A stretch of DNA of 64,000 bases from Cellulomonas sp. NS3 (GTDB lineage Bacteria > Actinomycetota > Actinomycetes > Actinomycetales > Cellulomonadaceae). A model generated the notes under the pieces. The model saw only the letters and a list, made by a program, of their open reading frames with translations, was not told where the DNA came from and made no database searches. The position numbers and the translations under genes are program-made. The stretch spans positions 4,340,001-4,404,000 of the forward strand of contig NZ_CP103289.1 in NCBI RefSeq assembly GCF_024757985.1. The letters are read 5' to 3'. The first letter of the stretch is position 1; each line of letters opens with the position of its first letter. This document shows positions 1 to 64,000 of the stretch, in pieces.

Positions 1-43
1 GCCCGAGGCCGGCGCTCGCGCCCGTGATCATCGCGGTACCCAT
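1..43 (-). CDS. SDR-family oxidoreductase, 5' end only
   Basis: Only the first 14 codons lie inside the window; the gene continues off the left edge. The minus strand from position 43 encodes MGTAMITGASAGLG, which carries the TGxxxGxG cofactor-binding signature of short-chain dehydrogenases/reductases. The ATG at 43 lies 7 nt after a TAAGGT hexamer (complement 51-56), the leaderless -10 arrangement seen at many other starts here. The gene is divergent from the exonuclease gene. Substrate and exact family cannot be told from this fragment. Confidence 0.6.
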   Translation of the reverse strand, partial: MGTAMITGASAGLG

Positions 44-166
44 GGCCGACACCTTACGGACCGGCGGACGCGCTTGTCAGACGTTGTGCGGACCCGTCGG
101 GGGGTGTCCGGGCCGGTCGCCTGCCGGTCGCGGGCGGGTCGCTCGCCGGTCGTTAGCCTGGCCCGC

Positions 167-967
167 ATGCGCCTCGCCACGTGGAACGTCAACTCGATCA
201 GGGCCCGCGCCGAGCGCGTGCTCGCGTTCCTGGAGCGGAGCGGCACGGACGTCCTCGCGCTCCAGGAGACCAAGTGCAAGGACGAGCAGTTCCCGTACGC
301 GATGTTCGAGGCGTCCGGCTACGAGGTGACCACGAGCGGGTACAGCCAGTGGAACGGGGTCGCGATCCTCTCCCGCGTGGGCACGCAGGACGTCGAGCGC
401 GCGTTCACGGGGCAGCCCGGGTTCGGCGCGGAGCCGGTCACGGAGGCCCGTGCGCTCGGCGCCACCTGCGGCGGCGTGCGCGTGTGGAGCCTGTACGTCC
501 CGAACGGCCGGGCCGTCGGCGACCCGCACTACGCCTACAAGCTCGAGTGGCTCGAGCGCCTGCGCCTGGCCGCGGGTGCGTGGCTCGACCCGGCGGCCGG
601 CGGCGACCCCGCGGCGCAGGTCGCGCTCGTCGGGGACTGGAACATCGCGCCGCTCGACACCGACGTCTGGGACGTCGCGGCGTTCGCCGGGGCGACGCAC
701 GTGACCCCCGCCGAGCGCGAGGCGTTCGCGGCGATCGCGGCCGCCGGGTACACCGAGGTCTCCCGCCCGCACACCCCGGAGCGCGCCTACACGTACTGGG
801 ACTACAAGCAGCTCCGGTTCCCGCGCAACGAGGGCATGCGCATCGACCTGACGTACGCCTCCCCCGCCCTCGCGGCGCGCGTGACCGGGGTGACAATCGA
901 CCGCGAGGAGCGCAAGGGCAAGGGCGCGTCGGACCACGTGCCCGTGATCGTCGACCTGGCGGACTGA
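167..967 (+). CDS. xthA: Exodeoxyribonuclease III
   Basis: A 266-residue endonuclease/exonuclease/phosphatase-fold DNA repair enzyme that acts at abasic sites and removes nucleotides 3'-5'. It opens with the family-typical RLATWNVNSIRAR and has LQETKCKDEQF (metal-binding Glu), GDWNIAP (Asp/Asn active-site motif) and a C-terminal SDHVPV (Asp-His pair). Length matches the XthA/ExoA family. The ATG at 167 is preferred over in-frame upstream starts because it begins the conserved domain and lies exactly 7 nt after TAGCCT (154-159), indicating a leaderless transcript. It is cytosolic and stands alone, divergent from the SDR gene. Confidence 0.93.
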   Translation: MRLATWNVNSIRARAERVLAFLERSGTDVLALQETKCKDEQFPYAMFEASGYEVTTSGYSQWNGVAILSRVGTQDVERAFTGQPGFGAEPVTEARALGATCGGVRVWSLYVPNGRAVGDPHYAYKLEWLERLRLAAGAWLDPAAGGDPAAQVALVGDWNIAPLDTDVWDVAAFAGATHVTPAEREAFAAIAAAGYTEVSRPHTPERAYTYWDYKQLRFPRNEGMRIDLTYASPALAARVTGVTIDREERKGKGASDHVPVIVDLAD

Positions 968-1085
968 GCGGCGTGGGGCGGGTGCCCGCCGACCGCCGGC
1001 GGCCCCGCCGATCCACCCTCGCCGGGGCGAGCATCACCCGGCCGACGGGCTCGGCAGCGCCCCCACACGCACTAGGTTCGACGCC

Positions 1086-2339
1086 ATGAGCACGACGCCC
1101 GGGTGGCCTCCGTCGGACCCCGAACCGCACAACCCGTTCGCCGCCCCGGGCCCGGACCGGAGCACGCCCGTCACCGGCCCGGCCGCCGGCTCGGGCTACC
1201 CCGTCGCTCCCCCGCCCAGCGGCTACGAGGCGGTCTCGCTGAGCAAGCCCGGGACGTCCGCGGGTGGCGTCCCGCCCGCCGGCCCGACGCCCCCGTACGG
1301 CGCGACCCCGGCGGCGCCCGCCACGCCCTACGGTGCGACCCCGGCGCCCACGTACGGCGCGACGCCGTCGAACCCCTACGACCAGGCGCCGTCCGGTGCG
1401 TACGGCGCGACCCCGGCACCCGCGTACGGCGCCGCGTCGTCGAACCCCTACGACCAGCCCACGGCGGCCGCGTACGGTGCGGCTCCCGCGTACGGGCAGC
1501 CGCAGCAGGGCTACGACCAGCCGGCCCCCTACGGCTACGCGCAGCCGGGCCACGCCCAGACCGGGTACCCGCAGCCCGGCTACGGCCAGCCCGGGTACGG
1601 CTACCCGCCGCCCGGCACGTGGGGACCGCCCGAGCCGCCGCTGGACGGGCTCGCGATCGCCGCCATCTCCACCAGCGGCGCCGGGGTCTTTCTCGGCGGC
1701 GTCACCGGACCGGTCGGCATCGGGCTCGGCATCGCGTCCCTGCGCCGCATCCGGCGCACGGGTCACCGGGGGCGCGGGATGGCGATCGCGGGGATCTGGG
1801 TCGGCGGCGTCATGACGCTGTGGCTCGCCGCGCTGATCGCGCTCATGGTCTACGGCTTCACGACCGACCCCGACGGCACCGGCAGCCTCGCGGAGAGCTT
1901 CGAGCAGGGCTTCGAGGAGGGCATGTACGACGACGCGCTGCCCCCCTACGAGCTCACGGACGCCCTCGTGCCGGGCGACTGCCTCGTGCGGGTCCCGTAC
2001 GACTACGACCTCGTCGACGCCCGGACGGTGGACTGCGCGCAGCCGCACGGCGGTGAGATCGTCGCCGTCGTCGAGATGACCGGCCCGGTCACCTTCGACT
2101 TCGAGACCGAGGACCCGGCGTACGACGAGGCCTGGACGGACTGCCAGGTCGCGGCGTCGGAGCTCGCGGCGCGGATCGTGGGCTACGACGTGGGCGTCGA
2201 CGTGTTCTACCCGCACCCCGACCAGTACGCGGCCGGCCGGACGTCCGGCTACTGCGTCCTCGACGGCTGGGACAGCGAGCTCACGGGCTCGCTCGTCGCG
2301 GGCGGGCTCATGGTCGACGGCGAGCCCGTCTCCCCCTGA
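1086..2339 (+). CDS. DUF4190/septum-formation-type membrane protein, paralog 1
   Basis: A 417-residue protein in three parts. Residues ~1-185 are a low-complexity cytoplasmic region rich in Pro, Ala, Gly and Tyr with repeated PYGATPA/PAYGA units. Residues ~190-260 form a DUF4190-like pair of membrane segments with the basic motif SLRRIRRTGHRGRGMAIAG. The extracellular C-terminus has paired cysteines (VPGDCLVR, TVDCAQPHGGEIVA, TSGYCVLDG) and resembles the septum formation family. Such proteins are actinobacterial cell-envelope proteins of unknown biochemistry. It is the first of three tandem paralogs (1086, 2408, 3656) that each start MS and follow an xAGGTT -10. Here TAGGTT (1073-1078) is 7 nt before ATG, so translation is probably leaderless. 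Confidence 0.8.
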   Translation: MSTTPGWPPSDPEPHNPFAAPGPDRSTPVTGPAAGSGYPVAPPPSGYEAVSLSKPGTSAGGVPPAGPTPPYGATPAAPATPYGATPAPTYGATPSNPYDQAPSGAYGATPAPAYGAASSNPYDQPTAAAYGAAPAYGQPQQGYDQPAPYGYAQPGHAQTGYPQPGYGQPGYGYPPPGTWGPPEPPLDGLAIAAISTSGAGVFLGGVTGPVGIGLGIASLRRIRRTGHRGRGMAIAGIWVGGVMTLWLAALIALMVYGFTTDPDGTGSLAESFEQGFEEGMYDDALPPYELTDALVPGDCLVRVPYDYDLVDARTVDCAQPHGGEIVAVVEMTGPVTFDFETEDPAYDEAWTDCQVAASELAARIVGYDVGVDVFYPHPDQYAAGRTSGYCVLDGWDSELTGSLVAGGLMVDGEPVSP

Positions 2340-2407
2340 GCCACGCACCCGCGACGGGGGCGGCGAACGGCCCCGGTGGCGGACGCGCCCGCACGAGGTT
2401 CGTCGCC

Positions 2408-3487
2408 ATGAGCACGACTCCTGGGTGGCCCGCGCCCGACGCCGCACCGCACGATCCGTTCGCCGCACCGGGAGCCCCGTGACCCGCCGACGTTGCCGGG
2501 TACGGGAACGCCGCAGCGCCCGGGCACGACGCGCCGACGGGGTACGGCTCGGCGCCCGGGTACGGCGCGGCGCCGGGGTACGGCCACCCGCCGGCGCACG
2601 GCCCGGCGCCTGCGTACGGCGGCCCGCCGTCGGGGCAGGGCCCGGCGCCCGCGTACGGCCCACCGCCGGGCTACGGTCCCCCGCCCGGGTACGGCTACCC
2701 GCCGCCCGGCACGTGGGGGCCACCGCAGCAGCAGACCGACGGGCTCGCGATCGCGTCGTTCGCGACCGGTGTCTCGGGCGTCGTGCTCGCCGGGGTGACG
2801 GGACCGGTCGCCCTCGGGCTCGCCCTCGCCTCGCTGCGCCGGATCCGCCGGACCGGTCGCCAGGGCCGCGGGCTCGCCCTCGCGGGGCTCTGGGTCGGTG
2901 TCGCGACGACGCTGTACCTGCTGGTCCTCGTCGTGGTCGTCGTGGTGAGCGTCGCGGACTCGTCGACCGGGTCGAGCGCGTGGAGCAGCTGCACGGAGGA
3001 CGGCGCCGTGACCGACGCCTGGCCCGGCGACGGCTCCGCGGACCCGCGCTCGTCGGAGGGCTACCGGCTCACCGAGAGCCTGTTCCCGGGCGACTGCCTC
3101 GCGTCGTCCTCGGGGAGCTACGACCTCCAGGACGCGGTCGTGGTCGACTGCGCGACGGTTCACGAGGCCGAGGTGCTCGCGCAGGTCCAGCTCACCGGAC
3201 CGGTGCGGGTCGGCTCGGAGACCGAGGACCCGGTGTGGAACGACGCCTACGCCCGGTGCCAGACCGTCGCGACGGGCCTCGCGCCCGACGTGCACGCCTA
3301 CGCCGTCGCGGTCGACCTGCACCACCCGCACCCCGACGAGTGGGCGCGCGGCCGGACGTCGGGCTACTGCGTGCTCAGCACGTCCGGCGGCGAGCTCACG
3401 GGCTCGCTCGTCCGGGGCGGGGCTCGCGATCGACGGGGTCGCGATCGCGGACCGTCCGTGACGAAGCGTCGTGAGGGAGGTCCGTGA
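2408..3487 (+). pseudogene. Septum-formation-type paralog 2, interrupted by an in-frame stop and a 3' frameshift
   Basis: The start MSTTPGWPAPDAAPHDPFAA matches paralog 1, but codon 25 is TGA (2480-2482). The same frame then runs on through the expected PGYGxAPGYG Tyr/Pro/Gly repeats, the DUF4190 membrane pair (SLRRIRRTGRQGRGLALAG, ~2830-2960) and the Cys-containing C-terminal domain. A second lesion sits at the 3' end. A GGGG run at 3419-3422 shifts the frame; one G fewer would restore LVRGGLAIDGVAIADRP ending at 3461, like the end of paralog 1, whereas the actual frame runs on to 3487 as basic nonsense. The promoter is also weaker than its paralogs' (GAGGTT instead of TAGGTT, 2395-2400). 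An internal GTG at 2783 could still give a short membrane protein. Two independent lesions favour real decay over a single base-calling error. Confidence 0.75.
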
Positions 3488-3655
3488 CGCACCGCCCGTG
3501 AGGAACGGTGCGCGAGGGGCGGTGCGTGACGGACGGTCCGCCGAGCCCGTCCCGACAGGCCCGGCCCCCGCGGGCGAGCCACCGGTCCCGCCGCGACCCG
3601 GCGCCACGGACGCGTCCCGTCCGCGGGCCCGCGCCGCTCGGTTAGGTTCGTGCCC

Positions 3656-4369
3656 ATGAGCGCAGCGCCCGGCCCGCAGCCGTCCGGACCCGGCCCCGAC
3701 CGGCCCGGCGACCCGTTCGCGTCGTCCGCGGAGCCGTACTACGCGCCCGGCTGGGAGGACCCCGTGGTGCCGACCGAGCCGACCGCCTGGGCGTCGGTCG
3801 TGGTCGGCGCCCTGGGCGGCGGGCCCGTCGCGGTCGTGCTGGGGCTCGTCGCCCGTGCACGCGTGCGCTCCCGCCGCCGGCGCGGTCGCCGGCTGGCGCT
3901 CGCCGGGATCGCGCTCGGGGTGCTCGGCACGCTCGCGTGGACCGGGGTCGTCCTGGGCTCGGTCCTGACGTCGCGGGCCGAGCGCCCGCTCGCGGGCGAC
4001 GTGGACTCCCGGCGCGAGGTGCACGCGCGCCAGCTGGTGACCGGCGTGTGCCTCGCCGAGCTGCCGCCCGACGGCGCCGTCGACACCGTCACGGCCGTGC
4101 CGTGCGCCGACCCGCACGCCGCCGAGGTCGTCACGCAGTACGCGTTCTCGCGCGACGCGATCTGGCCGGGGCAGGAGCCGGCCGACGCGCGCGTCGCGTC
4201 GGCGTGCGCGCTGAGCCCCGTGGAGGTCGAGCAGGGCGTGCGCCCGGTCACGTGGGCGCCGACCGAGGAGTCGTGGGGCCGCGGGGACCGCACGGGACTG
4301 TGCCTCGCGACCGTCGAGGGCGGCGGGATCACCGGCTCGTTCCTCGACGGGTCCGTCGCGCTGCCGTAG
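3656..4369 (+). CDS. Septum-formation-type membrane protein, paralog 3
   Basis: A 237-residue third tandem paralog. It lacks the long Tyr/Pro/Gly repeat region but keeps a short acidic/Pro N-terminus, two membrane segments (~residues 43-70 and ~85-110) separated by a basic Arg-rich loop (RARVRSRRRRGRRLALAG), and the C-terminal domain with cysteines in VTGVCLAEL, AVPCADPHAAEVV, ASACALSP and RTGLCLATVE. The spacing and the HAAEVV/HGGEIV motif match paralog 1. The ATG at 3656 is 7 nt after TAGGTT (3643-3648), which argues for leaderless expression from its own promoter rather than read-through from the decayed paralog. Function is unknown; an envelope or division role is inferred only from the family name. 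Confidence 0.75.
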   Translation: MSAAPGPQPSGPGPDRPGDPFASSAEPYYAPGWEDPVVPTEPTAWASVVVGALGGGPVAVVLGLVARARVRSRRRRGRRLALAGIALGVLGTLAWTGVVLGSVLTSRAERPLAGDVDSRREVHARQLVTGVCLAELPPDGAVDTVTAVPCADPHAAEVVTQYAFSRDAIWPGQEPADARVASACALSPVEVEQGVRPVTWAPTEESWGRGDRTGLCLATVEGGGITGSFLDGSVALP

Positions 4370-4495
4370 CGGGCCCGGGCAGGCTCGCGCCCACGGCGCC
4401 GCCGTCGCACCCCCGCCTGACGCGAAGCCCTCCGCGGCCCGGCGGGCACCGTCCTCGGCGCTGTCGCGCGCCCGCCACGTCGGGCCGTCGGGCCG

Positions 4496-5875
4496 CTACG
4501 CGACCACGAAGATCACCGAGATGAGCGCGAACGCGAGCACCGACTCGAGGGTCTGCTGGACCGTCCACGTGCGCAGGGTCGTCTTGACGTCCATGCCCAT
4601 GAGCCGACCCACGAGCCAGAAGCCCGAGTCGTTGACGTGGCTCGCGAAGACGGAGCCGGCCGCGGTGGCGAGCACGATGCAGGCGACCTGCAGCGCGCTG
4701 TAGTCGCCCGCGCCGACGGCCGGCGCCATGAGCCCGGCCGCCGTGACGAGCGCGACCGTCGCCGAGCCCTGCGCGAGCCGCAGCACGACCGCGATGACGT
4801 ACGCCGCGACGATCACGGGCAGGCCGATGTTCTCCAGGGACGTCGACAGCGCGTCGCCGATGCCCGACGCCCGCAGCACGCCGCCGAACATGCCGCCCGC
4901 ACCGGTGATGAGGATGACCGAGCACACCGGGCCGAGCGACGAGTCGAGGACCTTCTCGAGCGCCGTGCCCGACTCTCCGCGGCGGGTGCCGAGCGCGATG
5001 GCGGCGACGAGCACCGAGATCAGCAGCGCGACGCTCGACGTGCCGACCAGGGTCAGCGCCTGGACCCACAGCGCGTCGCCGTCGACGGCCCCGGCCGCCT
5101 CGGCCGAGTCGAGGCCGGTGTTCATGAAGATGAGGACGAGCGGGAGCAGCAGCACGAGGACGACGGTGCGGACCGAGGGCGGGTTCACCGGCTGGTCGTC
5201 GTCGAGCTCCCCGAACAGCCCCGGCACCGGGAGCGGGTACTTCAGGCCGACGCGCTTCCCCCAGAGGTACCCGGACAGGTACCAGACGGGCAGCGCGATC
5301 ACGAGGCCGATCAGCAGCACGAGGCCGAGGTTCGCGTCGTACAGCTCGGTCGCGGCGACGGGCCCCGGGTGGGGCGGCAGGAACACGTGCATGACGGAGA
5401 ACGCGGCCGCCGCCGGGATGCCGTACAGCAGGACGTTGGTGCCGCCGAGGCGCCGGGCCACCGCGAAGATGATCGGCAGCATCACGACGAGACCCGCGTC
5501 GAAGAAGATCGGGAACCCGAGCATGAGCGACGCGACCCCGAGCGCGAACGCGGCGCGATCCTCGCCGAACACGGAGACGAGCTTCTCGGCGAGCACCCGG
5601 GCGCCGCCGCTGTGCTCGATGAGCTTGCCGAGCATCGCGCCGAGCCCGATGAGCAGCGCGACCGGTCCCAGCGTGTTCCCGAAGCTCGTGATGAGCGTCG
5701 GGGCGATCTGGTCGAGCGGGATGCGCGTCGCGAGGGCCGTGAGGAGGGAGACGACGATCAGCGTCAGGAACGCGTGGAGCTTGAACTTGATGACGAGCAG
5801 CAGGATCAGGGCGATCGCTGCGGCGGCGATGCCCAGCAGCGGCCCGGCTCCGAGCGTCTGGGTGAAGTCCTCCAT
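4496..5875 (-). CDS. GntP-family gluconate:H+ symporter
   Basis: A 459-residue, highly hydrophobic permease with about 12-14 predicted membrane segments, the usual size for the GntP family. Typical stretches are FGNTLGPVALLIGLGAMLGK, GFPIFFDAGLVVMLPI and HVFLPPHPGPVAA, all characteristic of gluconate/glycerate/idonate carriers. It is cytoplasmic-membrane located and probably imports an aldonic acid with protons. It lies downstream of the GH3 gene on the same strand with a 156-bp gap, so it may belong to the same sugar-use cluster under the TetR regulator at 8692. No gluconate kinase or dehydrogenase is nearby, so the substrate is uncertain. Confidence 0.88.
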   Translation of the reverse strand: MEDFTQTLGAGPLLGIAAAAIALILLLVIKFKLHAFLTLIVVSLLTALATRIPLDQIAPTLITSFGNTLGPVALLIGLGAMLGKLIEHSGGARVLAEKLVSVFGEDRAAFALGVASLMLGFPIFFDAGLVVMLPIIFAVARRLGGTNVLLYGIPAAAAFSVMHVFLPPHPGPVAATELYDANLGLVLLIGLVIALPVWYLSGYLWGKRVGLKYPLPVPGLFGELDDDQPVNPPSVRTVVLVLLLPLVLIFMNTGLDSAEAAGAVDGDALWVQALTLVGTSSVALLISVLVAAIALGTRRGESGTALEKVLDSSLGPVCSVILITGAGGMFGGVLRASGIGDALSTSLENIGLPVIVAAYVIAVVLRLAQGSATVALVTAAGLMAPAVGAGDYSALQVACIVLATAAGSVFASHVNDSGFWLVGRLMGMDVKTTLRTWTVQQTLESVLAFALISVIFVVA

Positions 5876-6031
5876 CGGATCTCCTCGTCATCGAGGCTCT
5901 CGGCGCGTCCGGTCGGGCGCCCGACGCCGGCGCTCCGAGCCTGGCACAGAGGCGGCCGGACGGCACGGGGACGGGCTCCTGACCAGGGCGGTCGGGCCGA
6001 CGGGGGCAGCCGCCGGCCCGGCCGTGCCGAG

Positions 6032-8548
6032 TCAGATCTCGACGGTCGTCGTGAGGTCCGTCGTGCCCGCGTGGCGGGCGACCTCGACGGTGAACTCGCC
6101 GGGCTCGGTCGCCCAGCCGTGCACGTCCGTGTCCCAGTGCTCGAACGCGCGCGGCCGCACGCGCACGTCGGCGGTCGCCTGCGCGCCGGCGTCGGCGGAC
6201 ACGACCGTCCACCCGGCGAGCCAGCGCACGGGACGCTCGACGGCGCTGCCGGGCCGGCTCAGGTACACCTGGACGACCTCCCGCCCGCGCCGGTCGCCCG
6301 TGTTCGTGACGGTGACCGTGACCCACCGGTCCCCGGCCGGGTCCGCACCGACCGACACGTCGTCGTACGACCACGTCGTGTACCCGAGCCCGAAGCCGAA
6401 CGGGTACGCCGGCGCCGCACCCGCACGCAGCCACGCCCGGTAGCCGAGGTGCACGCCCTCGTCGTAGCGGACGACCCCGTCGCGGGGCGTCACGTCGAGC
6501 ACCGGGACGTCCTCCTGCGTCGCCGGCCACGTGGTGGGCAGCCGCCCGCCGGGCTCGACGGCGCCCGTGAGCACGTCCGCGAGCGCGTGCCCGTACTCCT
6601 GCCCGCCGAACCACGTGAGCAGCACCGCGGCGACGTCGTCGCGCCACGGCATCACGACGGGCGACCCCGAGTTCACGACGACGACCGTGCGGGGGTTCGC
6701 GGCGGCGACCGCGGCGACGAGGTCGTCCTGGCGCCCGGGCAGGCGCAGGTGCGTGCGGTCGAAGCCCTCGGACTCGACCTTCTCGTTGGTACCCACCACG
6801 ACGACCGCGACGTCGGCCGCCCGCGCGGCCTCGACGGCCTCGGCGATCAGGTCGTCGGGCCGGTCGACGACGGGACGCCAGCCCGCGGTGAAGCCGAGCA
6901 CCCCGGGCAGGTCGGAGCCGTCGGGCATCGACGGGATGCCGGTCATCGGGTGCGTCCAGCGCAGCCGGTAGGTGCGCCCGGCCTCGACCTCGACGCGCGC
7001 GGTGGTGCTCGGCGGGGCCATGAGCGCGGCGCCGAAGTCCTCGGGGGCCACGACGAGCTCCTCGTCGAGCACCGTCTCGCCGTCGATCGCGAGCGCCGTG
7101 CGGCCGAGCACCGCCCAGCCCAGCTCGACCGGGCCGCTCTCGGTGGGCGTCCAGTCGGTCTCGGCGTCGAAGTCGTGCCCGACGGGCGCGTTGCCGAGCC
7201 ACATGAGGTCGGTCGCGCGCCGGACCTCCTCGAGCAGCACGCCGCCCTCGGCGTCGAGGAAGCGCACGCGGACACCCGGCTCGCCGGTCTGCGGGTCGCG
7301 GATCTCGCCGAGGGGGAACGGCAGGACGCCGTCGTGCACGAGCGCGCCGGTCGCGTGCGTCACGGTCGCGTCCGGGAACGCCGCGCGCAGGCCGTCGAGC
7401 GGCGAGACCGTCTCGACCGGGACGACCGTCGCGGAGCCGCCGCCCTGCGTGCGCGGGCGCAGCGCGCTCTGGCCGAGGACCCCGACGCGCGTCGGCGCCG
7501 GGGAGGACCGACCGGCGAGCGGGAGGATCCCGTCGTTGCGGACCAGCACGATGCCGCGCGTCTCGACCTCGCGGGCGAGGGCGATGTCGGCGTCGTCGGT
7601 CGGACGGCGAGAACCGTCGGCCGCGGTGGTGACGGGGGTGTCGTCCCCGGGTGCCTCGTGCACGAGGTCGCCCGCCTCGACCCCCTCGAGCGCGCCCACC
7701 CGCGCGGCGAGCAGCAGGATCCGCCGGACCTTGTCGTCGACCGCGTCGAGCGGGACGTCCCCGGACTCGACCGCGTCGACGAGCGCGTCGCCCCACGGCC
7801 CCACGGGCCCGGGCATCACGAGGTCCTGCGCGGCGGCGGCCGACGCGAGCGAGCGCACGGCCGTCCAGTCGGAGATCACGACCCCGTCGAAGCCCCACGA
7901 GCCCTTGAGCGGCTCGCTCAGCAGCGGGTGCTCGGTCATCGTCGTCCCGCCGACGGCGTTGTACGCGCTCATCACGGACCACGTGCGCCCACCGGTGACG
8001 GTCCGCTCGAACGGCGCGAGGTACACCTCGTGCAGCGCCTGCTCACCGACCTCGACGGACGCGGAGAACCGCTCGGTCTCGAAGTCGTTCGCCACGTAGT
8101 GCTTGGGGCACGCGCCGACGCCGTTGTCCTGGCAGCCGTGCACGAACGCCTCGGCGAGCTCGCCGGTCAGCAGCGGGTCCTCGGAGTACGCCTCGAAGTG
8201 CCGGCCGCCGAGCGGGCTGCGGTGCAGGTTGATCGTGGGGCCGAGCACGACGTCGACGCCCTTGCGGCGGGCCTCGTGCGCGGCCGCGACGCCGTAGCGG
8301 TAGGCGAGGTCGGTGTCCCACGTCGCCGCGAGCGCCGTCGCGCTCGGCAGGTTGAGCGACGGGTCCCGCTCGTCCCACTCCGCGCCGCGCACGCCCGAGG
8401 GCCCGTCCGAGACGACCACCGTCCGCAGGCCGACCGCCGGCTCGGCGTGCAGCGACCAGAAGTCCGCGCCGGTGAGCAGGCGGACCTTCTGCGGGAGGGT
8501 CAGGCGCGCGAGGAGCTCCTCGACGCGGGTCTCGGCGGGCACATTCAT
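6032..8548 (-). CDS. Glycoside hydrolase family 3 beta-glucosidase-type enzyme with PA14 insert
   Basis: An 838-residue enzyme. The N-terminal GH3 barrel shows VVVSDGPSGVRG, the KHYVANDFETER substrate-binding motif and VVISDW with the predicted nucleophile Asp227. The second domain contains NEKVESEGFDR, where the acid/base Glu of this subgroup is expected. Between them is an inserted PA14-like beta module (region of WLGNAPVGHDFDAETDW), and the C-terminus is a fibronectin-III-like domain (VTVTNTGDRRGREVVQVYL). There is no signal peptide, so it probably works in the cytoplasm on imported beta-glycosides. ATG 8548 (MNVPAETRVEELL) is chosen because it starts the conserved domain and follows GAGG with suitable spacing. 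It lies downstream of, and probably under, the TetR gene at 8692. Confidence 0.9.
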   Translation of the reverse strand: MNVPAETRVEELLARLTLPQKVRLLTGADFWSLHAEPAVGLRTVVVSDGPSGVRGAEWDERDPSLNLPSATALAATWDTDLAYRYGVAAAHEARRKGVDVVLGPTINLHRSPLGGRHFEAYSEDPLLTGELAEAFVHGCQDNGVGACPKHYVANDFETERFSASVEVGEQALHEVYLAPFERTVTGGRTWSVMSAYNAVGGTTMTEHPLLSEPLKGSWGFDGVVISDWTAVRSLASAAAAQDLVMPGPVGPWGDALVDAVESGDVPLDAVDDKVRRILLLAARVGALEGVEAGDLVHEAPGDDTPVTTAADGSRRPTDDADIALAREVETRGIVLVRNDGILPLAGRSSPAPTRVGVLGQSALRPRTQGGGSATVVPVETVSPLDGLRAAFPDATVTHATGALVHDGVLPFPLGEIRDPQTGEPGVRVRFLDAEGGVLLEEVRRATDLMWLGNAPVGHDFDAETDWTPTESGPVELGWAVLGRTALAIDGETVLDEELVVAPEDFGAALMAPPSTTARVEVEAGRTYRLRWTHPMTGIPSMPDGSDLPGVLGFTAGWRPVVDRPDDLIAEAVEAARAADVAVVVVGTNEKVESEGFDRTHLRLPGRQDDLVAAVAAANPRTVVVVNSGSPVVMPWRDDVAAVLLTWFGGQEYGHALADVLTGAVEPGGRLPTTWPATQEDVPVLDVTPRDGVVRYDEGVHLGYRAWLRAGAAPAYPFGFGLGYTTWSYDDVSVGADPAGDRWVTVTVTNTGDRRGREVVQVYLSRPGSAVERPVRWLAGWTVVSADAGAQATADVRVRPRAFEHWDTDVHGWATEPGEFTVEVARHAGTTDLTTTVEI

Positions 8549-8691
8549 CGTCGACCTCGTTCTTCCGTGCGGCGGGTGTCGAGGTCCCTGCTTACCAGCC
8601 GGTCCGACGACGCGCCCGGGGCGTGCGGCTCGGACCCCGGCGCCCGGGTCGTGCTCCCGCGCCCGCGCCCCTGCGCGCCCGCGCGACCGCC

Positions 8692-9291
8692 TCAGACGCG
8701 GACCGCGAGCCGGTCGTCCAGGTGCTCGCGCACGGCCGCCGCCATGTCGACCGCGTCCCGGTCGAGCAGCCACTGGAGCTGCAGACCGTCCATGAGCGCG
8801 ACGAGCGAGCGTCCGGCCGTGACGGGGTCGGTGCCCGGGCGCAGCGCACCCTCGGCCTCGGCGACCCGGAACGCCTCGACGCACAGCGCGACGACGCGCG
8901 CGTACCGCTCGACGAAGAACCCGTGGGCCGGGTGGTCGGGGGCCGTCGCCTCGGCCGAGAGCACGCAGTACAGCTCGACGAGCCCGGGCGACTGCGCGTT
9001 GTGGGCGACGACGTCGACGAGGTGCCGCAGGGCGTCGACGCCCTGGCTCGTGTCGAGCTCGAACTGCGCGCGGTCGAGCCGGTCGCGCCGGTCGAGCACC
9101 GCGGCGAGCAGCGACTCCTTGGTCGGGAAGTGGTGCAGCAGCCCGGGGTGGGACAGGCCCGCGCGCGCGGCGATCTCGCGCAAGGACGCCGCCCGGTACC
9201 CGACCTCGCCGAACAGCACCGTGGCCGCGTCGAGGATGCCCTCCCGCTTGGCCCGGCCCTTCGCGTACCCGCGCAGCGACTCGTCAGTCAC
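8692..9291 (-). CDS. TetR-family transcriptional regulator
   Basis: A 199-residue regulator. Its N-terminal helix-turn-helix shows ILDAATVLFGEVGYRAASLREIAARAGLS followed by LLHHFPTKESLL, the canonical TetR DNA-binding signature; the C-terminal ~130 residues are the ligand/dimer domain. The GTG at 9291 (VTDESLRGYAKGRAKREGILD) fits the usual N-terminal length. It precedes the GH3 gene in the same direction with a 143-bp gap, so local control of glycoside use is likely (inference). A TACCCT-type -10 lies about 65 nt upstream on the minus strand (near 9356-9361), and a loose inverted repeat near 9331-9351 could be its operator, but I could not make that convincing. Confidence 0.88.
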   Translation of the reverse strand: MTDESLRGYAKGRAKREGILDAATVLFGEVGYRAASLREIAARAGLSHPGLLHHFPTKESLLAAVLDRRDRLDRAQFELDTSQGVDALRHLVDVVAHNAQSPGLVELYCVLSAEATAPDHPAHGFFVERYARVVALCVEAFRVAEAEGALRPGTDPVTAGRSLVALMDGLQLQWLLDRDAVDMAAAVREHLDDRLAVRV

Positions 9292-9522
9292 GTCGCCCCC
9301 TCGGTCGTCTCGCCCCCGCAGACGGAGCACCTGGTCAGGCGTCCGACAGGGACGAGGGTAGCGCTCCCACACCCCCGCACGGCGAGCGGTTTGTGGACGT
9401 CCCGGGGAGCGCGTGTGCAGGTCGGACGGGCCGCGTGGACAGCGTGGGGGCGCGACCCTCGCGCCGGGCCGCCGCTGACCGATACATGGGACGACCGTCT
9501 CGACACGCCCGCGGAGGACCCC

Positions 9523-11131
9523 GTGACCACGACCCCCACCCGGACGCCCGCAGCCGCCGGCCCGCCCGGCCCCGCCGCGTCCGCCACGAGGGGCGTCGCC
9601 GACCTGCCCCTCCGCGTTCGGATCCTCGCCGGCGTCCTCGTCATGGCGGTCGTCGTGGTCGTCGTCGGCGCCGTGGCCACGCACCAGATCCGCGGGCTCG
9701 AGCGCAACGCGCACGACCTGTACGCGGAGAACCTCACCGAGCTCAACTCGCTCGCCGCGATGCAGCGCTCGCTCGCGTCGAGCCGCGCCCGCGTCCAGGA
9801 GTACTTGCTCGCCGACGCCGACCGCCGCGCCGAGATCGCGGGCGAGGTCGAGGAGCTCCACGCGTCGCTCGACGAGGCGATCACCGCCTACCGGCCGCAC
9901 GCGATCGACGACGCGGCCGTCGACGGGTTCGCGGTCGCGATCGCGGAGTACCAGGCGGTCGTCCCGCGCCTGTACGCGATCGCCGACGGCGGGGACCTCA
10001 CCGAGTTCCAGGCCTACTTCACCGAGGCGATGCGCCCGGCGCTGTCCGACGCGGGCGACACGCTCGAGCTCGAGCGCGAGGCCCAGGCGAGCAGCGCGCA
10101 GGAGCGGAACGCGGTGTCGACGCGGTCGACCGCGAACGGGCTGCGGCTCATCCTGCTCGTCGCGGGGCTCGGCATCGCCGCCGCGGTCGGCCTGTCGCTC
10201 GTCGCCGCGCGCACGGTGACGCGGCCGCTGCACGCGGTCGGGCGCTCGCTCGAGGCCATGGCGGCCGGCGACCTGACGGTCGACGCGGGCCCGCGCTCGC
10301 GCGACGAGGTCGGGGCCATGGCGCGGGCGCTCACGAGCGCGCAGCAGAGCATGCGGGCGGTGATCGGCCAGGCGCGCGACTCCGCGCTCGAGGTCGCCGC
10401 CTCGTCCGAGGAGCTGTCGCTGACGTCCGAGCAGCTCGCCGTCGCGACCGAGGAGACGTCGGCCCAGGCAGGGGCCGTCGCCGCCGCGGACCAGGTGAGC
10501 GGGAACGTCCGCACCGTCACCGCGGGCGCACGCGAGATGGAGGCGTCGATCGGCGAGATCTCCCGCAACGCGAGCACCGCGGCCCGGGTCGCCGGGGACG
10601 CCGTCGAGCTCGCCGGGTCCACGACCCAGACGGTCGCGTCGCTCGGCAACTCGAGCGCCCAGATCGGCAACGTCGTCAAGGTCATCACGAGCATCGCGGA
10701 GCAGACGAACCTCCTCGCGCGCCGGGGAGGCCGGCAAGGGCTTCGCGGTCGTCGCCGGCGAGGTCAAGGAGCTCGCGCGCGAGACGGCGAAGGCGACCGA
10801 GGACATCGCGGCTCGCGTCTCGGCGATCCAGGCCGACGCCGCGGGCGCCGCGGAGGCCATCGGGCGGATCGCGGACGTGATCGCCGAGATCAGCGACGTC
10901 CAGACGACGATCGCCTCGGCGGTCGAGGAGCAGACGGCCACGACGACCGAGATGGGCCGCAACGTGGCGGACGCCGGCGCCGGGACGGACGAGATCGCGC
11001 GGAACGTCGCCGGGGTGGCGTCGGCCGCGTCGGTCGCCGCCGAGAGGGTCGCCCAGACCCGCAGCGCCTCGCAGGACCTCGCGCGCCTGTCGAACCAGCT
11101 CACCGAGGCGATGACGCGCTTCACCGTCTGA
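9523..11131 (+). pseudogene. Methyl-accepting chemotaxis protein, frameshifted in the signalling tip
   Basis: The first part encodes a normal chemoreceptor: GTG start at 9523 behind GGAGG, membrane segment 1 (LRVRILAGVLVMAVVVVVVG), a four-helix-bundle sensor, membrane segment 2 (LRLILLVAGLGIAAAVGL), HAMP, and the first signalling helix up to ITSIAEQTNLLA. The tip normally continues [20 protein letters not shown]. Here LLA is followed directly by CGC-GCC-GGG-GAG, so about 26 bp (the LNATIEAA codons) are missing at ~10716-10720 and the frame changes. The second half ([19 protein letters not shown] to the end at 11131) is intact in the shifted frame. The missing residues form the most conserved part of the hairpin that contacts CheA/CheW. 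Unless the assembly is wrong, the product cannot signal. No other chemotaxis gene is in the window. Confidence 0.8.
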
Positions 11132-11196
11132 GCCACCCGGGCTCCGCGCCGCCCCGGACGCCCCCGCACGCCGGCCGGGCGCGCGGGGGCGCGGCG

Positions 11197-12279
11197 TCAC
11201 TCCCCGGGGAACACCACGCCCAGCTGGCGGCGGACCTCGTCGGCCGTGCGGAGCACCGCGACGGTCTCGTCGAGCGGCTGGAGCGGGGACTCGGTGCGCC
11301 CCTCGGCGACGTAGCGCGCGAGCGCCGCCGCCTGGAAGCACAGCCCGGCGTGCCCGGTGATGCGGTTGTCGTCCCAGGTGACCCGCTCGTCGCCCGCGAT
11401 CATCGTGACGCTCGTGGGCGTGAAGAACTCCCCGCCCAGCTCGAGGCGCGCGCGCGAGCCCGTGACCGTCCCGGTCTGCGCGGTCGCGCCGAGCATCGTC
11501 GTGAAGAGCTGCGCCTGCACGCCGCTCGCCCAGCCGAGCTGCACGAGCGCCTGCGCGTCGACCCCCGTCGGCGCCAGCACGCCGGTCGCCTGGACGCTGA
11601 CCGGCTCGACGGCGAGGGCCGTGGCGCCCGCTCCCCCGGCGTGACCCGCGACGAGCTGCGCCCACGCGAGCGGGTAGATGCCGAGGTCGAGCAGCACGCC
11701 GCCCGCGAGCTCCGGGTTGAGCAGCCGGTGCGTCGGGTCGGGGTCGGCGAGCACGCCGAAGTCGCCGGTCACGAGGTGCACGTCGCCGAGCGCGCGGTCG
11801 TCGAGCAGCTGGCGCACCACGTCGGTGTGCGGCAGGTAGCGCGTCCACATGGCCTCCATGACGAGGACCCCGGCCGCCCGGGCCGCGGCCACGACCTCGG
11901 CGGCCTCGGCGGCGTTGCGCGTGAACGCCTTCTCGACGAGCACGTGCTTGCCGGCCGCGATCGCGAGCAGCGCCTGCTCCCGGTGCTCGCTGTGCGGGCT
12001 CGCGACGTACACGACGTCGACCTCGGGGTCCTCGACGAGCTGCGCGTACGAGCCGTAGGAGCGCTCGATCCCGTGCTGCGCCGCGAACCGGGCCGCACGC
12101 TCGGCGGACCGCGAGCCGGCCGCGACGATCCGCTGGTTCGTGTTGGCGAGGACGGTCTCGGCCCACATGCCGGCGATCCAGCCCGGCGCGAGGATCCCCC
12201 AGCGCAGCGGCGGCGCGTCGGCCGGGTCGGGGAATCGGGGGGCGGGCAGGGCGGACGGCAGGACGCGTGCGGCGGTCAT
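11197..12279 (-). CDS. Gfo/Idh/MocA-family oxidoreductase
   Basis: A 360-residue NAD(P)-dependent dehydrogenase. The N-terminal Rossmann segment is LRWGILAPGWIAGMWAETV, followed by VYVASPHSEH and GKHVLVEKAFTRN, where the usual EKP is EKA. The C-terminal part carries the family's beta-sheet domain with LDLGIYPLAW. Such enzymes oxidise or reduce sugars, inositols or trans-dihydrodiols; the substrate is not evident. ATG 12279 is chosen because TAGCGT (complement 12287-12292) ends 7 nt upstream, giving a leaderless start. The TAG of that -10 hexamer is also the stop codon of the upstream UPF0303 gene. The two genes are 10 bp apart and could be transcribed separately or together. Confidence 0.87.
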   Translation of the reverse strand: MTAARVLPSALPAPRFPDPADAPPLRWGILAPGWIAGMWAETVLANTNQRIVAAGSRSAERAARFAAQHGIERSYGSYAQLVEDPEVDVVYVASPHSEHREQALLAIAAGKHVLVEKAFTRNAAEAAEVVAAARAAGVLVMEAMWTRYLPHTDVVRQLLDDRALGDVHLVTGDFGVLADPDPTHRLLNPELAGGVLLDLGIYPLAWAQLVAGHAGGAGATALAVEPVSVQATGVLAPTGVDAQALVQLGWASGVQAQLFTTMLGATAQTGTVTGSRARLELGGEFFTPTSVTMIAGDERVTWDDNRITGHAGLCFQAAALARYVAEGRTESPLQPLDETVAVLRTADEVRRQLGVVFPGE

Positions 12280-12289
12280 GGGGCGCACG

Positions 12290-12793
12290 CTACCGGCGCA
12301 GGAACGCCGTGAGCCCCTCGACCGCGAGCGCGTGGTCCTCGGCCTGCGGCAGGCCCGAGACGCCGAGCACGCCCACGAGCGCGCCGTCGACCCGCAGCGG
12401 CACGCAGCCGCCGTGCGCGGCGTACCGCTCGGGGTCCAGGCCCGCGGACTCCTCGAACGTCGTGCCCTCGACGCGGAACCGGGTGCCGACGGCGAACGAC
12501 GAGTGCCCGAAGTGCCGGACGACGGCGGCCTTGCGCCCGAGCCACCAGTCGTTCGACGGCGTCGAGCCCGCGAACGCGCGCTGGAACACCGTGTGCGGTC
12601 CGTCCTCGCCGTCGAGCTCGACGCGGACGACGATGCTCAGGCCGCGCTCCTCGGCGAGCCCCGCGACGAGGAGCCCGAGGCGCCAGGCGTCGTCGTGGTC
12701 GAGGCGCGGGAGAACCAGCTGCTCCTCCTGAGCGAGCAGCTCCGCGAGCAGGGCGGCGTCGCTGAACGGGACGGTCGGGGTCGCGTCGGTCAT
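12290..12793 (-). CDS. UPF0303 / heme-degrading-domain (GlcG-HbpS-like) protein
   Basis: A 167-residue cytosolic protein of the UPF0303 type. Recognisable stretches are NDWWLGRKAAVVRHFGHSS, YAAHGGCVPLRVDG and LVGVLGVSGLPQAEDHALAV; the last resembles the GlcG/HbpS fold motif. Biochemical function is not established for this group; oxidative-stress or cofactor-related roles have been suggested for relatives. ATG 12793 follows TAGCGT (complement 12801-12806) by 7 nt, again leaderless. The -10 hexamer and flanks recur at 12821-12826, so the divergent region to the SpoIIE-phosphatase gene holds two near-identical candidate -10 elements. Confidence 0.75.
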   Translation of the reverse strand: MTDATPTVPFSDAALLAELLAQEEQLVLPRLDHDDAWRLGLLVAGLAEERGLSIVVRVELDGEDGPHTVFQRAFAGSTPSNDWWLGRKAAVVRHFGHSSFAVGTRFRVEGTTFEESAGLDPERYAAHGGCVPLRVDGALVGVLGVSGLPQAEDHALAVEGLTAFLRR

Positions 12794-12910
12794 CCGCCGG
12801 ACGCTACCGGACGGCGCTGGACGCTACCGTCCGGTCAGGAATCACCCGCTGCCGGGACGCTTCGTCGTGCTCCTGCCCGATTCGTCCGGCGGCGCCCGCG
12901 TAACCTCCGA

Positions 12911-15064
12911 ATGGCAAAGATCTCACGCGAATCGGGGGGTTCCGTTGTGGCCAGTGCGCTGACGGCTGCCGTCCCGCGGACGCCGGCCTCGGCACCGTCC
13001 CCGCCGGCACCGTCGCAGGCACGCCCGGCGCACACGTCGTGGCGGACCCTCGTCGGGTTCGCCGCGATCTACGCGGGCGCCGCGCTCGTCGGCCGGCTCA
13101 CGGTCCTGGAGGGCGGCGAGGTCAGCCTCGTGTGGCCCGCGGCGGGCGTCGCCGTGCTGTGGCTCGCGGTCCGCGCGAACGGCTCCCTGCCGCGCCTCGA
13201 CCTCACGGTGCTCGCGACCGTCACCTGGGTGGTGAACGTGCTGACCGGCACCCCGCCGCCCGAGGCGCTCGTGCTGAGCGCCGCGTCCGTCGCGCAGGCC
13301 GCGACGTTCTGCGTGCTGTTCAGCCGCTGGTGCCCACGGATCTGGCTCGGCGCGGGGCGCACGCCGTTCGTGCGCGTCGAGGAGCTGTGGTGGCTCGTGC
13401 TCGCCGCCGTCGTGAGCTCGTTCGTCTCCGGGCTGCTCGTCCCCGCGGTGACGTGGATGTCGGGCGACGGCTGGTCCTGGCCGCTCGTGCTGGTCTGGGT
13501 CGTGCGCAACACCGTGAGCATCCTCGTCGTCGGGACGCTCGGCTTCAGCATCGGGTCGTGGCTGCACGAGCGGCGCTCCGTCCGCGGCCGGCCCGACGGC
13601 GGCGCACGGTGGGTCCCGACGCGCCTCGGGGAGCACGTGGCCGCGGTGATCGTGCCGCCCGCGATGTACGGGATCTGGTTCGTCGCGCTCGAGAGCCTGC
13701 CGCTCGCGTTCCCGCTCATCGCGCTGACCGTCTGGACCGGGACGCGCCTGCGGACGCGGTTCGTCGTCGCGCACGACTCCGCGATGGGCGTGACCGCGAT
13801 CCTCTTCACGCTCGCCGGCATCGGGCCGTTCGCCGCCGTCGGCGACCAGGTCACGCAGGTCGTCGTGGCGCAGCTCTACGTGGGGCTCGTGTCCGTCATC
13901 GGCCTCGCGCTCGCCCTCGCGCGCGACGAGCGGGACCGCCTCGTGCGGGACGTCCGGGCGGCCGGCGACGAGGCGCGCACCCAGGCCGGGCTGCTCGCGA
14001 CGATCGTCGACACGATGGACGAGGGCGTCACGGTGACCGACCGGGACGGGCGGATCGTGCTGCGGAACCGGCGCGCGTCCGAGCTCATGGGCGGCGTCAC
14101 GAGCCCGACGGGCGTGATCGCGACGAGCTCGTTCTACGGCCTGTACCGCCCGGACGGCTCGCCGGTCACCGACGCGGAGCTCCCGCACCACCGCGCCCTG
14201 GCGACCGGGGCGAGCGTGCGCGACGTCGACCTGCTCGTGCGCAACGTCGGCGTCCCGCGGGGCCGTGTCGTCAGCTTCAGCTCCGCACCCCTGCCCGACG
14301 AGGCCGGCGGGGGCGTGGTCACGGTGATGCGCGACGTCACCACGCAGCGCGAGGAGCTGACCCGGGCCGCCCAGGTGCAGGCGAGCCTGCTGCCCGCGAG
14401 CCTGCCCGACGTCCCCGGGTACGCGGTCGCCGCCCGGTTCTCGCCGGCGGGCTCGGTCGGCGGGGACTTCTACGACTGGCAGCCCGTGTTCGGCGGGCTC
14501 GTCGTGACGCTCGCGGACGTCATGGGCAAGGGCACCGGGGCGGCGATCCTCGCGGCGACGTCCCGCTCGGTGCTGCGCTCGTTCGGCCCGGAGCGGGACG
14601 TCGCCGCCGCCCTCGTCGCCACCGAGGAGGCGATGGAGGCCGACCTCGCCGGGGCCGGGGCCTTCGTCACGGTCTTCCACGCGCGCGTCGACATCGTCAC
14701 GGGCACGGTCACGTACGCCGACGCCGGGCACGGGCTCTCGCTCGTCGTGCGCGCCGACGGCGGCAGCGAGCGGCTGCCGGCGCTGGGCCTGCCGCTGGGC
14801 GTCGACCCGGGCGCGCCGCGCCGCAGCGGGACGGCGCACCTCGACTCGGGCGACCTGCTGCTCATGTTCAGCGACGCGGTGCTCGACGCGATCGGCGGGA
14901 CCGTCGCCGACCTCGGGCGCGTCGAGGACGCGGTGCGGGGAGCCACGTCCGCCGACGCCGCGGCCCAGGCCGTGCTGACGCTCGTCGCGGACGCCGGCGA
15001 GCAGCTCGACGACCTCACGGTCGTGGCGGTCCGGCGCGACGACGTCCGCGACCTGCTGCGCTGA
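12911..15064 (+). CDS. MASE1-PAS-SpoIIE (PP2C-type) serine phosphatase
   Basis: A 717-residue membrane-bound signalling phosphatase. Residues ~40-330 form a multi-helix MASE1-like integral membrane sensor (GEVSLVWPAAGVAVLWLAVR, PPEALVLSAASVAQAATFC). A PAS-like domain follows (LLATIVDTMDEGVTVTDRDG). The C-terminal SpoIIE/PP2C domain has the metal-binding motifs GGDFYDW, ADVMGKG, YADAGHG, FSDAVLDAI and a terminal DDLTVVAV. Such proteins usually dephosphorylate an anti-anti-sigma factor, but no STAS partner is encoded nearby. The start is uncertain: ATG 12911 is in frame but only 4 nt past TAACCT (12901-12906); a GTG at 12947 preceded by a G-run is the alternative. It is divergent from the UPF0303 gene. 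Confidence 0.85.
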   Translation: MAKISRESGGSVVASALTAAVPRTPASAPSPPAPSQARPAHTSWRTLVGFAAIYAGAALVGRLTVLEGGEVSLVWPAAGVAVLWLAVRANGSLPRLDLTVLATVTWVVNVLTGTPPPEALVLSAASVAQAATFCVLFSRWCPRIWLGAGRTPFVRVEELWWLVLAAVVSSFVSGLLVPAVTWMSGDGWSWPLVLVWVVRNTVSILVVGTLGFSIGSWLHERRSVRGRPDGGARWVPTRLGEHVAAVIVPPAMYGIWFVALESLPLAFPLIALTVWTGTRLRTRFVVAHDSAMGVTAILFTLAGIGPFAAVGDQVTQVVVAQLYVGLVSVIGLALALARDERDRLVRDVRAAGDEARTQAGLLATIVDTMDEGVTVTDRDGRIVLRNRRASELMGGVTSPTGVIATSSFYGLYRPDGSPVTDAELPHHRALATGASVRDVDLLVRNVGVPRGRVVSFSSAPLPDEAGGGVVTVMRDVTTQREELTRAAQVQASLLPASLPDVPGYAVAARFSPAGSVGGDFYDWQPVFGGLVVTLADVMGKGTGAAILAATSRSVLRSFGPERDVAAALVATEEAMEADLAGAGAFVTVFHARVDIVTGTVTYADAGHGLSLVVRADGGSERLPALGLPLGVDPGAPRRSGTAHLDSGDLLLMFSDAVLDAIGGTVADLGRVEDAVRGATSADAAAQAVLTLVADAGEQLDDLTVVAVRRDDVRDLLR

Positions 15065-15111
15065 GCCGCCCGGGCGGACGCCGAAGGGCCGGAGCGGGCG
15101 CGGCGGGCGGA

Positions 15112-15142
15112 GCGGGCGCGGAGGGGGAGCCCCCGCGCCCGC
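15112..15142. terminator. Hairpin between convergent genes
   Basis: The arms GCGGGCGCG (15112-15120) and CGCGCCCGC (15134-15142) are exact complements, with an inner GGGG/CCCC stem. The hairpin lies between the converging phosphatase and clpB genes and probably terminates both. There is no U-tract, as is common in actinobacteria. Confidence 0.6.
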
Positions 15143-15151
15143 CGCGTGCCG

Positions 15152-17776
15152 TCAGCCGACGGTGACCGCCCGGCCGGCCGAGAGGACGAGCCCGCCGTCG
15201 CCCGCGCGGTCGACCACGACGGTGTCGCCGTCGTGCACCTCACCGCCGAGCAGCATCCGCGCGAGCCGGTCGCCGATCTCCTTCTGCACGAGCCGGCGCA
15301 GGGGCCGGGCGCCGTAGGCGGGGTCGAACCCCTCGATCGCGAGCCACTCGCGCGCTGCGGGCGTCACGTCGAGCGTGAGCCGGCGGTCGGCGAGGCGCGC
15401 GGCCAGGGCGACGACCTGGATCTCGACGATGCGCCCGATCTCGCCGATGGTCAGCGGGTCGAACAGCACGACGTCGTCGAGCCGGTTGAGGAACTCCGGC
15501 TTGAACGCCGACCGCACCGCGCTCATCACGGCGTCGCGCTTGGCGTCGGGGTCGAGCAGCGGGTCGACGAGGAACTGCGAGCCGAGGTTCGACGTCAGCA
15601 CGAGGATGACGTTGCGGAAGTCGACCGTCCGCCCCTGGCCGTCGGTGAGGCGCCCGTCGTCGAGCACCTGGAGCAGGATGTCGAACGCCTCCGGGTGCGC
15701 CTTCTCGACCTCGTCGAGCAGCACGACCGAGTAGGGCCGGCGCCGCACCGCCTCGGTGAGCTGGCCGCCCTCCTCGTAGCCGACGTACCCGGGCGGGGCG
15801 CCGACGAGCCGGGCGACCGCGTGCTTCTCCGAGTACTCCGACATGTCGATGCGCACGATCGCGCGCTCGTCGTCGAACAGGAAGTCCGCGAGCGCCTTCG
15901 CGAGCTCGGTCTTGCCGACACCGGTCGGGCCGAGGAACAGGAACGAGCCCGTCGGACGGTCGGGGTCGGAGATCCCGGCCCTCGCGCGGCGCACCGCGTC
16001 GGAGACCGCCGCGACCGCCGGGCGCTGCCCGATGAGCCGCTCGCCGATCACGTCCTCCATCCGCAGGAGCTTGGCGCTCTCGCCCTCGAGCAGGCGCCCG
16101 GCGGGGATGCCGGTCCACGCGGAGACCACCTCGGCGACCTCGTCGGGGCCCACCTTGTCGGCGATCATCGGGGCGGGCGCGGGGCCGGCGGTGCCGTCGT
16201 CCAGGGCCCCCTGCTGCTCGCGCTCCTCGGCCGCGGCGATCTCCTTCTCGACGGTCGGGATCTCGCCGTAGAGGATGCGGCCGGCCGTGGCGAGGTCGCC
16301 CTCGCGCTGGGCCTTGTCGGCGGCGCTGCGCAGCTCGTCGAGCTTCGCCTTGAGGTCGCCGACGAGGTTGTGGCCCGCCTTCTCCTTCTCCCACCGGGCG
16401 GTGAGCGACGCGAGCTCCTCGCGGCGGTCGGCGAGGTCGGCGCGGATCTTCTCGAGCCGCTCGACCGACGCGGGATCGTCCGCGCCTGCCAGCGTGAGCT
16501 CCTCCATCGTCAGCCGGTCGACCGCCCGCTGGAGCACGTCGATCTCGACGGGCGAGGAGTCGAGCTCCATGCGCAGGCGGCTCGCGGCCTCGTCGACCAG
16601 GTCGATGGCCTTGTCGGGGAGCTGGCGCCCGGCGATGTAGCGGTCGGAGAGCGTTGCGGCGGCGACGAGCGCGGCGTCGGAGATCGTGACCTTGTGGTGG
16701 GCCTCGTAGCGCTCCTTGAGGCCGCGCAGGATCGCGATCGAGTCCTCGACCGACGGCTCGCCGACGAAGACCTGCTGGAACCGCCGCTCGAGCGCCGGGT
16801 CCTTCTCGATGCGCTCGCGGTACTCGTCGAGCGTCGTCGCGCCGACCAGCCGGAGCTCGCCGCGCGCGAGCATGGGCTTGAGCATGTTGCCCGCGTCCAT
16901 GCTGCCCTCGGACGCCCCAGCGCCGACGACGGTGTGCAGCTCGTCGATGAACGTCACGACCTCGCCCTCGGAGGACCGGATCTCCTCCAGGACGGCCTTG
17001 AGCCGCTCCTCGAACTCGCCGCGGTACTTGGCGCCCGCGACCATCGCCGCGAGGTCGAGCGAGACGAGCCGCTTGCCGCGCAGGGACTCGGGGACGTCGC
17101 CCGCGACGATGCGCTGCGCGAGGCCCTCGACGACGGCGGTCTTGCCGACGCCGGGCTCGCCGATCAGCACGGGGTTGTTCTTGGTGCGGCGGGAGAGCAC
17201 CTGCACGACCCGGCGGATCTCCGAGTCGCGGCCGATCACGGGGTCGAGCTTGCCGTCGCGCGCGGCGGCGGTGAGGTCGACGCCGTACTGCTCGAGCGAC
17301 TTGAAGGTGCCCTCCGGGTTGGGGCTGGTCACGCGCCCGGTGCCCCGCACGGACGGCAGCGCGGCGGCGAGGGCGTCGCGGGACGCCCCCTGGGCGCGCA
17401 GCGCGTCCGCGACGCCGGACTGGCCCGCGGCGAGGCCGAGGAGGAGGTGCTCGGTCGAGACGTAGTCGTCGCCGAGCGCGCGGGCCTCCGACGACGCGGC
17501 GTCGATCGCGGCGGCGGTCGCGCGGGAGGCGGTCGGCTGGGCGACGGCGGAGCCGCTCGCGGCGGGCAGGCCGACGAGCGACGCCCGCACCGAGCGGCCG
17601 AGGGCGCCGCGGTCGGCGCCGACGGCGTCCAGCAGCGCGTTGGCGACGCCGCCCTGCTGGGCGAGCAGCGCGCTGAGCAGGTGCGCGGGCTCGAGCTGGG
17701 GGTTGCCGGCGGCGGACGCCTGCTGGATGGCGTCGCCGAGGGCCTCCTGGGACTTGGTCGTGAGCTTGGCGTCCAC
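15152..17776 (-). CDS. clpB: ATP-dependent chaperone ClpB
   Basis: An 874-residue Hsp100 disaggregase that resolubilises aggregated proteins with DnaK. All parts are present: the N-domain with paired Clp repeats ([16 protein letters not shown]), AAA1 with Walker A GEPGVGKT and Walker B VTFIDELH, the long coiled-coil M-domain (~residues 400-530, rich in Glu/Arg/Ala heptads), and AAA2 with Walker A GPTGVGKT and [13 protein letters not shown]. The GTG at 17776 (VDAKLTTKS) is preceded by GGAGG at 6 nt spacing. A HAIR-type inverted repeat about 105 bp upstream (17882-17902) indicates repression by HspR, released on heat shock. HspR itself is not in the window. Confidence 0.96.
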
Positions 17777-17881
17777 GTGGTGCCTCCGGGGTCGTGCTGT
17801 GGTGCTGCGCGGGTGCGTACGGGTCTGGGCGGCCGGGCCGCTGCCCGCCCGCAGGGGTTCTGCGAGGTGCAACCCGTCCAG

Positions 17882-17902
17882 AGTTGAGCCTATTCCGCTC
17901 AA
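17882..17902. promoter_or_regulatory. HAIR element (HspR operator) upstream of clpB
   Basis: GTTGAGC (17882-17888), 7 nt, then GCTCAAG (17896-17902). This matches the HspR-associated inverted repeat, consensus CTTGAGT-N7-ACTCAAG as I know it, in spacing and in most bases. It sits upstream of clpB, a classic HspR target in actinobacteria. Confidence 0.85.
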
Positions 17903-17936
17903 GTCTGGATCGCGACCCCCCTGGCCGTCCGCCGGC

Positions 17937-19079
17937 TCAGTCGCCGGTGCGCTGCGTCGGCACCGACGGCAGCGACCCCGGGCACGGCGCGGTGCGGAAG
18001 CGGTCGCGGCCCGCGGCCTTCGCCTCGTAGAGCGCGACGTCGGCCGCCGCGAGCACCTGCTGCGGCGCGTGGCTGCCGTCGGTGCGCGCGATGCCCGCCG
18101 AGAACGTCACGTCGGCACCCGTCGCGAGCCACCGGTCGCGCAGCGCGCCGAGCAGCGCGGTCGCGTCGTCGGCCGCCGCCCGGTGCAGCACGAGCACGAA
18201 CTCCTCGCCGCCGTAGCGCGCGGCGTAGTCGTCCGGGCCGAGCACGCCCTGCACGACGGCGGCGAAGCGCCCGAGCACCTCGTCGCCCGCGGCGTGGCCG
18301 TCGCGGTCGTTGACGTCCTTGAAGTGGTCGAGGTCGCACACGACGACCGTGTCCTCCGGGGCGAGCCGGGCGAGGCGCTGGTCCAGGCCACGGCGGTTGC
18401 CGAGCTCCGTCAGCGCGTCGGTCCGGGTCGCGGTCGCGAGCTGGTCGGCGACCGCGCGCTGGTACGCCGTCATCGCCGCGAGCGCGTACATCACCGCGAC
18501 CCACACCGCGGCGTTGATCGCGAGGCGCACGACCACGACTGCGTCGACCTGCGGGACCATCGCGCAGTACGCCCCCCACGCGAGCGGCACGAGCAGCAGG
18601 CCGACGCGCACGGGCAGGAACACCCCCGCGTACACGAACGAGAGCGTCAGCACGCCGGCGTACGCGATCTGGCTGCGGCCGCTCGTGAGCCCGAGCACGC
18701 CCACCGCGACGAGGTTCGCCACGGGGAAGACGACCGCGGCGGAGGGGTGCAGCCGCTCCCACGGGACGAGCCGCACCGCCGCGACGACGGCGAGCATGCC
18801 CACGGAGACGAGCCCGAGCGCCCGGGTCATGCCCGGCGTCAGGTGCAGGAACGGCGAGGCCAGCACGACGATCGCTCCGGCCGCCAGCAGCAGGACCCGG
18901 CCGCCCAGCACGGCGAGCCCCCCGCGGCGCATCCACCCGGGGGCGGTGCGCGCGAGGCGCAGCACACCGGGCTCCGGGGAGCGGGACGGACCCGGTGCAC
19001 CCGGCCCGCGGTTCGACGCGACGACGCCACGGCGCGGGTCCCCTCCGGCCGCGGTCCCGGTGGCCTCGGACCCGCTCAT
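17937..19079 (-). CDS. Membrane-anchored diguanylate cyclase (GGDEF)
   Basis: A 380-residue protein with about six to seven N-terminal membrane helices (~residues 55-215) and a C-terminal GGDEF domain. The domain starts [18 protein letters not shown], has [25 protein letters not shown] (metal-binding Asp) and the active-site motif RYGGEEF. It should make cyclic di-GMP from two GTP at the membrane. The residues before the active site read [15 protein letters not shown], so the RxxD inhibitory site is missing and product feedback is not expected. ATG 19079 is the likely start; a GTG at 19097 is possible. Only about 1.6 kb separates it from the exopolysaccharide synthase, a plausible c-di-GMP-linked process, but the synthase shows no PilZ domain. 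Confidence 0.88.
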
Positions 19080-19177
19080 GCCCGACCCATCGGCCACGGC
19101 GGCCGAACGCTGAGGCCCACCGCGCCGCAGTCACCGCCCGCGACCGGACGCGCGGCGCCGCGTGCGACGATCGGCGC

Positions 19178-20266
19178 ATGCCCGACGACGCGCAGACCAC
19201 CGACGACCCGCACGCGCCGGCCCCCGCCGGTGCCGGCGAGCGCACCGGGTCGAGCACGCCCGCCGGAGGCCGCCCCCCGGTCGCGATCAGCGAGCCCGCC
19301 CCCGACGTGCTCGGCGCCGGCTGGACCGCGCGCACGATCCACCTGCGCCCCGACGCGCAGGGCGAGGCCGTCGCGACGCTCGTGCACCGCGAGGTCGACC
19401 CGGTCGGCGACGGCCCGGCGCCCACGTCGAGCCGCGCGGTCCTCTACCTCCACGGGTTCGTCGACTACTTCTTCCAGGCGCACGTCGGGGACGCCTTCGC
19501 GGCGCACGGCGAGGACTTCTACGCGCTCGACCTGCGCGGCTACGGCCGGTCGCTGCGGCCGTGGCAGGAGCCCAACTACGTGACCGAGCTCGCGGCGTAC
19601 GCGGAGGAGCTCGACGCGGCGGTCGCGGTGCTGCGCGAGGACCACGACCAGGTCGTCGTGCTCGGCCACTCGACGGGCGGGCTGATCGCGTCCCTGTGGG
19701 CGCACGCGCGCCGCTCGAGCCGGCCGGTGGACGCGCTCGTGCTCAACAGCCCGTACCTCGACCTGCGCGGGACGCGGTTCGAGCGGACGGTGCTCACCCG
19801 CGTGATCGACGTCGTCGGCCGACCCGCCCCCCGGCTCGTCGTCGGGAAGATCGGCGAGCACTACGGGACCGCGCTGCACACCGCGAGCGGCGGCGAGTGG
19901 GAGTTCGACCTCACCTGGAAGCCGCACCGGGGGTTCCCGGCGCGCGCGGGCTGGGTGCGCACGGTGCGGCGGGCGCACCGGCGGGTCGCGCGGGGGCTCG
20001 CGGTCGACTGCCCGGTGCTCGTCCTGTCGTCCGACGCCACGGGGCCGCACGACCGCTGGCACGAGCAGCTCCTCACGACCGACAGCGTGCTCGACGTCGC
20101 GCACATCGCCGGCCTCGCGTCGCGGCTCGGCCCGGACGTCACGTACGTGGCGGTGCCGGGCGGCGCGCACGACCTCGCGCTGTCCCCCGAGCCGGCGCGT
20201 GGCCGCTACCTCACCGAGGTCCTCGCGTTCCTCGACGCGCGGCTCGGGCCGGTGCGCGCGGTCTAG
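19178..20266 (+). CDS. Alpha/beta hydrolase (serine aminopeptidase S33 / lysophospholipase-like)
   Basis: A 362-residue hydrolase with nucleophile elbow VVLGHSTGGLIASLW (Ser in GHSTGG), the oxyanion-side YLHGFVDYFFQ, DLRGYGRSLRPW, and a C-terminal YVAVPGGAHDLALS holding the catalytic His. The order fits monoacylglycerol lipase/S33 peptidases. The first ~45 residues are Pro/Ala-rich and unstructured; there is no signal peptide. ATG 19178 lies 6 nt after GACGAT (19166-19171), a weaker version of the leaderless -10. It is divergent from the diguanylate cyclase gene. The substrate is unknown. Confidence 0.82.
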   Translation: MPDDAQTTDDPHAPAPAGAGERTGSSTPAGGRPPVAISEPAPDVLGAGWTARTIHLRPDAQGEAVATLVHREVDPVGDGPAPTSSRAVLYLHGFVDYFFQAHVGDAFAAHGEDFYALDLRGYGRSLRPWQEPNYVTELAAYAEELDAAVAVLREDHDQVVVLGHSTGGLIASLWAHARRSSRPVDALVLNSPYLDLRGTRFERTVLTRVIDVVGRPAPRLVVGKIGEHYGTALHTASGGEWEFDLTWKPHRGFPARAGWVRTVRRAHRRVARGLAVDCPVLVLSSDATGPHDRWHEQLLTTDSVLDVAHIAGLASRLGPDVTYVAVPGGAHDLALSPEPARGRYLTEVLAFLDARLGPVRAV

Positions 20267-20271
20267 CACGG

Positions 20272-20287
20272 AGGGCGCCCGAGCGCC
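20272..20287. terminator. Short hairpin after the hydrolase gene
   Basis: GGGCGC (20272-20277), loop CCGA, GCGCCC (20282-20287), starting 6 nt after the hydrolase stop codon. It probably ends that transcript and separates it from the exopolysaccharide operon promoter. Confidence 0.5.
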
Positions 20288-20368
20288 CGGATGAAATCTG
20301 GACGCGCGTCCAACAATGACAGGCGGACACACGTCCCGATGACTCCGGACGCGCAATTCGGGCATTCG

Positions 20369-20695
20369 TAGAATCGTGTTAATCGGACATTCTCGGAGGA
20401 CCTTCGCAAGCCATTAGTGGCTTCCGTCACACCGTCACGAGAATTAACTTCCGGAGGCTTGCTTTTTCACCTCCGTCCGGGTGACCGTTGGTTTCAGCCG
20501 TTCGGGGGACCGAGCGGCGAGTGCCGAAGCCACAGGGGGCTGGCCGCAGTCCGGGAGCCCCCCGGTCGGTGCCAGGGGCGAGCACGCCCACCCACACCCT
20601 CGCGTGTCTCCTCGACGGCTGAGCCGTCCACCGCTGATCGCCCCTCGCGGGCGGGCGCCGCTGTGCCCGCACGTCGCCGACACCTGAGGACCTCG
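20369..20695 (+). promoter_or_regulatory. Promoter and long structured leader of the exopolysaccharide operon
   Basis: The 429-bp gap before the GT2 gene holds no credible ORF. A TAGAAT -10 (20369-20374) lies in a locally AT-rich stretch, giving an untranslated leader of about 315 nt. The leader contains a perfect hairpin AAGCCA-TTAG-TGGCTT (20408-20423) and a second, CGGAGG/CCTCCG (20452-20457 and 20470-20475). A G/C-rich region (20490-20600) follows, containing GGGGGACCGAGCGGCGAGTG. A leader this long and structured suggests a cis-acting RNA. The GGGGGACC...GAGT pair is faintly reminiscent of the c-di-AMP (ydaO) riboswitch, but the rest does not fit, so I do not assign a class. Confidence 0.5.
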
Positions 20696-22291
20696 ATGTT
20701 CATCTTCCTGCTCCAGCTGCGCCACATGTGGGTGGACCACGCCGAGATCTACCTGTTCTCGGTGTTCTCCGCCCTGGTGTGGCTCCTCTGGGTCGCCAAG
20801 GTGGTGCTCTCGCGGCGCTACCGCCCGTTCACCGCCGAGCACCACGCCCGCACGAGCATCATCGTGCCCGTCGTCGACGAGCCGCTCGACCTGTTCCGGG
20901 ACGTGCTGACCCGCGTGACGGAGCAGAACCCCGACGAGGTCATCGTCGTCATCAACGGCAAGCCCAACCCGGACCTGCAGGCCGTGTGCGACGAGTTCGC
21001 CCCGCTCGTGCGCTGGGTGCACACCCCGATCCCGGGCAAGCGCAACGCCGTCAAGATCGGCACCGAGATGTCGCGGTACGAGATCACCGTGCTGCTCGAC
21101 TCCGACACGATCTGGACCCCGGGCGCGCTCGGCGAGCTCGTCAAGCCGTTCGCCGACCCGCGCGTCGGCGGCGTGACCACCCGTCAGCGGATCCTCGAGC
21201 CGGAGCGCTCGTGGATCACCCGCTGGGCCGACTGGCTCGAGAACTCGCGCTCGCTGTACTCGATGCCCGCGCAGTCGGTGCTCGGCCAGGTCGGCTGCCT
21301 CCCGGGCCGCACGATCGCGTTCCGCCGCGACATCCTGATGAAGGTCATGGACGACTTCATGACCCAGAAGTTCATGGGCGTGTTCCTCGAGGTCTCCGAC
21401 GACCGGACGCTCACGAACCTCACGCTCAAGGCCGGCTACCGCACGGTGTACCAGCACACGAGCCTCGTCTACACGGACGCCCCGCTGCAGGTGAAGAAGC
21501 TCTTCAAGCAGCAGCTCCGCTGGGCCCGCGGAAGCCAGTACAACACCCTGCGCATGCTTCCCTGGATGCTCGGGCACGCCCCGGTCCTCGCGATGTTCTT
21601 CCTCGCGGACATCATCCTGCCGTTCCTGCTCGTCGGGACGCTCGGCGGCTGGCTGTACCGCGCCGCGACCGGCACCGGCGTGAACCTGTACCAGGCGATC
21701 CTCGAGACGTACGGGCAGACCGCGGGCTGGGCCTGGGTCGTGAGCCTCATGGTCGTCTCGTCGGTCCTGTCGATGGCGATCCGCCAGATCCGCCACCTGC
21801 AGGAGGTTCCCGGGGACTTCTTCCGCCTGCCCGTCTTCATCATCGTCTCGACGTTCTTCCTCATGCCGATCCGCCTCCTGGGCTTCCTGCGCATGGCGCA
21901 CGCCTCCGGGTGGGGCACGCGTGCCGGCGCCTACGCCGGTGGCGAGAGCGAGGTCGACTCCGCGGAGAACCTGACGTCCGGCACCGCGGCGCCCGCCGTG
22001 GCCGCGGTCCCGACGCCCCGCCGGCTCGCTCCGCAGGGCACGACCGAGCCGATCGAGCCGATGTCGGACGAGCTCATGCGTGAGCTCGACGCGCTCTACG
22101 GCACCGCGCCGGCCGACGTCGTCGACACCCACTCCGGTGCCGCCGCGCTGGCCGTCCGCGAGCGCCCTGTGCGCACCGCCTCGGCGGCTCCCGCGCAGCG
22201 CTCGCGCCGTCGTCACCTCAACCCGAAGGCCGGCATCCCCTACGTCATCGCCGCCGGGATCCTCGCCCTGGAGTCGCTCCTCTATGTCTGA
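20696..22291 (+). CDS. Membrane family-2 glycosyltransferase (hyaluronan/Alg8/curdlan-synthase-like)
   Basis: A 531-residue processive-type polysaccharide synthase. One or two N-terminal membrane helices lead into a GT2 domain with SIIVPVVDE, LLDSDTIW (DxD), EVSDDRTLTNL (acceptor-site Asp) and QQLRWARGSQ (the Q/RxxRW motif of processive synthases), followed by about four membrane helices to ~residue 405. A ~110-residue cytoplasmic Pro/Ala-rich tail ends in another hydrophobic segment. No PilZ domain is visible. It should polymerise a nucleotide-sugar and export the chain. ATG 20696 follows TGAGGA. Its stop overlaps the start of the GH26 gene by 8 nt. Polymer identity is unknown; the dehydrogenase downstream implies a uronic acid component. 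Confidence 0.85.
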   Translation: MFIFLLQLRHMWVDHAEIYLFSVFSALVWLLWVAKVVLSRRYRPFTAEHHARTSIIVPVVDEPLDLFRDVLTRVTEQNPDEVIVVINGKPNPDLQAVCDEFAPLVRWVHTPIPGKRNAVKIGTEMSRYEITVLLDSDTIWTPGALGELVKPFADPRVGGVTTRQRILEPERSWITRWADWLENSRSLYSMPAQSVLGQVGCLPGRTIAFRRDILMKVMDDFMTQKFMGVFLEVSDDRTLTNLTLKAGYRTVYQHTSLVYTDAPLQVKKLFKQQLRWARGSQYNTLRMLPWMLGHAPVLAMFFLADIILPFLLVGTLGGWLYRAATGTGVNLYQAILETYGQTAGWAWVVSLMVVSSVLSMAIRQIRHLQEVPGDFFRLPVFIIVSTFFLMPIRLLGFLRMAHASGWGTRAGAYAGGESEVDSAENLTSGTAAPAVAAVPTPRRLAPQGTTEPIEPMSDELMRELDALYGTAPADVVDTHSGAAALAVRERPVRTASAAPAQRSRRRHLNPKAGIPYVIAAGILALESLLYV

Positions 22292-23942
22292 CCGACGCTC
22301 GCTCAGCGAGTCCGCCGCGGCCCTCGGCCGCGCCTGGTGGGCTCCCACGATGGGTCGCCTGACCGCCCGGGGGCGGTTCCTGACCGCCGCCGTGGTCGCC
22401 GCGCTCGTCGTGGTCACGCTGGCGGTGTGGAACAGCCCGGACGTGTCGGCCACCGGCCGGCCGGTCGCGGCCGCGGCCGCGGCGACGCCCTCCGCGGAGG
22501 AGCGTCGCCTGGCCCGGGAGCTCGCGGCGGCACGGGAGGACCTCGCGGAGAGCCGCGCGCAGTCCCAGGGCCTGCGCGAGACGCTCGGCAAGGAGCAGGC
22601 TGCTCGCCTCAAGGGCGAGCAGGAGTCGGCGGCCGCGCAGCAGGAGGCCGCCGCGAGGAAGGCGGCCGCCGGCACGGGGTCGCCCAACGGTTCCTCGGCA
22701 GGACACGCGCGGTCGGCCGGGAGCTCGTCGAGCGCCACGAGGACGACGCGCGAGCCCGGCACCGGACCCGCGAACACGAGGAACCCGACGCAGCCGGCCG
22801 GTCCGGCGGGGCCGGTCAGGACGCGGCCGACCGCGCCGAGCAAGGCCGAGCTCGTCAACCCGACGAGGCGGCAGCTCGGGCTGTACACCGCGCAGGCGCC
22901 GTTCAGCTTCGCGACGTTCGACGACGTCGCGGCGAGGGCCGGCGTCACGCCCACGACGGTGGGGTGGTTCAGCGGGTGGGACAAGCCGTTCCGCGCCGAC
23001 GCCGTGACGAAGGCGTGGGACCGCGGCCTCATGCCGCTGCTCACGTGGGAGTCGCACCCCAGCGACGCCCCGAACGACGAGCTCGACCAGCCGGCGTACT
23101 CGCTGCCCGTGATCCTCGGTGACCCCGGGGCGGGCGTGCCCGGCGCGTACGACGCGTACCTGCGCCAGTACGCCCAGGACGTGGCCGCGCTGGGCCTGCC
23201 GCTCGGCATCCGGCTCGACCACGAGATGAACGGCGACTGGTACCCGTGGTCCGAGCGGACCCAGACCGGGGAGCCGATCAACGGCAACCGGGTCGGGGAC
23301 TACGCGGCCGTGTGGCGCCACGTGCACGACATCTTCGAGCAGGAGGGCGCGGGCGACCTCGTCGTGTGGGTCTGGGCGCCCAACATCGTCAACAACCTGC
23401 CCGCGTCGCTCCAGGCGCCCGGCGTGCTCGAGGGCCTGTACCCGGGCGACGAGTACGTCGACTGGGTCGGGCTGTCCGGCTACAACCGCCCGCCGTACCG
23501 CGCGGGCAACGACTCGACGTTCGCCTACACGTTCGGGCGCTCGCTCGACCAGCTCCGCGCGATCGCGGACAAGCCGATCCTGCTCGCCGAGATCGGGGCG
23601 TCCGAGGTCGGCGGCACCAAGCCGCAGTGGATCGCCTCGCTGTTCGAGGCGCTCACGCTGCCGGAGAACGACGACGTGATCGGCCTCGCGTGGTTCAACC
23701 TCACGGTGACCTCGACGGTCCGGGGCGAGCTCGTCACGAACGACTGGCGCATCGACTCGCGCCGCGCCTCGACCGAGGCGTTCACCGCCGGCATCACGAA
23801 CCCGCTGGCCCGGTTCGTCGAGGGCTCCGCGCCGCTCGACGCCGCCCGGGCGGCAGCACGACCCGCAGCACCCGTCACGACGCCCAGCGCGTCACCGGCC
23901 CCGTCGGCCACCGCCAGCACCGCACCCGAGGAGAACCCGTGA
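22284..23942 (+). CDS. Membrane-anchored glycoside hydrolase family 26 protein
   Basis: A 552-residue protein. The N-terminus is cytoplasmic-basic with a single membrane anchor (FLTAAVVAALVVVTLAVW). A ~40-residue coiled-coil-like Ala/Glu/Arg stretch and a Ser/Thr/Pro linker follow, then from ~residue 190 a GH26 barrel with RLDHEMNGDWYPW (acid/base Glu) and ILLAEIGAS (nucleophile Glu). GH26 enzymes are mostly beta-mannanases or related endo-hydrolases. Here it sits between a polysaccharide synthase and a sugar-nucleotide dehydrogenase, so it more likely trims or releases the operon's own polymer than digests food (inference). The start overlaps the synthase gene, and its stop overlaps the next gene in GTGA, so the three are translationally coupled. 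Confidence 0.85.
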   Translation: MSDRRSLSESAAALGRAWWAPTMGRLTARGRFLTAAVVAALVVVTLAVWNSPDVSATGRPVAAAAAATPSAEERRLARELAAAREDLAESRAQSQGLRETLGKEQAARLKGEQESAAAQQEAAARKAAAGTGSPNGSSAGHARSAGSSSSATRTTREPGTGPANTRNPTQPAGPAGPVRTRPTAPSKAELVNPTRRQLGLYTAQAPFSFATFDDVAARAGVTPTTVGWFSGWDKPFRADAVTKAWDRGLMPLLTWESHPSDAPNDELDQPAYSLPVILGDPGAGVPGAYDAYLRQYAQDVAALGLPLGIRLDHEMNGDWYPWSERTQTGEPINGNRVGDYAAVWRHVHDIFEQEGAGDLVVWVWAPNIVNNLPASLQAPGVLEGLYPGDEYVDWVGLSGYNRPPYRAGNDSTFAYTFGRSLDQLRAIADKPILLAEIGASEVGGTKPQWIASLFEALTLPENDDVIGLAWFNLTVTSTVRGELVTNDWRIDSRRASTEAFTAGITNPLARFVEGSAPLDAARAAARPAAPVTTPSASPAPSATASTAPEENP

Positions 23943-25321
23943 GCAAGTCCACCGCCACCACCGTCGCCGCCGTCGCGGCCGACGCCACCGTCCCGGCAGG
24001 CCTGAAGATCTCGGTCTACGGCACCGGCTACCTCGGCGCGACGCACGCCGTCTCGATGGCCGAGCTCGGCTTCGAGGTCATGGGCGTCGACACCGACGCG
24101 AACAAGGTCGCCGCGCTCGCCGCGGGCAAGGTCCCGTTCTTCGAGCCCGGACTGCCCGAGCTGCTCGAGAAGCAGCTCGCGACCGGCCGCCTGACCTTCT
24201 CGACGGACCTCGAGGAGGCCGCGCGCTGGGGCGACGTGCACTTCATCTGCGTCGGCACGCCGCAGATGAAGACGAGCCACGCGGCGAACCTCGGCTACGT
24301 CGAGGCCGCCACGTCGACCGTCGCGAAGAACCTCACGAAGAACGGCGTCATCGTCGGCAAGTCGACCGTCCCGGTCGGCACCGCGGCCCGCCTGCGCGAG
24401 CTGATCGCCGGGCTCACGCCCGAGGGCATCGAGGTCGACCTCCTGTGGAACCCGGAGTTCCTCCGCGAGGGCAAGGCCGTCGACGACACGCTGCACCCCG
24501 ACCGCATCGTCCTGGGCGGCACGAACGCCCGCACCGAGGCGATCATGCGCCAGGTCTACGCGGGCCCGATCGCCGAGGGCACGCCCGTCGTCGTGACGGA
24601 CCTCCCGACCGCCGAGCTCGTCAAGGTCTCCGCCAACGCGTTCCTCGCGACCAAGATCTCGTTCATCAACGCGATCGCCGGCGTGTGCGAGGCCGCGGGC
24701 GCCGACGTGACGGTCCTCGCCGACGCGCTGGGCCACGACGTCCGCATCGGCCGCCAGTTCCTCGACGCCGGTCTCGGCTTCGGTGGCGGCTGCCTGCCCA
24801 AGGACATCCGTGCGCTCATGCACCGCTCGAACGAGCTCGGTGCGTACCGTGCCGCGGCGCTGCTCCAGCAGGTCGACGAGATCAACATGGGCCAGCGCGA
24901 GCGCGTCATCGACATGACGATGGAGGCGCTCGGGGGCTCCGTGCTCAACCGGCGCATCTGCGTCCTCGGTGCGGCGTTCAAGCCGCTGACCGACGACGTG
25001 CGCGACTCGCCGGCGCTCAACGTGGCCGCGGCGCTGCACCTGCGCGGCGCGCAGGTCACCGTGTTCGACCCCGAGGCGGGCGACACGGCGCGGGCGAGCT
25101 TCCCGACCCTCTCCTACGCGACGTCGGCCGAGGAGGCCGTCGAGGGCACCGACGTGGTGCTCATGCTCACGGAGTGGAAGCAGTTCACGAGCCTCGACCC
25201 GGCCGCCCTGGCCAAGGTCGCGACGTCCCCGCGCATCATCGACGCGCGCGGCAAGCTCGACCCCGCCGAGTGGCGTGCCGCCGGCTGGGAGTTCCGGGGT
25301 CTCGGGCGCACCGCCGCCTGA
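23939..25321 (+). CDS. UDP-glucose/GDP-mannose 6-dehydrogenase family protein
   Basis: A 460-residue NAD-dependent four-electron dehydrogenase that converts a sugar nucleotide to its uronate, most likely UDP-glucose to UDP-glucuronate. Visible are the Rossmann motif ISVYGTGYLGATHAV, FICVGTPQ, STVPVGTA, NPEFLREG, AELVKVSANAFLATKISFIN and the catalytic cysteine in FGGGCLPKD. The C-terminal domain has AAFKPLTDDVRDSPAL and LMLTEWKQF, the latter typical of UDP-glucose dehydrogenases. The GTG start at 23939 overlaps the GH26 stop by 4 nt. It supplies the uronate precursor for the polymer made by the GT2 synthase (inference from operon). A terminator follows at 25333. Confidence 0.9.
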   Translation: MSKSTATTVAAVAADATVPAGLKISVYGTGYLGATHAVSMAELGFEVMGVDTDANKVAALAAGKVPFFEPGLPELLEKQLATGRLTFSTDLEEAARWGDVHFICVGTPQMKTSHAANLGYVEAATSTVAKNLTKNGVIVGKSTVPVGTAARLRELIAGLTPEGIEVDLLWNPEFLREGKAVDDTLHPDRIVLGGTNARTEAIMRQVYAGPIAEGTPVVVTDLPTAELVKVSANAFLATKISFINAIAGVCEAAGADVTVLADALGHDVRIGRQFLDAGLGFGGGCLPKDIRALMHRSNELGAYRAAALLQQVDEINMGQRERVIDMTMEALGGSVLNRRICVLGAAFKPLTDDVRDSPALNVAAALHLRGAQVTVFDPEAGDTARASFPTLSYATSAEEAVEGTDVVLMLTEWKQFTSLDPAALAKVATSPRIIDARGKLDPAEWRAAGWEFRGLGRTAA

Positions 25322-25332
25322 GTTCCCGTTCC

Positions 25333-25357
25333 GTGTCCGGCCCATCCAACCGGACAC
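25333..25357 (+). terminator. Terminator of the exopolysaccharide operon
   Basis: GTGTCCGG (25333-25340), 9-nt loop, CCGGACAC (25350-25357), 11 nt after the dehydrogenase stop codon. Confidence 0.65.
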
Positions 25358-25805
25358 GTCCGGCCCTACCCTGTGGGCCGGCTGCAGGGCCCTGGGACAA
25401 CGGCGTCCCGGGGTCGTGCGGCCTCTCGACCGCGTACCGGGCCCGCCGCCCGTGCTGCAGGAGGACCAGGGGTGAGGCCGGTGGCCGGCGCGTGAGCAGG
25501 GGGGTCGCGCGCCGGTGAGCCGAGCACGTCGGGGGGCGTGCAGCGGGGCGAGGGCGGGCACGTCGGTCGTGCCCGCCCTCGTCGTACCCGGGGGCGTCCC
25601 CCGCCCCGGCCGCGGTTCGGAGCACGACGCGCGCGGCGGGCCGGACGGCGGCGCGCGCGACGGTCGGGACCACTCGCGCGGCGGCCGGGTGAGCGGCGCG
25701 GCGCGGCGCACGATGGTGCTGGTCAACGGGGCGGCTCTTCGGCGCGTGGGTGCGCGGTGGTCTGATGGCGCCACGAGCACCCACCGACCGACGGAGGAGC
25801 ACGCG
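25358..25805. other. Intergenic region with a second strong hairpin
   Basis: No convincing gene. It contains a perfect 13-bp inverted repeat with a 7-nt loop at 25549-25581 (left arm CGAGGGCGGGCAC) and a small GGGAC/GTCCC hairpin near 25392-25407. A TACCCT hexamer near 25367 precedes the small hairpin, so a short transcript is conceivable but unsupported. The last ~20 bp hold the GGAGG ribosome site of the VOC gene. Confidence 0.4.
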
Positions 25806-26597
25806 ATGATCCACGAGGAGCCCTGGCCCGACGGCACGCCCGGCTGGGCGGACCTGATGGTGCCGGACCGGCACGCCGCACGGGAGTTCTACGGCCCGCT
25901 CCTCGGCTGGGAGTTCGACGAGGGCTCCCCCGAGACCGGCTACTACACGACCGCGACGCTCGACGGGCACGCCGCCGCAGGGATCGGGACGCCCCTGCCG
26001 GGCACGGAGGCCCCGCCGCCGGCCTGGACGACGTACCTCGCGGCCTCGGACCTCGAGGGCGCCGCGGCGCGGGCGACCGCTGCGGGCGCGACGCTGCTGA
26101 TGCCGCCGATGACGGTCATGGGCTTCGGCGCGATGGCCGTGCTCGCCGACCCGACCGGCGCCGTCGTCGGGCTCTGGCAGGCCGGCTCGCACACCGGGTT
26201 CGACGTCGTCGGGGTGCCGGGGGCCGTCGTGTGGAGCGAGCACATGGGCACCGACTCGACGACCGCCCGCGCGTTCTACGCGTCGCTGTTCGACTACCAG
26301 GTCGTCGACATGAGCGGGCCCGGCTTCGACTACGTGAGCCTCCAGCTCGGCGACCGGGAGGTGGCGGGGATCGGGCAGTTCGGCGCGAGCATGCCGAGCC
26401 CCACCGGCGACCTGCGCCCGTCGTGGAGCACGTACTTCGGGGTGCTCGACTGCGACGCCTCGACCGCGCTCGCGACGAGCCTCGGCGGCACGGTGCTGAG
26501 CGCACCGGAGGACACGCCCTACGGACGCATCGCCGTGCTCCACGGCCGGTTCGGCGAGACGTTCGCCCTCCTCGCGGAGATCCCCGCGGCGTCCTGA
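25806..26597 (+). CDS. Two-domain VOC (glyoxalase-fold) protein
   Basis: A 263-residue cytosolic protein made of two vicinal-oxygen-chelate repeats. The first opens PGWADLMVPDRHAAREFYGPLLGW and the second VVWSEHMGTDSTTARAFYASLFDY, with the matching ends ADPTGAVVGLWQ and GRFGETFALLAEI. Such proteins include dioxygenases, resistance proteins and hydroxylase-like enzymes; several usual metal ligands are not obvious, so catalysis is uncertain. ATG 25806 is preceded by GGAGG at good spacing. It is a single gene, convergent with the Asp-rich protein gene. Confidence 0.85.
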   Translation: MIHEEPWPDGTPGWADLMVPDRHAAREFYGPLLGWEFDEGSPETGYYTTATLDGHAAAGIGTPLPGTEAPPPAWTTYLAASDLEGAAARATAAGATLLMPPMTVMGFGAMAVLADPTGAVVGLWQAGSHTGFDVVGVPGAVVWSEHMGTDSTTARAFYASLFDYQVVDMSGPGFDYVSLQLGDREVAGIGQFGASMPSPTGDLRPSWSTYFGVLDCDASTALATSLGGTVLSAPEDTPYGRIAVLHGRFGETFALLAEIPAAS

Positions 26598-26650
26598 CCT
26601 GGCCGGCAGCCGCGGGTCCCCTCCGGGACGGGACACCGGCCCGAGGGTGG

Positions 26651-26675
26651 CCGATCGGTCGCACCGACCGATCGG
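26651..26675. terminator. Bidirectional hairpin terminator
   Basis: CCGATCGGTCG (26651-26661), loop CAC, and the exact complement CGACCGATCGG (26665-26675), between two converging genes. Confidence 0.65.
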
Positions 26676-26709
26676 GCACCCACCGAGCACACCCGCGCGG
26701 TGCGGCCGG

Positions 26710-27267
26710 TCAGTCGTCGGAGCCGCGCCCGCGCGAGTCGTCGCCGTGCTCGTCGTCCGAGCCCCGACCGCGCGAGTCGTCGTCGTGGTCGTCGTCCGAG
26801 CCCCGCCCGCGCGAGTCGTCGTCGTGGTCGTCGTCGGAACCCCGCCCACGCGAGTCGTCGTCCCAGTCGTCCCCGCGGTCGTCGGAGCCGTGGTCGTCCC
26901 AGCCCAGGTCGTCGGAGCCGTGCCCCCCGCCGACGCGCCTGTCGCTGTCGTCGGTCCCGGAGGTCGGGGTCGGGGAGGAGCTCGGCGTGGAGGACGGGCT
27001 CGCGCCCGGCACCGCGGACGGCGAGACGGTGGGCGTCGCGGACGGGCTGGGCGTCGGGTCGTCGTCTTCCCCACGCCGGTCGTCGTCGCGGCCGTCGCCC
27101 CCGCGGTCGTCGGGGCTGCTCGTCGGCGACGGGGAGACGTCGACGGCGCGCGGCACGGACGTCGAGCCGTCGACGGGGGCGGACGCCTGCGCGAACGCGA
27201 CGGCGCCCACGCCGACGAGGGCGGCAGCAGCGGTGAGGGTCAGGGTCGAGCGTCGGGTCCAGCGCAT
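26710..27267 (-). CDS. Secreted Asp/Ser-rich repeat protein
   Basis: A 185-residue protein of no recognised family. A signal peptide is clear (MRWTRRSTLTLTAAAALVG, then AVAFAQASA). The mature part begins with a Pro/Ser-rich stretch and Asp/Arg-rich clusters and ends in about four 13-residue repeats of the form SRGRGSDDDHDDD. The overall composition is acidic, disordered and likely to bind cations. ATG 27267 follows GGAGG. Upstream at complement 27338-27370 is an array of 11-bp direct repeats shared with the acidic secreted protein at 29582, so both are probably targets of the adjacent two-component system. Function is unknown; cation buffering or envelope sensing is only a guess. Confidence 0.7.
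   Translation of the reverse strand: MRWTRRSTLTLTAAAALVGVGAVAFAQASAPVDGSTSVPRAVDVSPSPTSSPDDRGGDGRDDDRRGEDDDPTPSPSATPTVSPSAVPGASPSSTPSSSPTPTSGTDDSDRRVGGGHGSDDLGWDDHGSDDRGDDWDDDSRGRGSDDDHDDDSRGRGSDDDHDDDSRGRGSDDEHGDDSRGRGSDD
26712..26865 (-). repeat. 39-bp tandem repeats inside the Asp-rich gene
   Basis: About four copies of a 39-bp unit encoding SRGRGSDDDHDDD; for example GCGCGAGTCG recurs at 26731 and 26770, exactly 39 bp apart. The copies differ by only a few bases, so copy number is probably variable between strains. Confidence 0.8.
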
Positions 27268-27337
27268 GTCGGGCCTCCGTGGTCTGTCGACGCGGTCCCT
27301 CCGCGTCGACCCCACGGTCGCGCCGTGCCGGTGAGCG

Positions 27338-27370
27338 CGGCGGCAAGCCCAGGACAAGGTGCGGTTAAGG
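27338..27370 (-). promoter_or_regulatory. Tandem 11-bp repeats, candidate response-regulator operator
   Basis: On the minus strand: CCTTAACCGCA (27370-27360), CCTTGTCCTGG (27359-27349), GCTTGCCGCCG (27348-27338). The first two match the array at 29530-29551 almost base for base. The 11-bp period and direct orientation are typical of OmpR/PhoB-type sites. It lies ~70-100 bp upstream of the Asp-rich gene. Confidence 0.7.
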
Positions 27371-27505
27371 CCGTCGACCGACGCTCGCCCGGCAGCCCTC
27401 GGGCGGACGCGTCGGGCGGGTGTCTCGATCCGGCGGCACACGCCGGCCCCGCGCCCGGGCCTGACGCCCCCGTCACGGCCGCGCGGCCGCCGGACCCGGC
27501 GACCG

Positions 27506-28771
27506 TCAGGCCGCGGGCAGCTCGAGCGTCACGCGGGCCCCGCCGAGCGACCCGCGGTCGACGACGAGCCGGCCGCCCGCCTGCTCCGCGGTGCGCCGGG
27601 CGACGTCGAGCCCGAGCCCTGTCGACCCGGCGCCGCTGCGCCCGCGCTCGACGTCGCCCGGACCCAGGCCCGGTCCGGCGTCCTCGACGACGACCCGCAC
27701 GAGCGTGCCCGGGAGCACGGCGAGCGCGAGCGGCGTCCGCTCCGGTGTGTGGGTCAGGACGTTGTCGACGAGCACGTCGAGCGCGGCGCCGAGGTCTGTC
27801 GCGGCGACGCCGACGTCGAGCACCGCGTCGGGCACGTCGACCGTCAGCTCCCGGCTCTGCGCCGCCGCGAGCACCGCCCAGAACCGGGCGCGCTCCCGCA
27901 CGACCTGCGCAGCGTCGCAGCGCGCGTCGGCCCGGGAGGCCGCGGGCTCGCGCGCCGTGCGGACCAGGTCGTCGACCGCCTCGACGAGGTGGTCGACGTG
28001 CGCGGTCAGGCGCGCGCGCTCCTCCGGGTCGGGCAGCAGGTCGACGTCGAGCCGCAGCGCGGTGACGGGGGTGCGGAGCCGGTGCGAGAGGTCCGCGACG
28101 AGCTCCCGCTCGGCGGCGAGGAGGCCTGCGACGCGCGCGCCGAGCCCGTTGAGCACGCGCCCGACGGCGGCGACCTCGGGCGGCCCGGACGGCTCGACGC
28201 GCGCCTCGAGGTCCCCGCCGCCGAGCCGCTGGGCGACCCCCGAGAGCTCGCGCACGGAGCTCGAGACGCGCCGGGCGAGCCGGTCCCCCGCGAGCGCGGT
28301 CCCGCCGAGCAGCACGAGCCCCACGCCGGCGAGCACGAGCCACGCCTCGGTGACGCCGGCCCGGAGCTCCTCGTCGGGCACGTGGGTCCGCACGACCGTC
28401 GTCCCGTCCGCGCCCGCGACCGGGAGCAGCACGTCGACGCCGCCGTCCGCGCGCGCCGTGAACGCCTGCCCGGACGCCGCGAGGTCGACGGCCGCCGTGC
28501 GCGGCCGCGGGTCGCCGAGCGTCGTGCCGTCGGGCCGGAACACCGTGGTCGGGTGCGCGCCGGCGTCGTTCGCGAGCACCGCCGCCTCGAGCCGGGCGTC
28601 GTCCTGCGTCGCGCCGCCCGCGAACACCGCGACGCGCTGCGCGTCGGCCCGCCCCTGCTCGAGCGCCCGCTGCTCCGCGAGCCCGCGCGCGAGGACGGCG
28701 AGCGGGACGAGGAACGCGACGAGCACGACCGACGTCATCGCGAGCCCGTACCGGACGAGGAGCGGCCTCAC
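27506..28771 (-). CDS. Sensor histidine kinase
   Basis: A 421-residue kinase. Membrane segment 1 (MTSVVLVAFLVPLAVLA) and segment 2 (AWLVLAGVGLVLLGGTALAG) flank a ~120-residue extracytoplasmic sensor. A HAMP region follows, then the phosphoacceptor box DLSHRLRTPVTALRLDVDLL, the N-box DNVLTHT, G1 DAGPGLG and G2 TGLGLDVARR. It autophosphorylates on His and passes phosphate to the regulator encoded just upstream. GTG 28771 overlaps the regulator's TGA by 4 nt, showing translational coupling. The signal is unknown; the flanking Asp-rich secreted proteins hint at an envelope or cation signal (inference). Confidence 0.9.
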   Translation of the reverse strand: MRPLLVRYGLAMTSVVLVAFLVPLAVLARGLAEQRALEQGRADAQRVAVFAGGATQDDARLEAAVLANDAGAHPTTVFRPDGTTLGDPRPRTAAVDLAASGQAFTARADGGVDVLLPVAGADGTTVVRTHVPDEELRAGVTEAWLVLAGVGLVLLGGTALAGDRLARRVSSSVRELSGVAQRLGGGDLEARVEPSGPPEVAAVGRVLNGLGARVAGLLAAERELVADLSHRLRTPVTALRLDVDLLPDPEERARLTAHVDHLVEAVDDLVRTAREPAASRADARCDAAQVVRERARFWAVLAAAQSRELTVDVPDAVLDVGVAATDLGAALDVLVDNVLTHTPERTPLALAVLPGTLVRVVVEDAGPGLGPGDVERGRSGAGSTGLGLDVARRTAEQAGGRLVVDRGSLGGARVTLELPAA

Positions 28772-29448
28772 GGCGGCGGGGCGACCTTGACGCCCACCCC
28801 GCGCACTCGGTGCACGTACCGGGGGTGCTCCGCCGTCTCGCCGAGCTTCTTGCGCAGCCAGTGCAGGTGCACGTCGACCGTCTTGTCGGCGCCGCCGTAC
28901 GGCTGGTTCCACACCTTCGCGAGCAGCTCGCGCTTGCCCACGACCTCGCCGGCGCGCTCCGCGAGGTACAGGAGCAGGTCGAACTCCTTGGGGCTCAGCT
29001 CGAGCGGCGTCCCGTCGAGCACCGCGGTGCGCGCCCGGGCGTCGATCACGAGCCGCCCGACGGTGACCGCTGCCGGGGGCCGCTCGGGCTCGGCGCGCCG
29101 CAGCACCGCCCGGATGCGCGCGTCGAGCTGGTCGACCGCGAACGGCTTGACGAGGTAGTCGTCCGCGCCGGCGTCGAGCAGCGCCACGATGTCGCGGCCG
29201 TCGTCGCGCGCGCTGACCACGATGACCGGGACGTCGCTCACCGAGCGGATCATCGGGAGCAGCGTCGCACCGTCGAGATCGGGCAGCCCCAGGTCGAGCA
29301 GCACGACGTCGGGGCGGTGGCTGACGATGCTCTGCAGCCCCTCGAGCGCGGTCGGCGCGGTCATCGTCGAGTGCTCGCGCGCGCCGAGCGCCCGGACGAG
29401 CGCGGTCCGGATCGTCGCGTCGTCCTCGACGATCAGCACGTCAGCCAC
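28768..29448 (-). CDS. OmpR/PhoB-family response regulator
   Basis: A 226-residue regulator. Its receiver domain has VLIVEDDATIR, the phosphorylated Asp in VVLLDLGLPDLDG and the conserved Lys in DYLVKPFAVDQL. The C-terminal winged helix has ELSPKEFDLLLYLAERAGEVV and the recognition helix region DKTVDVHLHWLRKKLG. GTG 29448 lies 7 nt after TACCGT (complement 29456-29461), so the mRNA is leaderless. It is paired with the kinase at 27506. Likely binding sites are the 11-bp direct-repeat arrays at 29519-29551 (the divergent intergenic region) and 27338-27370; the former could also give autoregulation. Confidence 0.92.
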   Translation of the reverse strand: MADVLIVEDDATIRTALVRALGAREHSTMTAPTALEGLQSIVSHRPDVVLLDLGLPDLDGATLLPMIRSVSDVPVIVVSARDDGRDIVALLDAGADDYLVKPFAVDQLDARIRAVLRRAEPERPPAAVTVGRLVIDARARTAVLDGTPLELSPKEFDLLLYLAERAGEVVGKRELLAKVWNQPYGGADKTVDVHLHWLRKKLGETAEHPRYVHRVRGVGVKVAPPP

Positions 29449-29518
29449 ACCAGGGACGGTAGGCCATGTCCGGCGTCCGGGAAGCCTCCGGCCGCCCGCG
29501 CGGCCTCCGGCGGGCGAG

Positions 29519-29551
29519 CCTTGTCGTCCCCTTAACCGCGCCTTGTCCTGA
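29519..29551 (+). promoter_or_regulatory. Three contiguous 11-bp direct repeats, candidate response-regulator operator
   Basis: CCTTGTCGTCC (29519-29529), CCTTAACCGCG (29530-29540), CCTTGTCCTGA (29541-29551): consensus CCTTrwCC repeated at exactly 11 bp, one helical turn. It lies between the response regulator and the divergent acidic secreted protein and reappears upstream of the other acidic secreted protein. Confidence 0.75.
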
Positions 29552-29581
29552 CGCCGTCCGACGGTGCGGCAGCATGCTGGC

Positions 29582-30142
29582 ATGGACCCGAGCGGCACCC
29601 CCGCGGCGCGGACCGCCGGGGCGACGGCCCGGCGCCGGCTCGGCGTCGCCGCCGCGTGGCTCGCCGCGGTGCTCGTGGCCGGGTCCGTGACCGGGTGGGC
29701 GGTGAGCGCGGTCGGCGGCCCGGGCGGCGGCTCGGTCCTCAGCGCGACGGAGGTCGACCGCCGGCTCGCCGCGCTCCCCAGCACCGCGCCCTCCCCGCCC
29801 GCCACGGTGGCGCCGACCCCGACCCCGACCCCGACCGCGACCCCGGTCCCGACGCCGACGGGCGCTCCGCCGGTGACCGAGCCGGCCCCCGTCGCCCGGG
29901 CCTGGGACGTCGACGGCGGGAGCGTCGGCGCGGCGTGCCGCGGGACCGTCATCGAGCTGCAGTACGCGACCCCTGCGGACGGCTGGGCCGTCGAGGTGAA
30001 GCGCGCGGGCCCCGAGGAGGTCGAGGTCGAGCTCCGCAGCGGCGACGACAGCACGTCCGTGCGCGCGGCCTGCGCGGCGGACGGGACCCCGCAGCTGCAC
30101 GGCGACGGGGACGACGACTCGTCCGGCTCCGACGACGACTGA
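29582..30142 (+). CDS. Secreted/anchored acidic-tail protein linked to the two-component system
   Basis: A 186-residue protein of unknown family. One N-terminal membrane segment or uncleaved signal (LGVAAAWLAAVLVAGSVTGWAV) leads to a short helix-forming part (SATEVDRRLAALPS). A Pro/Thr linker with PTPTPT repeats follows, then a compact ~80-residue domain with cysteines in AACRGTVIELQY and RAACAADG, and an acidic tail GDGDDDSSGSDDD like that of the protein at 26710. ATG 29582 is likely; an in-frame GTG at 29564 is possible. It is divergent from the response regulator and preceded by three 11-bp repeats, so it is probably a direct target. Confidence 0.65.
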   Translation: MDPSGTPAARTAGATARRRLGVAAAWLAAVLVAGSVTGWAVSAVGGPGGGSVLSATEVDRRLAALPSTAPSPPATVAPTPTPTPTATPVPTPTGAPPVTEPAPVARAWDVDGGSVGAACRGTVIELQYATPADGWAVEVKRAGPEEVEVELRSGDDSTSVRAACAADGTPQLHGDGDDDSSGSDDD

Positions 30143-30158
30143 GCTCCCCCGGACGTGC

Positions 30159-30196
30159 GGGCGGGCGGCCAGCTGGTGCTGACCGACCGCCCGCCC
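30159..30196. terminator. Hairpin between convergent genes
   Basis: GGGCGGGCGG (30159-30168) pairs with CCGCCCGCCC (30187-30196) across an 18-nt loop, 16 nt after the acidic-tail protein stop codon. Confidence 0.5.
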
Positions 30197-30294
30197 TCGT
30201 GCGCTGACAGACCGTCCTGATGCGTCCAGGAGATCCCGGCCCGCCCAGAGATCCACCGCCCACGGCGCCGCTCCGGGGTGGGCCCGGCGAGCGC

Positions 30295-31938
30295 CTACTG
30301 CCAGACGACCACCCATCCCGCGTAGAGATCGCCTTCCTTCACGTGCGCCTTCCCGGCCTGGTCCACGACGCCGATGCGGTTGCCCGACAGCACCAACGAC
30401 GTCAACCCGGTGGCCTCGAGCACCCACGTGGCCCCGAGGGCACCTTCCTTCACGTGCGCCTGACCGTTCTTCAGGATGCCGATGCGGTTGCCCGACAGCG
30501 CCAGCGACGTCACCCCGCTCGTCTGGACGACCCAGTCGGCCCGCAGACCGCCTTCCTTGACGCGCGCCTCACCGCTCTTCGTCAGCACGCCGATGCGGTT
30601 GCCCGACATCACCAGGGACATCACCCCGGGGTACACGACGACCCAGTCGGCCGACAGGCTGCCCTCCTTCACGTGCGCCTCACCGCCGTCGTTGACCACG
30701 CCGATGCGGTTGCCCGACAGCACGAGCGACGTCACGCCGGTCGCCTCGACGACCCAGGGGGCGTACAGGTCGCCCTCCTTGACCCGCGCCTCACCGCTGT
30801 GGGTCAGCACGCCGATGCGGTTGCCCGACAACGCGAGCTCCCGGACGTTCGTGAACACCGGCACGAAGGTGGCGGTCGTCGCGCCGTCCTTGACCCAGGC
30901 GACGCCAGCGGCATCCAGGACCCCGATCCGGGTGCCGTCCACCACGACCTGCTTCGCGTCGGCACCCAGGAGCTGCACCCAGTCCGCCCGCAGGCCACCG
31001 TCCTTGACCTGCGCCCGGCGGTCGTCCGTGACGACCGCGATCCGGGACGCACCGAGCGCCAGCTGCTGCGTGGGCCTCGTGCTCCGGGTGATCCAGTCGC
31101 GGAGGTCGTCGACGCGGGTGTCCGTGGCGGCCTGCCCGGTGGTGCTCGCCCCGAGGCATCCGCCCTGGTCCGCGGTGTGGTGGATCGCGACGAGCTCGAC
31201 CGCGCCCGCGGCGGTGGTGCGCAGTGTCGGGCCGCCGGCGTCGCCCTTGCAGATCGTGGCACCGGGGGAGGCTGCCCGCAGACCGACCGTGGTCGGGTCC
31301 ACGGTGGTGACGGTGTAGGTCGCCGCGTGCGAGACGTCCGGGACCCACTGCGTCGCGGTGCGGCCGTACCCGGTCACGGTGAGCTCCTCACCGGGGACGG
31401 GTGTTGTGGTCGCGACGGCCACCGGGGCCACGGCGGTGACGGGGGTGGCCAACCGGACCAGCACCAGGTCCCGGTCCGGGTGCGGCACGACGAGCGTCAC
31501 GGCCACCGCGTGCCCCGCGGTGCTGGTCAGGTCCGTCCGTCCGACCGTGGCCGTGGTGGGCACCGTCGGTGCACCCTGGGCGACCGCGGCGTCGGGGGTC
31601 GCGGCGAAGCAGGACTTCGCGGTGACGACCCACGACGGGCCCACCAGCGCTCCCGAGCAGGCGCGGACGTCCCCGACGGCGATCTTGACGGTCGCAGCCG
31701 CGGCGGCCGCGGTCGGGGCGCTGCCCTCCACCGCCGAGGCGGCGGGGACCACCCCCGCGGTCAGCGCCAGTGCACCGGCGAGGGTCCGGACGACCCACGA
31801 CCGCCGCACCGAGGCCGCCCCGCGCGCCCGGCTCCGCCTGCCCGACCCCCGCGCCCCTCCGCGCTCGCCGGAGGTCGCGGCCGCGGCTGCGGCTGCGGCT
31901 GCGGCTCGACCTTCCGCCGCTGCGTCGAGCGGCGCCAT
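30295..31938 (-). CDS. Secreted trypsin-fold pseudoprotease with seven ~37-residue C-terminal repeats
   Basis: A 547-residue protein. The N-terminus is unusually long and Ala/Arg-rich before a signal peptide (VVRTLAGALALTAGVVPAASA). The S1-like domain keeps the disulphide cysteines (RACSGALVG...SC, ICKGDAGGP...GGCLG) and the Asp region (RDLVLVRLA). The catalytic His motif TAAHC reads TAKSC (~residue 109), and GDSGGP reads GDAGGP, so two of three triad residues are lost. The C-terminus is seven repeats, RIGVxxxxGEAHVKEGxLxADWV...VxSLxLSGN, suggesting a seven-bladed propeller (inference). ATG 31938 overlaps the previous stop by 1 nt (TGATG), so it is co-translated with the upstream paralog. Probably a secreted binding protein. 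Confidence 0.8.
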   Translation of the reverse strand: MAPLDAAAEGRAAAAAAAAAATSGERGGARGSGRRSRARGAASVRRSWVVRTLAGALALTAGVVPAASAVEGSAPTAAAAAATVKIAVGDVRACSGALVGPSWVVTAKSCFAATPDAAVAQGAPTVPTTATVGRTDLTSTAGHAVAVTLVVPHPDRDLVLVRLATPVTAVAPVAVATTTPVPGEELTVTGYGRTATQWVPDVSHAATYTVTTVDPTTVGLRAASPGATICKGDAGGPTLRTTAAGAVELVAIHHTADQGGCLGASTTGQAATDTRVDDLRDWITRSTRPTQQLALGASRIAVVTDDRRAQVKDGGLRADWVQLLGADAKQVVVDGTRIGVLDAAGVAWVKDGATTATFVPVFTNVRELALSGNRIGVLTHSGEARVKEGDLYAPWVVEATGVTSLVLSGNRIGVVNDGGEAHVKEGSLSADWVVVYPGVMSLVMSGNRIGVLTKSGEARVKEGGLRADWVVQTSGVTSLALSGNRIGILKNGQAHVKEGALGATWVLEATGLTSLVLSGNRIGVVDQAGKAHVKEGDLYAGWVVVWQ

Positions 31939-33368
31939 CACCGGCCGTCCCAGTTGCCGACCAGCGGGGGGTTGTGCGCGTCGCCGTAGATGAAGACGTT
32001 GTCCGGGGCTGACGAGTCGTTCTGGTTGTTCAGGTACCACGTCGCCCCGAGGCGGGCCCCGACGGTGTCGACGCCGTCGCCGTCCCAGTCGCCCACGAGC
32101 GGGGTGTGCTGCGGGTCCCCGTACATGAAGACGTTGTCCGCCGGCGAGGAGTCGTTCTGGTTGTTCAGGTACCACATGGCCCCGAGACGAGCCCCGACCG
32201 TGTCGACGCCGTCGCCGTCCCAGTCGCCCACGAGCGGGGTGTGCTGCGGGTCCCCGTACATGAAGACGTTGTCCGCCGGCGAGGAGTCGTTCTGGTTGTT
32301 CAGGTACCACGTCGCCCCGAGACGGGCCCCGACCGTGTCGACGCCGTCGCCGTCCCAGTCGCCCACGAGCGGGGTGTGCTGCGGGTCCCCGTAGATGAAG
32401 ACGTTGTCCGGCGCGGAGGCGTCGTTCTGGTTGTTGAGGTACCAGGTCGCGCCCCGCCGGACGCCGATCGTGTCGACGCCGTCACCGTCCCAGTCACCCA
32501 CCAGGACCGTGTCGCCCGGCTCGCCGTAGAGGAAGACCTTCTCCGGTGCGGACGAGTCGTTCTGGTCGTTGAGGTACCAGGTGGCACCGCCACGGACGCC
32601 GACCGTGTCGGCCCCGGGGCTCACCTTCGTGTTCTGGTGGACCCAGTCGCGGATGTCGTCCACGCGGGTCTCGGTGGCGCCCTGGGCCGTGGTCGTGCTG
32701 CCGAGGCACCCGCCCTGGGAGGCGGTGTGGTGGATCGCCACGAGCTCGACCGCACCGGTCGCCGTGGTGCGCAGCGCGGGGCCGCCGGCGTCGCCCTTGC
32801 AGATCGTCGCGCCGGCGCTCTCGGCCTCGATGCCGAGCGTTCCGGGGCCGACGAGGTTCACCGTGTAGGTCGCTGCGTGCGCGGTGTCCGGCACCAGCTG
32901 GGTGCTCGTCCGCCCGTAGCCGGTCACGGTCAGCGCCTCCCCGGTGACCGGTGCGGTCGACGCGACCTTGACGGGAGCCACGTCCGGCACGGCGGTGGCC
33001 AGCCGGACCAGGACCACGTCCCGGTCCGCGTGCGGCACGAGCAGCGCAGCCGGCACGACGTGCCCCGCGGTGCCGTCGAGGTCCACGCGCCCGACCGTGA
33101 CCGTCGTGGGCTGGGTCGGTGCACCCCAGCCGACCGCGGCGCCCGGGGCCGCGGCAAAGCACGACGTCGCGGTCAGCACCCACCACGGGCTCACGAGCGC
33201 CCCCGAGCACGCCCGGGCCTCCTTCCCCACCTCGATCCGCACGGTGGCTGCTGCGGCCGGCCCCGTCGGGGTGGAGCCCTGCACCGCGTAGGCGGCCGGG
33301 ACCCCCACGCACGCCAGCGCCACCGCGGTCACCGCGACCCGGATCATCACTCCCCTGCGCACACCCAT
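31938..33368 (-). CDS. Secreted trypsin-fold pseudoprotease with five FG-GAP/VCBS-like repeats
   Basis: A 476-residue protein. The signal peptide (MIRVAVTAVALACVGVPAAYA) is followed by an S1-like domain with the same substitutions as its three neighbours: TATSC in place of TAAHC and CKGDAGGPALR in place of GDSGGP; RDVVLVRLA is kept. The C-terminus holds five 45-residue repeats built on GDWDGDGVDTVGARLGATWY and NNQNDSS, with a DxDGDG calcium-type loop, like FG-GAP/VCBS propeller repeats. The second of two adjacent ATGs (33368) is chosen because it aligns with the start of the 33514 paralog, both behind GAGCAGGG. A secreted Ca-binding adhesion-like role is inferred. Confidence 0.82.
   Translation of the reverse strand: MGVRRGVMIRVAVTAVALACVGVPAAYAVQGSTPTGPAAAATVRIEVGKEARACSGALVSPWWVLTATSCFAAAPGAAVGWGAPTQPTTVTVGRVDLDGTAGHVVPAALLVPHADRDVVLVRLATAVPDVAPVKVASTAPVTGEALTVTGYGRTSTQLVPDTAHAATYTVNLVGPGTLGIEAESAGATICKGDAGGPALRTTATGAVELVAIHHTASQGGCLGSTTTAQGATETRVDDIRDWVHQNTKVSPGADTVGVRGGATWYLNDQNDSSAPEKVFLYGEPGDTVLVGDWDGDGVDTIGVRRGATWYLNNQNDASAPDNVFIYGDPQHTPLVGDWDGDGVDTVGARLGATWYLNNQNDSSPADNVFMYGDPQHTPLVGDWDGDGVDTVGARLGAMWYLNNQNDSSPADNVFMYGDPQHTPLVGDWDGDGVDTVGARLGATWYLNNQNDSSAPDNVFIYGDAHNPPLVGNWDGR
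31941..32615 (-). repeat. 135-bp tandem repeats
   Basis: Five 135-bp units encode the 45-residue repeats of the pseudoprotease above. ACGCCGTCGC, for example, recurs at 32071, 32206 and 32341, exactly 135 bp apart. The central units differ at very few bases, so the array was recently amplified and could be mis-assembled or phase-variable. Confidence 0.85.
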
Positions 33369-33513
33369 CATTCCCCTGCTCTCGTCGTTCGTTCCTCGGG
33401 ACCCGGTCCACGGGCCGGGTGCGTGGCCTCGACGTGCTCCCCGACCAGCCGATCGGGTGTCCTGCAGTTCCTCCGAGCGGCGATCGAACCCTCAGCGCGG
33501 TACCGGCTCCGGA

Positions 33514-34878
33514 CTAGGCGCTGAAGGTGTGGCACCCGAGCACGGTGTTCTCCCCCGGACCGACGTTGATCGCGTACACGCACGCGTAGTGCTCCCCCGG
33601 CGCCAGGTCCCGCGTGTGCACGTACCCCCGCGCCGGGGCGGTGCCGTGCGCGGCGGCGATGTCCGGGCGGTCCAGATCGGCGCGCATCGGCACCCCGGCA
33701 CCGTCGATGTAGACATGCACATCGGTCGGTGCCGACGTGTCCGGGTCCCACGCCCACCCCGTGATCGTCACCCGACCCGCGTCCACCGTCAGCGACTCGA
33801 CCGCACCGACCGGGGTCCGGGTGCCCACCGAGAACGTGTGGCACCCCAGCACGGTGTTCTCCCCCGGACCGACGTTGATCGCGTACACGCACGCGTAGTG
33901 CTCCCCCGGCGCCAGGTCCCGCGTGTGCACGTACCCCCGCGCCGGCGCGGTGCCGTGCGCGGCGGCGATGTCCGGGCGGTCCAGGTCGGCGCGCATCGGC
34001 ACCCCGGCACCGTCGATGTAGACGTGCACATCGGTCGGTGCCGACGTGTCCGGGTCCCACGCCCACCCCGTGATCGTCACCCGACCCGAGTCCACCGTCA
34101 GCGACTCGACCGCACCGACCGGTCGCTCCTGGGTGAGCGTCGCGTTCCAGGCGATCCACTGGCGGAGGTCGTCGAGGCGGGTCTCGGTCGCCCCCTGCTG
34201 CGTGGTCGTCTGCCCCAGGCAGCCGCCCTGGTACGCGGTGTGGTGGATGGCGACCAGCTCGACCGCGCCGGGCGCGGTGGTGCGCAGTGCCGGTCCGCCC
34301 GCGTCACCCTTGCAGATGGTGGCGCCGGGCGCGTCGGCCTGGATGTCGAGGGTTCCCGCACCGACGGCCGCGACCGTGAAGGTGGCGGCGTGGGCGGTGT
34401 CCGGGACCCACTGCGTCGCGGTGCGCCCGAACCCGGTCACGGTCAGCTTCTCCCCGGGGACGGGGGCTGTCGCCGCGACCACGACTCCGGCCACGTCGGT
34501 CACCGGCGAGGCCAGCCGCGCCAGCACGACGTCCCGGTCGGGGTGGGGGACCAGGCGGTCCACGCGCACCACGTGCCCGGCGGTGCCGGTCAGGTCCGGA
34601 CGGCCGACGGTGGCGGTCGTGACGTGCGGCGGAGCCCCGGGGGCCACGACGGCACCGGGAGCGGTGGCGAAGCACGACGCGGCCGTGACCACCCACGACT
34701 CGTTGAGCAGAGCCCCGGAGCACGCGCGGTCCACGCCGATGCTGAGCTTGACCGTCGCGGCTGCGACCGCCCCGCTCGGCACGGCGCCCTGCACCGCCTG
34801 GGCGGCCGGGACCCCGGCGCACACCAACGCCACCGCACCCGCCGCCGCTCGGGCCATCCACGCCCTACGCATGCCCAT
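33514..34878 (-). CDS. Secreted trypsin-fold pseudoprotease with two Ig-like repeats
   Basis: A 454-residue protein. The signal peptide (ARAAAGAVALVCAGVPAAQA) precedes an S1-like domain in which the catalytic His site is TAASC and the Ser site is CKGDAGGPALR; RDVVLARLA is kept. Two almost identical ~100-residue modules follow (PVGAVESLTVD... GWAWDPDTSAPTDVHVYIDG... GEHYACVYAINVGPGEN... LGCHTF). They are predicted beta-sandwich domains with paired cysteines and are often seen in secreted actinobacterial proteins (family knowledge, moderate certainty). ATG 34878 has AGGGA 4 nt upstream. A strong hairpin upstream (35036-35059) separates it from the 35071 gene, so it probably has its own promoter and shares a leader sequence with the 31938 paralog. 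Confidence 0.8.
   Translation of the reverse strand: MGMRRAWMARAAAGAVALVCAGVPAAQAVQGAVPSGAVAAATVKLSIGVDRACSGALLNESWVVTAASCFATAPGAVVAPGAPPHVTTATVGRPDLTGTAGHVVRVDRLVPHPDRDVVLARLASPVTDVAGVVVAATAPVPGEKLTVTGFGRTATQWVPDTAHAATFTVAAVGAGTLDIQADAPGATICKGDAGGPALRTTAPGAVELVAIHHTAYQGGCLGQTTTQQGATETRLDDLRQWIAWNATLTQERPVGAVESLTVDSGRVTITGWAWDPDTSAPTDVHVYIDGAGVPMRADLDRPDIAAAHGTAPARGYVHTRDLAPGEHYACVYAINVGPGENTVLGCHTFSVGTRTPVGAVESLTVDAGRVTITGWAWDPDTSAPTDVHVYIDGAGVPMRADLDRPDIAAAHGTAPARGYVHTRDLAPGEHYACVYAINVGPGENTVLGCHTFSA
33527..34131 (-). repeat. Two near-identical 309-bp direct repeats
   Basis: Copies begin at 33527 and 33836, offset 309 bp. By eye I count about five mismatches over ~295 bp. They encode the two Ig-like modules of the pseudoprotease at 33514, indicating a recent internal duplication or gene conversion. 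Confidence 0.85.
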
Positions 34879-35035
34879 CAGTCCCTGCTCTCGTGTCGTT
34901 CGTCCACCGCACACCTCGCACCCACAGCCCGGCGGCTCGATCCACCGCGCTCTCCCGGGGCCACGCTCCCGAGGAGCGGTCGCCGGGCCGCCGGTCCTGC
35001 CGGCCCCTCCGCCGAGCTGCGGAGGGGGCCGACGC

Positions 35036-35059
35036 CGCCGGGCGGTCTCCCGCCCGGCG
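35036..35059 (-). terminator. Terminator after the 35071 pseudoprotease
   Basis: CGCCGGGCGG (35036-35045), loop TCTC, CCGCCCGGCG (35050-35059), starting 11 nt past the minus-strand stop. A second imperfect stem, CCCCTCCGC/GCGGAGGGG (35004-35027), follows. Confidence 0.7.
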
Positions 35060-35070
35060 ACGCCATGACG

Positions 35071-36681
35071 TCACCGGTTCGGGATCGACCCGAGCCAGGC
35101 CGGAGGGACGTCGACGTAGCGCTTGTTCGCGAGCGCGTCCCACTCCGCGGACGCGAGGAGCCGCTTCGTGCCGCCCTCCACCCGGAAGATGGCGCCCGAG
35201 GTCACGTCGCGCATGAGATGCGACCCGCTGGGCACGGTCCCCGTGACCTGTCCCAGCAGCGTCGCCGGGACGTCCGTGTACGACGGCGAGCCGAGCCGCT
35301 GCCACTCGGCGGGTGACAGGACGTACTTCGCCCCGCCGAGCACCTGGTAGATGCCTCCGGTGCTCCGGTCACGCAGGAGCGCGTACGACGTCGGGACACC
35401 TACGGGGACCCGGGCGATGAACCCCGACGGGACCGTCAGGTACGCCGGCGAGCCGAGCGCCTGCCACTCCGGGAGCGACAGCGGGTACCGCGTGCAGCCG
35501 ACGACCTGGTGGATGACCCCGCTCACGGGGTCACGCAGCAGGACCGGCCCCCCGGGCGCCCCTTCCGGCAGCATCGCGACGAACCCGGCCGGGACGTCGA
35601 CGTAGGCCGGCTGGCCGAGGGCGATCCACTCGTCCTGCGACAGGCGGTAGCGAGCGCCGCTGACGACCCGGTGGATGGCGCTGTCCGGGTCCCGGAGGAA
35701 CGTGTTGTCCCGCGGGGCAGACCGCAGTGAGTCCACGGTCGCCTGCGACACGTCCGTGTAGCCCCGCAGGTTCATCGCGGCCCACTCCGCGTACGACAGC
35801 TCGTACGCGCCGCCGCCCGCGACGAGGAAGATCTTCCCGCTCGGGACCCGGACGAGCTGCCCGTCACCGATGTTGGGGCTCCCCGCCGGCACGACCGGCG
35901 CGGGGGCGCAGTCGGGCCGGATGTTCTGGGTGAGCCAGCCACGCAGGTCGTCCACGCGGGTCTCGGTGGCGCCCTGGGCGGTCGTGGTCGAGCCGAGGCA
36001 CCCACCCTGGGACGCGGTGTGGTGGATCGCGACGAGCTCGAGCGCGCCCCCGCTGGTGCTGCGCAACGCGGGCCCGCCGGCGTCGCCCTTGCAGATCGTC
36101 GCCCCGGTGCTCGCCGCCTGGATCCCGAGCGTGCCGGCGTCGACGAGGTTCACCGTGAACGTCGCGGCGTGCGCCGTGTCCGGCACCCACTGCGTCGCCG
36201 TGCGCCCGTACCCGGTGACCGTCAGCGACTCGCCGACGACGGGAGCGGTGGCCGCCACCGTGACCGGAGCGACGTCGGTGACCTCCTTCGTCAGCCGGAC
36301 CAGCGCCACGTCACGGTCCGCGTGCGGCACGACCACGTCCACGGCGTGGCCGGTCGTGGTGGTCAGGTCGGCGCGGCCGATCGTGACGGTCGTGGGCACG
36401 GCGGGCTTGCCGAGCGGCACCGCCTCACCGGGGGTCGCGACGAAGCACGACTTGGCGGTGAGCACCCACCACGAGTCGACGAGCGCGCCGGAGCACGCGC
36501 GGTCCTCGCCGACGTTGATCTTGACCGTGGCCGCGGCTGCGGGGCCGGTGGGGGTCGCGCCCTCCACTGCGTGAGCGGCAGGGACGCCGACAGCGATGAG
36601 TGCCAGGGCAGCCGCACCGAACCACGCCACTCGCGACGAGAACGGGCGGTGAGGCGCACGCTTCACGTCGTCGCCACTCAC
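35071..36681 (-). CDS. Secreted trypsin-fold pseudoprotease with ~50-residue YxLSxxEW repeats
   Basis: A 536-residue protein. The signal peptide (VAWFGAAALALIAVGVPAAHA) precedes an S1-like domain with TAKSC instead of TAAHC and CKGDAGGPALR instead of GDSGGP; RDVALVRLT is kept. From ~residue 300 come about five ~50-residue repeats of the form LLRDPxSGxIYQVxGGxKYxLSxAEWxALGxPxYxDVP. This repeat type is common in secreted and cell-wall proteins of actinobacteria and is presumably for wall or glycan binding. The GTG at 36681 overlaps the upstream gene's TGA by 4 nt, so it is coupled to the small secreted protein at 36678 and with it forms the operon 37832-36678-35071. Confidence 0.78.
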   Translation of the reverse strand: MSGDDVKRAPHRPFSSRVAWFGAAALALIAVGVPAAHAVEGATPTGPAAAATVKINVGEDRACSGALVDSWWVLTAKSCFVATPGEAVPLGKPAVPTTVTIGRADLTTTTGHAVDVVVPHADRDVALVRLTKEVTDVAPVTVAATAPVVGESLTVTGYGRTATQWVPDTAHAATFTVNLVDAGTLGIQAASTGATICKGDAGGPALRSTSGGALELVAIHHTASQGGCLGSTTTAQGATETRVDDLRGWLTQNIRPDCAPAPVVPAGSPNIGDGQLVRVPSGKIFLVAGGGAYELSYAEWAAMNLRGYTDVSQATVDSLRSAPRDNTFLRDPDSAIHRVVSGARYRLSQDEWIALGQPAYVDVPAGFVAMLPEGAPGGPVLLRDPVSGVIHQVVGCTRYPLSLPEWQALGSPAYLTVPSGFIARVPVGVPTSYALLRDRSTGGIYQVLGGAKYVLSPAEWQRLGSPSYTDVPATLLGQVTGTVPSGSHLMRDVTSGAIFRVEGGTKRLLASAEWDALANKRYVDVPPAWLGSIPNR

Positions 36682-37232
36682 CAGGCACCGAACCGGAGCT
36701 CGACGAGGATCGCTTCCGGCAGCTTGTCGGGGTCGTGACCGGTCTCCACCGGCACGCTCTCGCCTGGCTCCGCCGTATAGACCTGGTCCTTGCCCGGCAG
36801 CTCCGCGGTCGCCGTCACCGTCTCCTCCCCGCCCCGGAAACCGAACGTGTACGGCACCCGCAGCTTCAGGAACCCCCGTTCCCCCGACGTCCGGAAGCAG
36901 AAGTACGCACCGAAGTCGGACTCCTCGAGCTCCGCCTCCACCTGGATCAGGTCCTCGGCGCACTGCACCTCGTCGGTCATTCGCATCGACTTCACGAAGA
37001 CGATGTGCCCGTCACCGGACACAACCTCGAGCTTGTCGCTCGCCAGGATTGCTGCCGCCCCCGGGTAGGCGAAGTCCTCCACCAGCGACGACTGCACCTC
37101 GTCTCCAGCACCCGCCGCAACCGCGGCTCCGCCACCCCCGCCGAAAGCCACGACCGCACCGACTATTACCGCAGCCGACACACCGACCCAGCCCACGTCA
37201 CGCCTCACACGAGTCCCCAATCGTCGACACAT
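36678..37232 (-). CDS. Small secreted protein of unknown family, paralog of the 37284 gene
   Basis: A 184-residue protein with a signal-type N-terminus (VGVSAAVIVGAVVAF, then GAAVAAGAG). The mature part starts DEVQSSLVEDFAYPGAAAIL and contains VQCAEDLIQVEAELE, FCFRTSGERGFLKLRVPYTF and a C-terminal AILVELRFGAW. Two conserved cysteines could form one disulphide. The pattern suggests a small all-beta extracellular domain; I recognise no family. About half of the residues match the neighbour at 37284. ATG 37232 has poor ribosome-site spacing; a GTG at 37208 behind GGGG, aligned with the paralog, may be the real start. Its stop overlaps the start of the pseudoprotease at 35071, so the two are probably made together. 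Confidence 0.65.
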   Translation of the reverse strand: MCRRLGTRVRRDVGWVGVSAAVIVGAVVAFGGGGGAAVAAGAGDEVQSSLVEDFAYPGAAAILASDKLEVVSGDGHIVFVKSMRMTDEVQCAEDLIQVEAELEESDFGAYFCFRTSGERGFLKLRVPYTFGFRGGEETVTATAELPGKDQVYTAEPGESVPVETGHDPDKLPEAILVELRFGAW

Positions 37233-37283
37233 CCTGAAAAGCTCTCTCGATCAACGCGACGTCTGTCTGCCGGCTCCGTCCGT

Positions 37284-37832
37284 TCACCACGCGCCGAAAC
37301 GCAGCTCGACCAAGATCGCTTCCGGCATCTTCTCGGGGTCACGGTTGGGGGCGACCGACTTGAACTCCCCGGGCTCTGCCGTGACCGTCACGTCCGGACC
37401 CGGCAGCTCCGCCGTGGCCGTGACCGTTTCCGACCCGCCCCGCAGGGAGTACGTGTACGGCACTCGCAGCTTCAGGAAGCCGCGCTCGCCCGACGTCCGA
37501 AAGCAGTAGCGCGAGCCAGTTGGAGCGTCTTTCACATCTGCTGACACCTGGATATGGTCGTCCGCGCACTGCACGTTCTCCCTGACGCTGAGGATGATCG
37601 AGGAGTCGAACTCGATGTGACCGTCACCCGAGATCACCTCCAGCCCGTCGCTCGCCAGGATGTCCGCTGCCCCCGGGTAGGCGAAGTCCTCCACCAACGA
37701 GGATTGCACCTCACCCTCGGCGCCGTCCGCAGCAACGGCCGCTCCACCGCTTCCCAGGGCGACCGCAACACCGGCCAGCATCAGTACCGATGCGCCCATC
37801 CAACCCACAACGACACGCCTTGACTTCAACAT
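37284..37832 (-). CDS. Small secreted protein of unknown family
   Basis: A 182-residue secreted protein and tandem paralog of the 36678 gene. The signal peptide is VVVGWMGASVLMLAGVAVAL with cleavage likely after GAAVAADG. Shared blocks with the paralog include EVQSSLVEDFAYPGAA, the cysteine in VQCADDHIQV, YCFRTSGERGFLKLRVPYTY, GSETVTATAELPG and the identical C-terminus EAILVELRFGAW. ATG 37832 follows GGAG at good spacing. The 51-bp gap to the next gene and the overlaps after it make 37284-36678-35071 an operon. It lies right after the immunity gene of the polymorphic toxin. Function is unknown; a partner of the pseudoproteases is a hypothesis only. Confidence 0.68.
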   Translation of the reverse strand: MLKSRRVVVGWMGASVLMLAGVAVALGSGGAAVAADGAEGEVQSSLVEDFAYPGAADILASDGLEVISGDGHIEFDSSIILSVRENVQCADDHIQVSADVKDAPTGSRYCFRTSGERGFLKLRVPYTYSLRGGSETVTATAELPGPDVTVTAEPGEFKSVAPNRDPEKMPEAILVELRFGAW

Positions 37833-37932
37833 GGCACTCCATTCATATCTGAGTTCCCCATCACTACGTGGGGCGTCGTCGGCGCGTCACGTCTGGCGAT
37901 GCATCGACGCCCCTGCGGTCGTCGCGGCCTGC

Positions 37933-38436
37933 TCAGCCCCCGTCGGGGTGTGGCGACAGTCCCATCTCGTCGAGCCATCGTCGGAGCGGGGCCTCCTCCT
38001 GGACTGAAGGATCGGCCTCGGAACCGCACAACCGTCGGAGCTCCTCGAAGAACTCGATGCCCGCGCGCGCGACCGTGACATAGAGCTTGTCGGCGGGCGC
38101 GACGGCGCGTCGATCGATCGATCCGTCCGGCGTCGTGACCCTCAGCAGAAGATCGGCCCCTCCCCGAAGTGCGCTCGCCCCGAAGTAGATCCCCTGACTA
38201 GGGAACGCTCTCTGGCCGGAACCTGAGCGGCGGCACTCGTCGAGCGCTTGCACGACGAACGGCCACAGCCAGTTCACGTCGTCCCACAGCGTCACGCCCA
38301 TCAGCTCGACGCCGTCCACGGTCAGGCTGATCGCACCCGGAACCCAGCGGCAGCTGTCGTCATGACGCTCAGCGTCACGGATGGGGCGGAACTCGCCGTC
38401 GACTCTCACGTAGCTCGCTGCGGTGACCTCGTTCAC
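37933..38436 (-). CDS. Putative immunity protein of the polymorphic toxin
   Basis: A 167-residue cytosolic, soluble protein of no family I recognise, with acidic patches and motifs such as DDVNWLWPFVVQALDECRRSG and FFEELRRLCGSEAD. The immunity role is inferred from position: its GTG start (38436) overlaps the toxin stop codon by 4 nt (GTGA), the standard toxin-immunity layout, and it is small, leaderless for secretion and less GC-rich than its neighbours. It should bind the EndoU-like tip in the producing cell. Alternative: an unrelated hypothetical gene. Confidence 0.6.
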   Translation of the reverse strand: MNEVTAASYVRVDGEFRPIRDAERHDDSCRWVPGAISLTVDGVELMGVTLWDDVNWLWPFVVQALDECRRSGSGQRAFPSQGIYFGASALRGGADLLLRVTTPDGSIDRRAVAPADKLYVTVARAGIEFFEELRRLCGSEADPSVQEEAPLRRWLDEMGLSPHPDGG

Positions 38437-41400
38437 TGCCCCGCCCCCGGGGGGTAGAACTGACCGATCCGCCCGTTGTTCACACCGAGAATGTAGGTGA
38501 CGCCGTTGACCTCGCCCGTGAATTGCTTCGTGCCCAAGCCGATGGCCGCCAGCTCGTCCCGGTTCTGTTCGATGACCGCGGCCAACGTCGCCTCTACGTC
38601 GGCGATCGACATCGACCGATCGAAAAAGTCGGTCCTACCCTTGATCTCACCCTTCCAGTACCTCGGGTGATGGCGTTCCAAGATGTGCGTAAATCCCGCT
38701 ACATCGAGGTCGAACGCCCAATTTCCGCAATAGAATAGCCGTTCTTCCCAGTCGCTTAGGTCCAGGATGCACGTCTCATCATTGTGAACGAGGATCTCGT
38801 CCACGCCGACATGAAAGGTGTCGACATCTTCGACGTCGAGGTTGTAGGCCAGGCCTTGCCGCTCCGTACCCGCGCGGAGTCCGTCGACCGCCAGCGTCTC
38901 GCCATCGGCGGTCAGGACCTGCTCGCCCGGCGCGAGCTCGTCCGCCCGCTCGAAGCGCGCGTCCGTAACTGACCAGAACGGGTGGTCCTCGGTCGTACCC
39001 ACGATCGCGCCGTTGCGGAATGCGAGATTGGTGAGAGTGTCCTCGTGGACGAACACGTGGGTGACCTCGCGCGCGCCCTGCTCACCCGTCTCGGGATCGG
39101 TGGCGATGACGTCGTCCTCTACTGCGACCTCGTCAATCGGCTTCCGCGACCCGTCGGCCATCAGGATGAGGGTGCTTCCCGCGAACGAGCAGGCGAGCTC
39201 CGCTGCTTCCTTGAGCTGGCGTCGCAGCTCTGTGAGCCGGTCAAAGGTTCGCACGGCGCTCGTGGAGGTGCGACGGACCTTTATCGCCCCGGTCACCCAA
39301 CCCAGAGGCCCAAGGACAGAAGCAAACGAGAGGGCGGCGCCAGTCTTGTCTCCTCGACCGAGAAGAATGAATGCACCGAAGAGGTCACATCCCTCGGCAG
39401 GGCCGCTGAAAAATCCGCATGCGGTAAGGCCGAGGTCGAGGACATCGGCGCCCAGTTGTAGGAACAGTTCAGGGTCGGCTTCTGCGAGCTCTACGAGGTC
39501 TCGGACGAATCCCACCGATCTGCATGTGCCCTTGACGTCCGGAGCCCACGGGTTGCAGCTCCCCGCAGAGATGACGACCTCTCCAAGCGTGATGGCTGCC
39601 TCTTTACAAGCTGGCCAGACATCTCTCGTGGTGAGCCCAACCAGGCAGTTGGCGCTCCGAAAGTCGTCGTTCGCGGTTCCGGTGCCACCCTGACCGGTTC
39701 CAGGAGCGGTGCTGCGCATTGCCGCTGCGCGCTGGGCGAGCCGTGTGATGTAGGCCGCCGTCGCCGCCTGGGCAGCCTGGTTGGCCGCGCTCGCGTCCTT
39801 GCCCGCGGCCGTCGCGGCCTCCCGCGCCGACTGCTTGGAGCGCTGCGCGGACGCTGCATCGGCCTTCGCGCGCTTCGCCGCGGCCGACGCCGTAACCATC
39901 GACTGAGCGGCGTTGTCCGCGCTGACTCGCGCCTTCGCGGCGGCGTCCTTCGCGGTCTGCGCGGAGGACGCCGCCTGGTCGGCGGACGCCTTCGCAGCGG
40001 CGGAGGACTGGCTGGCCTCGGCCGCGTAGGTGGCGGCTTGGCTGGCCGCCGCTGCGGCCTGGCTCGCGGAGGTCCTGGCGTCGTCGGCGGCGCCCTGGGC
40101 GACGGCGGCGACGCGGCGCGCCTCGGCTGCGTCGACCAGTGCGGTCTGGGCGTAGTGCTGCGCCTCGGAGATCAGGGCGTCCACGGTCCGAACGTGGGCG
40201 ACCTGCTCGGCGTCGCGTTGAGCGGCTTCGTACTGGCCGACGGCCAGGAAGTAGGACGCATAGGAGACCGGTCCAGCCAGGGCGATCTGGGCTGCGGCCT
40301 TGACCTCCGGGCCGGCATCGTCCATGACCTGGTTGATCGCGATCTCCCGGTCGAGGGCTCGCGCCGTGTGCTGCCCGGTCCGCAGGAATTCGCTGACCTG
40401 CGCACTGGTTCCCGCCAACGCCTTCTGAGCCGCGGCAGCCACCTTCGGTCCGGGCTGCTCGGCGAGGATCCGGGTGACCGCCCGTCGGTCGTCCACCGTC
40501 TTGCGTGGATAGGCCCGCGTACGCAGGAACGTCGCCACCGCCGCGTCGTCCCCGTCCAGGGACGCCCGAGCAGCGGTCTTCTGCTGCCCGTCGGGCAGCG
40601 TGTCGACCAGGTGCCAGACCCGGACTCGGTCGTCCTGCCCCGCAGCGAGTGTGCGGCCCTGCGTCAGCCAGGAGCGCAGCACGGCCTCGTCCCCAGCGAG
40701 CGCCTCCGCCGCGGCGGCCTTGGTCCACTCCCCACCCGTGCTCATCAACGCCAAGGCGGCCTTGCGACCGGAGTCCAGCACCGCCTCGCTGGAGGCGCCC
40801 TCCTTCATGGCCGCATCGAGCAGACTGCGGGTCTCACCCGGGATTCGCGCCTCTTCCGCGGTGTCCCACAGCACTCCCCGGTCCCACGCGGCCGACTCCG
40901 CGTTCGCCTTGTTGGCAGCGATCTCCGCCTCGGCGGCAGCTTTCGCGTCCGCTAGGCCGTGCGCGGTTGCCTCGGCCAACCGAGCCTCGTCGGCCTCGCG
41001 TGCCATCTTCCTCACGATCGTCGCCTGCCCGGCGGCCTCCACCGCGAGCTGAGAGGCCGCAGTGGCGTCCGCGGCGTGCGCGGCCGCCTGCTCCGCCGCC
41101 TGCTCCGCCGCTCCCGCATGGGTCGCGGCGGCTGTGGCGGCGGCCGCTGCGCGGAACGCGTGGTTCCCGGCCTCCTCCGCGAGACGGAACGCCTCGTTCG
41201 ATGCGGCTGCCGCCGCCTCCGCGAACCCGAGGGCTCGCTGTGCCGCCTGCTCCGCCTGCGCCGCCTGCAACTTCGCCGCCCCGGCCGCGTCCCTCGTCCG
41301 CTTCGCCTGCGCCGCAGACACCCCGGAGTGCCGAGACGCCCGGTCGGCCGCCTCCGCAGCCGCGATCGCGTTCCTGCTGGCGCTCACCGCGGACGTCGCT

Positions 41401-42593
41401 GCGTCATAAGCCTGTGTCAGCGACTCAGCCTGCTGGGCCCGGGCCTGCGCGAGGATCGCCGCCTGCTCCGTGGCTTTCTGCGCCGCCTCCGCGGCGGCCC
41501 GGGCCGCAGCCGCTTTGCTGCCATCCATCCGCGCCGCAGCCGCAGCCGAGTGCGCCGCGGCCGCCGCCCGGGCCGTCATCGATGCAGCCGCCGTGGCCTT
41601 GCGCGCCCCGTCCGCAGCCGTCTGTGCCGCCCGCAGCGCCGCACTCGAGGCCACGACCGCCTCCGACGCGGCGCCCTCAGCAGAGCTCGCGGCGTCCGCC
41701 GCCCGGCCCGCCGCCACCGACGCCCCCGCCGCCGCTCCACCGGCTGCCTGAGCCTCAGCCTCGGCCTCCTGCGCCGCAGCCTTCGCCTGTGCCGCCCCGC
41801 TCACCGCCCGGCCCGAGGCCTCCGCCGCCGATGCCGCCTCCGTCGCGGTCGTCGCACCAGCCTGACGAGCCTGGTCTGTCAGCTTCCCGATCTCGGCGAT
41901 CTCGCCGTCGCGCGCTCGCGCGACGAACTGACCTCGCACGATGAACGCATGCAGCTCCTCAGGGGACCCCTTCAACGCCGCCTGCGCCGCTGCCGCCAGG
42001 AGCGGACCGCTGCTGTTGGACGAGTCCGCCAGCATCGTCTCGGCCAGCATCTCCTCGTCGAGGTGCTGCGCCTCGGCCAGCCCGGAGTACAGGAAATCCG
42101 ACCACGCCGCAGACTCACCAGCCAATGCCTCGCGAGCCGTGGCCTGCACCTTGGGCCCACCGCTCTCCAGCGCCCGCATCACCCGAAGACGCTCATCGCT
42201 GACCCAGGCCGCGCGGAAGCCCCCGTCAGCAAAGGCCCGCAGCTCCTCCTCCGGCCCCTCCAGCACCCGCAACGCTGCCCGCCTCAGCATCGGACCGTCC
42301 GTGCTCGCCAGCACCTGCACCGACGCCCGGTAGTCCGCATCCGTGGCCTCGTCGAAACCCGACTCGACGAACGCCGCGAAGTCGGCCTCCGACCCGAGCA
42401 ACGCCGCCTCGGCCGCCCGTCGGACCGACGGCGTCCCCTCGGCGACCAATGACACGGCCCACAACCGGGTGCGAGCGGTGTCAGCCGACGCGTCGTCCGC
42501 CACAGCCGCAGCGCCAGGCGCTCCGCCCACCGTGACCCCGAGCACCACCGCGACCAGACCAGCAACCAACGACCGCCATGCCGTGCGCGCCAC
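38433..42593 (-). CDS. Polymorphic toxin: ALF-like/Ala-rich repeats, HINT domain, EndoU-like tip
   Basis: A 1386-residue secreted protein. The signal peptide is RSLVAGLVAVVLGVTVGGAPGAAA. Two blocks of short ALF-type repeats (xxALxGxxAxVxxFLxxG, ~residues 50-225 and ~580-800) flank long Ala-rich coiled-coil segments (~230-560, ~800-950). A linker with a few hydrophobic stretches leads to a HINT autoprocessing domain (residues 1135-1272) opening CSFAGSTLILMADGS and closing EILVHND. The 114-residue C-terminal tip has FTHILERHHPRYWKG, TDFFDRS and VNGVTYILGVNNGRIGQFYP, resembling bacterial EndoU ribonucleases. GTG 42593 follows GGGGAG. The tip has far lower GC (63 of 120 bases G/C at 38641-38760) than the repeats, a sign of module exchange. 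An immunity gene overlaps its end. Confidence 0.82.
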   Translation of the reverse strand: MARTAWRSLVAGLVAVVLGVTVGGAPGAAAVADDASADTARTRLWAVSLVAEGTPSVRRAAEAALLGSEADFAAFVESGFDEATDADYRASVQVLASTDGPMLRRAALRVLEGPEEELRAFADGGFRAAWVSDERLRVMRALESGGPKVQATAREALAGESAAWSDFLYSGLAEAQHLDEEMLAETMLADSSNSSGPLLAAAAQAALKGSPEELHAFIVRGQFVARARDGEIAEIGKLTDQARQAGATTATEAASAAEASGRAVSGAAQAKAAAQEAEAEAQAAGGAAAGASVAAGRAADAASSAEGAASEAVVASSAALRAAQTAADGARKATAAASMTARAAAAAHSAAAAARMDGSKAAAARAAAEAAQKATEQAAILAQARAQQAESLTQAYDAATSAVSASRNAIAAAEAADRASRHSGVSAAQAKRTRDAAGAAKLQAAQAEQAAQRALGFAEAAAAASNEAFRLAEEAGNHAFRAAAAATAAATHAGAAEQAAEQAAAHAADATAASQLAVEAAGQATIVRKMAREADEARLAEATAHGLADAKAAAEAEIAANKANAESAAWDRGVLWDTAEEARIPGETRSLLDAAMKEGASSEAVLDSGRKAALALMSTGGEWTKAAAAEALAGDEAVLRSWLTQGRTLAAGQDDRVRVWHLVDTLPDGQQKTAARASLDGDDAAVATFLRTRAYPRKTVDDRRAVTRILAEQPGPKVAAAAQKALAGTSAQVSEFLRTGQHTARALDREIAINQVMDDAGPEVKAAAQIALAGPVSYASYFLAVGQYEAAQRDAEQVAHVRTVDALISEAQHYAQTALVDAAEARRVAAVAQGAADDARTSASQAAAAASQAATYAAEASQSSAAAKASADQAASSAQTAKDAAAKARVSADNAAQSMVTASAAAKRAKADAASAQRSKQSAREAATAAGKDASAANQAAQAATAAYITRLAQRAAAMRSTAPGTGQGGTGTANDDFRSANCLVGLTTRDVWPACKEAAITLGEVVISAGSCNPWAPDVKGTCRSVGFVRDLVELAEADPELFLQLGADVLDLGLTACGFFSGPAEGCDLFGAFILLGRGDKTGAALSFASVLGPLGWVTGAIKVRRTSTSAVRTFDRLTELRRQLKEAAELACSFAGSTLILMADGSRKPIDEVAVEDDVIATDPETGEQGAREVTHVFVHEDTLTNLAFRNGAIVGTTEDHPFWSVTDARFERADELAPGEQVLTADGETLAVDGLRAGTERQGLAYNLDVEDVDTFHVGVDEILVHNDETCILDLSDWEERLFYCGNWAFDLDVAGFTHILERHHPRYWKGEIKGRTDFFDRSMSIADVEATLAAVIEQNRDELAAIGLGTKQFTGEVNGVTYILGVNNGRIGQFYPPGAGQ

Positions 42594-43009
42594 GAGCTCC
42601 CCCTAGAGACACCCCCCGATGACGATCCCCACCACCCCGGTGGCGATCGCGAAGCACTGCCCGACGAACCGGCACGGGCCGGCACGCAAGCAGGGCTGCC
42701 GTGGGTGACGGCAGACGTGGCTGAGCGCTGGGCGTGAGGAAGGGAGGGCCCGCAACGGGCAGCATCGATCACAGCGCGGCCCCCTGCGCAAAGGGGACGA
42801 ATCCCCTTCGGGCAGGGATGCTAGCGCCCTCACGGGGACTTGTGGGAAGCCCCCGGATGAACATGCGGATCTGAGCTTGGCGTCGCGCGTGGCGGTTCGG
42901 CGTGGGCGAACGTGCTGGTCGCAGCCACGGGCGTCGCGGATCGGGCGCCGCCGCCCGGCCTCAGAGCCCGCGTCGACCCCGTGTCCCCACCGCCTCGTAC
43001 CCTGGCCCG
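42594..43009. other. Upstream region of the toxin gene
   Basis: No gene I can support. It holds a 7-bp hairpin AAGGGGA-CGAA-TCCCCTT (42791-42808) and, on the minus strand, TAGCAT (near 42820), which could be the toxin promoter -10 with a ~220-nt leader. A 76-codon minus-strand frame (42603-42833) ends in a hydrophobic Gly-rich segment but otherwise looks non-coding. The right end carries the trmB promoter TACCCT at 42998-43003. Confidence 0.35.
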
Positions 43010-43750
43010 GTGGGTCAACCGTCGCAGGGCTTCCGGCACGTCGCCGCGACCCCGCACGCCCCGGTGCGCACGTTCCACCCGCGCCGGGCCGCGCTGGGCG
43101 CCGCCCGCGAGGACGCGCTCGCGCGGCTGTGGCCGGTGCTCGGCTTCTCGGTGCACGACGAGGCGCACGGCCCGATGCCGCTCGACGCGGACGGGCTGCT
43201 CGACACCGCCGCGCTGTTCGGGCGGTCGGCGCCGCTCGTGCTGGAGATCGGCTCGGGGATGGGCGAGACGACCGCCGCGATGGCCGCCGCCGACCCGGGC
43301 CGTGACTACCTCGCCGTCGAGGCGCACCTTCCGGGGCTCGCGAACCTGCTGGGTCTCGTCGAGCAGGCCGGGCTCACGAACGTGCGGGTCGCGCACGGCG
43401 ACGCGCTCGAGCTCGTGCGGCACCGGGTCCGGCCCGACTCGCTCGACGCGGTGCACGTCTTCTTCCCCGACCCGTGGCCCAAGGCCCGGCACCACAAGCG
43501 CCGGATCGTCCAGCCCGAGCACGTCGCGCTGCTGCGCTCACGCCTGCGCCCGGGCGGCACGCTGCACTGCGCGACGGACTGGGAGGAGTACGCGCACGCG
43601 ATGCTCGACGTCCTCACCGCGGACCCGGGGCTGGAGAACCCGGCGGGCAGCTTCTCGCCCCGGCCCGCGCACCGGCCGGTCACCAAGTTCGAGCAGCGCG
43701 GGCTGGACCTCGGGCACACGGTGCGCGACGTGGTGGTGCGGCGGCGCTGA
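43010..43750 (+). CDS. trmB: tRNA (guanosine(46)-N7)-methyltransferase
   Basis: A 246-residue SAM-dependent enzyme that methylates G46 in the tRNA variable loop. It shows the SAM-binding EIGSGMGETTAAMA, the acidic AVEAH, and the family hallmark VHVFFPDPWPKARHHKRRIV; the C-terminal PVTKFEQRG is also typical of TrmB. GTG 43010 is chosen because TACCCT (42998-43003) ends 6 nt before it, so the transcript is leaderless, and because it gives a normal length. A basic ~30-residue N-terminal extension precedes the core domain. It converges with the DUF5997 gene, with only 20 bp between stops. Confidence 0.93.
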   Translation: MGQPSQGFRHVAATPHAPVRTFHPRRAALGAAREDALARLWPVLGFSVHDEAHGPMPLDADGLLDTAALFGRSAPLVLEIGSGMGETTAAMAAADPGRDYLAVEAHLPGLANLLGLVEQAGLTNVRVAHGDALELVRHRVRPDSLDAVHVFFPDPWPKARHHKRRIVQPEHVALLRSRLRPGGTLHCATDWEEYAHAMLDVLTADPGLENPAGSFSPRPAHRPVTKFEQRGLDLGHTVRDVVVRRR

Positions 43751-43770
43751 CCGCCCTCTGACTGACCGCG

Positions 43771-44217
43771 TCAGGCCGGCTCGGCGCCGGTGTCGCCGTC
43801 CGCGTCCAGCTCGTCACGCGTGCCGTCCGGGCGCTCGCCGATGCCCTGCTGGCGCTCGCGCAGGCGCTGCTCCTCGCGCCGCACCTCGGCTTGGATGGCG
43901 CGCTCGCGCGGGAGCCACGACGGCGGGTTCTCGATGAGCTCGGTGATCTGCGCGCTGGTCAGCGCCTCGGTGACGCCGCCGCGGGCGAGCCCGCTGATCG
44001 ACACGCGCAGGCGCGCGGCGACGACGTTGCGCGGGTGGGGGCCGTCGCGGTGCAGGTCGACGAGCCACTGGGGCGGGTTCGTCTGCAGCTCGGTGAGCTC
44101 CTCACGGGAGATCTCGGCGCGCTCGCGGAACTCCGGCGGGGTGGCCGGGAGGTACACGTCGAGCTTCTGCGCCGCTGTCGAGGGCTTCATCGTCTGGGAC
44201 TTCTTCGCGGCGCTCAC
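43771..44217 (-). CDS. DUF5997-family protein
   Basis: A 148-residue cytosolic protein. Its core reads KPSTAAQKLDVYLPATPPEFRE... ISREELTELQTNPPQWLVDLHRDGPHPRNVVAARLRVSISG... LTSAQITELIENPPSWL, which is the actinobacterial DUF5997 pattern; it ends in an acidic tail. Function is unknown. In actinobacteria this gene typically sits divergently beside a LysR-substrate-domain protein, as here (start-to-start gap 143 bp), suggesting a functional pair. GTG 44217 lies 6 nt after TACCCT (complement 44224-44229): leaderless. Confidence 0.8.
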   Translation of the reverse strand: MSAAKKSQTMKPSTAAQKLDVYLPATPPEFRERAEISREELTELQTNPPQWLVDLHRDGPHPRNVVAARLRVSISGLARGGVTEALTSAQITELIENPPSWLPRERAIQAEVRREEQRLRERQQGIGERPDGTRDELDADGDTGAEPA

Positions 44218-44360
44218 GGGCCCAGGGTAGTCGCGCCCGCACCGCGCGGGAGCAGCCGCGCTGCCGGGGCGACCGCCCCCGCGGGTAGCCTGGCCGGGTC
44301 CGTGCCGCCCGGCGCCGGCCTTCCCTCGGCTCACGGCCGGACGACGCACCGGAGGTGCCC

Positions 44361-45263
44361 GTGCCCGACGACGCCGCTCCCGCGGTCACCCCGTTCCGGC
44401 TGCTCGTCGTCCCGGGCGCCAACCCGGCCAAGTGGCTGCGGGTCTGGTCCGAGCGGCTGCCCGACGTCCCGCTCGTCCTCGTGCAGTCCGAGGCCGCGGC
44501 GCAGGGGGACGCGCTGCGGGCGGCCGACGCCGACGCGGGGCTCGTGCGGCTCCCGGTCGACCGTGACGTACTGAGCGCGATCCCGCTCTACACCGAGACC
44601 AGCGTGGTGGTCGTGCCCAAGGACCACGTCGTGACGGCCGCCGACGAGGTCACCGCCGCGGACCTGGTCGACGAGACGCTGCTCGTCCCCGCGGACGACG
44701 TGCTCGCCTGGGACGCGCTGCCGGGCACGCCGCCGCTCGTCGGGCAGCCGCTGACGACCGCCGCTGCCGTCGAGCTCGTCGCCGCGGGGGTCGGGGTGCT
44801 CGTCGTGCCGCAGTCGCTCGCGCGCCTGCACCACCGCCGTGACGTGACGTACCGCCCGGTGACGGACGCCCCGACGTCGACGGTCGCGCTGGCCTGGGTC
44901 ACCGACCGGCACGACGACCGGGTCGAGGAGATGATCGGCATCGTGCGGGGGCGCACCGCCAACAGCTCGCGCGGTCGCGCCGGTGCGGCGGAGGCGGCTG
45001 CGGGCGGTCCGACCCGGGGCGGTGCCGGCAGCAGCGACGGCGGCAAGGGCAGCACCGACACGAGCAGCGCCGGCAAGAGCAGCGCCGGCAAGAGCAGCGC
45101 CGGCCGGAGCAGCACCGACAAGGCCGGCACCGGCAAGGCTGGCACCAGCAAGAGCGGCGCCCCCAGGGGCACCACCGCCGACCGCGCGGCCGCGGCAGCG
45201 CGCAGGCGCGCCGGAGCCCCGGACGGCGGCACGCGCAAGGGTCGCGGCGGTCGCCCTCGCTGA
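44361..45263 (+). CDS. LysR substrate-binding-domain protein without DNA-binding domain
   Basis: A 300-residue protein. Residues ~10-205 form a LysR effector-domain fold (FRLLVVPGANPAKWLRVW, LSAIPLYTETSVVVVPKDHVVTAADEV, VELVAAGVGVLVVPQSLARLHHRRDV), but the usual N-terminal helix-turn-helix is missing. Residues ~210-300 are a basic low-complexity tail with KSSAGKSS and KAGTGKAGTSKSG repeats, reminiscent of nucleic-acid-binding tails. The GTG at 44361 follows GGAGG at 5 nt spacing. It probably pairs with the divergent DUF5997 protein. Annotated relatives are called LysR-family regulators, but this one can only bind DNA through its basic tail (inference). Confidence 0.78.
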   Translation: MPDDAAPAVTPFRLLVVPGANPAKWLRVWSERLPDVPLVLVQSEAAAQGDALRAADADAGLVRLPVDRDVLSAIPLYTETSVVVVPKDHVVTAADEVTAADLVDETLLVPADDVLAWDALPGTPPLVGQPLTTAAAVELVAAGVGVLVVPQSLARLHHRRDVTYRPVTDAPTSTVALAWVTDRHDDRVEEMIGIVRGRTANSSRGRAGAAEAAAGGPTRGGAGSSDGGKGSTDTSSAGKSSAGKSSAGRSSTDKAGTGKAGTSKSGAPRGTTADRAAAAARRRAGAPDGGTRKGRGGRPR

Positions 45264-45337
45264 CGGGTTCTGCGCCCGAGCACGTCGACAGGGCGACCGC
45301 CAACCCCTAGCGCTCCCGGGTCGGGTGTCCCCCGCCC

Positions 45338-45481
45338 TCAGAGCTCGCCGACCTCGTCCGTCACCCGGGCCGCCCCGCGCAGGGCCCCGCGCACGGCGGG
45401 CTCCGACCACTCGGGGAACCAGGAGAACAGCACGAGCTCGGCGCCGCCCGATGGTCCGCAGGCGGAGGGCTCGGCCGCGCG
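45338..45481 (-). pseudogene. Possible 3' gene remnant downstream of ohr
   Basis: Directly after the ohr stop, the same minus frame encodes about 47 codons ending ...GAELVLFSWFPEWSEP...VRGALRGAARVTDEVGEL and TGA at 45338. Nearly every third base is G/C and the sequence looks like a real C-terminus, but there is no start or N-terminal part. It may be the leftover 3' end of a deleted gene. Family not recognised. Confidence 0.3.
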
Positions 45482-45904
45482 TCAGGCGACCGCGACGTCC
45501 AGGGTCACGTCGATGTTGCCGCGCGTCGCGTTCGAGTAAGGGCAGACGGTGTGGGCGGCGGCGACGATCTCCTCCGCGGTCGCCTGGTCGACCCCGCCGA
45601 TCTCGGCGTGCAGGGCGACGGTCAGCCCGAACCCGCCGGAGTCGAGCTGCCCGATGCCGACCTCGGCCGTGACCGCGGAGTCGGTGATGGCGACCTTGCG
45701 CGTGCGCGCGACCATCTTCAGAGCCGAGTGGAAGCACGCGGCGTACCCGGCGGCGAAGAGCTGCTCGGGGTTCGTCGCGCCGCCCGCGCCGCCCATCTCC
45801 TTCGGGGTCGCGAGGTCGTGGTCGACCAGGCCGTCGGACGAGCGGGTGTGGCCGTTGCGGCCGTCCCCGGTGGCGGTGGCGACGGCGGTGTAGACGGCGT
45901 TCAT
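45482..45904 (-). CDS. ohr: Organic hydroperoxide resistance protein (Ohr/OsmC family)
   Basis: A 140-residue thiol peroxidase that reduces organic and lipid hydroperoxides. It starts NAVYTAVATATGDGRNGHTRSSDG and has both catalytic cysteines in their usual contexts, FAAGYAACFHSAL and AHTVCPYSNATRGNIDV. Length is standard. ATG 45904 follows AAGGG. Its promoter region, shared with a divergent TetR gene at 46060, holds a perfect 20-bp palindrome (45943-45962) about 40 bp upstream of the start. Ohr genes are classically controlled by the MarR-type OhrR; here a TetR regulator appears to do the job (inference from position). Confidence 0.94.
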   Translation of the reverse strand: MNAVYTAVATATGDGRNGHTRSSDGLVDHDLATPKEMGGAGGATNPEQLFAAGYAACFHSALKMVARTRKVAITDSAVTAEVGIGQLDSGGFGLTVALHAEIGGVDQATAEEIVAAAHTVCPYSNATRGNIDVTLDVAVA

Positions 45905-45942
45905 GGTGTGCCCTTCTGCGCGGAGCGACGGCGGGCCATCGC

Positions 45943-45962
45943 GGGAGAACGATCGTTCTCCC
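45943..45962. promoter_or_regulatory. 20-bp palindromic operator between ohr and tetR
   Basis: GGGAGAACGATCGTTCTCCC is its own reverse complement. A related sequence, AGACCGAATGTTCTC (45998-46012), matches 12 of 15 positions of its core and lies nearer the tetR promoter, so the regulator may control both genes. Confidence 0.8.
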
Positions 45963-46024
45963 CGCAGCCAGGCTCGCACCGATCCGCCCGCGCCGCAAGA
46001 CCGAATGTTCTCTCTCTTTCCGCC

Positions 46025-46053
46025 TTGGCACGCGCCCCGCCCGCGCCTACTGT
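46025..46053 (+). promoter_or_regulatory. Promoter of the TetR gene
   Basis: TTGGCA (46025-46030), 17-bp spacer, TACTGT (46048-46053), then 6 nt to the ATG at 46060: a textbook sigma-70-type promoter giving a leaderless mRNA. Confidence 0.75.
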
Positions 46054-46059
46054 GACCGC

Positions 46060-46668
46060 ATGACGACCGCGACCGCCTCCGCTCCCGAGCGCACCTCGGC
46101 CGCCCGCGAGCGCCTGCTGGGCACCGCGTCCCGCCTCTTCTACACCGAAGGCATCCACGCCGTCGGGGTCGAGCGGATCGTGGCGGAGGCGCAGGTCACC
46201 CGCGCGACCTTCTACCGGCACTTCCCCGGCAAGGAGGAGCTCGTCGTGGCCTACCTGCGCGCCCAGGACTCCGGCGTCCGCGCCCGTCTCGACGGCGAGC
46301 CGCAGAGCCCGGAGGACGCGGCGGCGCTGCTGCGCGCGATGGTCGAGGGCATGGGCGGCGAGATCTGCCGCACCGGCTTCCGCGGCTGCCCGTTCATCAA
46401 CGCGGCCGCCGAGTACCCGGACCCGGCGCACCCGGTGCACGCCGCCGTCGTCGAGCACCGCGCATGGCTCGAGACGGTGGCCCGCCGCGCGCTCGAGCGC
46501 ACCGGCCACCCCGACCCGGCGGGTGCCGCCCGGACGTTCATGATGCTGCGCGACGGCGCGATGGTGGCCGGCTACCTCGACGACCCGCGGCGCGCGAGCG
46601 AGGGGCTGCGGGCCGCCGTGGAGGCGCTCGTCGGGACGGGCGCCCGAGCCGAGGACACCGCCGGCTGA
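46060..46668 (+). CDS. TetR-family regulator divergent from ohr
   Basis: A 202-residue repressor. The N-terminal helix-turn-helix is LLGTASRLFYTEGIHAVGVERIVAEAQVTRATFYRHFPGKEELV. The C-terminal ligand domain has a pair of cysteines, EICRTGFRGCPFINAAAEYP, six residues apart. It probably represses ohr and itself through the palindromes at 45943-45962 and 45998-46012. The cysteine pair may simply be the family's structural motif, but next to a peroxide-reductase gene a thiol-based switch is worth considering (inference). The start is fixed by the leaderless promoter TTGGCA-N17-TACTGT. Confidence 0.88.
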   Translation: MTTATASAPERTSAARERLLGTASRLFYTEGIHAVGVERIVAEAQVTRATFYRHFPGKEELVVAYLRAQDSGVRARLDGEPQSPEDAAALLRAMVEGMGGEICRTGFRGCPFINAAAEYPDPAHPVHAAVVEHRAWLETVARRALERTGHPDPAGAARTFMMLRDGAMVAGYLDDPRRASEGLRAAVEALVGTGARAEDTAG

Positions 46669-46796
46669 GCGGTCGTCGTCGAGGTTCCGGGCGTCCGCCC
46701 GCGCGCCCCCCTCCCCCCGCGCACCGGCCCGGTCTCACCCCGTGTCCGGGCCTTTGGTCCCCTCAGAGGCGGCGATCCGCTGCCGAGAGTGAGGGT

Positions 46797-46868
46797 ATGA
46801 GCCAGATGACCGACGTCCCGCCCACCCGCTACCTCGACGAGGACGACCTGCCCCCGTTCTGGGACTGA
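46797..46868 (+). CDS. Possible 23-residue peptide
   Basis: ATG 46797 to TGA 46868 encodes a 23-residue acidic peptide rich in Asp and Pro and ending PPFWD, with GC-rich third positions and GAGGG just before the start (close spacing). It sits in the 379-bp gap between tetR and marR, which otherwise shows nothing I can name. It could equally be chance. Confidence 0.3.
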   Translation: MSQMTDVPPTRYLDEDDLPPFWD

Positions 46869-47047
46869 CCGACCCGCACGACCGCGTCACCCCGCACCAC
46901 CCGAGCGCCCTCTCGCGCCACCGGCACCGAGCCGCCGCCACGACCTGCGACGCCCGCCGACCCTCGGCGCCGCGCACGCCTCGCCCGAGCCGCCGCGGCA
47001 CCGCGGCCGGCACTCCCGGACGCCCGGCGCCGCACGAGCCCCGCGGG

Positions 47048-47647
47048 TCACGCCCGCGGCGCCCCCGCACGGAACGCGCACTGCTCCGACGTCGCGACGT
47101 CCAGGTTGCGCTCGAGCACCGCGAGCGCGTCGAGCACCTGCGCGCGCTCGTCGTCCCCGAGGCCGTCGAGCGTGTACCCCTCGAGCCGGCCCCAGAGCTG
47201 CTCGACCTTCTCGCGCAGCCCCTGGCTCGCGGGCGTGGCCTCGATGATCACCGCGCGGCGGTCGGTCGGCGAGGGCGTGCGCCGCACGAAGCCCGCGCGT
47301 TCGAGCCGCTGGACGGTGCGGGTCATGGTCGCGGTGTCGGAGTCGAGCGCGTGGACCAGGTCCGCCGGGCGCTGCGGGCCCGCGTCCCAGAGCTGCATCA
47401 TCACGAGCTCCTGGCCGGGGTGCAGCCCAATCTCGCGGAGCAGCGCGCCCGCGAGCATGCGGTGCAGTCGTGCGACGCGGAACACCGCGTGGCTCGCCGG
47501 GCCCGTCGCCGCGGCGCTCGGCATCCCCAGCCTCGCCGTGCGCCTCGGGTTACCGGTCCGCTCGGTCCCCTCCGGCGGCGCGCCCCTCACGGGACCCTTC
47601 GCCCGGCCGCCGCGCAGCGCGACCGGCTCGGTGTGCGGGCTCCCCAT
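47048..47647 (-). CDS. MarR-family transcriptional regulator
   Basis: A 199-residue regulator with a ~45-residue basic N-terminal extension. The winged-helix part shows GLHPGQELVMMQLWDAG, PADLVHALDSDTATMTRTVQRLERAGFVRRTPSPTDRRAVIIEAT (helix-turn-helix and wing with the DRR motif). ATG 47647 follows GGAGGGG; a shorter form from 47524 is possible. It is divergent from an old-yellow-enzyme reductase, and the intergenic region holds a perfect 28-bp palindrome (47756-47783), so it most likely represses the reductase and perhaps itself until an electrophile or oxidant is sensed. One cysteine near the C-terminus (EQCAFRAG) is the only obvious thiol. Confidence 0.88.
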   Translation of the reverse strand: MGSPHTEPVALRGGRAKGPVRGAPPEGTERTGNPRRTARLGMPSAAATGPASHAVFRVARLHRMLAGALLREIGLHPGQELVMMQLWDAGPQRPADLVHALDSDTATMTRTVQRLERAGFVRRTPSPTDRRAVIIEATPASQGLREKVEQLWGRLEGYTLDGLGDDERAQVLDALAVLERNLDVATSEQCAFRAGAPRA

Positions 47648-47755
47648 CTCGACCCCTCCTCGGCGTCGACGCAGGCGCTTCCCTGCTCGGACAGCAGCCT
47701 ACCGCCCGGTAACTCCGACAGTCCGGGAATGCCCGCACGTCCCCTCCGGTTGGAG

Positions 47756-47783
47756 CCAGTTACCTGTTCGAACAGGTAACTGG
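47756..47783. promoter_or_regulatory. Perfect 28-bp palindrome, MarR operator candidate
   Basis: CCAGTTACCTGTTC followed directly by its exact reverse complement GAACAGGTAACTGG. It lies 23-50 bp upstream of the reductase start, overlapping its promoter. A weaker related half-palindrome, TACCGCCCGGTA, occurs at 47700-47712. Confidence 0.85.
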
Positions 47784-47805
47784 ACGACCGACCTGGGAGC
47801 ACGCC

Positions 47806-48927
47806 ATGACCTCCACGACCTCGACCCCCGTGCACGACGCCACCTCGGCGGACAGCCCGCTGTGGCAGCCCGTGACCGTGGGCGGCGTCACGCTGCCCCA
47901 CCGCCTCGCGATGGCGCCGATGACGCGTGACCGCTCGACGCCCGAGGGCGTGCCGACCGAGCTCAACGCGACGTACTACGCGCAGCGCGCGTCGCTCGGC
48001 CTGCTCATCACCGAGGGCACGCAGCCCTCCGAGGACGGCCAGGGCTACCTGCTGACCCCCGGGCTGCACACCGACGAGCAGGTCGCCGGCTGGCGGCTCG
48101 TGACCGACGCCGTGCACGCCGCGGGCGGCCACCTCGTCGTCCAGCTCATGCACGTCGGGCGCGTCGGGCACCCCGACAACACCCCGCACCACCGGCAGCT
48201 CGTCGCCCCGTCCGCGGTCGCCGCCGACGGCGTCATGTTCACCGCGACGGGTCCGCAGCCGATGCCCGAGCCCCGCGCGCTCACGACCGACGAGGTCGCC
48301 GCGACCGTGCAGGACTTCCGCGCCGCCGCCGCGCGGGCCGTCGCCGCCGGGGCCGACGGCGTCGAGCTGCACTCGGCCAACGGCTACCTGCTGCACCAGT
48401 TCCTCGCGGACAACACCAACCACCGCACGGACCAGTACGGCGGCAGCGTCGAGAACCGGATCCGCTTCGTCGTCGAGGTCGCCACGGCCGTCGCCGAGGA
48501 GATCGGCGCGCACCGCACGGCCATCCGGATCTCCCCCGGGAACCCGTACAACGACATCGTCGAGACGCAGACCCACGAGGTCTACGGCGCGCTCGTCGAC
48601 GCGCTCGCGCCGCTCGACCTGCTGTACCTGCACGTCGCGCACGCGGGCGACGAGGACCTGCTGGCCTCGATCCGTGCCGCGTGGCCCGGGACTCTCCTGG
48701 TCAACCGCGGCGGCGCCGACCTCGCGACGCGCGTCAAGGACCTCGAGACCGGGATCGCGGACGTCGTGACCGTCGGCACCTGGGCGCTCGCGAACCCCGA
48801 CCTCGTCGACCGGCTCCGCACGGGCGCCGACCTGAACGAACCGGACGTCGCGACGTTCTACGGCGGCGACGAGGGCGGCTACGTCGACTACCCGGTGCTC
48901 GCGACGTCGGACGCCTCGCTGTCCTGA
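47806..48927 (+). CDS. Old yellow enzyme-type alkene reductase (FMN)
   Basis: A 373-residue FMN-dependent NAD(P)H:flavin oxidoreductase that reduces activated C=C bonds such as those of quinones, enals and nitro compounds. The barrel shows LPHRLAMAPMTRDRS, the active-site HSANGYLLHQFL, NHRTDQYGGSVENRIRFVVEV and VVTVGTWALANPDLVDRL. Length and motif order fit NemA/OYE proteins. ATG 47806 is 22 bp after the palindromic operator, so repression by the divergent MarR is expected. A long hairpin terminator follows at 48955. Confidence 0.92.
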   Translation: MTSTTSTPVHDATSADSPLWQPVTVGGVTLPHRLAMAPMTRDRSTPEGVPTELNATYYAQRASLGLLITEGTQPSEDGQGYLLTPGLHTDEQVAGWRLVTDAVHAAGGHLVVQLMHVGRVGHPDNTPHHRQLVAPSAVAADGVMFTATGPQPMPEPRALTTDEVAATVQDFRAAAARAVAAGADGVELHSANGYLLHQFLADNTNHRTDQYGGSVENRIRFVVEVATAVAEEIGAHRTAIRISPGNPYNDIVETQTHEVYGALVDALAPLDLLYLHVAHAGDEDLLASIRAAWPGTLLVNRGGADLATRVKDLETGIADVVTVGTWALANPDLVDRLRTGADLNEPDVATFYGGDEGGYVDYPVLATSDASLS

Positions 48928-48954
48928 ACCTGGGGCCACGCCGCACGCGTGCCC

Positions 48955-48993
48955 GACGGCGCCCGTCGACCACCTCGGTCGGCGGGCGCCGTC
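48955..48993. terminator. Bidirectional terminator hairpin
   Basis: GACGGCGCCCG (48955-48965) pairs with CGGGCGCCGTC (48983-48993), with an inner CGAC/GTCG stem, between the convergent reductase and YqgE genes. Confidence 0.65.
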
Positions 48994-49011
48994 GCGCGTC
49001 CGCCCGTCCCG

Positions 49012-49575
49012 TCAGTTCAGGCTCGCGTCCTCCGCGAACGTCGACACGATCGCGAGGTCGCCGCCCTGCCTGCGGAGCACGCGCCGCCACAGGTCGTCGG
49101 GGGCGGAGGTCATCGCGTCGTCCGCCTCGGCCGGGACCACGAACCAGGCGCCCTCCTCGATCTCCTCCTCGAGCTGCCCGGCGCCCCACCCGGAGTGGCC
49201 GGCGAACACCCGCACGCCCGTGACACGCCCCGCAAGGGCGGCCGGGTCCGAGTCGAGGTCGACGAGCCCGAACGGCCCGACCATCCGGTCGACGGTCGAG
49301 GGCAGGGCCGCGCCGACGGGTGCGACGGCCACACCGATCGCACCGTCGAGGCCCACCGGGCCGCCCTGGAACAGGACCGCGGGCTCCGCGACGGCGTCCT
49401 GCCACGCGGGCAGCACCACGTCCACGTCGACGGGCACGGGGCGGTTGAGCACGACGCCGAACGCGCCGTCGTCGCCGTGGTCGAGCAGCAGCACGACGGT
49501 CCGGTGGAAGCTCGGGTCGGCGAGGCGCGAGCGCGCCACGAGGAGCTGCCCGCTGAGCGCCGGTGCGTCCGTCAT
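49012..49575 (-). CDS. YqgE/AlgH family protein
   Basis: A 187-residue protein of the DUF179 family. Hallmarks are SGQLLVARSRLADPSFHRTVVLLLDHGDDGAFGVVLNRP, FQGGPV and VRVFAGHSGWGAGQLEEEIEEGAWFVV. Biochemical function is not firmly known; in proteobacteria relatives were linked to alginate regulation. ATG 49575 is 6 nt after GATGAT (complement 49582-49587), which fits the leaderless pattern; GGAG also overlaps. It is divergent from a small membrane-protein gene. Confidence 0.9.
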   Translation of the reverse strand: MTDAPALSGQLLVARSRLADPSFHRTVVLLLDHGDDGAFGVVLNRPVPVDVDVVLPAWQDAVAEPAVLFQGGPVGLDGAIGVAVAPVGAALPSTVDRMVGPFGLVDLDSDPAALAGRVTGVRVFAGHSGWGAGQLEEEIEEGAWFVVPAEADDAMTSAPDDLWRRVLRRQGGDLAIVSTFAEDASLN

Positions 49576-49658
49576 GACTCCATCATCGGCGAGACGTCCG
49601 GGGTCCGCCTGTCCCGCGGCCCGACCGCCGACCCTCATCACCGTGGGACCCTGGTCGC

Positions 49659-49922
49659 ATGTCCTCCGTGCAGCCCTCCCCCGACACGACCCCCGAGCCG
49701 GACGATCCGCAGCCGCCCACGCAGGAGCGCTGGTGGTGGACCGGCACCTACCGCGCGGTGCTCGGTGCGGTCGTCGTCGGCTTCCAGTACGACGCCCTCT
49801 CCTCGGGCGACGCGAGCGTCTGGAACTGGGTCATCGGCGGGCTCGGTGCCGTCGTCGTCGCGCTGGGCCTGTACACCGTCTGGACCGCGTACCGCTCGCG
49901 CCGCGGGGACGGCATCCGGTAG
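49659..49922 (+). CDS. Small membrane protein
   Basis: An 87-residue protein with a Pro/Asp-rich N-terminus, a Trp cluster (QERWWWTGTYRAVL) and two hydrophobic segments (VLGAVVVGFQYDAL and WVIGGLGAVVVALGLYTVW), ending in basic residues. No family recognised. ATG 49659 lies 6 nt after GACCCT (49647-49652). The gene shares the intergenic region with yqgE. Confidence 0.6.
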   Translation: MSSVQPSPDTTPEPDDPQPPTQERWWWTGTYRAVLGAVVVGFQYDALSSGDASVWNWVIGGLGAVVVALGLYTVWTAYRSRRGDGIR

Positions 49923-49989
49923 GACGGGGGTGCGGCCCGCGCGACGAGCGACCGGCGCGTCCGGGCACCGACGACGGACGGAGCAGCAC

Positions 49990-50958
49990 GTGGAGCACAC
50001 CCGCCTGGGCACCTCGGGCCTGAAGGTCAGCCGCATCGCGCTCGGCTGCATGAGCTTCGGCGAGCCGTCCCGCGGCACCAACGCCTGGACGCTCGACGAC
50101 GACGCGGCCGAGCCCGTCTTCCGGCAGGCGCTCGACCTCGGCATCACGTTCTGGGACACCGCGAACGTGTACAGCGACGGCAGCTCCGAGGAGATCGTCG
50201 GGCGCGCGATCCGCCGGTACACGCGCCGCGAGGACGTCGTCCTGGCGACCAAGGTCTACTTCCGCATGCACGACGGCCCGGGCGGTCAGGGCCTGTCGCG
50301 CAAGGCGATCCTGGAGCAGGTCGACGCGTCGCTGACCCGGCTCGGCACCGACCACGTGGACCTCTACCAGATCCACCGGTTCGACCCCGAGACCCCGGTC
50401 GAGGAGACGATGGAGGCGCTGCACGACGTCGTGCAGGCCGGGAAGGCCCGGTACCTCGGGGCGTCGTCGATGCACGCGTGGCAGCTCGCGACGATGCAGC
50501 ACGCCGCCGACCTGGGCGGCTGGACGCGGTTCGTCTCGATGCAGGACCAGTACAACCTCATGCAGCGCGAGGAGGAGCGGGAGATGTTCGGGCTGCTCGC
50601 GCACCAGGGCGTCGGGTCGCTGCCGTGGAGCCCGCTCGCCAAGGGCCGGCTCGCCCGACCGTTCGGGGAGAGCACGACGCGGTTCTCGCACGACCCCGTC
50701 GGCCAACGGTTCTACGGGGACGGCGACCGGGCGGTCGTCGAGGCCGTGCAGCAGGTCGCCGAGGGCCGCGGGATCCCGATGGCGCAGGTCGCGCTGGCGT
50801 GGGTCCTGCGCAACCCGGTGGTCGACGCGCCGATCGTCGGGCCGACGAAGCCGCACCACCTCGCGGACGCCGTCGCCGCGCTCGACGTCGAGCTCACCGA
50901 CGACGAGGTCGGCATCCTCGAGGCCCCGTACACGCCGCGGGAGCCGACCGGGTACTGA
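49990..50958 (+). CDS. Aldo/keto reductase
   Basis: A 322-residue NADPH-dependent reductase of the AKR superfamily. The catalytic tetrad contexts are ITFWDTANVYSDGSSEEIVG (Asp, Tyr), VVLATKVYF (Lys) and VDLYQIHRFDPETP (His). Also present are LGASSMHAWQL, VSMQDQYNLMQREEEREMFG and a C-terminal APIVGPTKPHHLADAV cofactor-binding segment. Length is typical of the AKR11-12-like bacterial enzymes. The GTG at 49990 follows GGAG at workable spacing. The physiological substrate is unknown. Confidence 0.92.
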   Translation: MEHTRLGTSGLKVSRIALGCMSFGEPSRGTNAWTLDDDAAEPVFRQALDLGITFWDTANVYSDGSSEEIVGRAIRRYTRREDVVLATKVYFRMHDGPGGQGLSRKAILEQVDASLTRLGTDHVDLYQIHRFDPETPVEETMEALHDVVQAGKARYLGASSMHAWQLATMQHAADLGGWTRFVSMQDQYNLMQREEEREMFGLLAHQGVGSLPWSPLAKGRLARPFGESTTRFSHDPVGQRFYGDGDRAVVEAVQQVAEGRGIPMAQVALAWVLRNPVVDAPIVGPTKPHHLADAVAALDVELTDDEVGILEAPYTPREPTGY

Positions 50959-51018
50959 CGGGCGACGCTGCCGGGTGCTCGACCCCGGGACGACGAAGGC
51001 GGCACCGGGAACGACGAA

Positions 51019-51043
51019 GGCCGGCACCGTGACGGTGCCGGCC
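51019..51043. terminator. Perfect 11-bp hairpin
   Basis: GGCCGGCACCG, loop TGA, CGGTGCCGGCC. It lies between the aldo/keto reductase and tRNA-Arg, which converge, and probably terminates both. Confidence 0.7.
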
Positions 51044-51057
51044 TCCGTGATCTGCTG

Positions 51058-51130
51058 TGCGCCCGAAGGGACTCGAACCCCCAACCTTCTGATCCGTAGT
51101 CAGATGCTCTATCCATTGAGCTACGGGCGC
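51058..51130 (-). tRNA. tRNA-Arg (anticodon ACG)
   Basis: The minus strand folds as a standard tRNA. The acceptor pairs GCGCCCG with CGGGCGC, followed by discriminator A. The anticodon loop CTACGGA gives ACG, and the T-loop is GGTTCGAGTCC. CCA is not encoded. Length is 73 nt. Confidence 0.95.
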
Positions 51131-51308
51131 GTGGCCTTTGCGGGCCGTGTAGGAGGATACCCGCCCGACGGCCGTGACCCAAACCGAGTATCCAGGGAGC
51201 CACCTCGGGCGGCCGGCCGCCCACCACCCCCCCCGTCCCCCGCGCGACCGTGTGCGTAACGTTTCGGCTCGTGCTGCTGCGGGCCCCTGGCGGTCTAGCG
51301 TTCGCCAG

Positions 51309-51983
51309 ATGAGCAGCCCGTGGCGAGGCAGCGCGCGCGCGGCCCGCGCCGCCGTCTTCGCGCTGCTCGCCGTGCTCCTCGCGGCCGGGGCCCACGCCGC
51401 CGGCGGCGGGCACGTGCCGGCGCTGGGCACCGTGCTGCTGCTGTGGCTCGCGGTGCTGCCCGTCACCGCGGCCCTGGCCTGCCGCACGTGGGGGCCGGGG
51501 GCGCTCACCGTCGCGCTCGGCCTGCTCGAGCTCGGCCTGCACCAGGCGCTGAGCCTCGGCTCCGCCGGCGGACCGGCGGCCTCGGGCACCGCGCACGCCA
51601 CCGGCCACGGCGGGGTCCCGTCGGCGCACGGCGCGCACGCGGGCCCGCACGGTGACGCGCACGCCGCCCACGCCGGCCACGCCGCGACGACCCACGCGTC
51701 GGCCGCCGACGTCGCCTCCGCCGCCGGTCCCGAGCACCACACCGGCCTCCCGATGCTGCTCGGGCACGTCGTCGCCACCGTGCTGACGGCGCTCCTGCTG
51801 GCGCACGGCGACGCCCTGCTCGCCCGGCTCTGGGCGTGGGTCACCCTGCGCGACCTGCCCAGGTCCGAGGCGACGGCGCTCGTGCTCCGCGCCACCCCGG
51901 CGCCGAGGTGGCGGGTCCGCGCCGCCCTGCCTCCGCTCGTCGCCGCGGGAGGCGTGTGCCGGCGAGGCCCCCCGCGGGGCTGA
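51309..51983 (+). CDS. Membrane protein with a His-rich loop
   Basis: A 224-residue protein with about four membrane helices (VFALLAVLLAAGAHA; GTVLLLWLAVLPVTAALA; LTVALGLLELGLHQALSL; LLGHVVATVLTALLLAHG). Between helices 3 and 4 is a ~60-residue loop packed with His, Gly and Ala, a likely metal-binding region for copper, zinc or nickel. ATG 51309 lies 7 nt after TAGCGT (51296-51301): leaderless. It precedes a PepSY-type membrane protein in the same direction, an arrangement seen around copper/iron handling genes, so a metal-related role is inferred. No precise family assigned. Confidence 0.7.
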   Translation: MSSPWRGSARAARAAVFALLAVLLAAGAHAAGGGHVPALGTVLLLWLAVLPVTAALACRTWGPGALTVALGLLELGLHQALSLGSAGGPAASGTAHATGHGGVPSAHGAHAGPHGDAHAAHAGHAATTHASAADVASAAGPEHHTGLPMLLGHVVATVLTALLLAHGDALLARLWAWVTLRDLPRSEATALVLRATPAPRWRVRAALPPLVAAGGVCRRGPPRG

Positions 51984-52000
51984 CCGCCTCGTCGCCGCGC

Positions 52001-52123
52001 CGCGCGTCGCCCTCCCGGACGCCCCGGCACCGCGCGTCGTCCACCCGGACGACCCGGCACCGCGCGTCGTCCACCCGGACGCCCCGGCACCGCGCGTCGT
52101 CCACCCGGACGCCCCGGCACCGT
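52001..52123 (+). repeat. 30-bp tandem repeats between the His-rich and PepSY genes
   Basis: The unit GCCCCGGCACCGCGCGTCGT plus CCACCCGGAC repeats with a 30-bp period from 52021 (copies at 52021, 52051, 52081 and a partial one at 52111, with a degenerate start near 52001); copy 2 differs at one position (GAC for GCC). There are no spacers, so it is a tandem repeat and not CRISPR. It lies just after the stop at 51983. Confidence 0.85.
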
Positions 52124-52278
52124 GCTGGAACACCGACGACCCGGCGTCGCGCGCCGCTCTCCTGCCCCGGCCGTCACCGCGCCGGGCGGGCGCGCACGCG
52201 CGCAGCCGACCACAGGCGGCCCCGCCCTGCCCTGCCTTCCGCCTCCCGGCGGCCCCCTCGCTCCCCCGGAGACCCCGC

Positions 52279-53714
52279 ATGTCCGCTGTCGACGACCCCA
52301 CCCTCGCCCCACCCGAACCACCCACCGCCCCGAGCGCCGCCACGCCGACCCCACGAACCCGCGGCGGCCTGTTCCGCGCGTTCTGGCGCTGGCACTTCTA
52401 CGCGTCGTTCCTCGTGATCCCCGTCGTGCTCGTGCTGGCCGTCACCGGCCTGATCTACCTGTTCCGCTTCCAGCTCGAGCCCGCGCTGCACCCCAACCTG
52501 ATGCGCGTCGACGCGCCGCCGGAGGGCGCCCAGCTCGCCGGGTTCGAGCCGTACCGGATCGGCGTCGCGGCAACGTACCCCGACGCGACGGTCGTCTCGA
52601 TGACCGAGCCGGCGACCGCGACGGACCCGCTGCGCTTCTCGCTCGAGACCGCCGAGGGGACGCCGCTCGACGTGTTCGTCGACCCCTGGACCGGGAAGAT
52701 CCTGGGCGACCTCAACCCCGACACGACGCTGAGCGGGACCGCCGTGCGCCTGCACGCGGACCTCATGGCCGGCGACCTCGGCGACGCGGTCCTCGAGCTC
52801 GGCGCGTGCTGGGCGATCGTCATGGCGCTGTCGGGGTACTACCTGTTCTGGCGCGGGCGGCAGGCGCGCGCCCGCAAGCGCCGGTCGGCACCGGGCAGGC
52901 GCGCCTGCGCACGACGCACGCCTGGACCGGCGCGTTCGTCGGCGCGGGCCTGCTGCTGCTCGTGGTCAGCGGCCTGCCGTGGACGGGGATCTGGGGCGAG
53001 AACGTGCAGGCGCTCGCGACGCGCTCCGGGACGTCGCTGTGGAGCCAGGACCACGGCGCGCTGTCCGACCCGGTGTCGACGCTCGACGAGTCCCTGCCGC
53101 ACAGCCACGAGGTGCCGTGGGCGCAGGGCAGGAGCCCGGTCCCGACGAGCGACCCGGACGCGCAGACGCGCTCGGTCGCGACCGTCGACACGGCGCTCCT
53201 GCTCGCGGCGCAGGAGGGCCTCGCGCACCCGATGACGGTCGCCCTCCCGCGCGAGGAGACCGGCGTCCTCACGGTGATTGGCTACGCGTTCGACGACCCG
53301 GGCAAGGAGCGCTCGGTGCACGTCGACCGCTTCGGCGGCACCGTGGTCTCGCAGTACGGGTACGACGACTACCCCGCCCTGGCGAAGACCGTCGCGCAGG
53401 GAATCGCGCTGCACGAGGGTCGGCGGTTCGGCACGCTCAACCTGGTCCTGACCGCCGCGTTCTGCCTCGCCGTCGTCGTCATGTGCGTGACCGGGCCGCT
53501 CATGTGGTGGCGGCGTCGGCCGCGCGGGCAGGGCCGGCTCGGCGCACCGCGCGGCACGCTCCCGCTGCGCACGACGCCGCTGCTGGCCGTCGGGATCGTG
53601 GTGCTGGGGATCGCGCTGCCCTTGTTCGGAGCGTCCTTGCTCGTCGTGCTGCTGCTCGACCGGTTCGTGCTGCGGCGGCTGCCCGCGACGCGTCGGTTCT
53701 TCGACGTGGCCTGA
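52279..53714 (+). pseudogene. PepSY-associated membrane protein, frameshifted
   Basis: The reading frame from ATG 52279 (behind GGAGA) encodes a Pro-rich tail, membrane helix 1 (FYASFLVIPVVLVLAVTGLIYLF), a PepSY-like region (LDVFVDPWTGKILGDL) and helix 2 to YYLFWRGRQARAR at ~52870. The continuation lies in another frame from ~52905: ARLRTTHAWTGAFVGAGLL, a second PepSY region (HVDRFGGTVVSQYGYDDYP) and helices to the stop at 53714. The shift, equivalent to losing one base, falls in the Arg-rich cytoplasmic linker at 52860-52910. Joined, the product would be ~478 residues, normal for this family, which is often linked to iron/copper reduction or uptake. The shift lies in a GC-rich linker, so an assembly error is possible. 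Confidence 0.75.
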
Positions 53715-53777
53715 TCGTGCTCCGCGGGCGGGCGCGTGCGGCGCGCCCGCCCGCGGCGACGGCGCCCCGCAGACGCA

Positions 53778-53811
53778 GATCGGCCCCGGACCACGTGGTC
53801 CGGGGCCGATC
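53778..53811. terminator. 34-bp perfect palindrome
   Basis: GATCGGCCCCGGACCAC followed immediately by its exact reverse complement. It lies between the PepSY gene and tRNA-Ser, which converge. It most likely acts as a terminator hairpin for one or both. Confidence 0.65.
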
Positions 53812-53816
53812 AGAAG

Positions 53817-53905
53817 CGGAGACGGTGGGATTTGAACCCACGGAAGGGTTGCCCCTTCACGACCTTAGCAGGGTCGCGCACTAGACCTGGCTATGCGACG
53901 TCTCC
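53817..53905 (-). tRNA. tRNA-Ser (anticodon GCT)
   Basis: An 89-nt class II tRNA on the minus strand. The acceptor pairs GGAGACG with CGTCTCC, followed by discriminator G. The anticodon stem CGACC encloses loop CTGCTAA, giving GCT. A long variable arm (GTGAAGGGGCAACCCTTC region) and the T-loop GGTTCAAATCC are present. Confidence 0.95.
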
Positions 53906-53996
53906 AGGCTCGCACAGGGTACCTGCCCGGCTCGGTGCGCGGCAAAGCGGCTGACGCGGCCCCGCCGGCCCCGCGTCACCCGCGTCCCGGACCCGC

Positions 53997-55274
53997 TCAG
54001 CGCTCGTACGCCCAGGTCCGGTCGGTCAGCATCCGGGCGACCGCGAGCCCGATCGAGATCGACACCACGACGAGCCCGGCCTGCACGGCGTACACCAGCG
54101 CGTCGGTCGTCTCGCCGTTGGAGAGGTGGAACACGGCCCGGTACGCGGTCACGCCCGGGACCATGATGACGACGGCCGGCACTGAGATCGTGATGCGCGG
54201 GACGTGCAGCCGGGGGGCGACGACGGCCGCGAGCAGCCCGACGACGAGGCACGCGGCGGCGGCCGACGCCTGCGCGACGACCGCCGAGTCGACCATCACG
54301 AGCCGCAGCACGTTCGCGACCATCCCCACGGTCGCCGCCCCGAGCGCCATCGGCCACGGGCTGTTGAACATGAGCGCGAACCCGAGCACGCCGAGGAAGC
54401 TCGCGACGAACCGCAGCGCGAGAAGCACGCCAGGGTCGAGCGTCATGGGCGCGACGGGGTCCGGCGAGAGCCCGACGACCTCCGAGACGCCCCACAGCGC
54501 GAGCGCGGCCGACGTGAGCAGCATGAGCGCGTGCACGAGGCGCGCCGTGCCCGCGGAGAAGTCGAGCCGGGCGAGGTCGAGCGCCCCGGTCACGAGCGCG
54601 AAGCCGGGGATGAGGAAGAGCACCGCGGAGACGTAGCCGGCCTGGTGGTGGGCCTCGGTCGCGCCGAGCCCGAACAGCGCCTCGACGAACGCGAGGTAGC
54701 CGACGCACGCGGTTGCGGCGGCGAGCATCGTCACGCCGAACTGGTTGAAGCCGCGGTGCAGCATCGCGCGCCGGACGAGCTGGCCCAGCCCGGCGCCGAA
54801 CGCGACGGCGACGATCTCGACCGGGCCGGCGTTGTTGAGGAACGCGAACGCCGCGCACGCGACCGCCGACCACAGCGCGTTGAGCAGCGCCGGGTAGAGC
54901 GGCGGGCGCGACGCGATGTCGTCGAGCGCCGCGTTGACCTCGTCGACCGTCGCGAGGCGGCCCTGCTCGGCGTCGGCCTCGAGCCGGGTCGCGAGGACCT
55001 CGAGCCGCGAGAGCCGGTCGGCGTTGATGCCGATCGTCCGGACCTCGGCGACCTCGGTGCGGAAGCTCCGGCCGCGGTGCGACGTCGTCGTGATCTCGGT
55101 GAGCGTCACGTGCGCCTCGTGGCGGTCGATCCCGAGCGCCCGCGCGACGCGCGCCATCGACGCCTTGACGCGGTAGGAGCCGGTGCCCGCGGACAGGCTC
55201 AAGCGCCCGACGCGCAGCGCGGCGCCGGACTGGCGGACGAGCTCGAGCTCGTCGTCGGCGGGCTGGGTCGGCAC
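53997..55274 (-). CDS. Threonine/serine exporter family (ThrE-like) protein
   Basis: A 425-residue protein joining the two domains of actinobacterial ThrE: an N-terminal DUF1212-type cytosolic/membrane part (VRQSGAALRVGRLSLSAGTGSYRVKASMARVARALG) and a C-terminal DUF3815-type membrane domain (SPWPMALGAATVGMVANVLRL, PAVVIMVPGVTAYRAVFHL). About ten membrane helices are predicted. It should export threonine and serine with the proton gradient. GTG 55274 lies 6 nt after GATGAT (complement 55281-55286), consistent with a leaderless start. It is divergent from the DUF427 gene. Confidence 0.88.
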   Translation of the reverse strand: MPTQPADDELELVRQSGAALRVGRLSLSAGTGSYRVKASMARVARALGIDRHEAHVTLTEITTTSHRGRSFRTEVAEVRTIGINADRLSRLEVLATRLEADAEQGRLATVDEVNAALDDIASRPPLYPALLNALWSAVACAAFAFLNNAGPVEIVAVAFGAGLGQLVRRAMLHRGFNQFGVTMLAAATACVGYLAFVEALFGLGATEAHHQAGYVSAVLFLIPGFALVTGALDLARLDFSAGTARLVHALMLLTSAALALWGVSEVVGLSPDPVAPMTLDPGVLLALRFVASFLGVLGFALMFNSPWPMALGAATVGMVANVLRLVMVDSAVVAQASAAAACLVVGLLAAVVAPRLHVPRITISVPAVVIMVPGVTAYRAVFHLSNGETTDALVYAVQAGLVVVSISIGLAVARMLTDRTWAYER

Positions 55275-55409
55275 CCGACCATCATCGCGGGCTGCGACGC
55301 GCGCGGGCGGACGTCGATCCCGGGTCGCCGTGCGACCTCGGCCACACCCGTGCTCGTCGCCCCCGGACGCCCCGTTGTCGGACGGCGGGTCCGGGCGCAT
55401 GCTGGCCCC

Positions 55410-55691
55410 ATGCGCGCAACCTTCAACGGACAGACCCTCGCCGAGAGCGACGCCACCGTCGTCGTCGAGGGCAACCACTACTTCCCGCCCGAGTCGGTCG
55501 ACTGGGAGCTGCTCGAGGCCACCGACACGCACACGACGTGCCCCTGGAAGGGCGTCGCGAGCTACTGGTCCGTCGCCGACGCCGGCCCCGAGGCCAAGGA
55601 CGTCGCGTGGGCGTACCCGGACCCCAAGGAGGCGGCGAAGGAGATCACCAACCACGTCGCGTTCTGGCGCGGGGTCGTCGTCGAGCCGTAG
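55410..55691 (+). CDS. DUF427 domain protein
   Basis: A 93-residue small cytosolic protein. It carries the DUF427 signature: FNGQTLAESDATVVVEGNHYFPPESV, then TTCPWKGVASYWSV and VAWAYPDPKEAAKEITNHVAFW. The conserved CPWKG motif is present. Function is not known. ATG 55410 lies 6 nt after CATGCT (55398-55403). It is a single gene that converges with dipZ. Confidence 0.88.
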   Translation: MRATFNGQTLAESDATVVVEGNHYFPPESVDWELLEATDTHTTCPWKGVASYWSVADAGPEAKDVAWAYPDPKEAAKEITNHVAFWRGVVVEP

Positions 55692-55809
55692 CCGGAGCAC
55701 GAGCGAGCCGGCGCGGTCCACGACCGCACCGGCCCGCTCGTCGTCGTCCGGGTGACGTCCGGGTGACGGCTCAGCCGGGGACCCTGGCCGTGCACCCCCG
55801 GCTCCCCGG

Positions 55810-57705
55810 TCACCCGAAGGTGAACGAGTACGCCGCGAGCCCCGCGGGCACCTCGACCTCGACCGTCCCGGTGACCGGCCCGTCCTCGGACTCGAGCAGC
55901 GGGTAGAGCGTCGGCGCCCCCGCGACCTCGACGTCCCGCTCCTCGACGACCCGGCCCTCCTCGTCGCGCACGGTCGCGTGCACCGTGCCCTCGCCGCCGA
56001 GCACGAGGAACACGTCGTTCGCGGTGAACCGCAGCCGCAGCCGCGCGTCGGCGCCGGCGGTCGCCGCCTGGTAGTCGGTCGTCCACCCGCCGTCGAACGC
56101 GAACGAGTCCGCGGGCTGGCGGTCCGGGAACGTGTACGTCCCGGCGCCCTCCCGGTAGTCCTCGCCGCCGAAGTTGAACCGCTTGCCGACGCTGAGGAAC
56201 GTCTCGGGCGTGATGCCCTCGGCCTCGGGCGTGGTGTCGACGACGTCGGTCGACGCCGGCAGCTCGACGCCCGGGTCGGCGTCCTCGAGCAGCTCGCGGA
56301 TCATCGCCTCGGTCGCCTCGTAGTTCCCCTCGCCCTGCGAGATGTGCCGGACGACGCCGTCCGCGTCGATCAGGTAGTGCGCGGGCCAGTAGCGGTTCCG
56401 GTACGCGGTCCACGTGCCGTACGAGTTGTCCTGCGCGATCGCGTACTCGATGCCGAGCCGCTCCGCGCCGTCGACCACGTTGCGGGTCTCGCGCTCGAAC
56501 GCGTACTCGGGCGTGTGCACCCCGATGACCTGGAGCCCGGCGTCGCGGTACGCCTCGTCCCACGCGACGACGTGCGGGACCGAACGCTGGCAGTTGATGC
56601 AGGAGTACGCCCAGAAGTCGAGCAGCACGACCTGGCCCTCGAGGTCGGCGAGGTCGAGCGGGGCGCCGCCCTCGGTGTTGAGCCACGTGTCGATCCCGCG
56701 GAGCTCCGGCGCGGGGCCGCACTCCTCGAGCTCGGTCGCGCCGTCGGTGCAGTTCGCGAGCTGCTCGTTCTCGGCGGTCACGAGGCCGCCGAGGTCGAGC
56801 TGCTGCTGGACCGTCTCGTTCGCGGCGACGCGCTCCTGGAGGGCCTCGGTGTAGCCGGGGAGGGCGCGCTGGATCGCGTCGGTCACGTTGAAGGTCAGCG
56901 CGAGGGCGAGCGCGAGCATGAGCACGCCGCCCGTCGCGCGGATGCCGCGCTGGTGCTCCCGGAACGCCTTGACCCGCTCCGCGACGCGGCGGCCCGCGAG
57001 CGCGAAGACGAGCAGCGGCAGAGCGGCGCCGAGCGCGAACGACACCGTCAGCACGACCGTGCCGACGCCGATGTCCCCGGTCGCGCCGGCCACGGTGATC
57101 GCCGCGAGCACCGGCCCGGCGCACGGCACGTACACCGCGCCGAGGCCAAGGCCCAGCAGGAAGCCGCTGCGGTTGGCGGTGCGGTTCCGCTTCGGGGCGA
57201 ACCGCTGGAACGGCCGCTCGAGGACCTCCTCGAAGCGCGGGACGAGCAGGCCGACGCCGAGCAGCGCGAGCACGACGATGCCGGCCCAGCGCAGGAGGTC
57301 CTGCGGCAGGTCGAGCAGCGCGAGCACGAACGACCCGAGCAGCGTGAACAGCGTGAAGCTCGTGACGAGCCCCGCGATCACGAGGTACGGGCGCCACGCC
57401 TCGCTCGTGAGCCCGCGCCGACGGGGGGCCGCGTCAGCGTCGACCGTGGCCGTCGCACCCGCGGCCCGTCCGGCGACCGCCGCGCCGGCCCCCGTCCCGA
57501 ACGACGGCTGCGCCATGGCCCCGACCTGCAGGCCGGCGAGCGCGGGCGTGCGGACCACGGCCGGAGCCGCACCTCCTCCCGCGCCGCGGGCGCTCTGCAC
57601 GCCGCCCGAGAAGAAGATGACGGGCAGCACCGGGAGGATGCACGGCGAGATGCCGGTGATGAGGCCGCCGACCAGTCCGATCAGCGCGAGCGTGAGGAGG
57701 TCCAT
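55810..57705 (-). CDS. dipZ: DipZ: CcdA-type membrane protein fused to an extracellular thioredoxin-like domain
   Basis: A 631-residue protein. The CcdA/DsbD-like membrane part has paired cysteines (GLITGISPCILPVLPV; GAVYVPCAGPVLAAI) that carry electrons across the membrane. An extracytoplasmic thioredoxin/AhpC-TSA domain follows with VVLLDFWAYSCINCQRSVPH (CxxC), and a C-terminal beta-sandwich domain ends the protein. It should supply reducing power to secreted proteins. The ATG at 57705 is 7 nt from the -10 of a SigK-type promoter (57713-57739), so it is probably leaderless and SigK-dependent. The link dipZ-fasciclin-SigK/RskA mirrors the mpt83-dipZ-mpt70 locus and its regulator in Mycobacterium tuberculosis. 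Confidence 0.92.
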   Translation of the reverse strand: MDLLTLALIGLVGGLITGISPCILPVLPVIFFSGGVQSARGAGGGAAPAVVRTPALAGLQVGAMAQPSFGTGAGAAVAGRAAGATATVDADAAPRRRGLTSEAWRPYLVIAGLVTSFTLFTLLGSFVLALLDLPQDLLRWAGIVVLALLGVGLLVPRFEEVLERPFQRFAPKRNRTANRSGFLLGLGLGAVYVPCAGPVLAAITVAGATGDIGVGTVVLTVSFALGAALPLLVFALAGRRVAERVKAFREHQRGIRATGGVLMLALALALTFNVTDAIQRALPGYTEALQERVAANETVQQQLDLGGLVTAENEQLANCTDGATELEECGPAPELRGIDTWLNTEGGAPLDLADLEGQVVLLDFWAYSCINCQRSVPHVVAWDEAYRDAGLQVIGVHTPEYAFERETRNVVDGAERLGIEYAIAQDNSYGTWTAYRNRYWPAHYLIDADGVVRHISQGEGNYEATEAMIRELLEDADPGVELPASTDVVDTTPEAEGITPETFLSVGKRFNFGGEDYREGAGTYTFPDRQPADSFAFDGGWTTDYQAATAGADARLRLRFTANDVFLVLGGEGTVHATVRDEEGRVVEERDVEVAGAPTLYPLLESEDGPVTGTVEVEVPAGLAAYSFTFG

Positions 57706-57712
57706 GACCGCC

Positions 57713-57739
57713 GTTCGGCGCGGCGGGCGGTCCGGATGG
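57713..57739 (-). promoter_or_regulatory. SigK-type promoter of dipZ
   Basis: On the minus strand CCATCC (57739-57734), 15-bp spacer, CCGAAC (57718-57713), 7 nt before ATG. Identical architecture precedes the fasciclin gene and sigK. Confidence 0.8.
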
Positions 57740-57902
57740 GTCCGGCGGCCGGTCGCCGCCGTCCCACGTCCCGGCACGGACCGGTCCCGCGGGGCGCCGC
57801 GCGGTCCGGCCCTGCGCTCGCCACGGGTCCTTCTCGAGATGCACGACCACGCTGCCCGCGGCACGTCATCGGCGGCGGGCCGGACGCCGTGCCGCCCGTT
57901 CT

Positions 57903-58006
57903 GTACGGATTCGTCCCTCGTCCGTACTCTCATCCCCGTGCCCACCGCGCCGTGCCACGTCGCGTCGGCGCGCACGACGACGGACCACGACGCCCGGGTC
58001 ACCTGA
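57903..58006 (+). promoter_or_regulatory. Operator-promoter with a leaderless 22-codon upstream ORF
   Basis: The inverted repeat GTACGGA-N11-TCCGTAC (57903-57927) overlaps a TACTCT -10 (57925-57930). Seven nt later a GTG (57938) opens a 22-codon frame (MPTAPCHVASARTTTDHDAR..., stop at 58006), ending 46 nt before the next gene. This looks like a regulated promoter with either a leaderless leader peptide or a leader in which the ORF is incidental. The rest of the 347-bp gap 57706-58052 holds the dipZ promoter and nothing else I can identify. Confidence 0.5.
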
Positions 58007-58052
58007 GGCGTCCGGCGAGCGGCCGGAGCCCGCCGCCGTCGAGGGAGAGCCG

Positions 58053-59204
58053 ATGAGCACGACCGCCACGACCCACGCCCCGCCCGGAGCAGCACCCGCG
58101 GCCGCCCCCGCCCCGACCCCCACGCCCGCGGAGCAGGCGGCCCGTCGGGCCCGCCAGCACGCGACCGTCGTCGCGTCGCTCGCCGCGGTCGTCCCGACGC
58201 TGCTGGCCGCACAGGGCATGGCGAGCGTCGCGATGGACGTGCTCGGGTTCACGCTCGTCGCGGCCGTGGCGCTTGCCGGGTTCCTCGAGCTCGCGCTCGT
58301 GAGCTCGGCGCTGCTCGCGCGCGCGTCCGCGCTGGCGGGTCGGCCGGGTGGCGCGGACGCCGCGGCGGTGTGGGCGGTCTCCGCGGTGTCCGGGCTGCTC
58401 GCAGGGACGCACGAGTTCGTGGGGCCCGAGGTCGACGGCGTGCGGTCCTGGGAGAGCGACCCGAGCACGCTGCTGGCCGCCGGGGTGCGCGTCGTCGCCC
58501 CGCTCGTCGCGGCGTGGCTGTGGGAGCGGGTGCTGACGGCCGCACGGCGGGAGCACGCCGACCGGACGCTCGTCGAGGTCCGCCGCGACCGCCGCCTGCT
58601 CGCCGTGGCCCGCGCGGCGCTCGTCGTCCGCCGGCTCGAGGAGTCCGGTCACGCGCAGGGCCGGCGCATCCGCTGGGCCCGCCGCCGGCTCGACCGCGCG
58701 CACGTCGCCGCCCTGCGGGCCGTCCCGCCCGGCGCCGACCTGCCGACGGTGCTCGCGGCCGTCGGCGCCGTCGACCTGCTGCCGACCGCGACCGGGCTCG
58801 GCCGGTTCCCCGGCTCGGGCGCCCATGCGCTGCCCGTCGAGACGCCGGCCCCCGCGAGCTGGCGGACGCCGGCCCCGGACGCGGCGCTCGTCGACGAGGC
58901 CGCCGACGGCCTGGACGCCCGGCCCGTCGGGACGTTCGGAGCCCCGGTCGCGGCAGGCGCCGTCGGGTTCACCGACACCCACACCGCCCAGCGCCCCGTG
59001 GTCCGCGCCGCCGAGGGCGCCATCCGCGAGGCGGCGATCCGCCAGCTCGCCGCGTCCGGCCTGTCGCAGCGCAGCATCGCCGCGCGGGTCGGGGTGTCGA
59101 AATCGACGGTCGCCCGCGTGCTCGGCGCCGCGGTCGAGGTGTCGCAGGAGACCGGCGCGCTGCCCCTCCTCGCGCACCGCGTCCCGGCCGGTGCCGAGCG
59201 GTAG
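58053..59204 (+). CDS. DUF2637/SpdB-like membrane protein with C-terminal helix-turn-helix
   Basis: A 383-residue protein. An Ala/Pro-rich N-terminus is followed by about four membrane helices (~residues 40-165, including LGFTLVAAVALAGFLELALVSSALL and VRVVAPLVAAWLWERVL). A long basic region rich in Arg follows (~170-230), then a linker and a resolvase/Hin-type helix-turn-helix near the C-terminus (IRQLAASGLSQRSIAARVGVSKSTVARVLG). The topology resembles DUF2637/SpdB proteins of streptomycete plasmids and islands, usually involved in DNA transfer or local regulation. No other transfer gene is in the window. ATG 58053 follows GAGGGAG. A membrane-tethered DNA-binding role is inferred. Confidence 0.65.
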   Translation: MSTTATTHAPPGAAPAAAPAPTPTPAEQAARRARQHATVVASLAAVVPTLLAAQGMASVAMDVLGFTLVAAVALAGFLELALVSSALLARASALAGRPGGADAAAVWAVSAVSGLLAGTHEFVGPEVDGVRSWESDPSTLLAAGVRVVAPLVAAWLWERVLTAARREHADRTLVEVRRDRRLLAVARAALVVRRLEESGHAQGRRIRWARRRLDRAHVAALRAVPPGADLPTVLAAVGAVDLLPTATGLGRFPGSGAHALPVETPAPASWRTPAPDAALVDEAADGLDARPVGTFGAPVAAGAVGFTDTHTAQRPVVRAAEGAIREAAIRQLAASGLSQRSIAARVGVSKSTVARVLGAAVEVSQETGALPLLAHRVPAGAER

Positions 59205-59247
59205 GCCGCGGCCGCGCGGGCGCAGGAAAAACTTCTGCACATCCGAC

Positions 59248-59274
59248 CCATCCGATCCCCCACCCGCTCCGAAT
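59248..59274 (+). promoter_or_regulatory. SigK-type promoter of the fasciclin gene
   Basis: CCATCC (59248-59253), 15-bp spacer, CCGAAT (59269-59274), giving a ~75-nt leader to ATG 59358. Confidence 0.85.
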
Positions 59275-59357
59275 CACCCTCGAAGGTCCCGCTCTCGGCG
59301 GGACGGACGAAGCATCCGGTGGGGGCACCCGCACCGGACCTCGAGAGGGAGAGTCCG

Positions 59358-60032
59358 ATGATCAGCACCAAGCGCACCCAGTTCGCCGCCCTCGGTTTCC
59401 TGGCGGTCGCCACGCTCGGCCTGTCCGCGTGCAGCTCCGACTCGGCGGCTGACGACACGGCCGGCGCGGAGACGACGGCCGAGGAGAGCATGAGCCCGGA
59501 GCCCATGGAGACCGAGGACGAGATGATGGCCGACCCGGCCGCGAACCTCGTCGGCCCCGGCTGTGCGGGCTACGCGGAGACGGTGCCCGACGGTCCCGGC
59601 TCGGTCGTCGGCATGTCGCAGGACCCGGTCGCGGTCGCCGCGTCGAACAACCCGCTCCTGACGACGCTCGTCTCGGCGGTGTCCGGCCAGCTCAACCCCG
59701 AGGTCGACCTGGTCGACACGCTCAACGGCGACGAGTTCACCGTCTTCGCGCCGGTCGACGACGCGTTCGCGAAGATCGACGCCGCGACGATCGAGACCCT
59801 CAAGACCGACACCGCGCTGCTCTCGAGCATCCTGACCTACCACGTCGTGCCGGGGCAGCTCTCGCCCGACATGGTCGTCGGTGAGCAGAGCACCGTGCAG
59901 GGCGGCATGGTCGAGGTGACCGGCTCGGGCGACGAGCTCATGGTCAACGGCGCCAACGTCATCTGCGGCGGCGTGCAGACCGCGAACGCCACGGTCTACC
60001 TCATCGACTCGGTGCTCATGCCCACCAGCTGA
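59358..60032 (+). CDS. Fasciclin-domain lipoprotein (MPT70/MPT83-like)
   Basis: A 224-residue surface lipoprotein. The signal peptide ends in the lipobox LSAC (residues ~22-25), followed by an acidic Ser/Thr/Met/Glu linker. Residues ~85-222 form one FAS1 domain: [15 protein letters not shown], the H1-like [28 protein letters not shown], and the terminal [22 protein letters not shown]. It also has a GPGCAGYAE cysteine upstream of the domain and one in VICGG, as in MPT70/MPT83. Fasciclin domains mediate adhesion. It is preceded by a SigK-type promoter and closely follows dipZ and precedes rskA/sigK, so it is the likely main output of the SigK system. ATG 59358 has GAGGGAG upstream. Confidence 0.92.
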
Positions 60033-60070
60033 TCACCCGCGCGACCGCCCGGCGACGGGCACCACGGACC

Positions 60071-60110
60071 GGCGAGGCCCCCGCTCAGGGTACGGAGCGG
60101 GGGCCTCGCC
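60071..60110 (+). terminator. Strong terminator after the fasciclin gene
   Basis: A perfect 16-bp stem, GGCGAGGCCCCCGCTC (60071-60086) with its exact complement at 60095-60110, and an 8-nt loop, 38 nt past the stop codon. Confidence 0.8.
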
Positions 60111-60230
60111 CTCGTGCGCCCGGAGGTGGCCGCCGGCCCCGAGCGGCGCGCTGCCCGACGAGCGTCTCCGCAGGTCGCGGGCGCCCGCTGAGCCCTGGCC
60201 GGGCACCCGCGCACGTCCTAGCGTGGGGCC

Positions 60231-60917
60231 ATGATCCTCGCGGAAGACGTGCTCCTGCTCCTGACCGACGACGTCACCGGCAAGCCCGTCGTCGACACCA
60301 CGCGCCTCGACCTGGCGCTCGCCGGCGCCGTGCTGCTCGACCTCGCGACCGCCGGACGCGTCGACGTGAGCGGGCCCGGTGAGCCGGTGAAGCCGGGCCG
60401 GGTCGTGGTGCGCGACCCGCGGCCGACCGGCGACGGCGTGCTCGACGAGGGCCTGCGCCGCATCGCCGCGAAGGGTCCCCGGAAGCCGGCCTCGGTCGTG
60501 CCGGAGCTCGCGAAGAAGCTCCGCCCCGAGCTCCTGGCGCGGCTCGTCGAGCGCGGGGTGCTGCGCCTCCAGGAGGGCAAGGTGCTCGGCATCTTCCCGA
60601 CGTCGGCGTGGCCGGCCGTCGACCCCGCGTACGAGGACGGCCTCCGCCGCGGGCTGCACGACGTGCTCGTCGTCGGCCGCACCCCCACGCCCAGCGAGGC
60701 CGCGCTGGTCTCGATGCTGCAGGCCGTCGACCAGGTCCCGCGCGTGCTCGGCGACGTCGGCGTCCCCAAGCGTGAGCTGCGGCACCGCGCGAAGGCCGTC
60801 GCGCAGGGCGGGTTTGCGGACTCCGCGGTCAAGGGCGCCGTCGAGGCCGTCAATGCCGCCGTGATGGCGGGGGTCATGGCCGCGACGGTCGCGGCGACGA
60901 GCGCCGCCGGGAGCTGA
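60231..60917 (+). CDS. GOLPH3/VPS74 (GPP34) family protein
   Basis: A 228-residue cytosolic, mostly helical protein. It begins MILAEDVLLLLTDDVTGKP and contains DLALAGAVLLDLATAGRVD, KLRPELLARLVERGVLRLQEGKVLGIFP and the basic patch VPKRELRHRAKAVAQGGFA, the pattern of actinobacterial GPP34 proteins. Eukaryotic relatives bind phosphoinositides at the Golgi; the bacterial role is unknown, possibly at the membrane. ATG 60231 lies 6 nt after TAGCGT (60219-60224): leaderless. It converges with rskA with only 3 bp between stops. Confidence 0.88.
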   Translation: MILAEDVLLLLTDDVTGKPVVDTTRLDLALAGAVLLDLATAGRVDVSGPGEPVKPGRVVVRDPRPTGDGVLDEGLRRIAAKGPRKPASVVPELAKKLRPELLARLVERGVLRLQEGKVLGIFPTSAWPAVDPAYEDGLRRGLHDVLVVGRTPTPSEAALVSMLQAVDQVPRVLGDVGVPKRELRHRAKAVAQGGFADSAVKGAVEAVNAAVMAGVMAATVAATSAAGS

Positions 60918-60920
60918 GCC

Positions 60921-61775
60921 TCAGGCCTCGGTCGGTGCCAGCACCACGACGGGGTCGGTCGTCGGCTCCTGCGAGCCCCCCGCCGGCTCGACGGTCACCG
61001 CGAGCGCGTCCCCGGGGGCGAAGTCGTCGGCGAGCCCCCGCAGCGCCCCGGACTCGTCGGGCATCACGACGTCGGGCAGCGGGACGCCGTCGCGGATGAC
61101 CCAGAGCTGGTACTCCCGGCCGGCGCCCGGGTCGTCGAGCCCGGTCGCGGTGAACAGCGCCTGGTCCTCCCCGAGCACGCCGACCGCGGTGCCGCCGCCC
61201 TCGACGTCGGCGCGCACGACCTGCGTGCCCGGCTCCGCCAGGAGCTCGGCGAGGACGCGGGCCTGCTCGCCGGCCCGGCGGGCCTCCTGGTTCTGCTGCC
61301 ACGCGAGCACGCTCGGCACGGCGGCGGCGCCGAGGGCCGTCGCGGCGACCGCGAGCCACGTCGTGCTGCGGCGCGGCGGGCGCCGGCGGGCGTCCAGCTC
61401 GGTCACCCCAGCGGGCGCGGGTGCGGGCGCAGCCGGAGGCGCGGCGGCGGTCGGCTCGGCGCCGTCCGCCACCCCGCGACCGGGGGCCGCGGGTGCCTCG
61501 TCGCGCACCCCGCGCACGCCGGCCTGCGGGGTCGTGCGGATCGCGGCGAGCACCGACGCCCGCACGTCCGCGGGCGCGGGCACCTGGGCCGCCGAGCCCA
61601 GCAGCGCCGCGGTCGCAGTCAGCTCCGCGAGCTCGCGGGCCGCGTCGGGGTCGCGCGCGACGAGCCGCTCGACGGCGCGGCGCTCGACGTCGTCGACCGC
61701 GTCGAGCGCGTAGGCACCCAGCAGGTCCCGCACGTCGGGGGTCTCGTCCCGGCCCGCGCCGTCGGTCGTGCTCAT
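60921..61775 (-). CDS. rskA: Anti-sigma-K factor RskA
   Basis: A 284-residue membrane anti-sigma factor. The N-terminal cytosolic sigma-binding part reads DVRDLLGAYALDAVDDVERRAVERLVARDPDAARELAEL, the zinc-free anti-sigma domain of the RskA type. A Pro/Ala-rich linker, one membrane helix (TTWLAVAATALGAAAVPSVLAW) and an extracellular RskA domain (YQLWVIRDGVPLPDVVMP, FAPGDALAVTVEPAGGS) follow. It should hold SigK at the membrane and release it on proteolysis. ATG 61775 overlaps the sigK stop (ATGA), so the two are translationally coupled. Confidence 0.93.
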   Translation of the reverse strand: MSTTDGAGRDETPDVRDLLGAYALDAVDDVERRAVERLVARDPDAARELAELTATAALLGSAAQVPAPADVRASVLAAIRTTPQAGVRGVRDEAPAAPGRGVADGAEPTAAAPPAAPAPAPAGVTELDARRRPPRRSTTWLAVAATALGAAAVPSVLAWQQNQEARRAGEQARVLAELLAEPGTQVVRADVEGGGTAVGVLGEDQALFTATGLDDPGAGREYQLWVIRDGVPLPDVVMPDESGALRGLADDFAPGDALAVTVEPAGGSQEPTTDPVVVLAPTEA

Positions 61776-62443
61776 GCGGCCACCCCCAGGCAGTCGCGCA
61801 GGCGGAGCAGGCCGTCGCGGATGCGGGACTTCACGGTCGCGAGCGGCGCGGCGAGCTCGTCGGCCACCTCGCGGTACGTGCGGCCGCCGTAGTAGGCCAG
61901 CACGACGGCCTCGTGCTGCGTGGGCGTGAGCCCCTCGAGGCAGTGCCGCACGCGGGCGCGGTCCATGCTCTCCTCGACCTCCTCGGCCACGACGTCGAAC
62001 GGCCGCTCGACCTGCTCGTCGAGCGCGCGCTGGTCCCGGTTCCGCTGCGCCTGCACCGCGCGCACCCGGTCGACGGCCCGGCGGTGCGCGAGCGTGAGCG
62101 CCCACGTGCGGGCCGAGCCGCGCTCGGGGTCGAACCGGGCGGCGGTGCGCCACACCTCGACCATGACCTCCTGGAGCACCTCGGCGGCGTGGTTCCGGTC
62201 GCGCAGCACCGCGAGGCACGTCCCGAACACGGCGGGCGAGAGCGCGTCGTACACGAGCGCGAACGCGGCCTCGTCGCCGGCGGCCGCGCGCACGAGCAGC
62301 GCGTCGGTGCTCTCCGGCTCGTCGGCCACGGGCTCGGGGGCCGGCAGCACGGGCCCGCCGGGAGTCGTGGTCACGAGCGACAGTGTGCCCCACGGCCGCG
62401 GCGCGCGACCCGGCCGCTCGGCCGGTGCTCGGGTCGGGGACAT
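61772..62443 (-). CDS. sigK: ECF RNA polymerase sigma factor SigK
   Basis: A 223-residue extracytoplasmic-function sigma factor. Region 2 is DEAAFALVYDALSPAVFGTCLAVLRDRNHAAEVLQEVMVEVWRTAARFDPERGSARTWALTLAHRRAVDRVR. Region 4 is LTPTQHEAVVLAYYGGRTYREVADELAAPLATVKSRIRDGLLRLRDCL. Partner RskA overlaps its stop codon. ATG 62443 is supported by GGAGGAG upstream; the N-terminus is somewhat longer than usual. It has its own SigK-type promoter (62480-62506), so it is auto-activated. Predicted targets in the window are the fasciclin lipoprotein and dipZ. It is divergent from the diguanylate cyclase. Confidence 0.93.
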   Translation of the reverse strand: MSPTRAPAERPGRAPRPWGTLSLVTTTPGGPVLPAPEPVADEPESTDALLVRAAAGDEAAFALVYDALSPAVFGTCLAVLRDRNHAAEVLQEVMVEVWRTAARFDPERGSARTWALTLAHRRAVDRVRAVQAQRNRDQRALDEQVERPFDVVAEEVEESMDRARVRHCLEGLTPTQHEAVVLAYYGGRTYREVADELAAPLATVKSRIRDGLLRLRDCLGVAA

Positions 62444-62479
62444 CGGGTGGGCTCCTCCTCGGGGCGGGTTCTGCGCAGG

Positions 62480-62506
62480 GTTCGGAGCCGAGCGGCCCGC
62501 GGATGG
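62480..62506 (-). promoter_or_regulatory. SigK-type promoter of sigK-rskA
   Basis: On the minus strand CCATCC (62506-62501), 15-bp spacer, CCGAAC (62485-62480), ~37 bp upstream of the sigK ATG. Confidence 0.8.
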
Positions 62507-62587
62507 CCCCGGGGACGTGACGAACCTGACAACCGTCCAGGAGTGTCGGAACGTTCACCGCGGGGCCGTCCGTGCCGATCCTGAGGC

Positions 62588-64000
62588 ATGACGTGCGTCG
62601 AGAGTGCGGACGAGGTGACCGGGGACACCGGCGCCCTCGTCGTCGTGCCCGCCGCACCCGACGCTCCCGACGCCGCGGAGATCTCCCGCGAGCTCGACGT
62701 GCTCGACGACCAGCGCGGCAACGACCTCGTCGCGATGCTCGCGCGCGCCCTCGAGCTCGAGCAGGCCGCCCGCGCGATCGGCGACGTCGGGCTCGTGTGG
62801 CGCGCCCGCCTCGTCCGCGCCGACGTCTTCGAGCGCCAGGGCCGGCTCGCCGAGGCCACGCGCATCATGTGGCAGGTGCACGACCACGCGACCGACCACG
62901 GCCGGGCGCGCCTGCTCGCCCGCAGCCACCTCGGGCTGTCCTGGGCGTTCCGCGACATCGGGGACCACGCCTCCTACCTCGAGCACTCCGTGAAGGCGCT
63001 CGACGCGCTCGACGACGACGCGCCGCCCTCCATGCGGGCGCACTACGTGATGCGCCTCGCCGACGCGCTCGACGAGTCGGGGTCGATCGACGAGGCCCGG
63101 GCGCGCTACACGCAGGCCGAGCAGCTCGCGGTCGAGGCGGACGACGTCGTGCGCCGCCTGCGGTGCCTGAACAACCGGGCCTACGGCGAGTACGCGGCCG
63201 GCGACTTCGACCTCGCGCAGGAGACCATCGACCGCCTGCTCGACGTGAGCGAGCGCCACGGCATGCCGCTGGGGTCGCACGTGTGGGACACGCTCGCGCG
63301 CGTGCAGATGGGCCGGGGCGACCACGCGGCCGCCGTCGCCAGCGCGCGCCGGGCCCTCGAGGAGAACGGGAACCTCGCGACGCGCGAGGTCACGGCGGAC
63401 GCCGAGTTCCTGCTCACGCTCGCGACCGCGCTGCGGCTCCTCGGGGACCACGACGCCGCGCAGGAGACGCTCGACCGGTGCCGCACGCTCAGCGACACGC
63501 ACGGCCTGCGCTACCGCACGGCACAGGTCGAGGAGGAGCAGGCCGAGATCCACGCGGCGCGCGGGGACCACGAGCGCGCGTTCCACGGGTACAAGCGGTT
63601 CCACGCGCTCGAGAAGGCGCTCGTCTCCGAGGAGCGGGAGGCGCAGGCCCGGCTCCAGCAGGCGATGTTCGAGACGTCCGAGGCGCGGCAGGCCGCCGCC
63701 CGCTTCCGCCACGAGTCCCTGCGCGACCCGCTCACGCAGCTGCTCAACCGCCGCCACGTCGACCAGACGCTGCCCGGGCTGCTCGTGGACAGCCGCGCGC
63801 AGGGCCTGCACCTCGCGGTCGCGCTGATCGACCTGGACCACTTCAAGCGGGTCAACGACACGTTCTCCCACGGGGTCGGCGACGAGGTCCTCGTGCGGGT
63901 CGCGCGCCTGCTCGACGACGTCGCGGACGCCGTCCCGCTGCCCGGCTCGGCGTTCGCCGCACGGCTCGGCGGCGAGGAGTTCCTGCTCGTCGTGCAGTCG
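62588..64000 (+). CDS. TPR-containing diguanylate cyclase (GGDEF), 3' end outside window
   Basis: 471 codons are visible and the gene runs off the right edge. Residues ~30-350 are tandem helical TPR-like repeats (LVWRARLVRADVFERQGRLAEA, RLLARSHLGLSWAFRDIG, RRLRCLNNRAYGEYAAGDFDLA). The GGDEF domain starts HESLRDPLTQLLNRRHVDQTL, has LIDLDHFKRVNDTFSHGVGDEVL and the active-site RLGGEEF close to the window end. The residues before it (PLPGSAFAARLGGEEF) lack the RxxD inhibitory site. It is a soluble cyclic-di-GMP synthase, probably controlled by protein contacts through the TPRs. ATG 62588 lies 5 nt after GATCCT. It is divergent from sigK. Confidence 0.88.
   Translation, partial: MTCVESADEVTGDTGALVVVPAAPDAPDAAEISRELDVLDDQRGNDLVAMLARALELEQAARAIGDVGLVWRARLVRADVFERQGRLAEATRIMWQVHDHATDHGRARLLARSHLGLSWAFRDIGDHASYLEHSVKALDALDDDAPPSMRAHYVMRLADALDESGSIDEARARYTQAEQLAVEADDVVRRLRCLNNRAYGEYAAGDFDLAQETIDRLLDVSERHGMPLGSHVWDTLARVQMGRGDHAAAVASARRALEENGNLATREVTADAEFLLTLATALRLLGDHDAAQETLDRCRTLSDTHGLRYRTAQVEEEQAEIHAARGDHERAFHGYKRFHALEKALVSEEREAQARLQQAMFETSEARQAAARFRHESLRDPLTQLLNRRHVDQTLPGLLVDSRAQGLHLAVALIDLDHFKRVNDTFSHGVGDEVLVRVARLLDDVADAVPLPGSAFAARLGGEEFLLVVQS

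Follow-up and report, generated by a model that had tools for sequence, protein, structure and literature searches.

Four dead trypsin-fold proteins of a Cellulomonas-lineage actinobacterium identified as the arms of a probable umbrella toxin

What is the role of four adjacent secreted proteins that share a trypsin fold with a dead catalytic site, yet differ in everything that follows it? They are encoded on the (-) strand of the window, a 64,000-nucleotide stretch of the Cellulomonas sp. NS3 genome, by umbA1 (35071..36681, with a signal peptide recognised by eye), umbA2 (33514..34914), umbA3 (31938..33371) and umbA4 (30295..31938). The motifs listed in the first-pass annotation are present in the translations: TAKSC, DRDVALVRL and GDAGGP in UmbA1; TAASC, DRDVVLARL and GDAGGP in UmbA2; TATSC, DRDVVLVRL and GDAGGP in UmbA3; and TAKSC, DRDLVLVRL and GDAGGP in UmbA4. 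All four domains score above the Pfam Trypsin cut-off (E 7.8e-16 to 9.6e-19), and the disulphide cysteines are retained together with the fold, as that annotation had stated. Aligning 52 relatives placed the Ser of TAxSC in the His57 column and the Ala of GDAGGP in the Ser195 column, while Asp102 is kept in 4/4 UmbA proteins. The claimed loss of two triad residues is thus real, and the His57-Asp102-Ser195 triad of active S1 peptidases (PF00089) is broken in every one of the four, which carry Ser57 and Ala195.

Proteolysis by way of other residues could be argued from the retained fold, cysteines and Asp102. Against it, His occupies position 57 in 0/51 relatives and Ser occupies position 195 in 1/51, although active relatives could be under-sampled because the 52 relatives were themselves found with the dead domain of the window. 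Among the other S1 proteins of this genome, two with recognisable motifs keep TNNHV and GNSGGP (no motif was seen in a third, L104), and in the Streptomyces coelicolor report protease activity was not detected for UmbA1 and UmbA5 (PMC11062931). We consider an active protease extremely improbable. Database names suggest instead secreted esterases of the FusH type: the NCBIfam model for fusidic acid esterase FusH (NF000157) matches 4/4 proteins with E values of 1.1e-51 to 5.1e-46, and PDB records label UmbA chains 'Secreted esterase'. The scores of 157-176 bits, however, lie below the curated cut-off of 999, and since both the triad His and Ser are replaced, no S1-type hydrolase site is left, which makes this identity hardly credible.

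The array is explained by the genes directly upstream (36678-42593), which make up the remaining umb set. The first-pass annotation had overlooked them, as it had a second umb locus in the same genome (C1:1.633-1.639 Mb). The gene order across 30295-42593 is umbC-umbD-umbB1-umbB2-umbA1-A2-A3-A4, all on the (-) strand. UmbA, UmbB and UmbC are each identified by sequence; for UmbA the match to S. coelicolor UmbA1 and UmbA4 is clear, and for the UmbA1 domain of the window it is also made by fold. With a probability of about 95%, we therefore read the region as an umbrella toxin locus of a Cellulomonas-lineage actinobacterium, which as a whole (ring, adaptors and arms) is the best explanation of the data, and the four 'dead protease' genes are the arm proteins of this known kind of bacterial weapon.

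umbC (38433..42593) encodes a secreted ALF-repeat polymorphic toxin of 1386 aa (Pfam ALF E 4.8e-53, eight stretches) that matched 8w20_A, the UmbC chain of the Umb1 particle, with a phmmer E value of 5.1e-87. Its repeats form two sets of four, PF03752 matches converted from genome coordinates placing repeats 1-4 at 41919..42458 and repeats 5-8 at 40224..40766, both (-). The alignment to 8w20_A covers residues 24-955, including the Ala-rich stretches that separate and follow the ALF sets, the putative coiled coils. The lowest-scoring of the eight repeats is ALF6 (25.7 bits, profile positions 16-38 only). In S. coelicolor UmbC this repeat does not bind UmbB (PMC11062931), and the weakness of ALF6 here agrees with this and with five spokes. 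A twin-arginine motif, reported in the N-terminus of S. coelicolor UmbC, was not seen by eye in the N-terminus of the window's protein.

Beyond the stalk, UmbC carries a pretoxin HINT domain (38778..39167, residues 1143-1272; PF07591 E 1.3e-13, 2lwy_A E 7.5e-17) and a C-terminal toxin tip of about 115 aa (38436..38780), and among UmbC relatives the ring is kept and the tip varies. The best structural matches of the tip model were CdiA-CT toxins (7m5f, 5e3e), a weak lead towards an RNase with an EndoU/RelE/CdiA-CT type of fold. Like those small toxins, the tip is paired with an immunity partner, here putative: a 4-nt overlap joins the umbC stop to the start of umbD (37933..38436). UmbD has no Pfam or NCBIfam match, nor one to any known immunity family; a homologue with 31% identity lies directly behind a homologous toxin tip in genome G467.

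The two adaptor genes are similar to each other. umbB1 (37284..37832) matched 8w20_B, the UmbB chain, with a phmmer E value of 2.3e-7 as its sole match at E <= 10, and umbB2 (36678..37232) is 65-68% identical to umbB1. The match to 8w20_B is modest. The translations contain an L-V-E-D motif at 37686..37697 in umbB1 and at 37074..37085 in umbB2, the counterpart of the A-V-E-D tetrapeptide with which S. coelicolor UmbB enters the UmbA groove (PMC11062931). The Glu is thus present in both UmbB proteins, and the groove Arg that would pair with it, the Arg of GYGRT or GFGRT, is present in 4/4 UmbA proteins. One criterion for an umbrella locus is that UmbB is encoded no more than ten genes from UmbC (PMC11062931); here the two UmbB genes are the second and third after umbC, itself a secreted protein with two ALF sets and a C-terminal toxin, and the UmbA proteins combine a trypsin-like domain lacking the full triad with a putatively lectin-like C-terminal repeat module.

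The S. coelicolor reports describe a trypsin domain that binds UmbB without cleaving it (PMC11062931) and C-terminal lectins that select the target cell (PMC11062931, PMC13274773); in such a weapon the protease fold serves as a clamp for varied target-binding tips. This supports the earlier suggestion that the domain is a scaffold that binds without catalysis and that the C-terminus is its variable part, recognising ligands, and the suspicion that the domain itself may not be new proved correct, since both domain and binding role have already been described. By analogy with that work, which is also our guide to assembly, spoke number, absence of protease activity, glycan binding and killing, UmbC would build a ring from its ALF repeats, borne by a stalk that ends in the HINT-linked toxin tip, and the UmbB adaptors would be seated on the ring. 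The dead groove of each UmbA would grip the extended UmbB N-terminus, the Glu of L-V-E-D meeting the conserved groove Arg, and thereby place one of four C-terminal modules at each spoke tip. Four UmbAs distributed over the five expected spokes could give mixed-arm particles that bind several kinds of target-cell surface glycan and deliver the same toxin.

The Umb1 particle of S. coelicolor (UmbA1, UmbB1 and UmbC1; PDB 8w20, 8w22) resembles the window's system, known here from its genes, in the sequences of UmbA, UmbB and UmbC. The differences are two UmbB genes, other C-terminal modules and a non-streptomycete host; moreover, S. coelicolor has one UmbA per locus plus orphans, whereas four UmbA genes share a single locus here. 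What looked like a curiosity becomes a specific, testable weapon found outside Streptomyces, for which a single locus supplies four arms, two adaptors and one toxin.

Might the four proteins instead be secreted pseudoproteases that act on their own, as adhesins or glycan-binding proteins, and lie beside umbB and umbC by chance? Their modules do resemble surface-binding repeats, S. coelicolor has unlinked UmbA genes (PMC11062931), and one or both partners were missing in 11/30 stretches examined, some of which are short contigs. Other partner-less stretches, among them G106 and several loci from Micromonospora with 10 kb of flanking DNA, may hold orphan UmbAs or partners too distant to detect, since the search profiles were built from the window. 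However, the full gene set is found in the other 19/30 stretches, including that of the sister species, and the groove Arg is present in 51/51 alignment rows having a letter there. The genes are also closely packed: a GTG at 36681, if it is the umbA1 start, gives a 4-nt overlap with the umbB2 stop, and an ATG at 31938, if it is the umbA4 start, overlaps the umbA3 stop. We judge independent function very unlikely and retain the umbrella toxin. The array, earlier singled out as what stands out, is real, but it recurs in other genomes: it was found in 3/16 UmbA-bearing genomes (G000, G001, G045) among 221 of the family, though some of the 16 are fragmented assemblies, where an array may have been cut apart.

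The four C-terminal modules are of four distinct repeat types, as claimed. The UmbA1 module (35074..35916) comprises five units, each about 54 aa long, with YxLSxxEW exact in four and degenerate in one, and it has no PDB match at E <= 1; from residue 231 on, the UmbA1 model shows a repeating strand-strand-strand-helix pattern at block pLDDT values of 72-94. UmbA2 ends in two GWAWDPD units of 103 aa that are 92% alike (33517-34140). These units are indeed paired, but the Ig-like label given to them is not established: there is no Pfam match, and the best PDB matches, to gelation factor, whose rod repeats are Ig-like, are insignificant (E 0.096-0.22). The UmbA3 module (31941-32621) repeats a 45-aa unit about five times, with GDWDGDGVDT exact in four of the copies; the repeats proposed as FG-GAP/VCBS-like are there, but the FG-GAP match is below the Pfam cut-off. 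UmbA4 has the seven units described (30298-31068, about 37 aa each), with seven RI[GA][VI] and seven VK[ED]G motifs. Of the leucine-rich-repeat matches in UmbA4, two exceed the Pfam curated cut-offs (LRR_6 29.8 versus 23.4 bits, LRR_1 21.7 versus 20.6), the only Pfam matches of its module to do so. They were taken as chance, because they are 12-17-residue stretches in LxLSGNRIGV repeats, none passing alone. We found no literature reports of binding by these four modules.

The second-best structural match of the UmbA1 model was PDB 9oee, S. coelicolor UmbA4 bound to an S. griseus teichuronic acid-like glycan, in which a trypsin domain is likewise followed by a C-terminal target-binding part. 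That part is a 6-bladed propeller with an extra lectin domain, and the four window modules searched alone gave no match to it at E <= 1.

Modules appear mostly to be inherited along with their own trypsin domain, although the data are mixed. On a trypsin-domain tree of 50 rows (2 fragments excluded; 15/47 inner branches left open because their support is low), 46 rows bear a module label from one of nine clusters, and this label changes 17 times, against a possible minimum of 8 and a mean of 31.1 in 1000 label shuffles; some of the 17 changes may be artefacts, since cluster 0, formed by single linkage, is loose, with members down to 28% identity. Free shuffling of modules fits poorly, 17 being below the shuffle minimum of 25. 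A single clade was nevertheless rejected for 4/4 clusters tested (RIGV, p 1.1e-4; YxLSxxEW, p 0.012; cluster 3, p 2e-73 as printed; cluster 5, p 0.003, with just 2 of its 4 members included).

The sister-species locus (G001) has the same order and the same four modules, identity to the window being 83-90% in the trypsin domains and 75-93% in the modules, but one UmbB was found there versus two. Its UmbC is 65% identical over ring and stalk, and DNA does not align across the toxin tip, HINT, immunity gene and umbB1. In the UmbC tree the two are not grouped, and forcing them together was not rejected (p 0.102). Since this tree is not decisive, the case for cassette replacement is drawn from the step in DNA identity and from four-fold sites, a contrast that is not clean because values are also raised for UmbA2 (0.40), UmbA3 (0.30) and a gene in the flank (0.36). 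In this pair, arms and toxin appear to change independently, as the published bet-hedging model would predict.

We tentatively suggest, as a speculative reading, that the lineage uses UmbA arms in two ways. The four-arm array may be a fixed targeting kit whose adjoining umbC-umbD-umbB cassette gives way to diverged counterparts carrying other toxins, and a wall-anchored ALF protein could dock UmbB-UmbA on the producer's wall, where it could act as a lectin display, an assembly site or a protective sink; if true, this docking would give umbrella parts a new role. The ALF protein, encoded in the same genome (C1:4689033-4690193), is secreted and has five ALF repeats followed by a spacer and an LAATG class E sortase signal. 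Its repeats are best matched by UmbC repeats ALF2, ALF3, ALF7, ALF7 and ALF7, all UmbB-binding positions, and none is best matched by the non-binders ALF1, 5 or 6.

S1 peptidases usually carry the His motif TAAHC and the Ser motif GDSGGP. In the four UmbA proteins of the window, all encoded on the minus strand, the first reads TAKSC in UmbA1 (35071-36681) and UmbA4 (30295-31938), TAASC in UmbA2 (33514-34914) and TATSC in UmbA3 (31938-33371), and the second reads GDAGGP throughout. The first-pass annotation had described four trypsin-fold genes with two altered triad motifs and the Asp kept, followed by four unlike C-terminal repeat modules. The translations and Pfam Trypsin matches in all four (E values of 7.8e-16 to 9.6e-19) bear out the former, and the modules do differ, with units of approximately 54, 103, 45 and 37 residues in UmbA1 to UmbA4, respectively. 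The two 103-residue units of the UmbA2 module (33517-34140) are 92% identical and adjoining units of the UmbA3 module (31941-32621) 82% identical, which points to recent duplication of units inside both modules.

A sequence search of UmbA3 against solved structures gave 8w20_C, the UmbA chain of the Streptomyces coelicolor Umb1 particle (E = 1.4e-44), and 9oee_A, S. coelicolor UmbA4 (E = 1.5e-35), the remaining S1 proteins listed having E values of 1.5e-6 or weaker; the two entries are titled as the Umb1 umbrella toxin particle and UmbA4 complexes. The umbC and umbB genes lie directly upstream of the array on the same strand, in the order umbC-umbD-umbB1-umbB2-umbA1-A2-A3-A4. UmbC (38433-42593, minus) matches 8w20_A (UmbC; E = 5.1e-87) and has a pretoxin HINT domain in addition to eight ALF repeats, the putative immunity gene umbD (37933-38436, minus) overlaps the umbC stop, umbB1 (37284-37832, minus) has 8w20_B (UmbB; E = 2.3e-7) as its only match at E <= 10, and umbB2 (36678-37232, minus) encodes a second UmbB with 65% identity to UmbB1. 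As judged from sequence, the locus belongs to the already described umbrella toxin system (PMC11062931, Nature 2024; PMC13274773, Cell 2025), in keeping with the earlier suspicion that the domain may not be new. No description of this particular locus was found in the accessible text from a literature search for umbrella toxins and Cellulomonas. The PDB names UmbA chains 'Secreted esterase', which is misleading for a dead domain; the FusH esterase model (NCBIfam NF000157) was rejected, as it matches UmbA far below its own cut-off and the domain is dead.

According to the same two reports, UmbA trypsin domains lack a complete triad and bind the UmbB N terminus without cleaving it, and target specificity is determined by lectin domains, so that the initial guess of a non-catalytic binding role with a recognizing C terminus was right. 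The A-V-E-D motif of UmbB touches the UmbA groove, substitutions there abolished binding, and a bridge between the motif Glu and UmbA1 Arg156 was predicted (PMC11062931, PMC13274773). Counted along the UmbA3 alignment, Arg156 of 8w20_C falls in GFGRT, and each of the four UmbA proteins of the window has the corresponding Arg in a GYGRT or GFGRT motif. We aligned 52 UmbA-like rows, including two fragments, taken from the window itself and a further 29 stretches, excluding the two frames of L037 because this stretch covers the same region as L090. Position 57 was Ser in 45 rows, Asn in three, Thr in two and Ala in one; position 102 was Asp in 44 and Asn in seven; position 195 was Ala in 41, Thr in eight, and Gly and Ser in one each; and the UmbB-contact Arg was present in 51, with one gap at each position. 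Thus, the catalytic His is lost in every row with a residue and the contact Arg in none, within a sample gathered with the window's own domain, which may miss active relatives. One UmbA (L090:9956-11329, G185) is the sole row of 51 with an intact GDSGGP, its His position still being Ser. As a control, the window's genome has eight Trypsin-family places, namely the five UmbA, two proteins with TNNHV/GNSGGP, which we take to be HtrA-like, and one without a detected motif.

The trypsin-domain tree required 17 changes of module label (minimum 8), and 1000 shuffles never gave fewer than 25, suggesting that modules and trypsin domains travel together mostly, not always. One-clade grouping was rejected for all four module clusters tested, of nine. 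With the 17 changes, this result lends support to swapping of domains, or gene conversion, on occasion.

Comparison with the sister species (G001) suggests different histories for the arms and the toxin cassette. The four UmbA pair one-to-one, with 83-90% identity in the trypsin domains and 75-93% in the modules, and the flanks show 86-95% DNA identity per kilobase where aligned. DNA identity was 70-74% in umbC and 69% in umbB2, and no DNA alignment was obtained between the two genomes for the toxin tip, HINT, immunity gene or umbB1. The drop in identity takes approximately 150 bases around 36.5 kb and approximately 300-450 bases around 42.5 kb. At four-fold sites, UmbC differed most (0.55), followed by UmbB (0.38-0.49, from just 41 and 47 sites); UmbA gave 0.12-0.40 and five flanking genes 0.12-0.36, with raised values for UmbA2, UmbA3 and one of the flanking genes as well. 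In the UmbC tree the two species are not sisters, and grouping them was not rejected (AU p = 0.102). These data are most simply explained by replacement of umbC-umbD-umbB in one lineage, with the arm array retained.

Umbrella loci are reported in 875 species, Streptomycetaceae contributing more than half and six other orders of Actinobacteria the remainder (PMC11062931, PMC13274773). UmbA matches occurred in 16 of the 221 genomes of the family searched, the nearest named relative being Cellulomonas cellasea (86%). Arrays of four genes occur in the window's genome, its sister species and G045; G037 has three, and others have two adjacent genes. UmbA, UmbB and UmbC occur together in 19 of 30 stretches; the other 11 gave no match to one or two partners, some being short contigs and some longer (such as four Micromonospora stretches and G106), and the partner profiles, built from the window, can miss distant partners. 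The window's genome has a second locus (L023, G000:C1:1633392-1639000) with a single UmbA, UmbB and UmbC each; its UmbA carries a WYYPHNG module, and the tip of its UmbC is different. In G183, a short ALF protein (L089:11383-12945; 521-residue frame, three ALF matches) adjoins UmbB and UmbA; it may be a shortened UmbC or an independent ALF carrier. In L095 (G467), the same toxin tip and immunity pair as in the window lies behind a HINT-like protein whose visible part is not that of an UmbC, which suggests transfer of the pair between delivery systems.

Outside the window, the same genome encodes a secreted protein with five ALF repeats in a 386-residue frame (G000:C1 4689033-4690193, minus strand; L047:5034-6194). 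Scored against the 16 repeats of the two UmbC proteins, these best match ALF2, 3, 7, 7 and 7, which would be UmbB-binding positions as assigned by position from S. coelicolor; the repeats that do not bind UmbB are ALF1, 5 and 6 (PMC11062931, PMC13274773). After an Ala/Pro spacer, LAATG is followed by a hydrophobic stretch and a terminal RRRRRA. LAXTG is the signal for class E sortases in actinobacteria (PMC5148588), which makes this a candidate wall-anchored ALF protein. A literature search joining ALF repeat and sortase in Actinobacteria gave no paper with 'ALF repeat' among the matches listed. By eye, the protein adjoins a xylanase-like frame.
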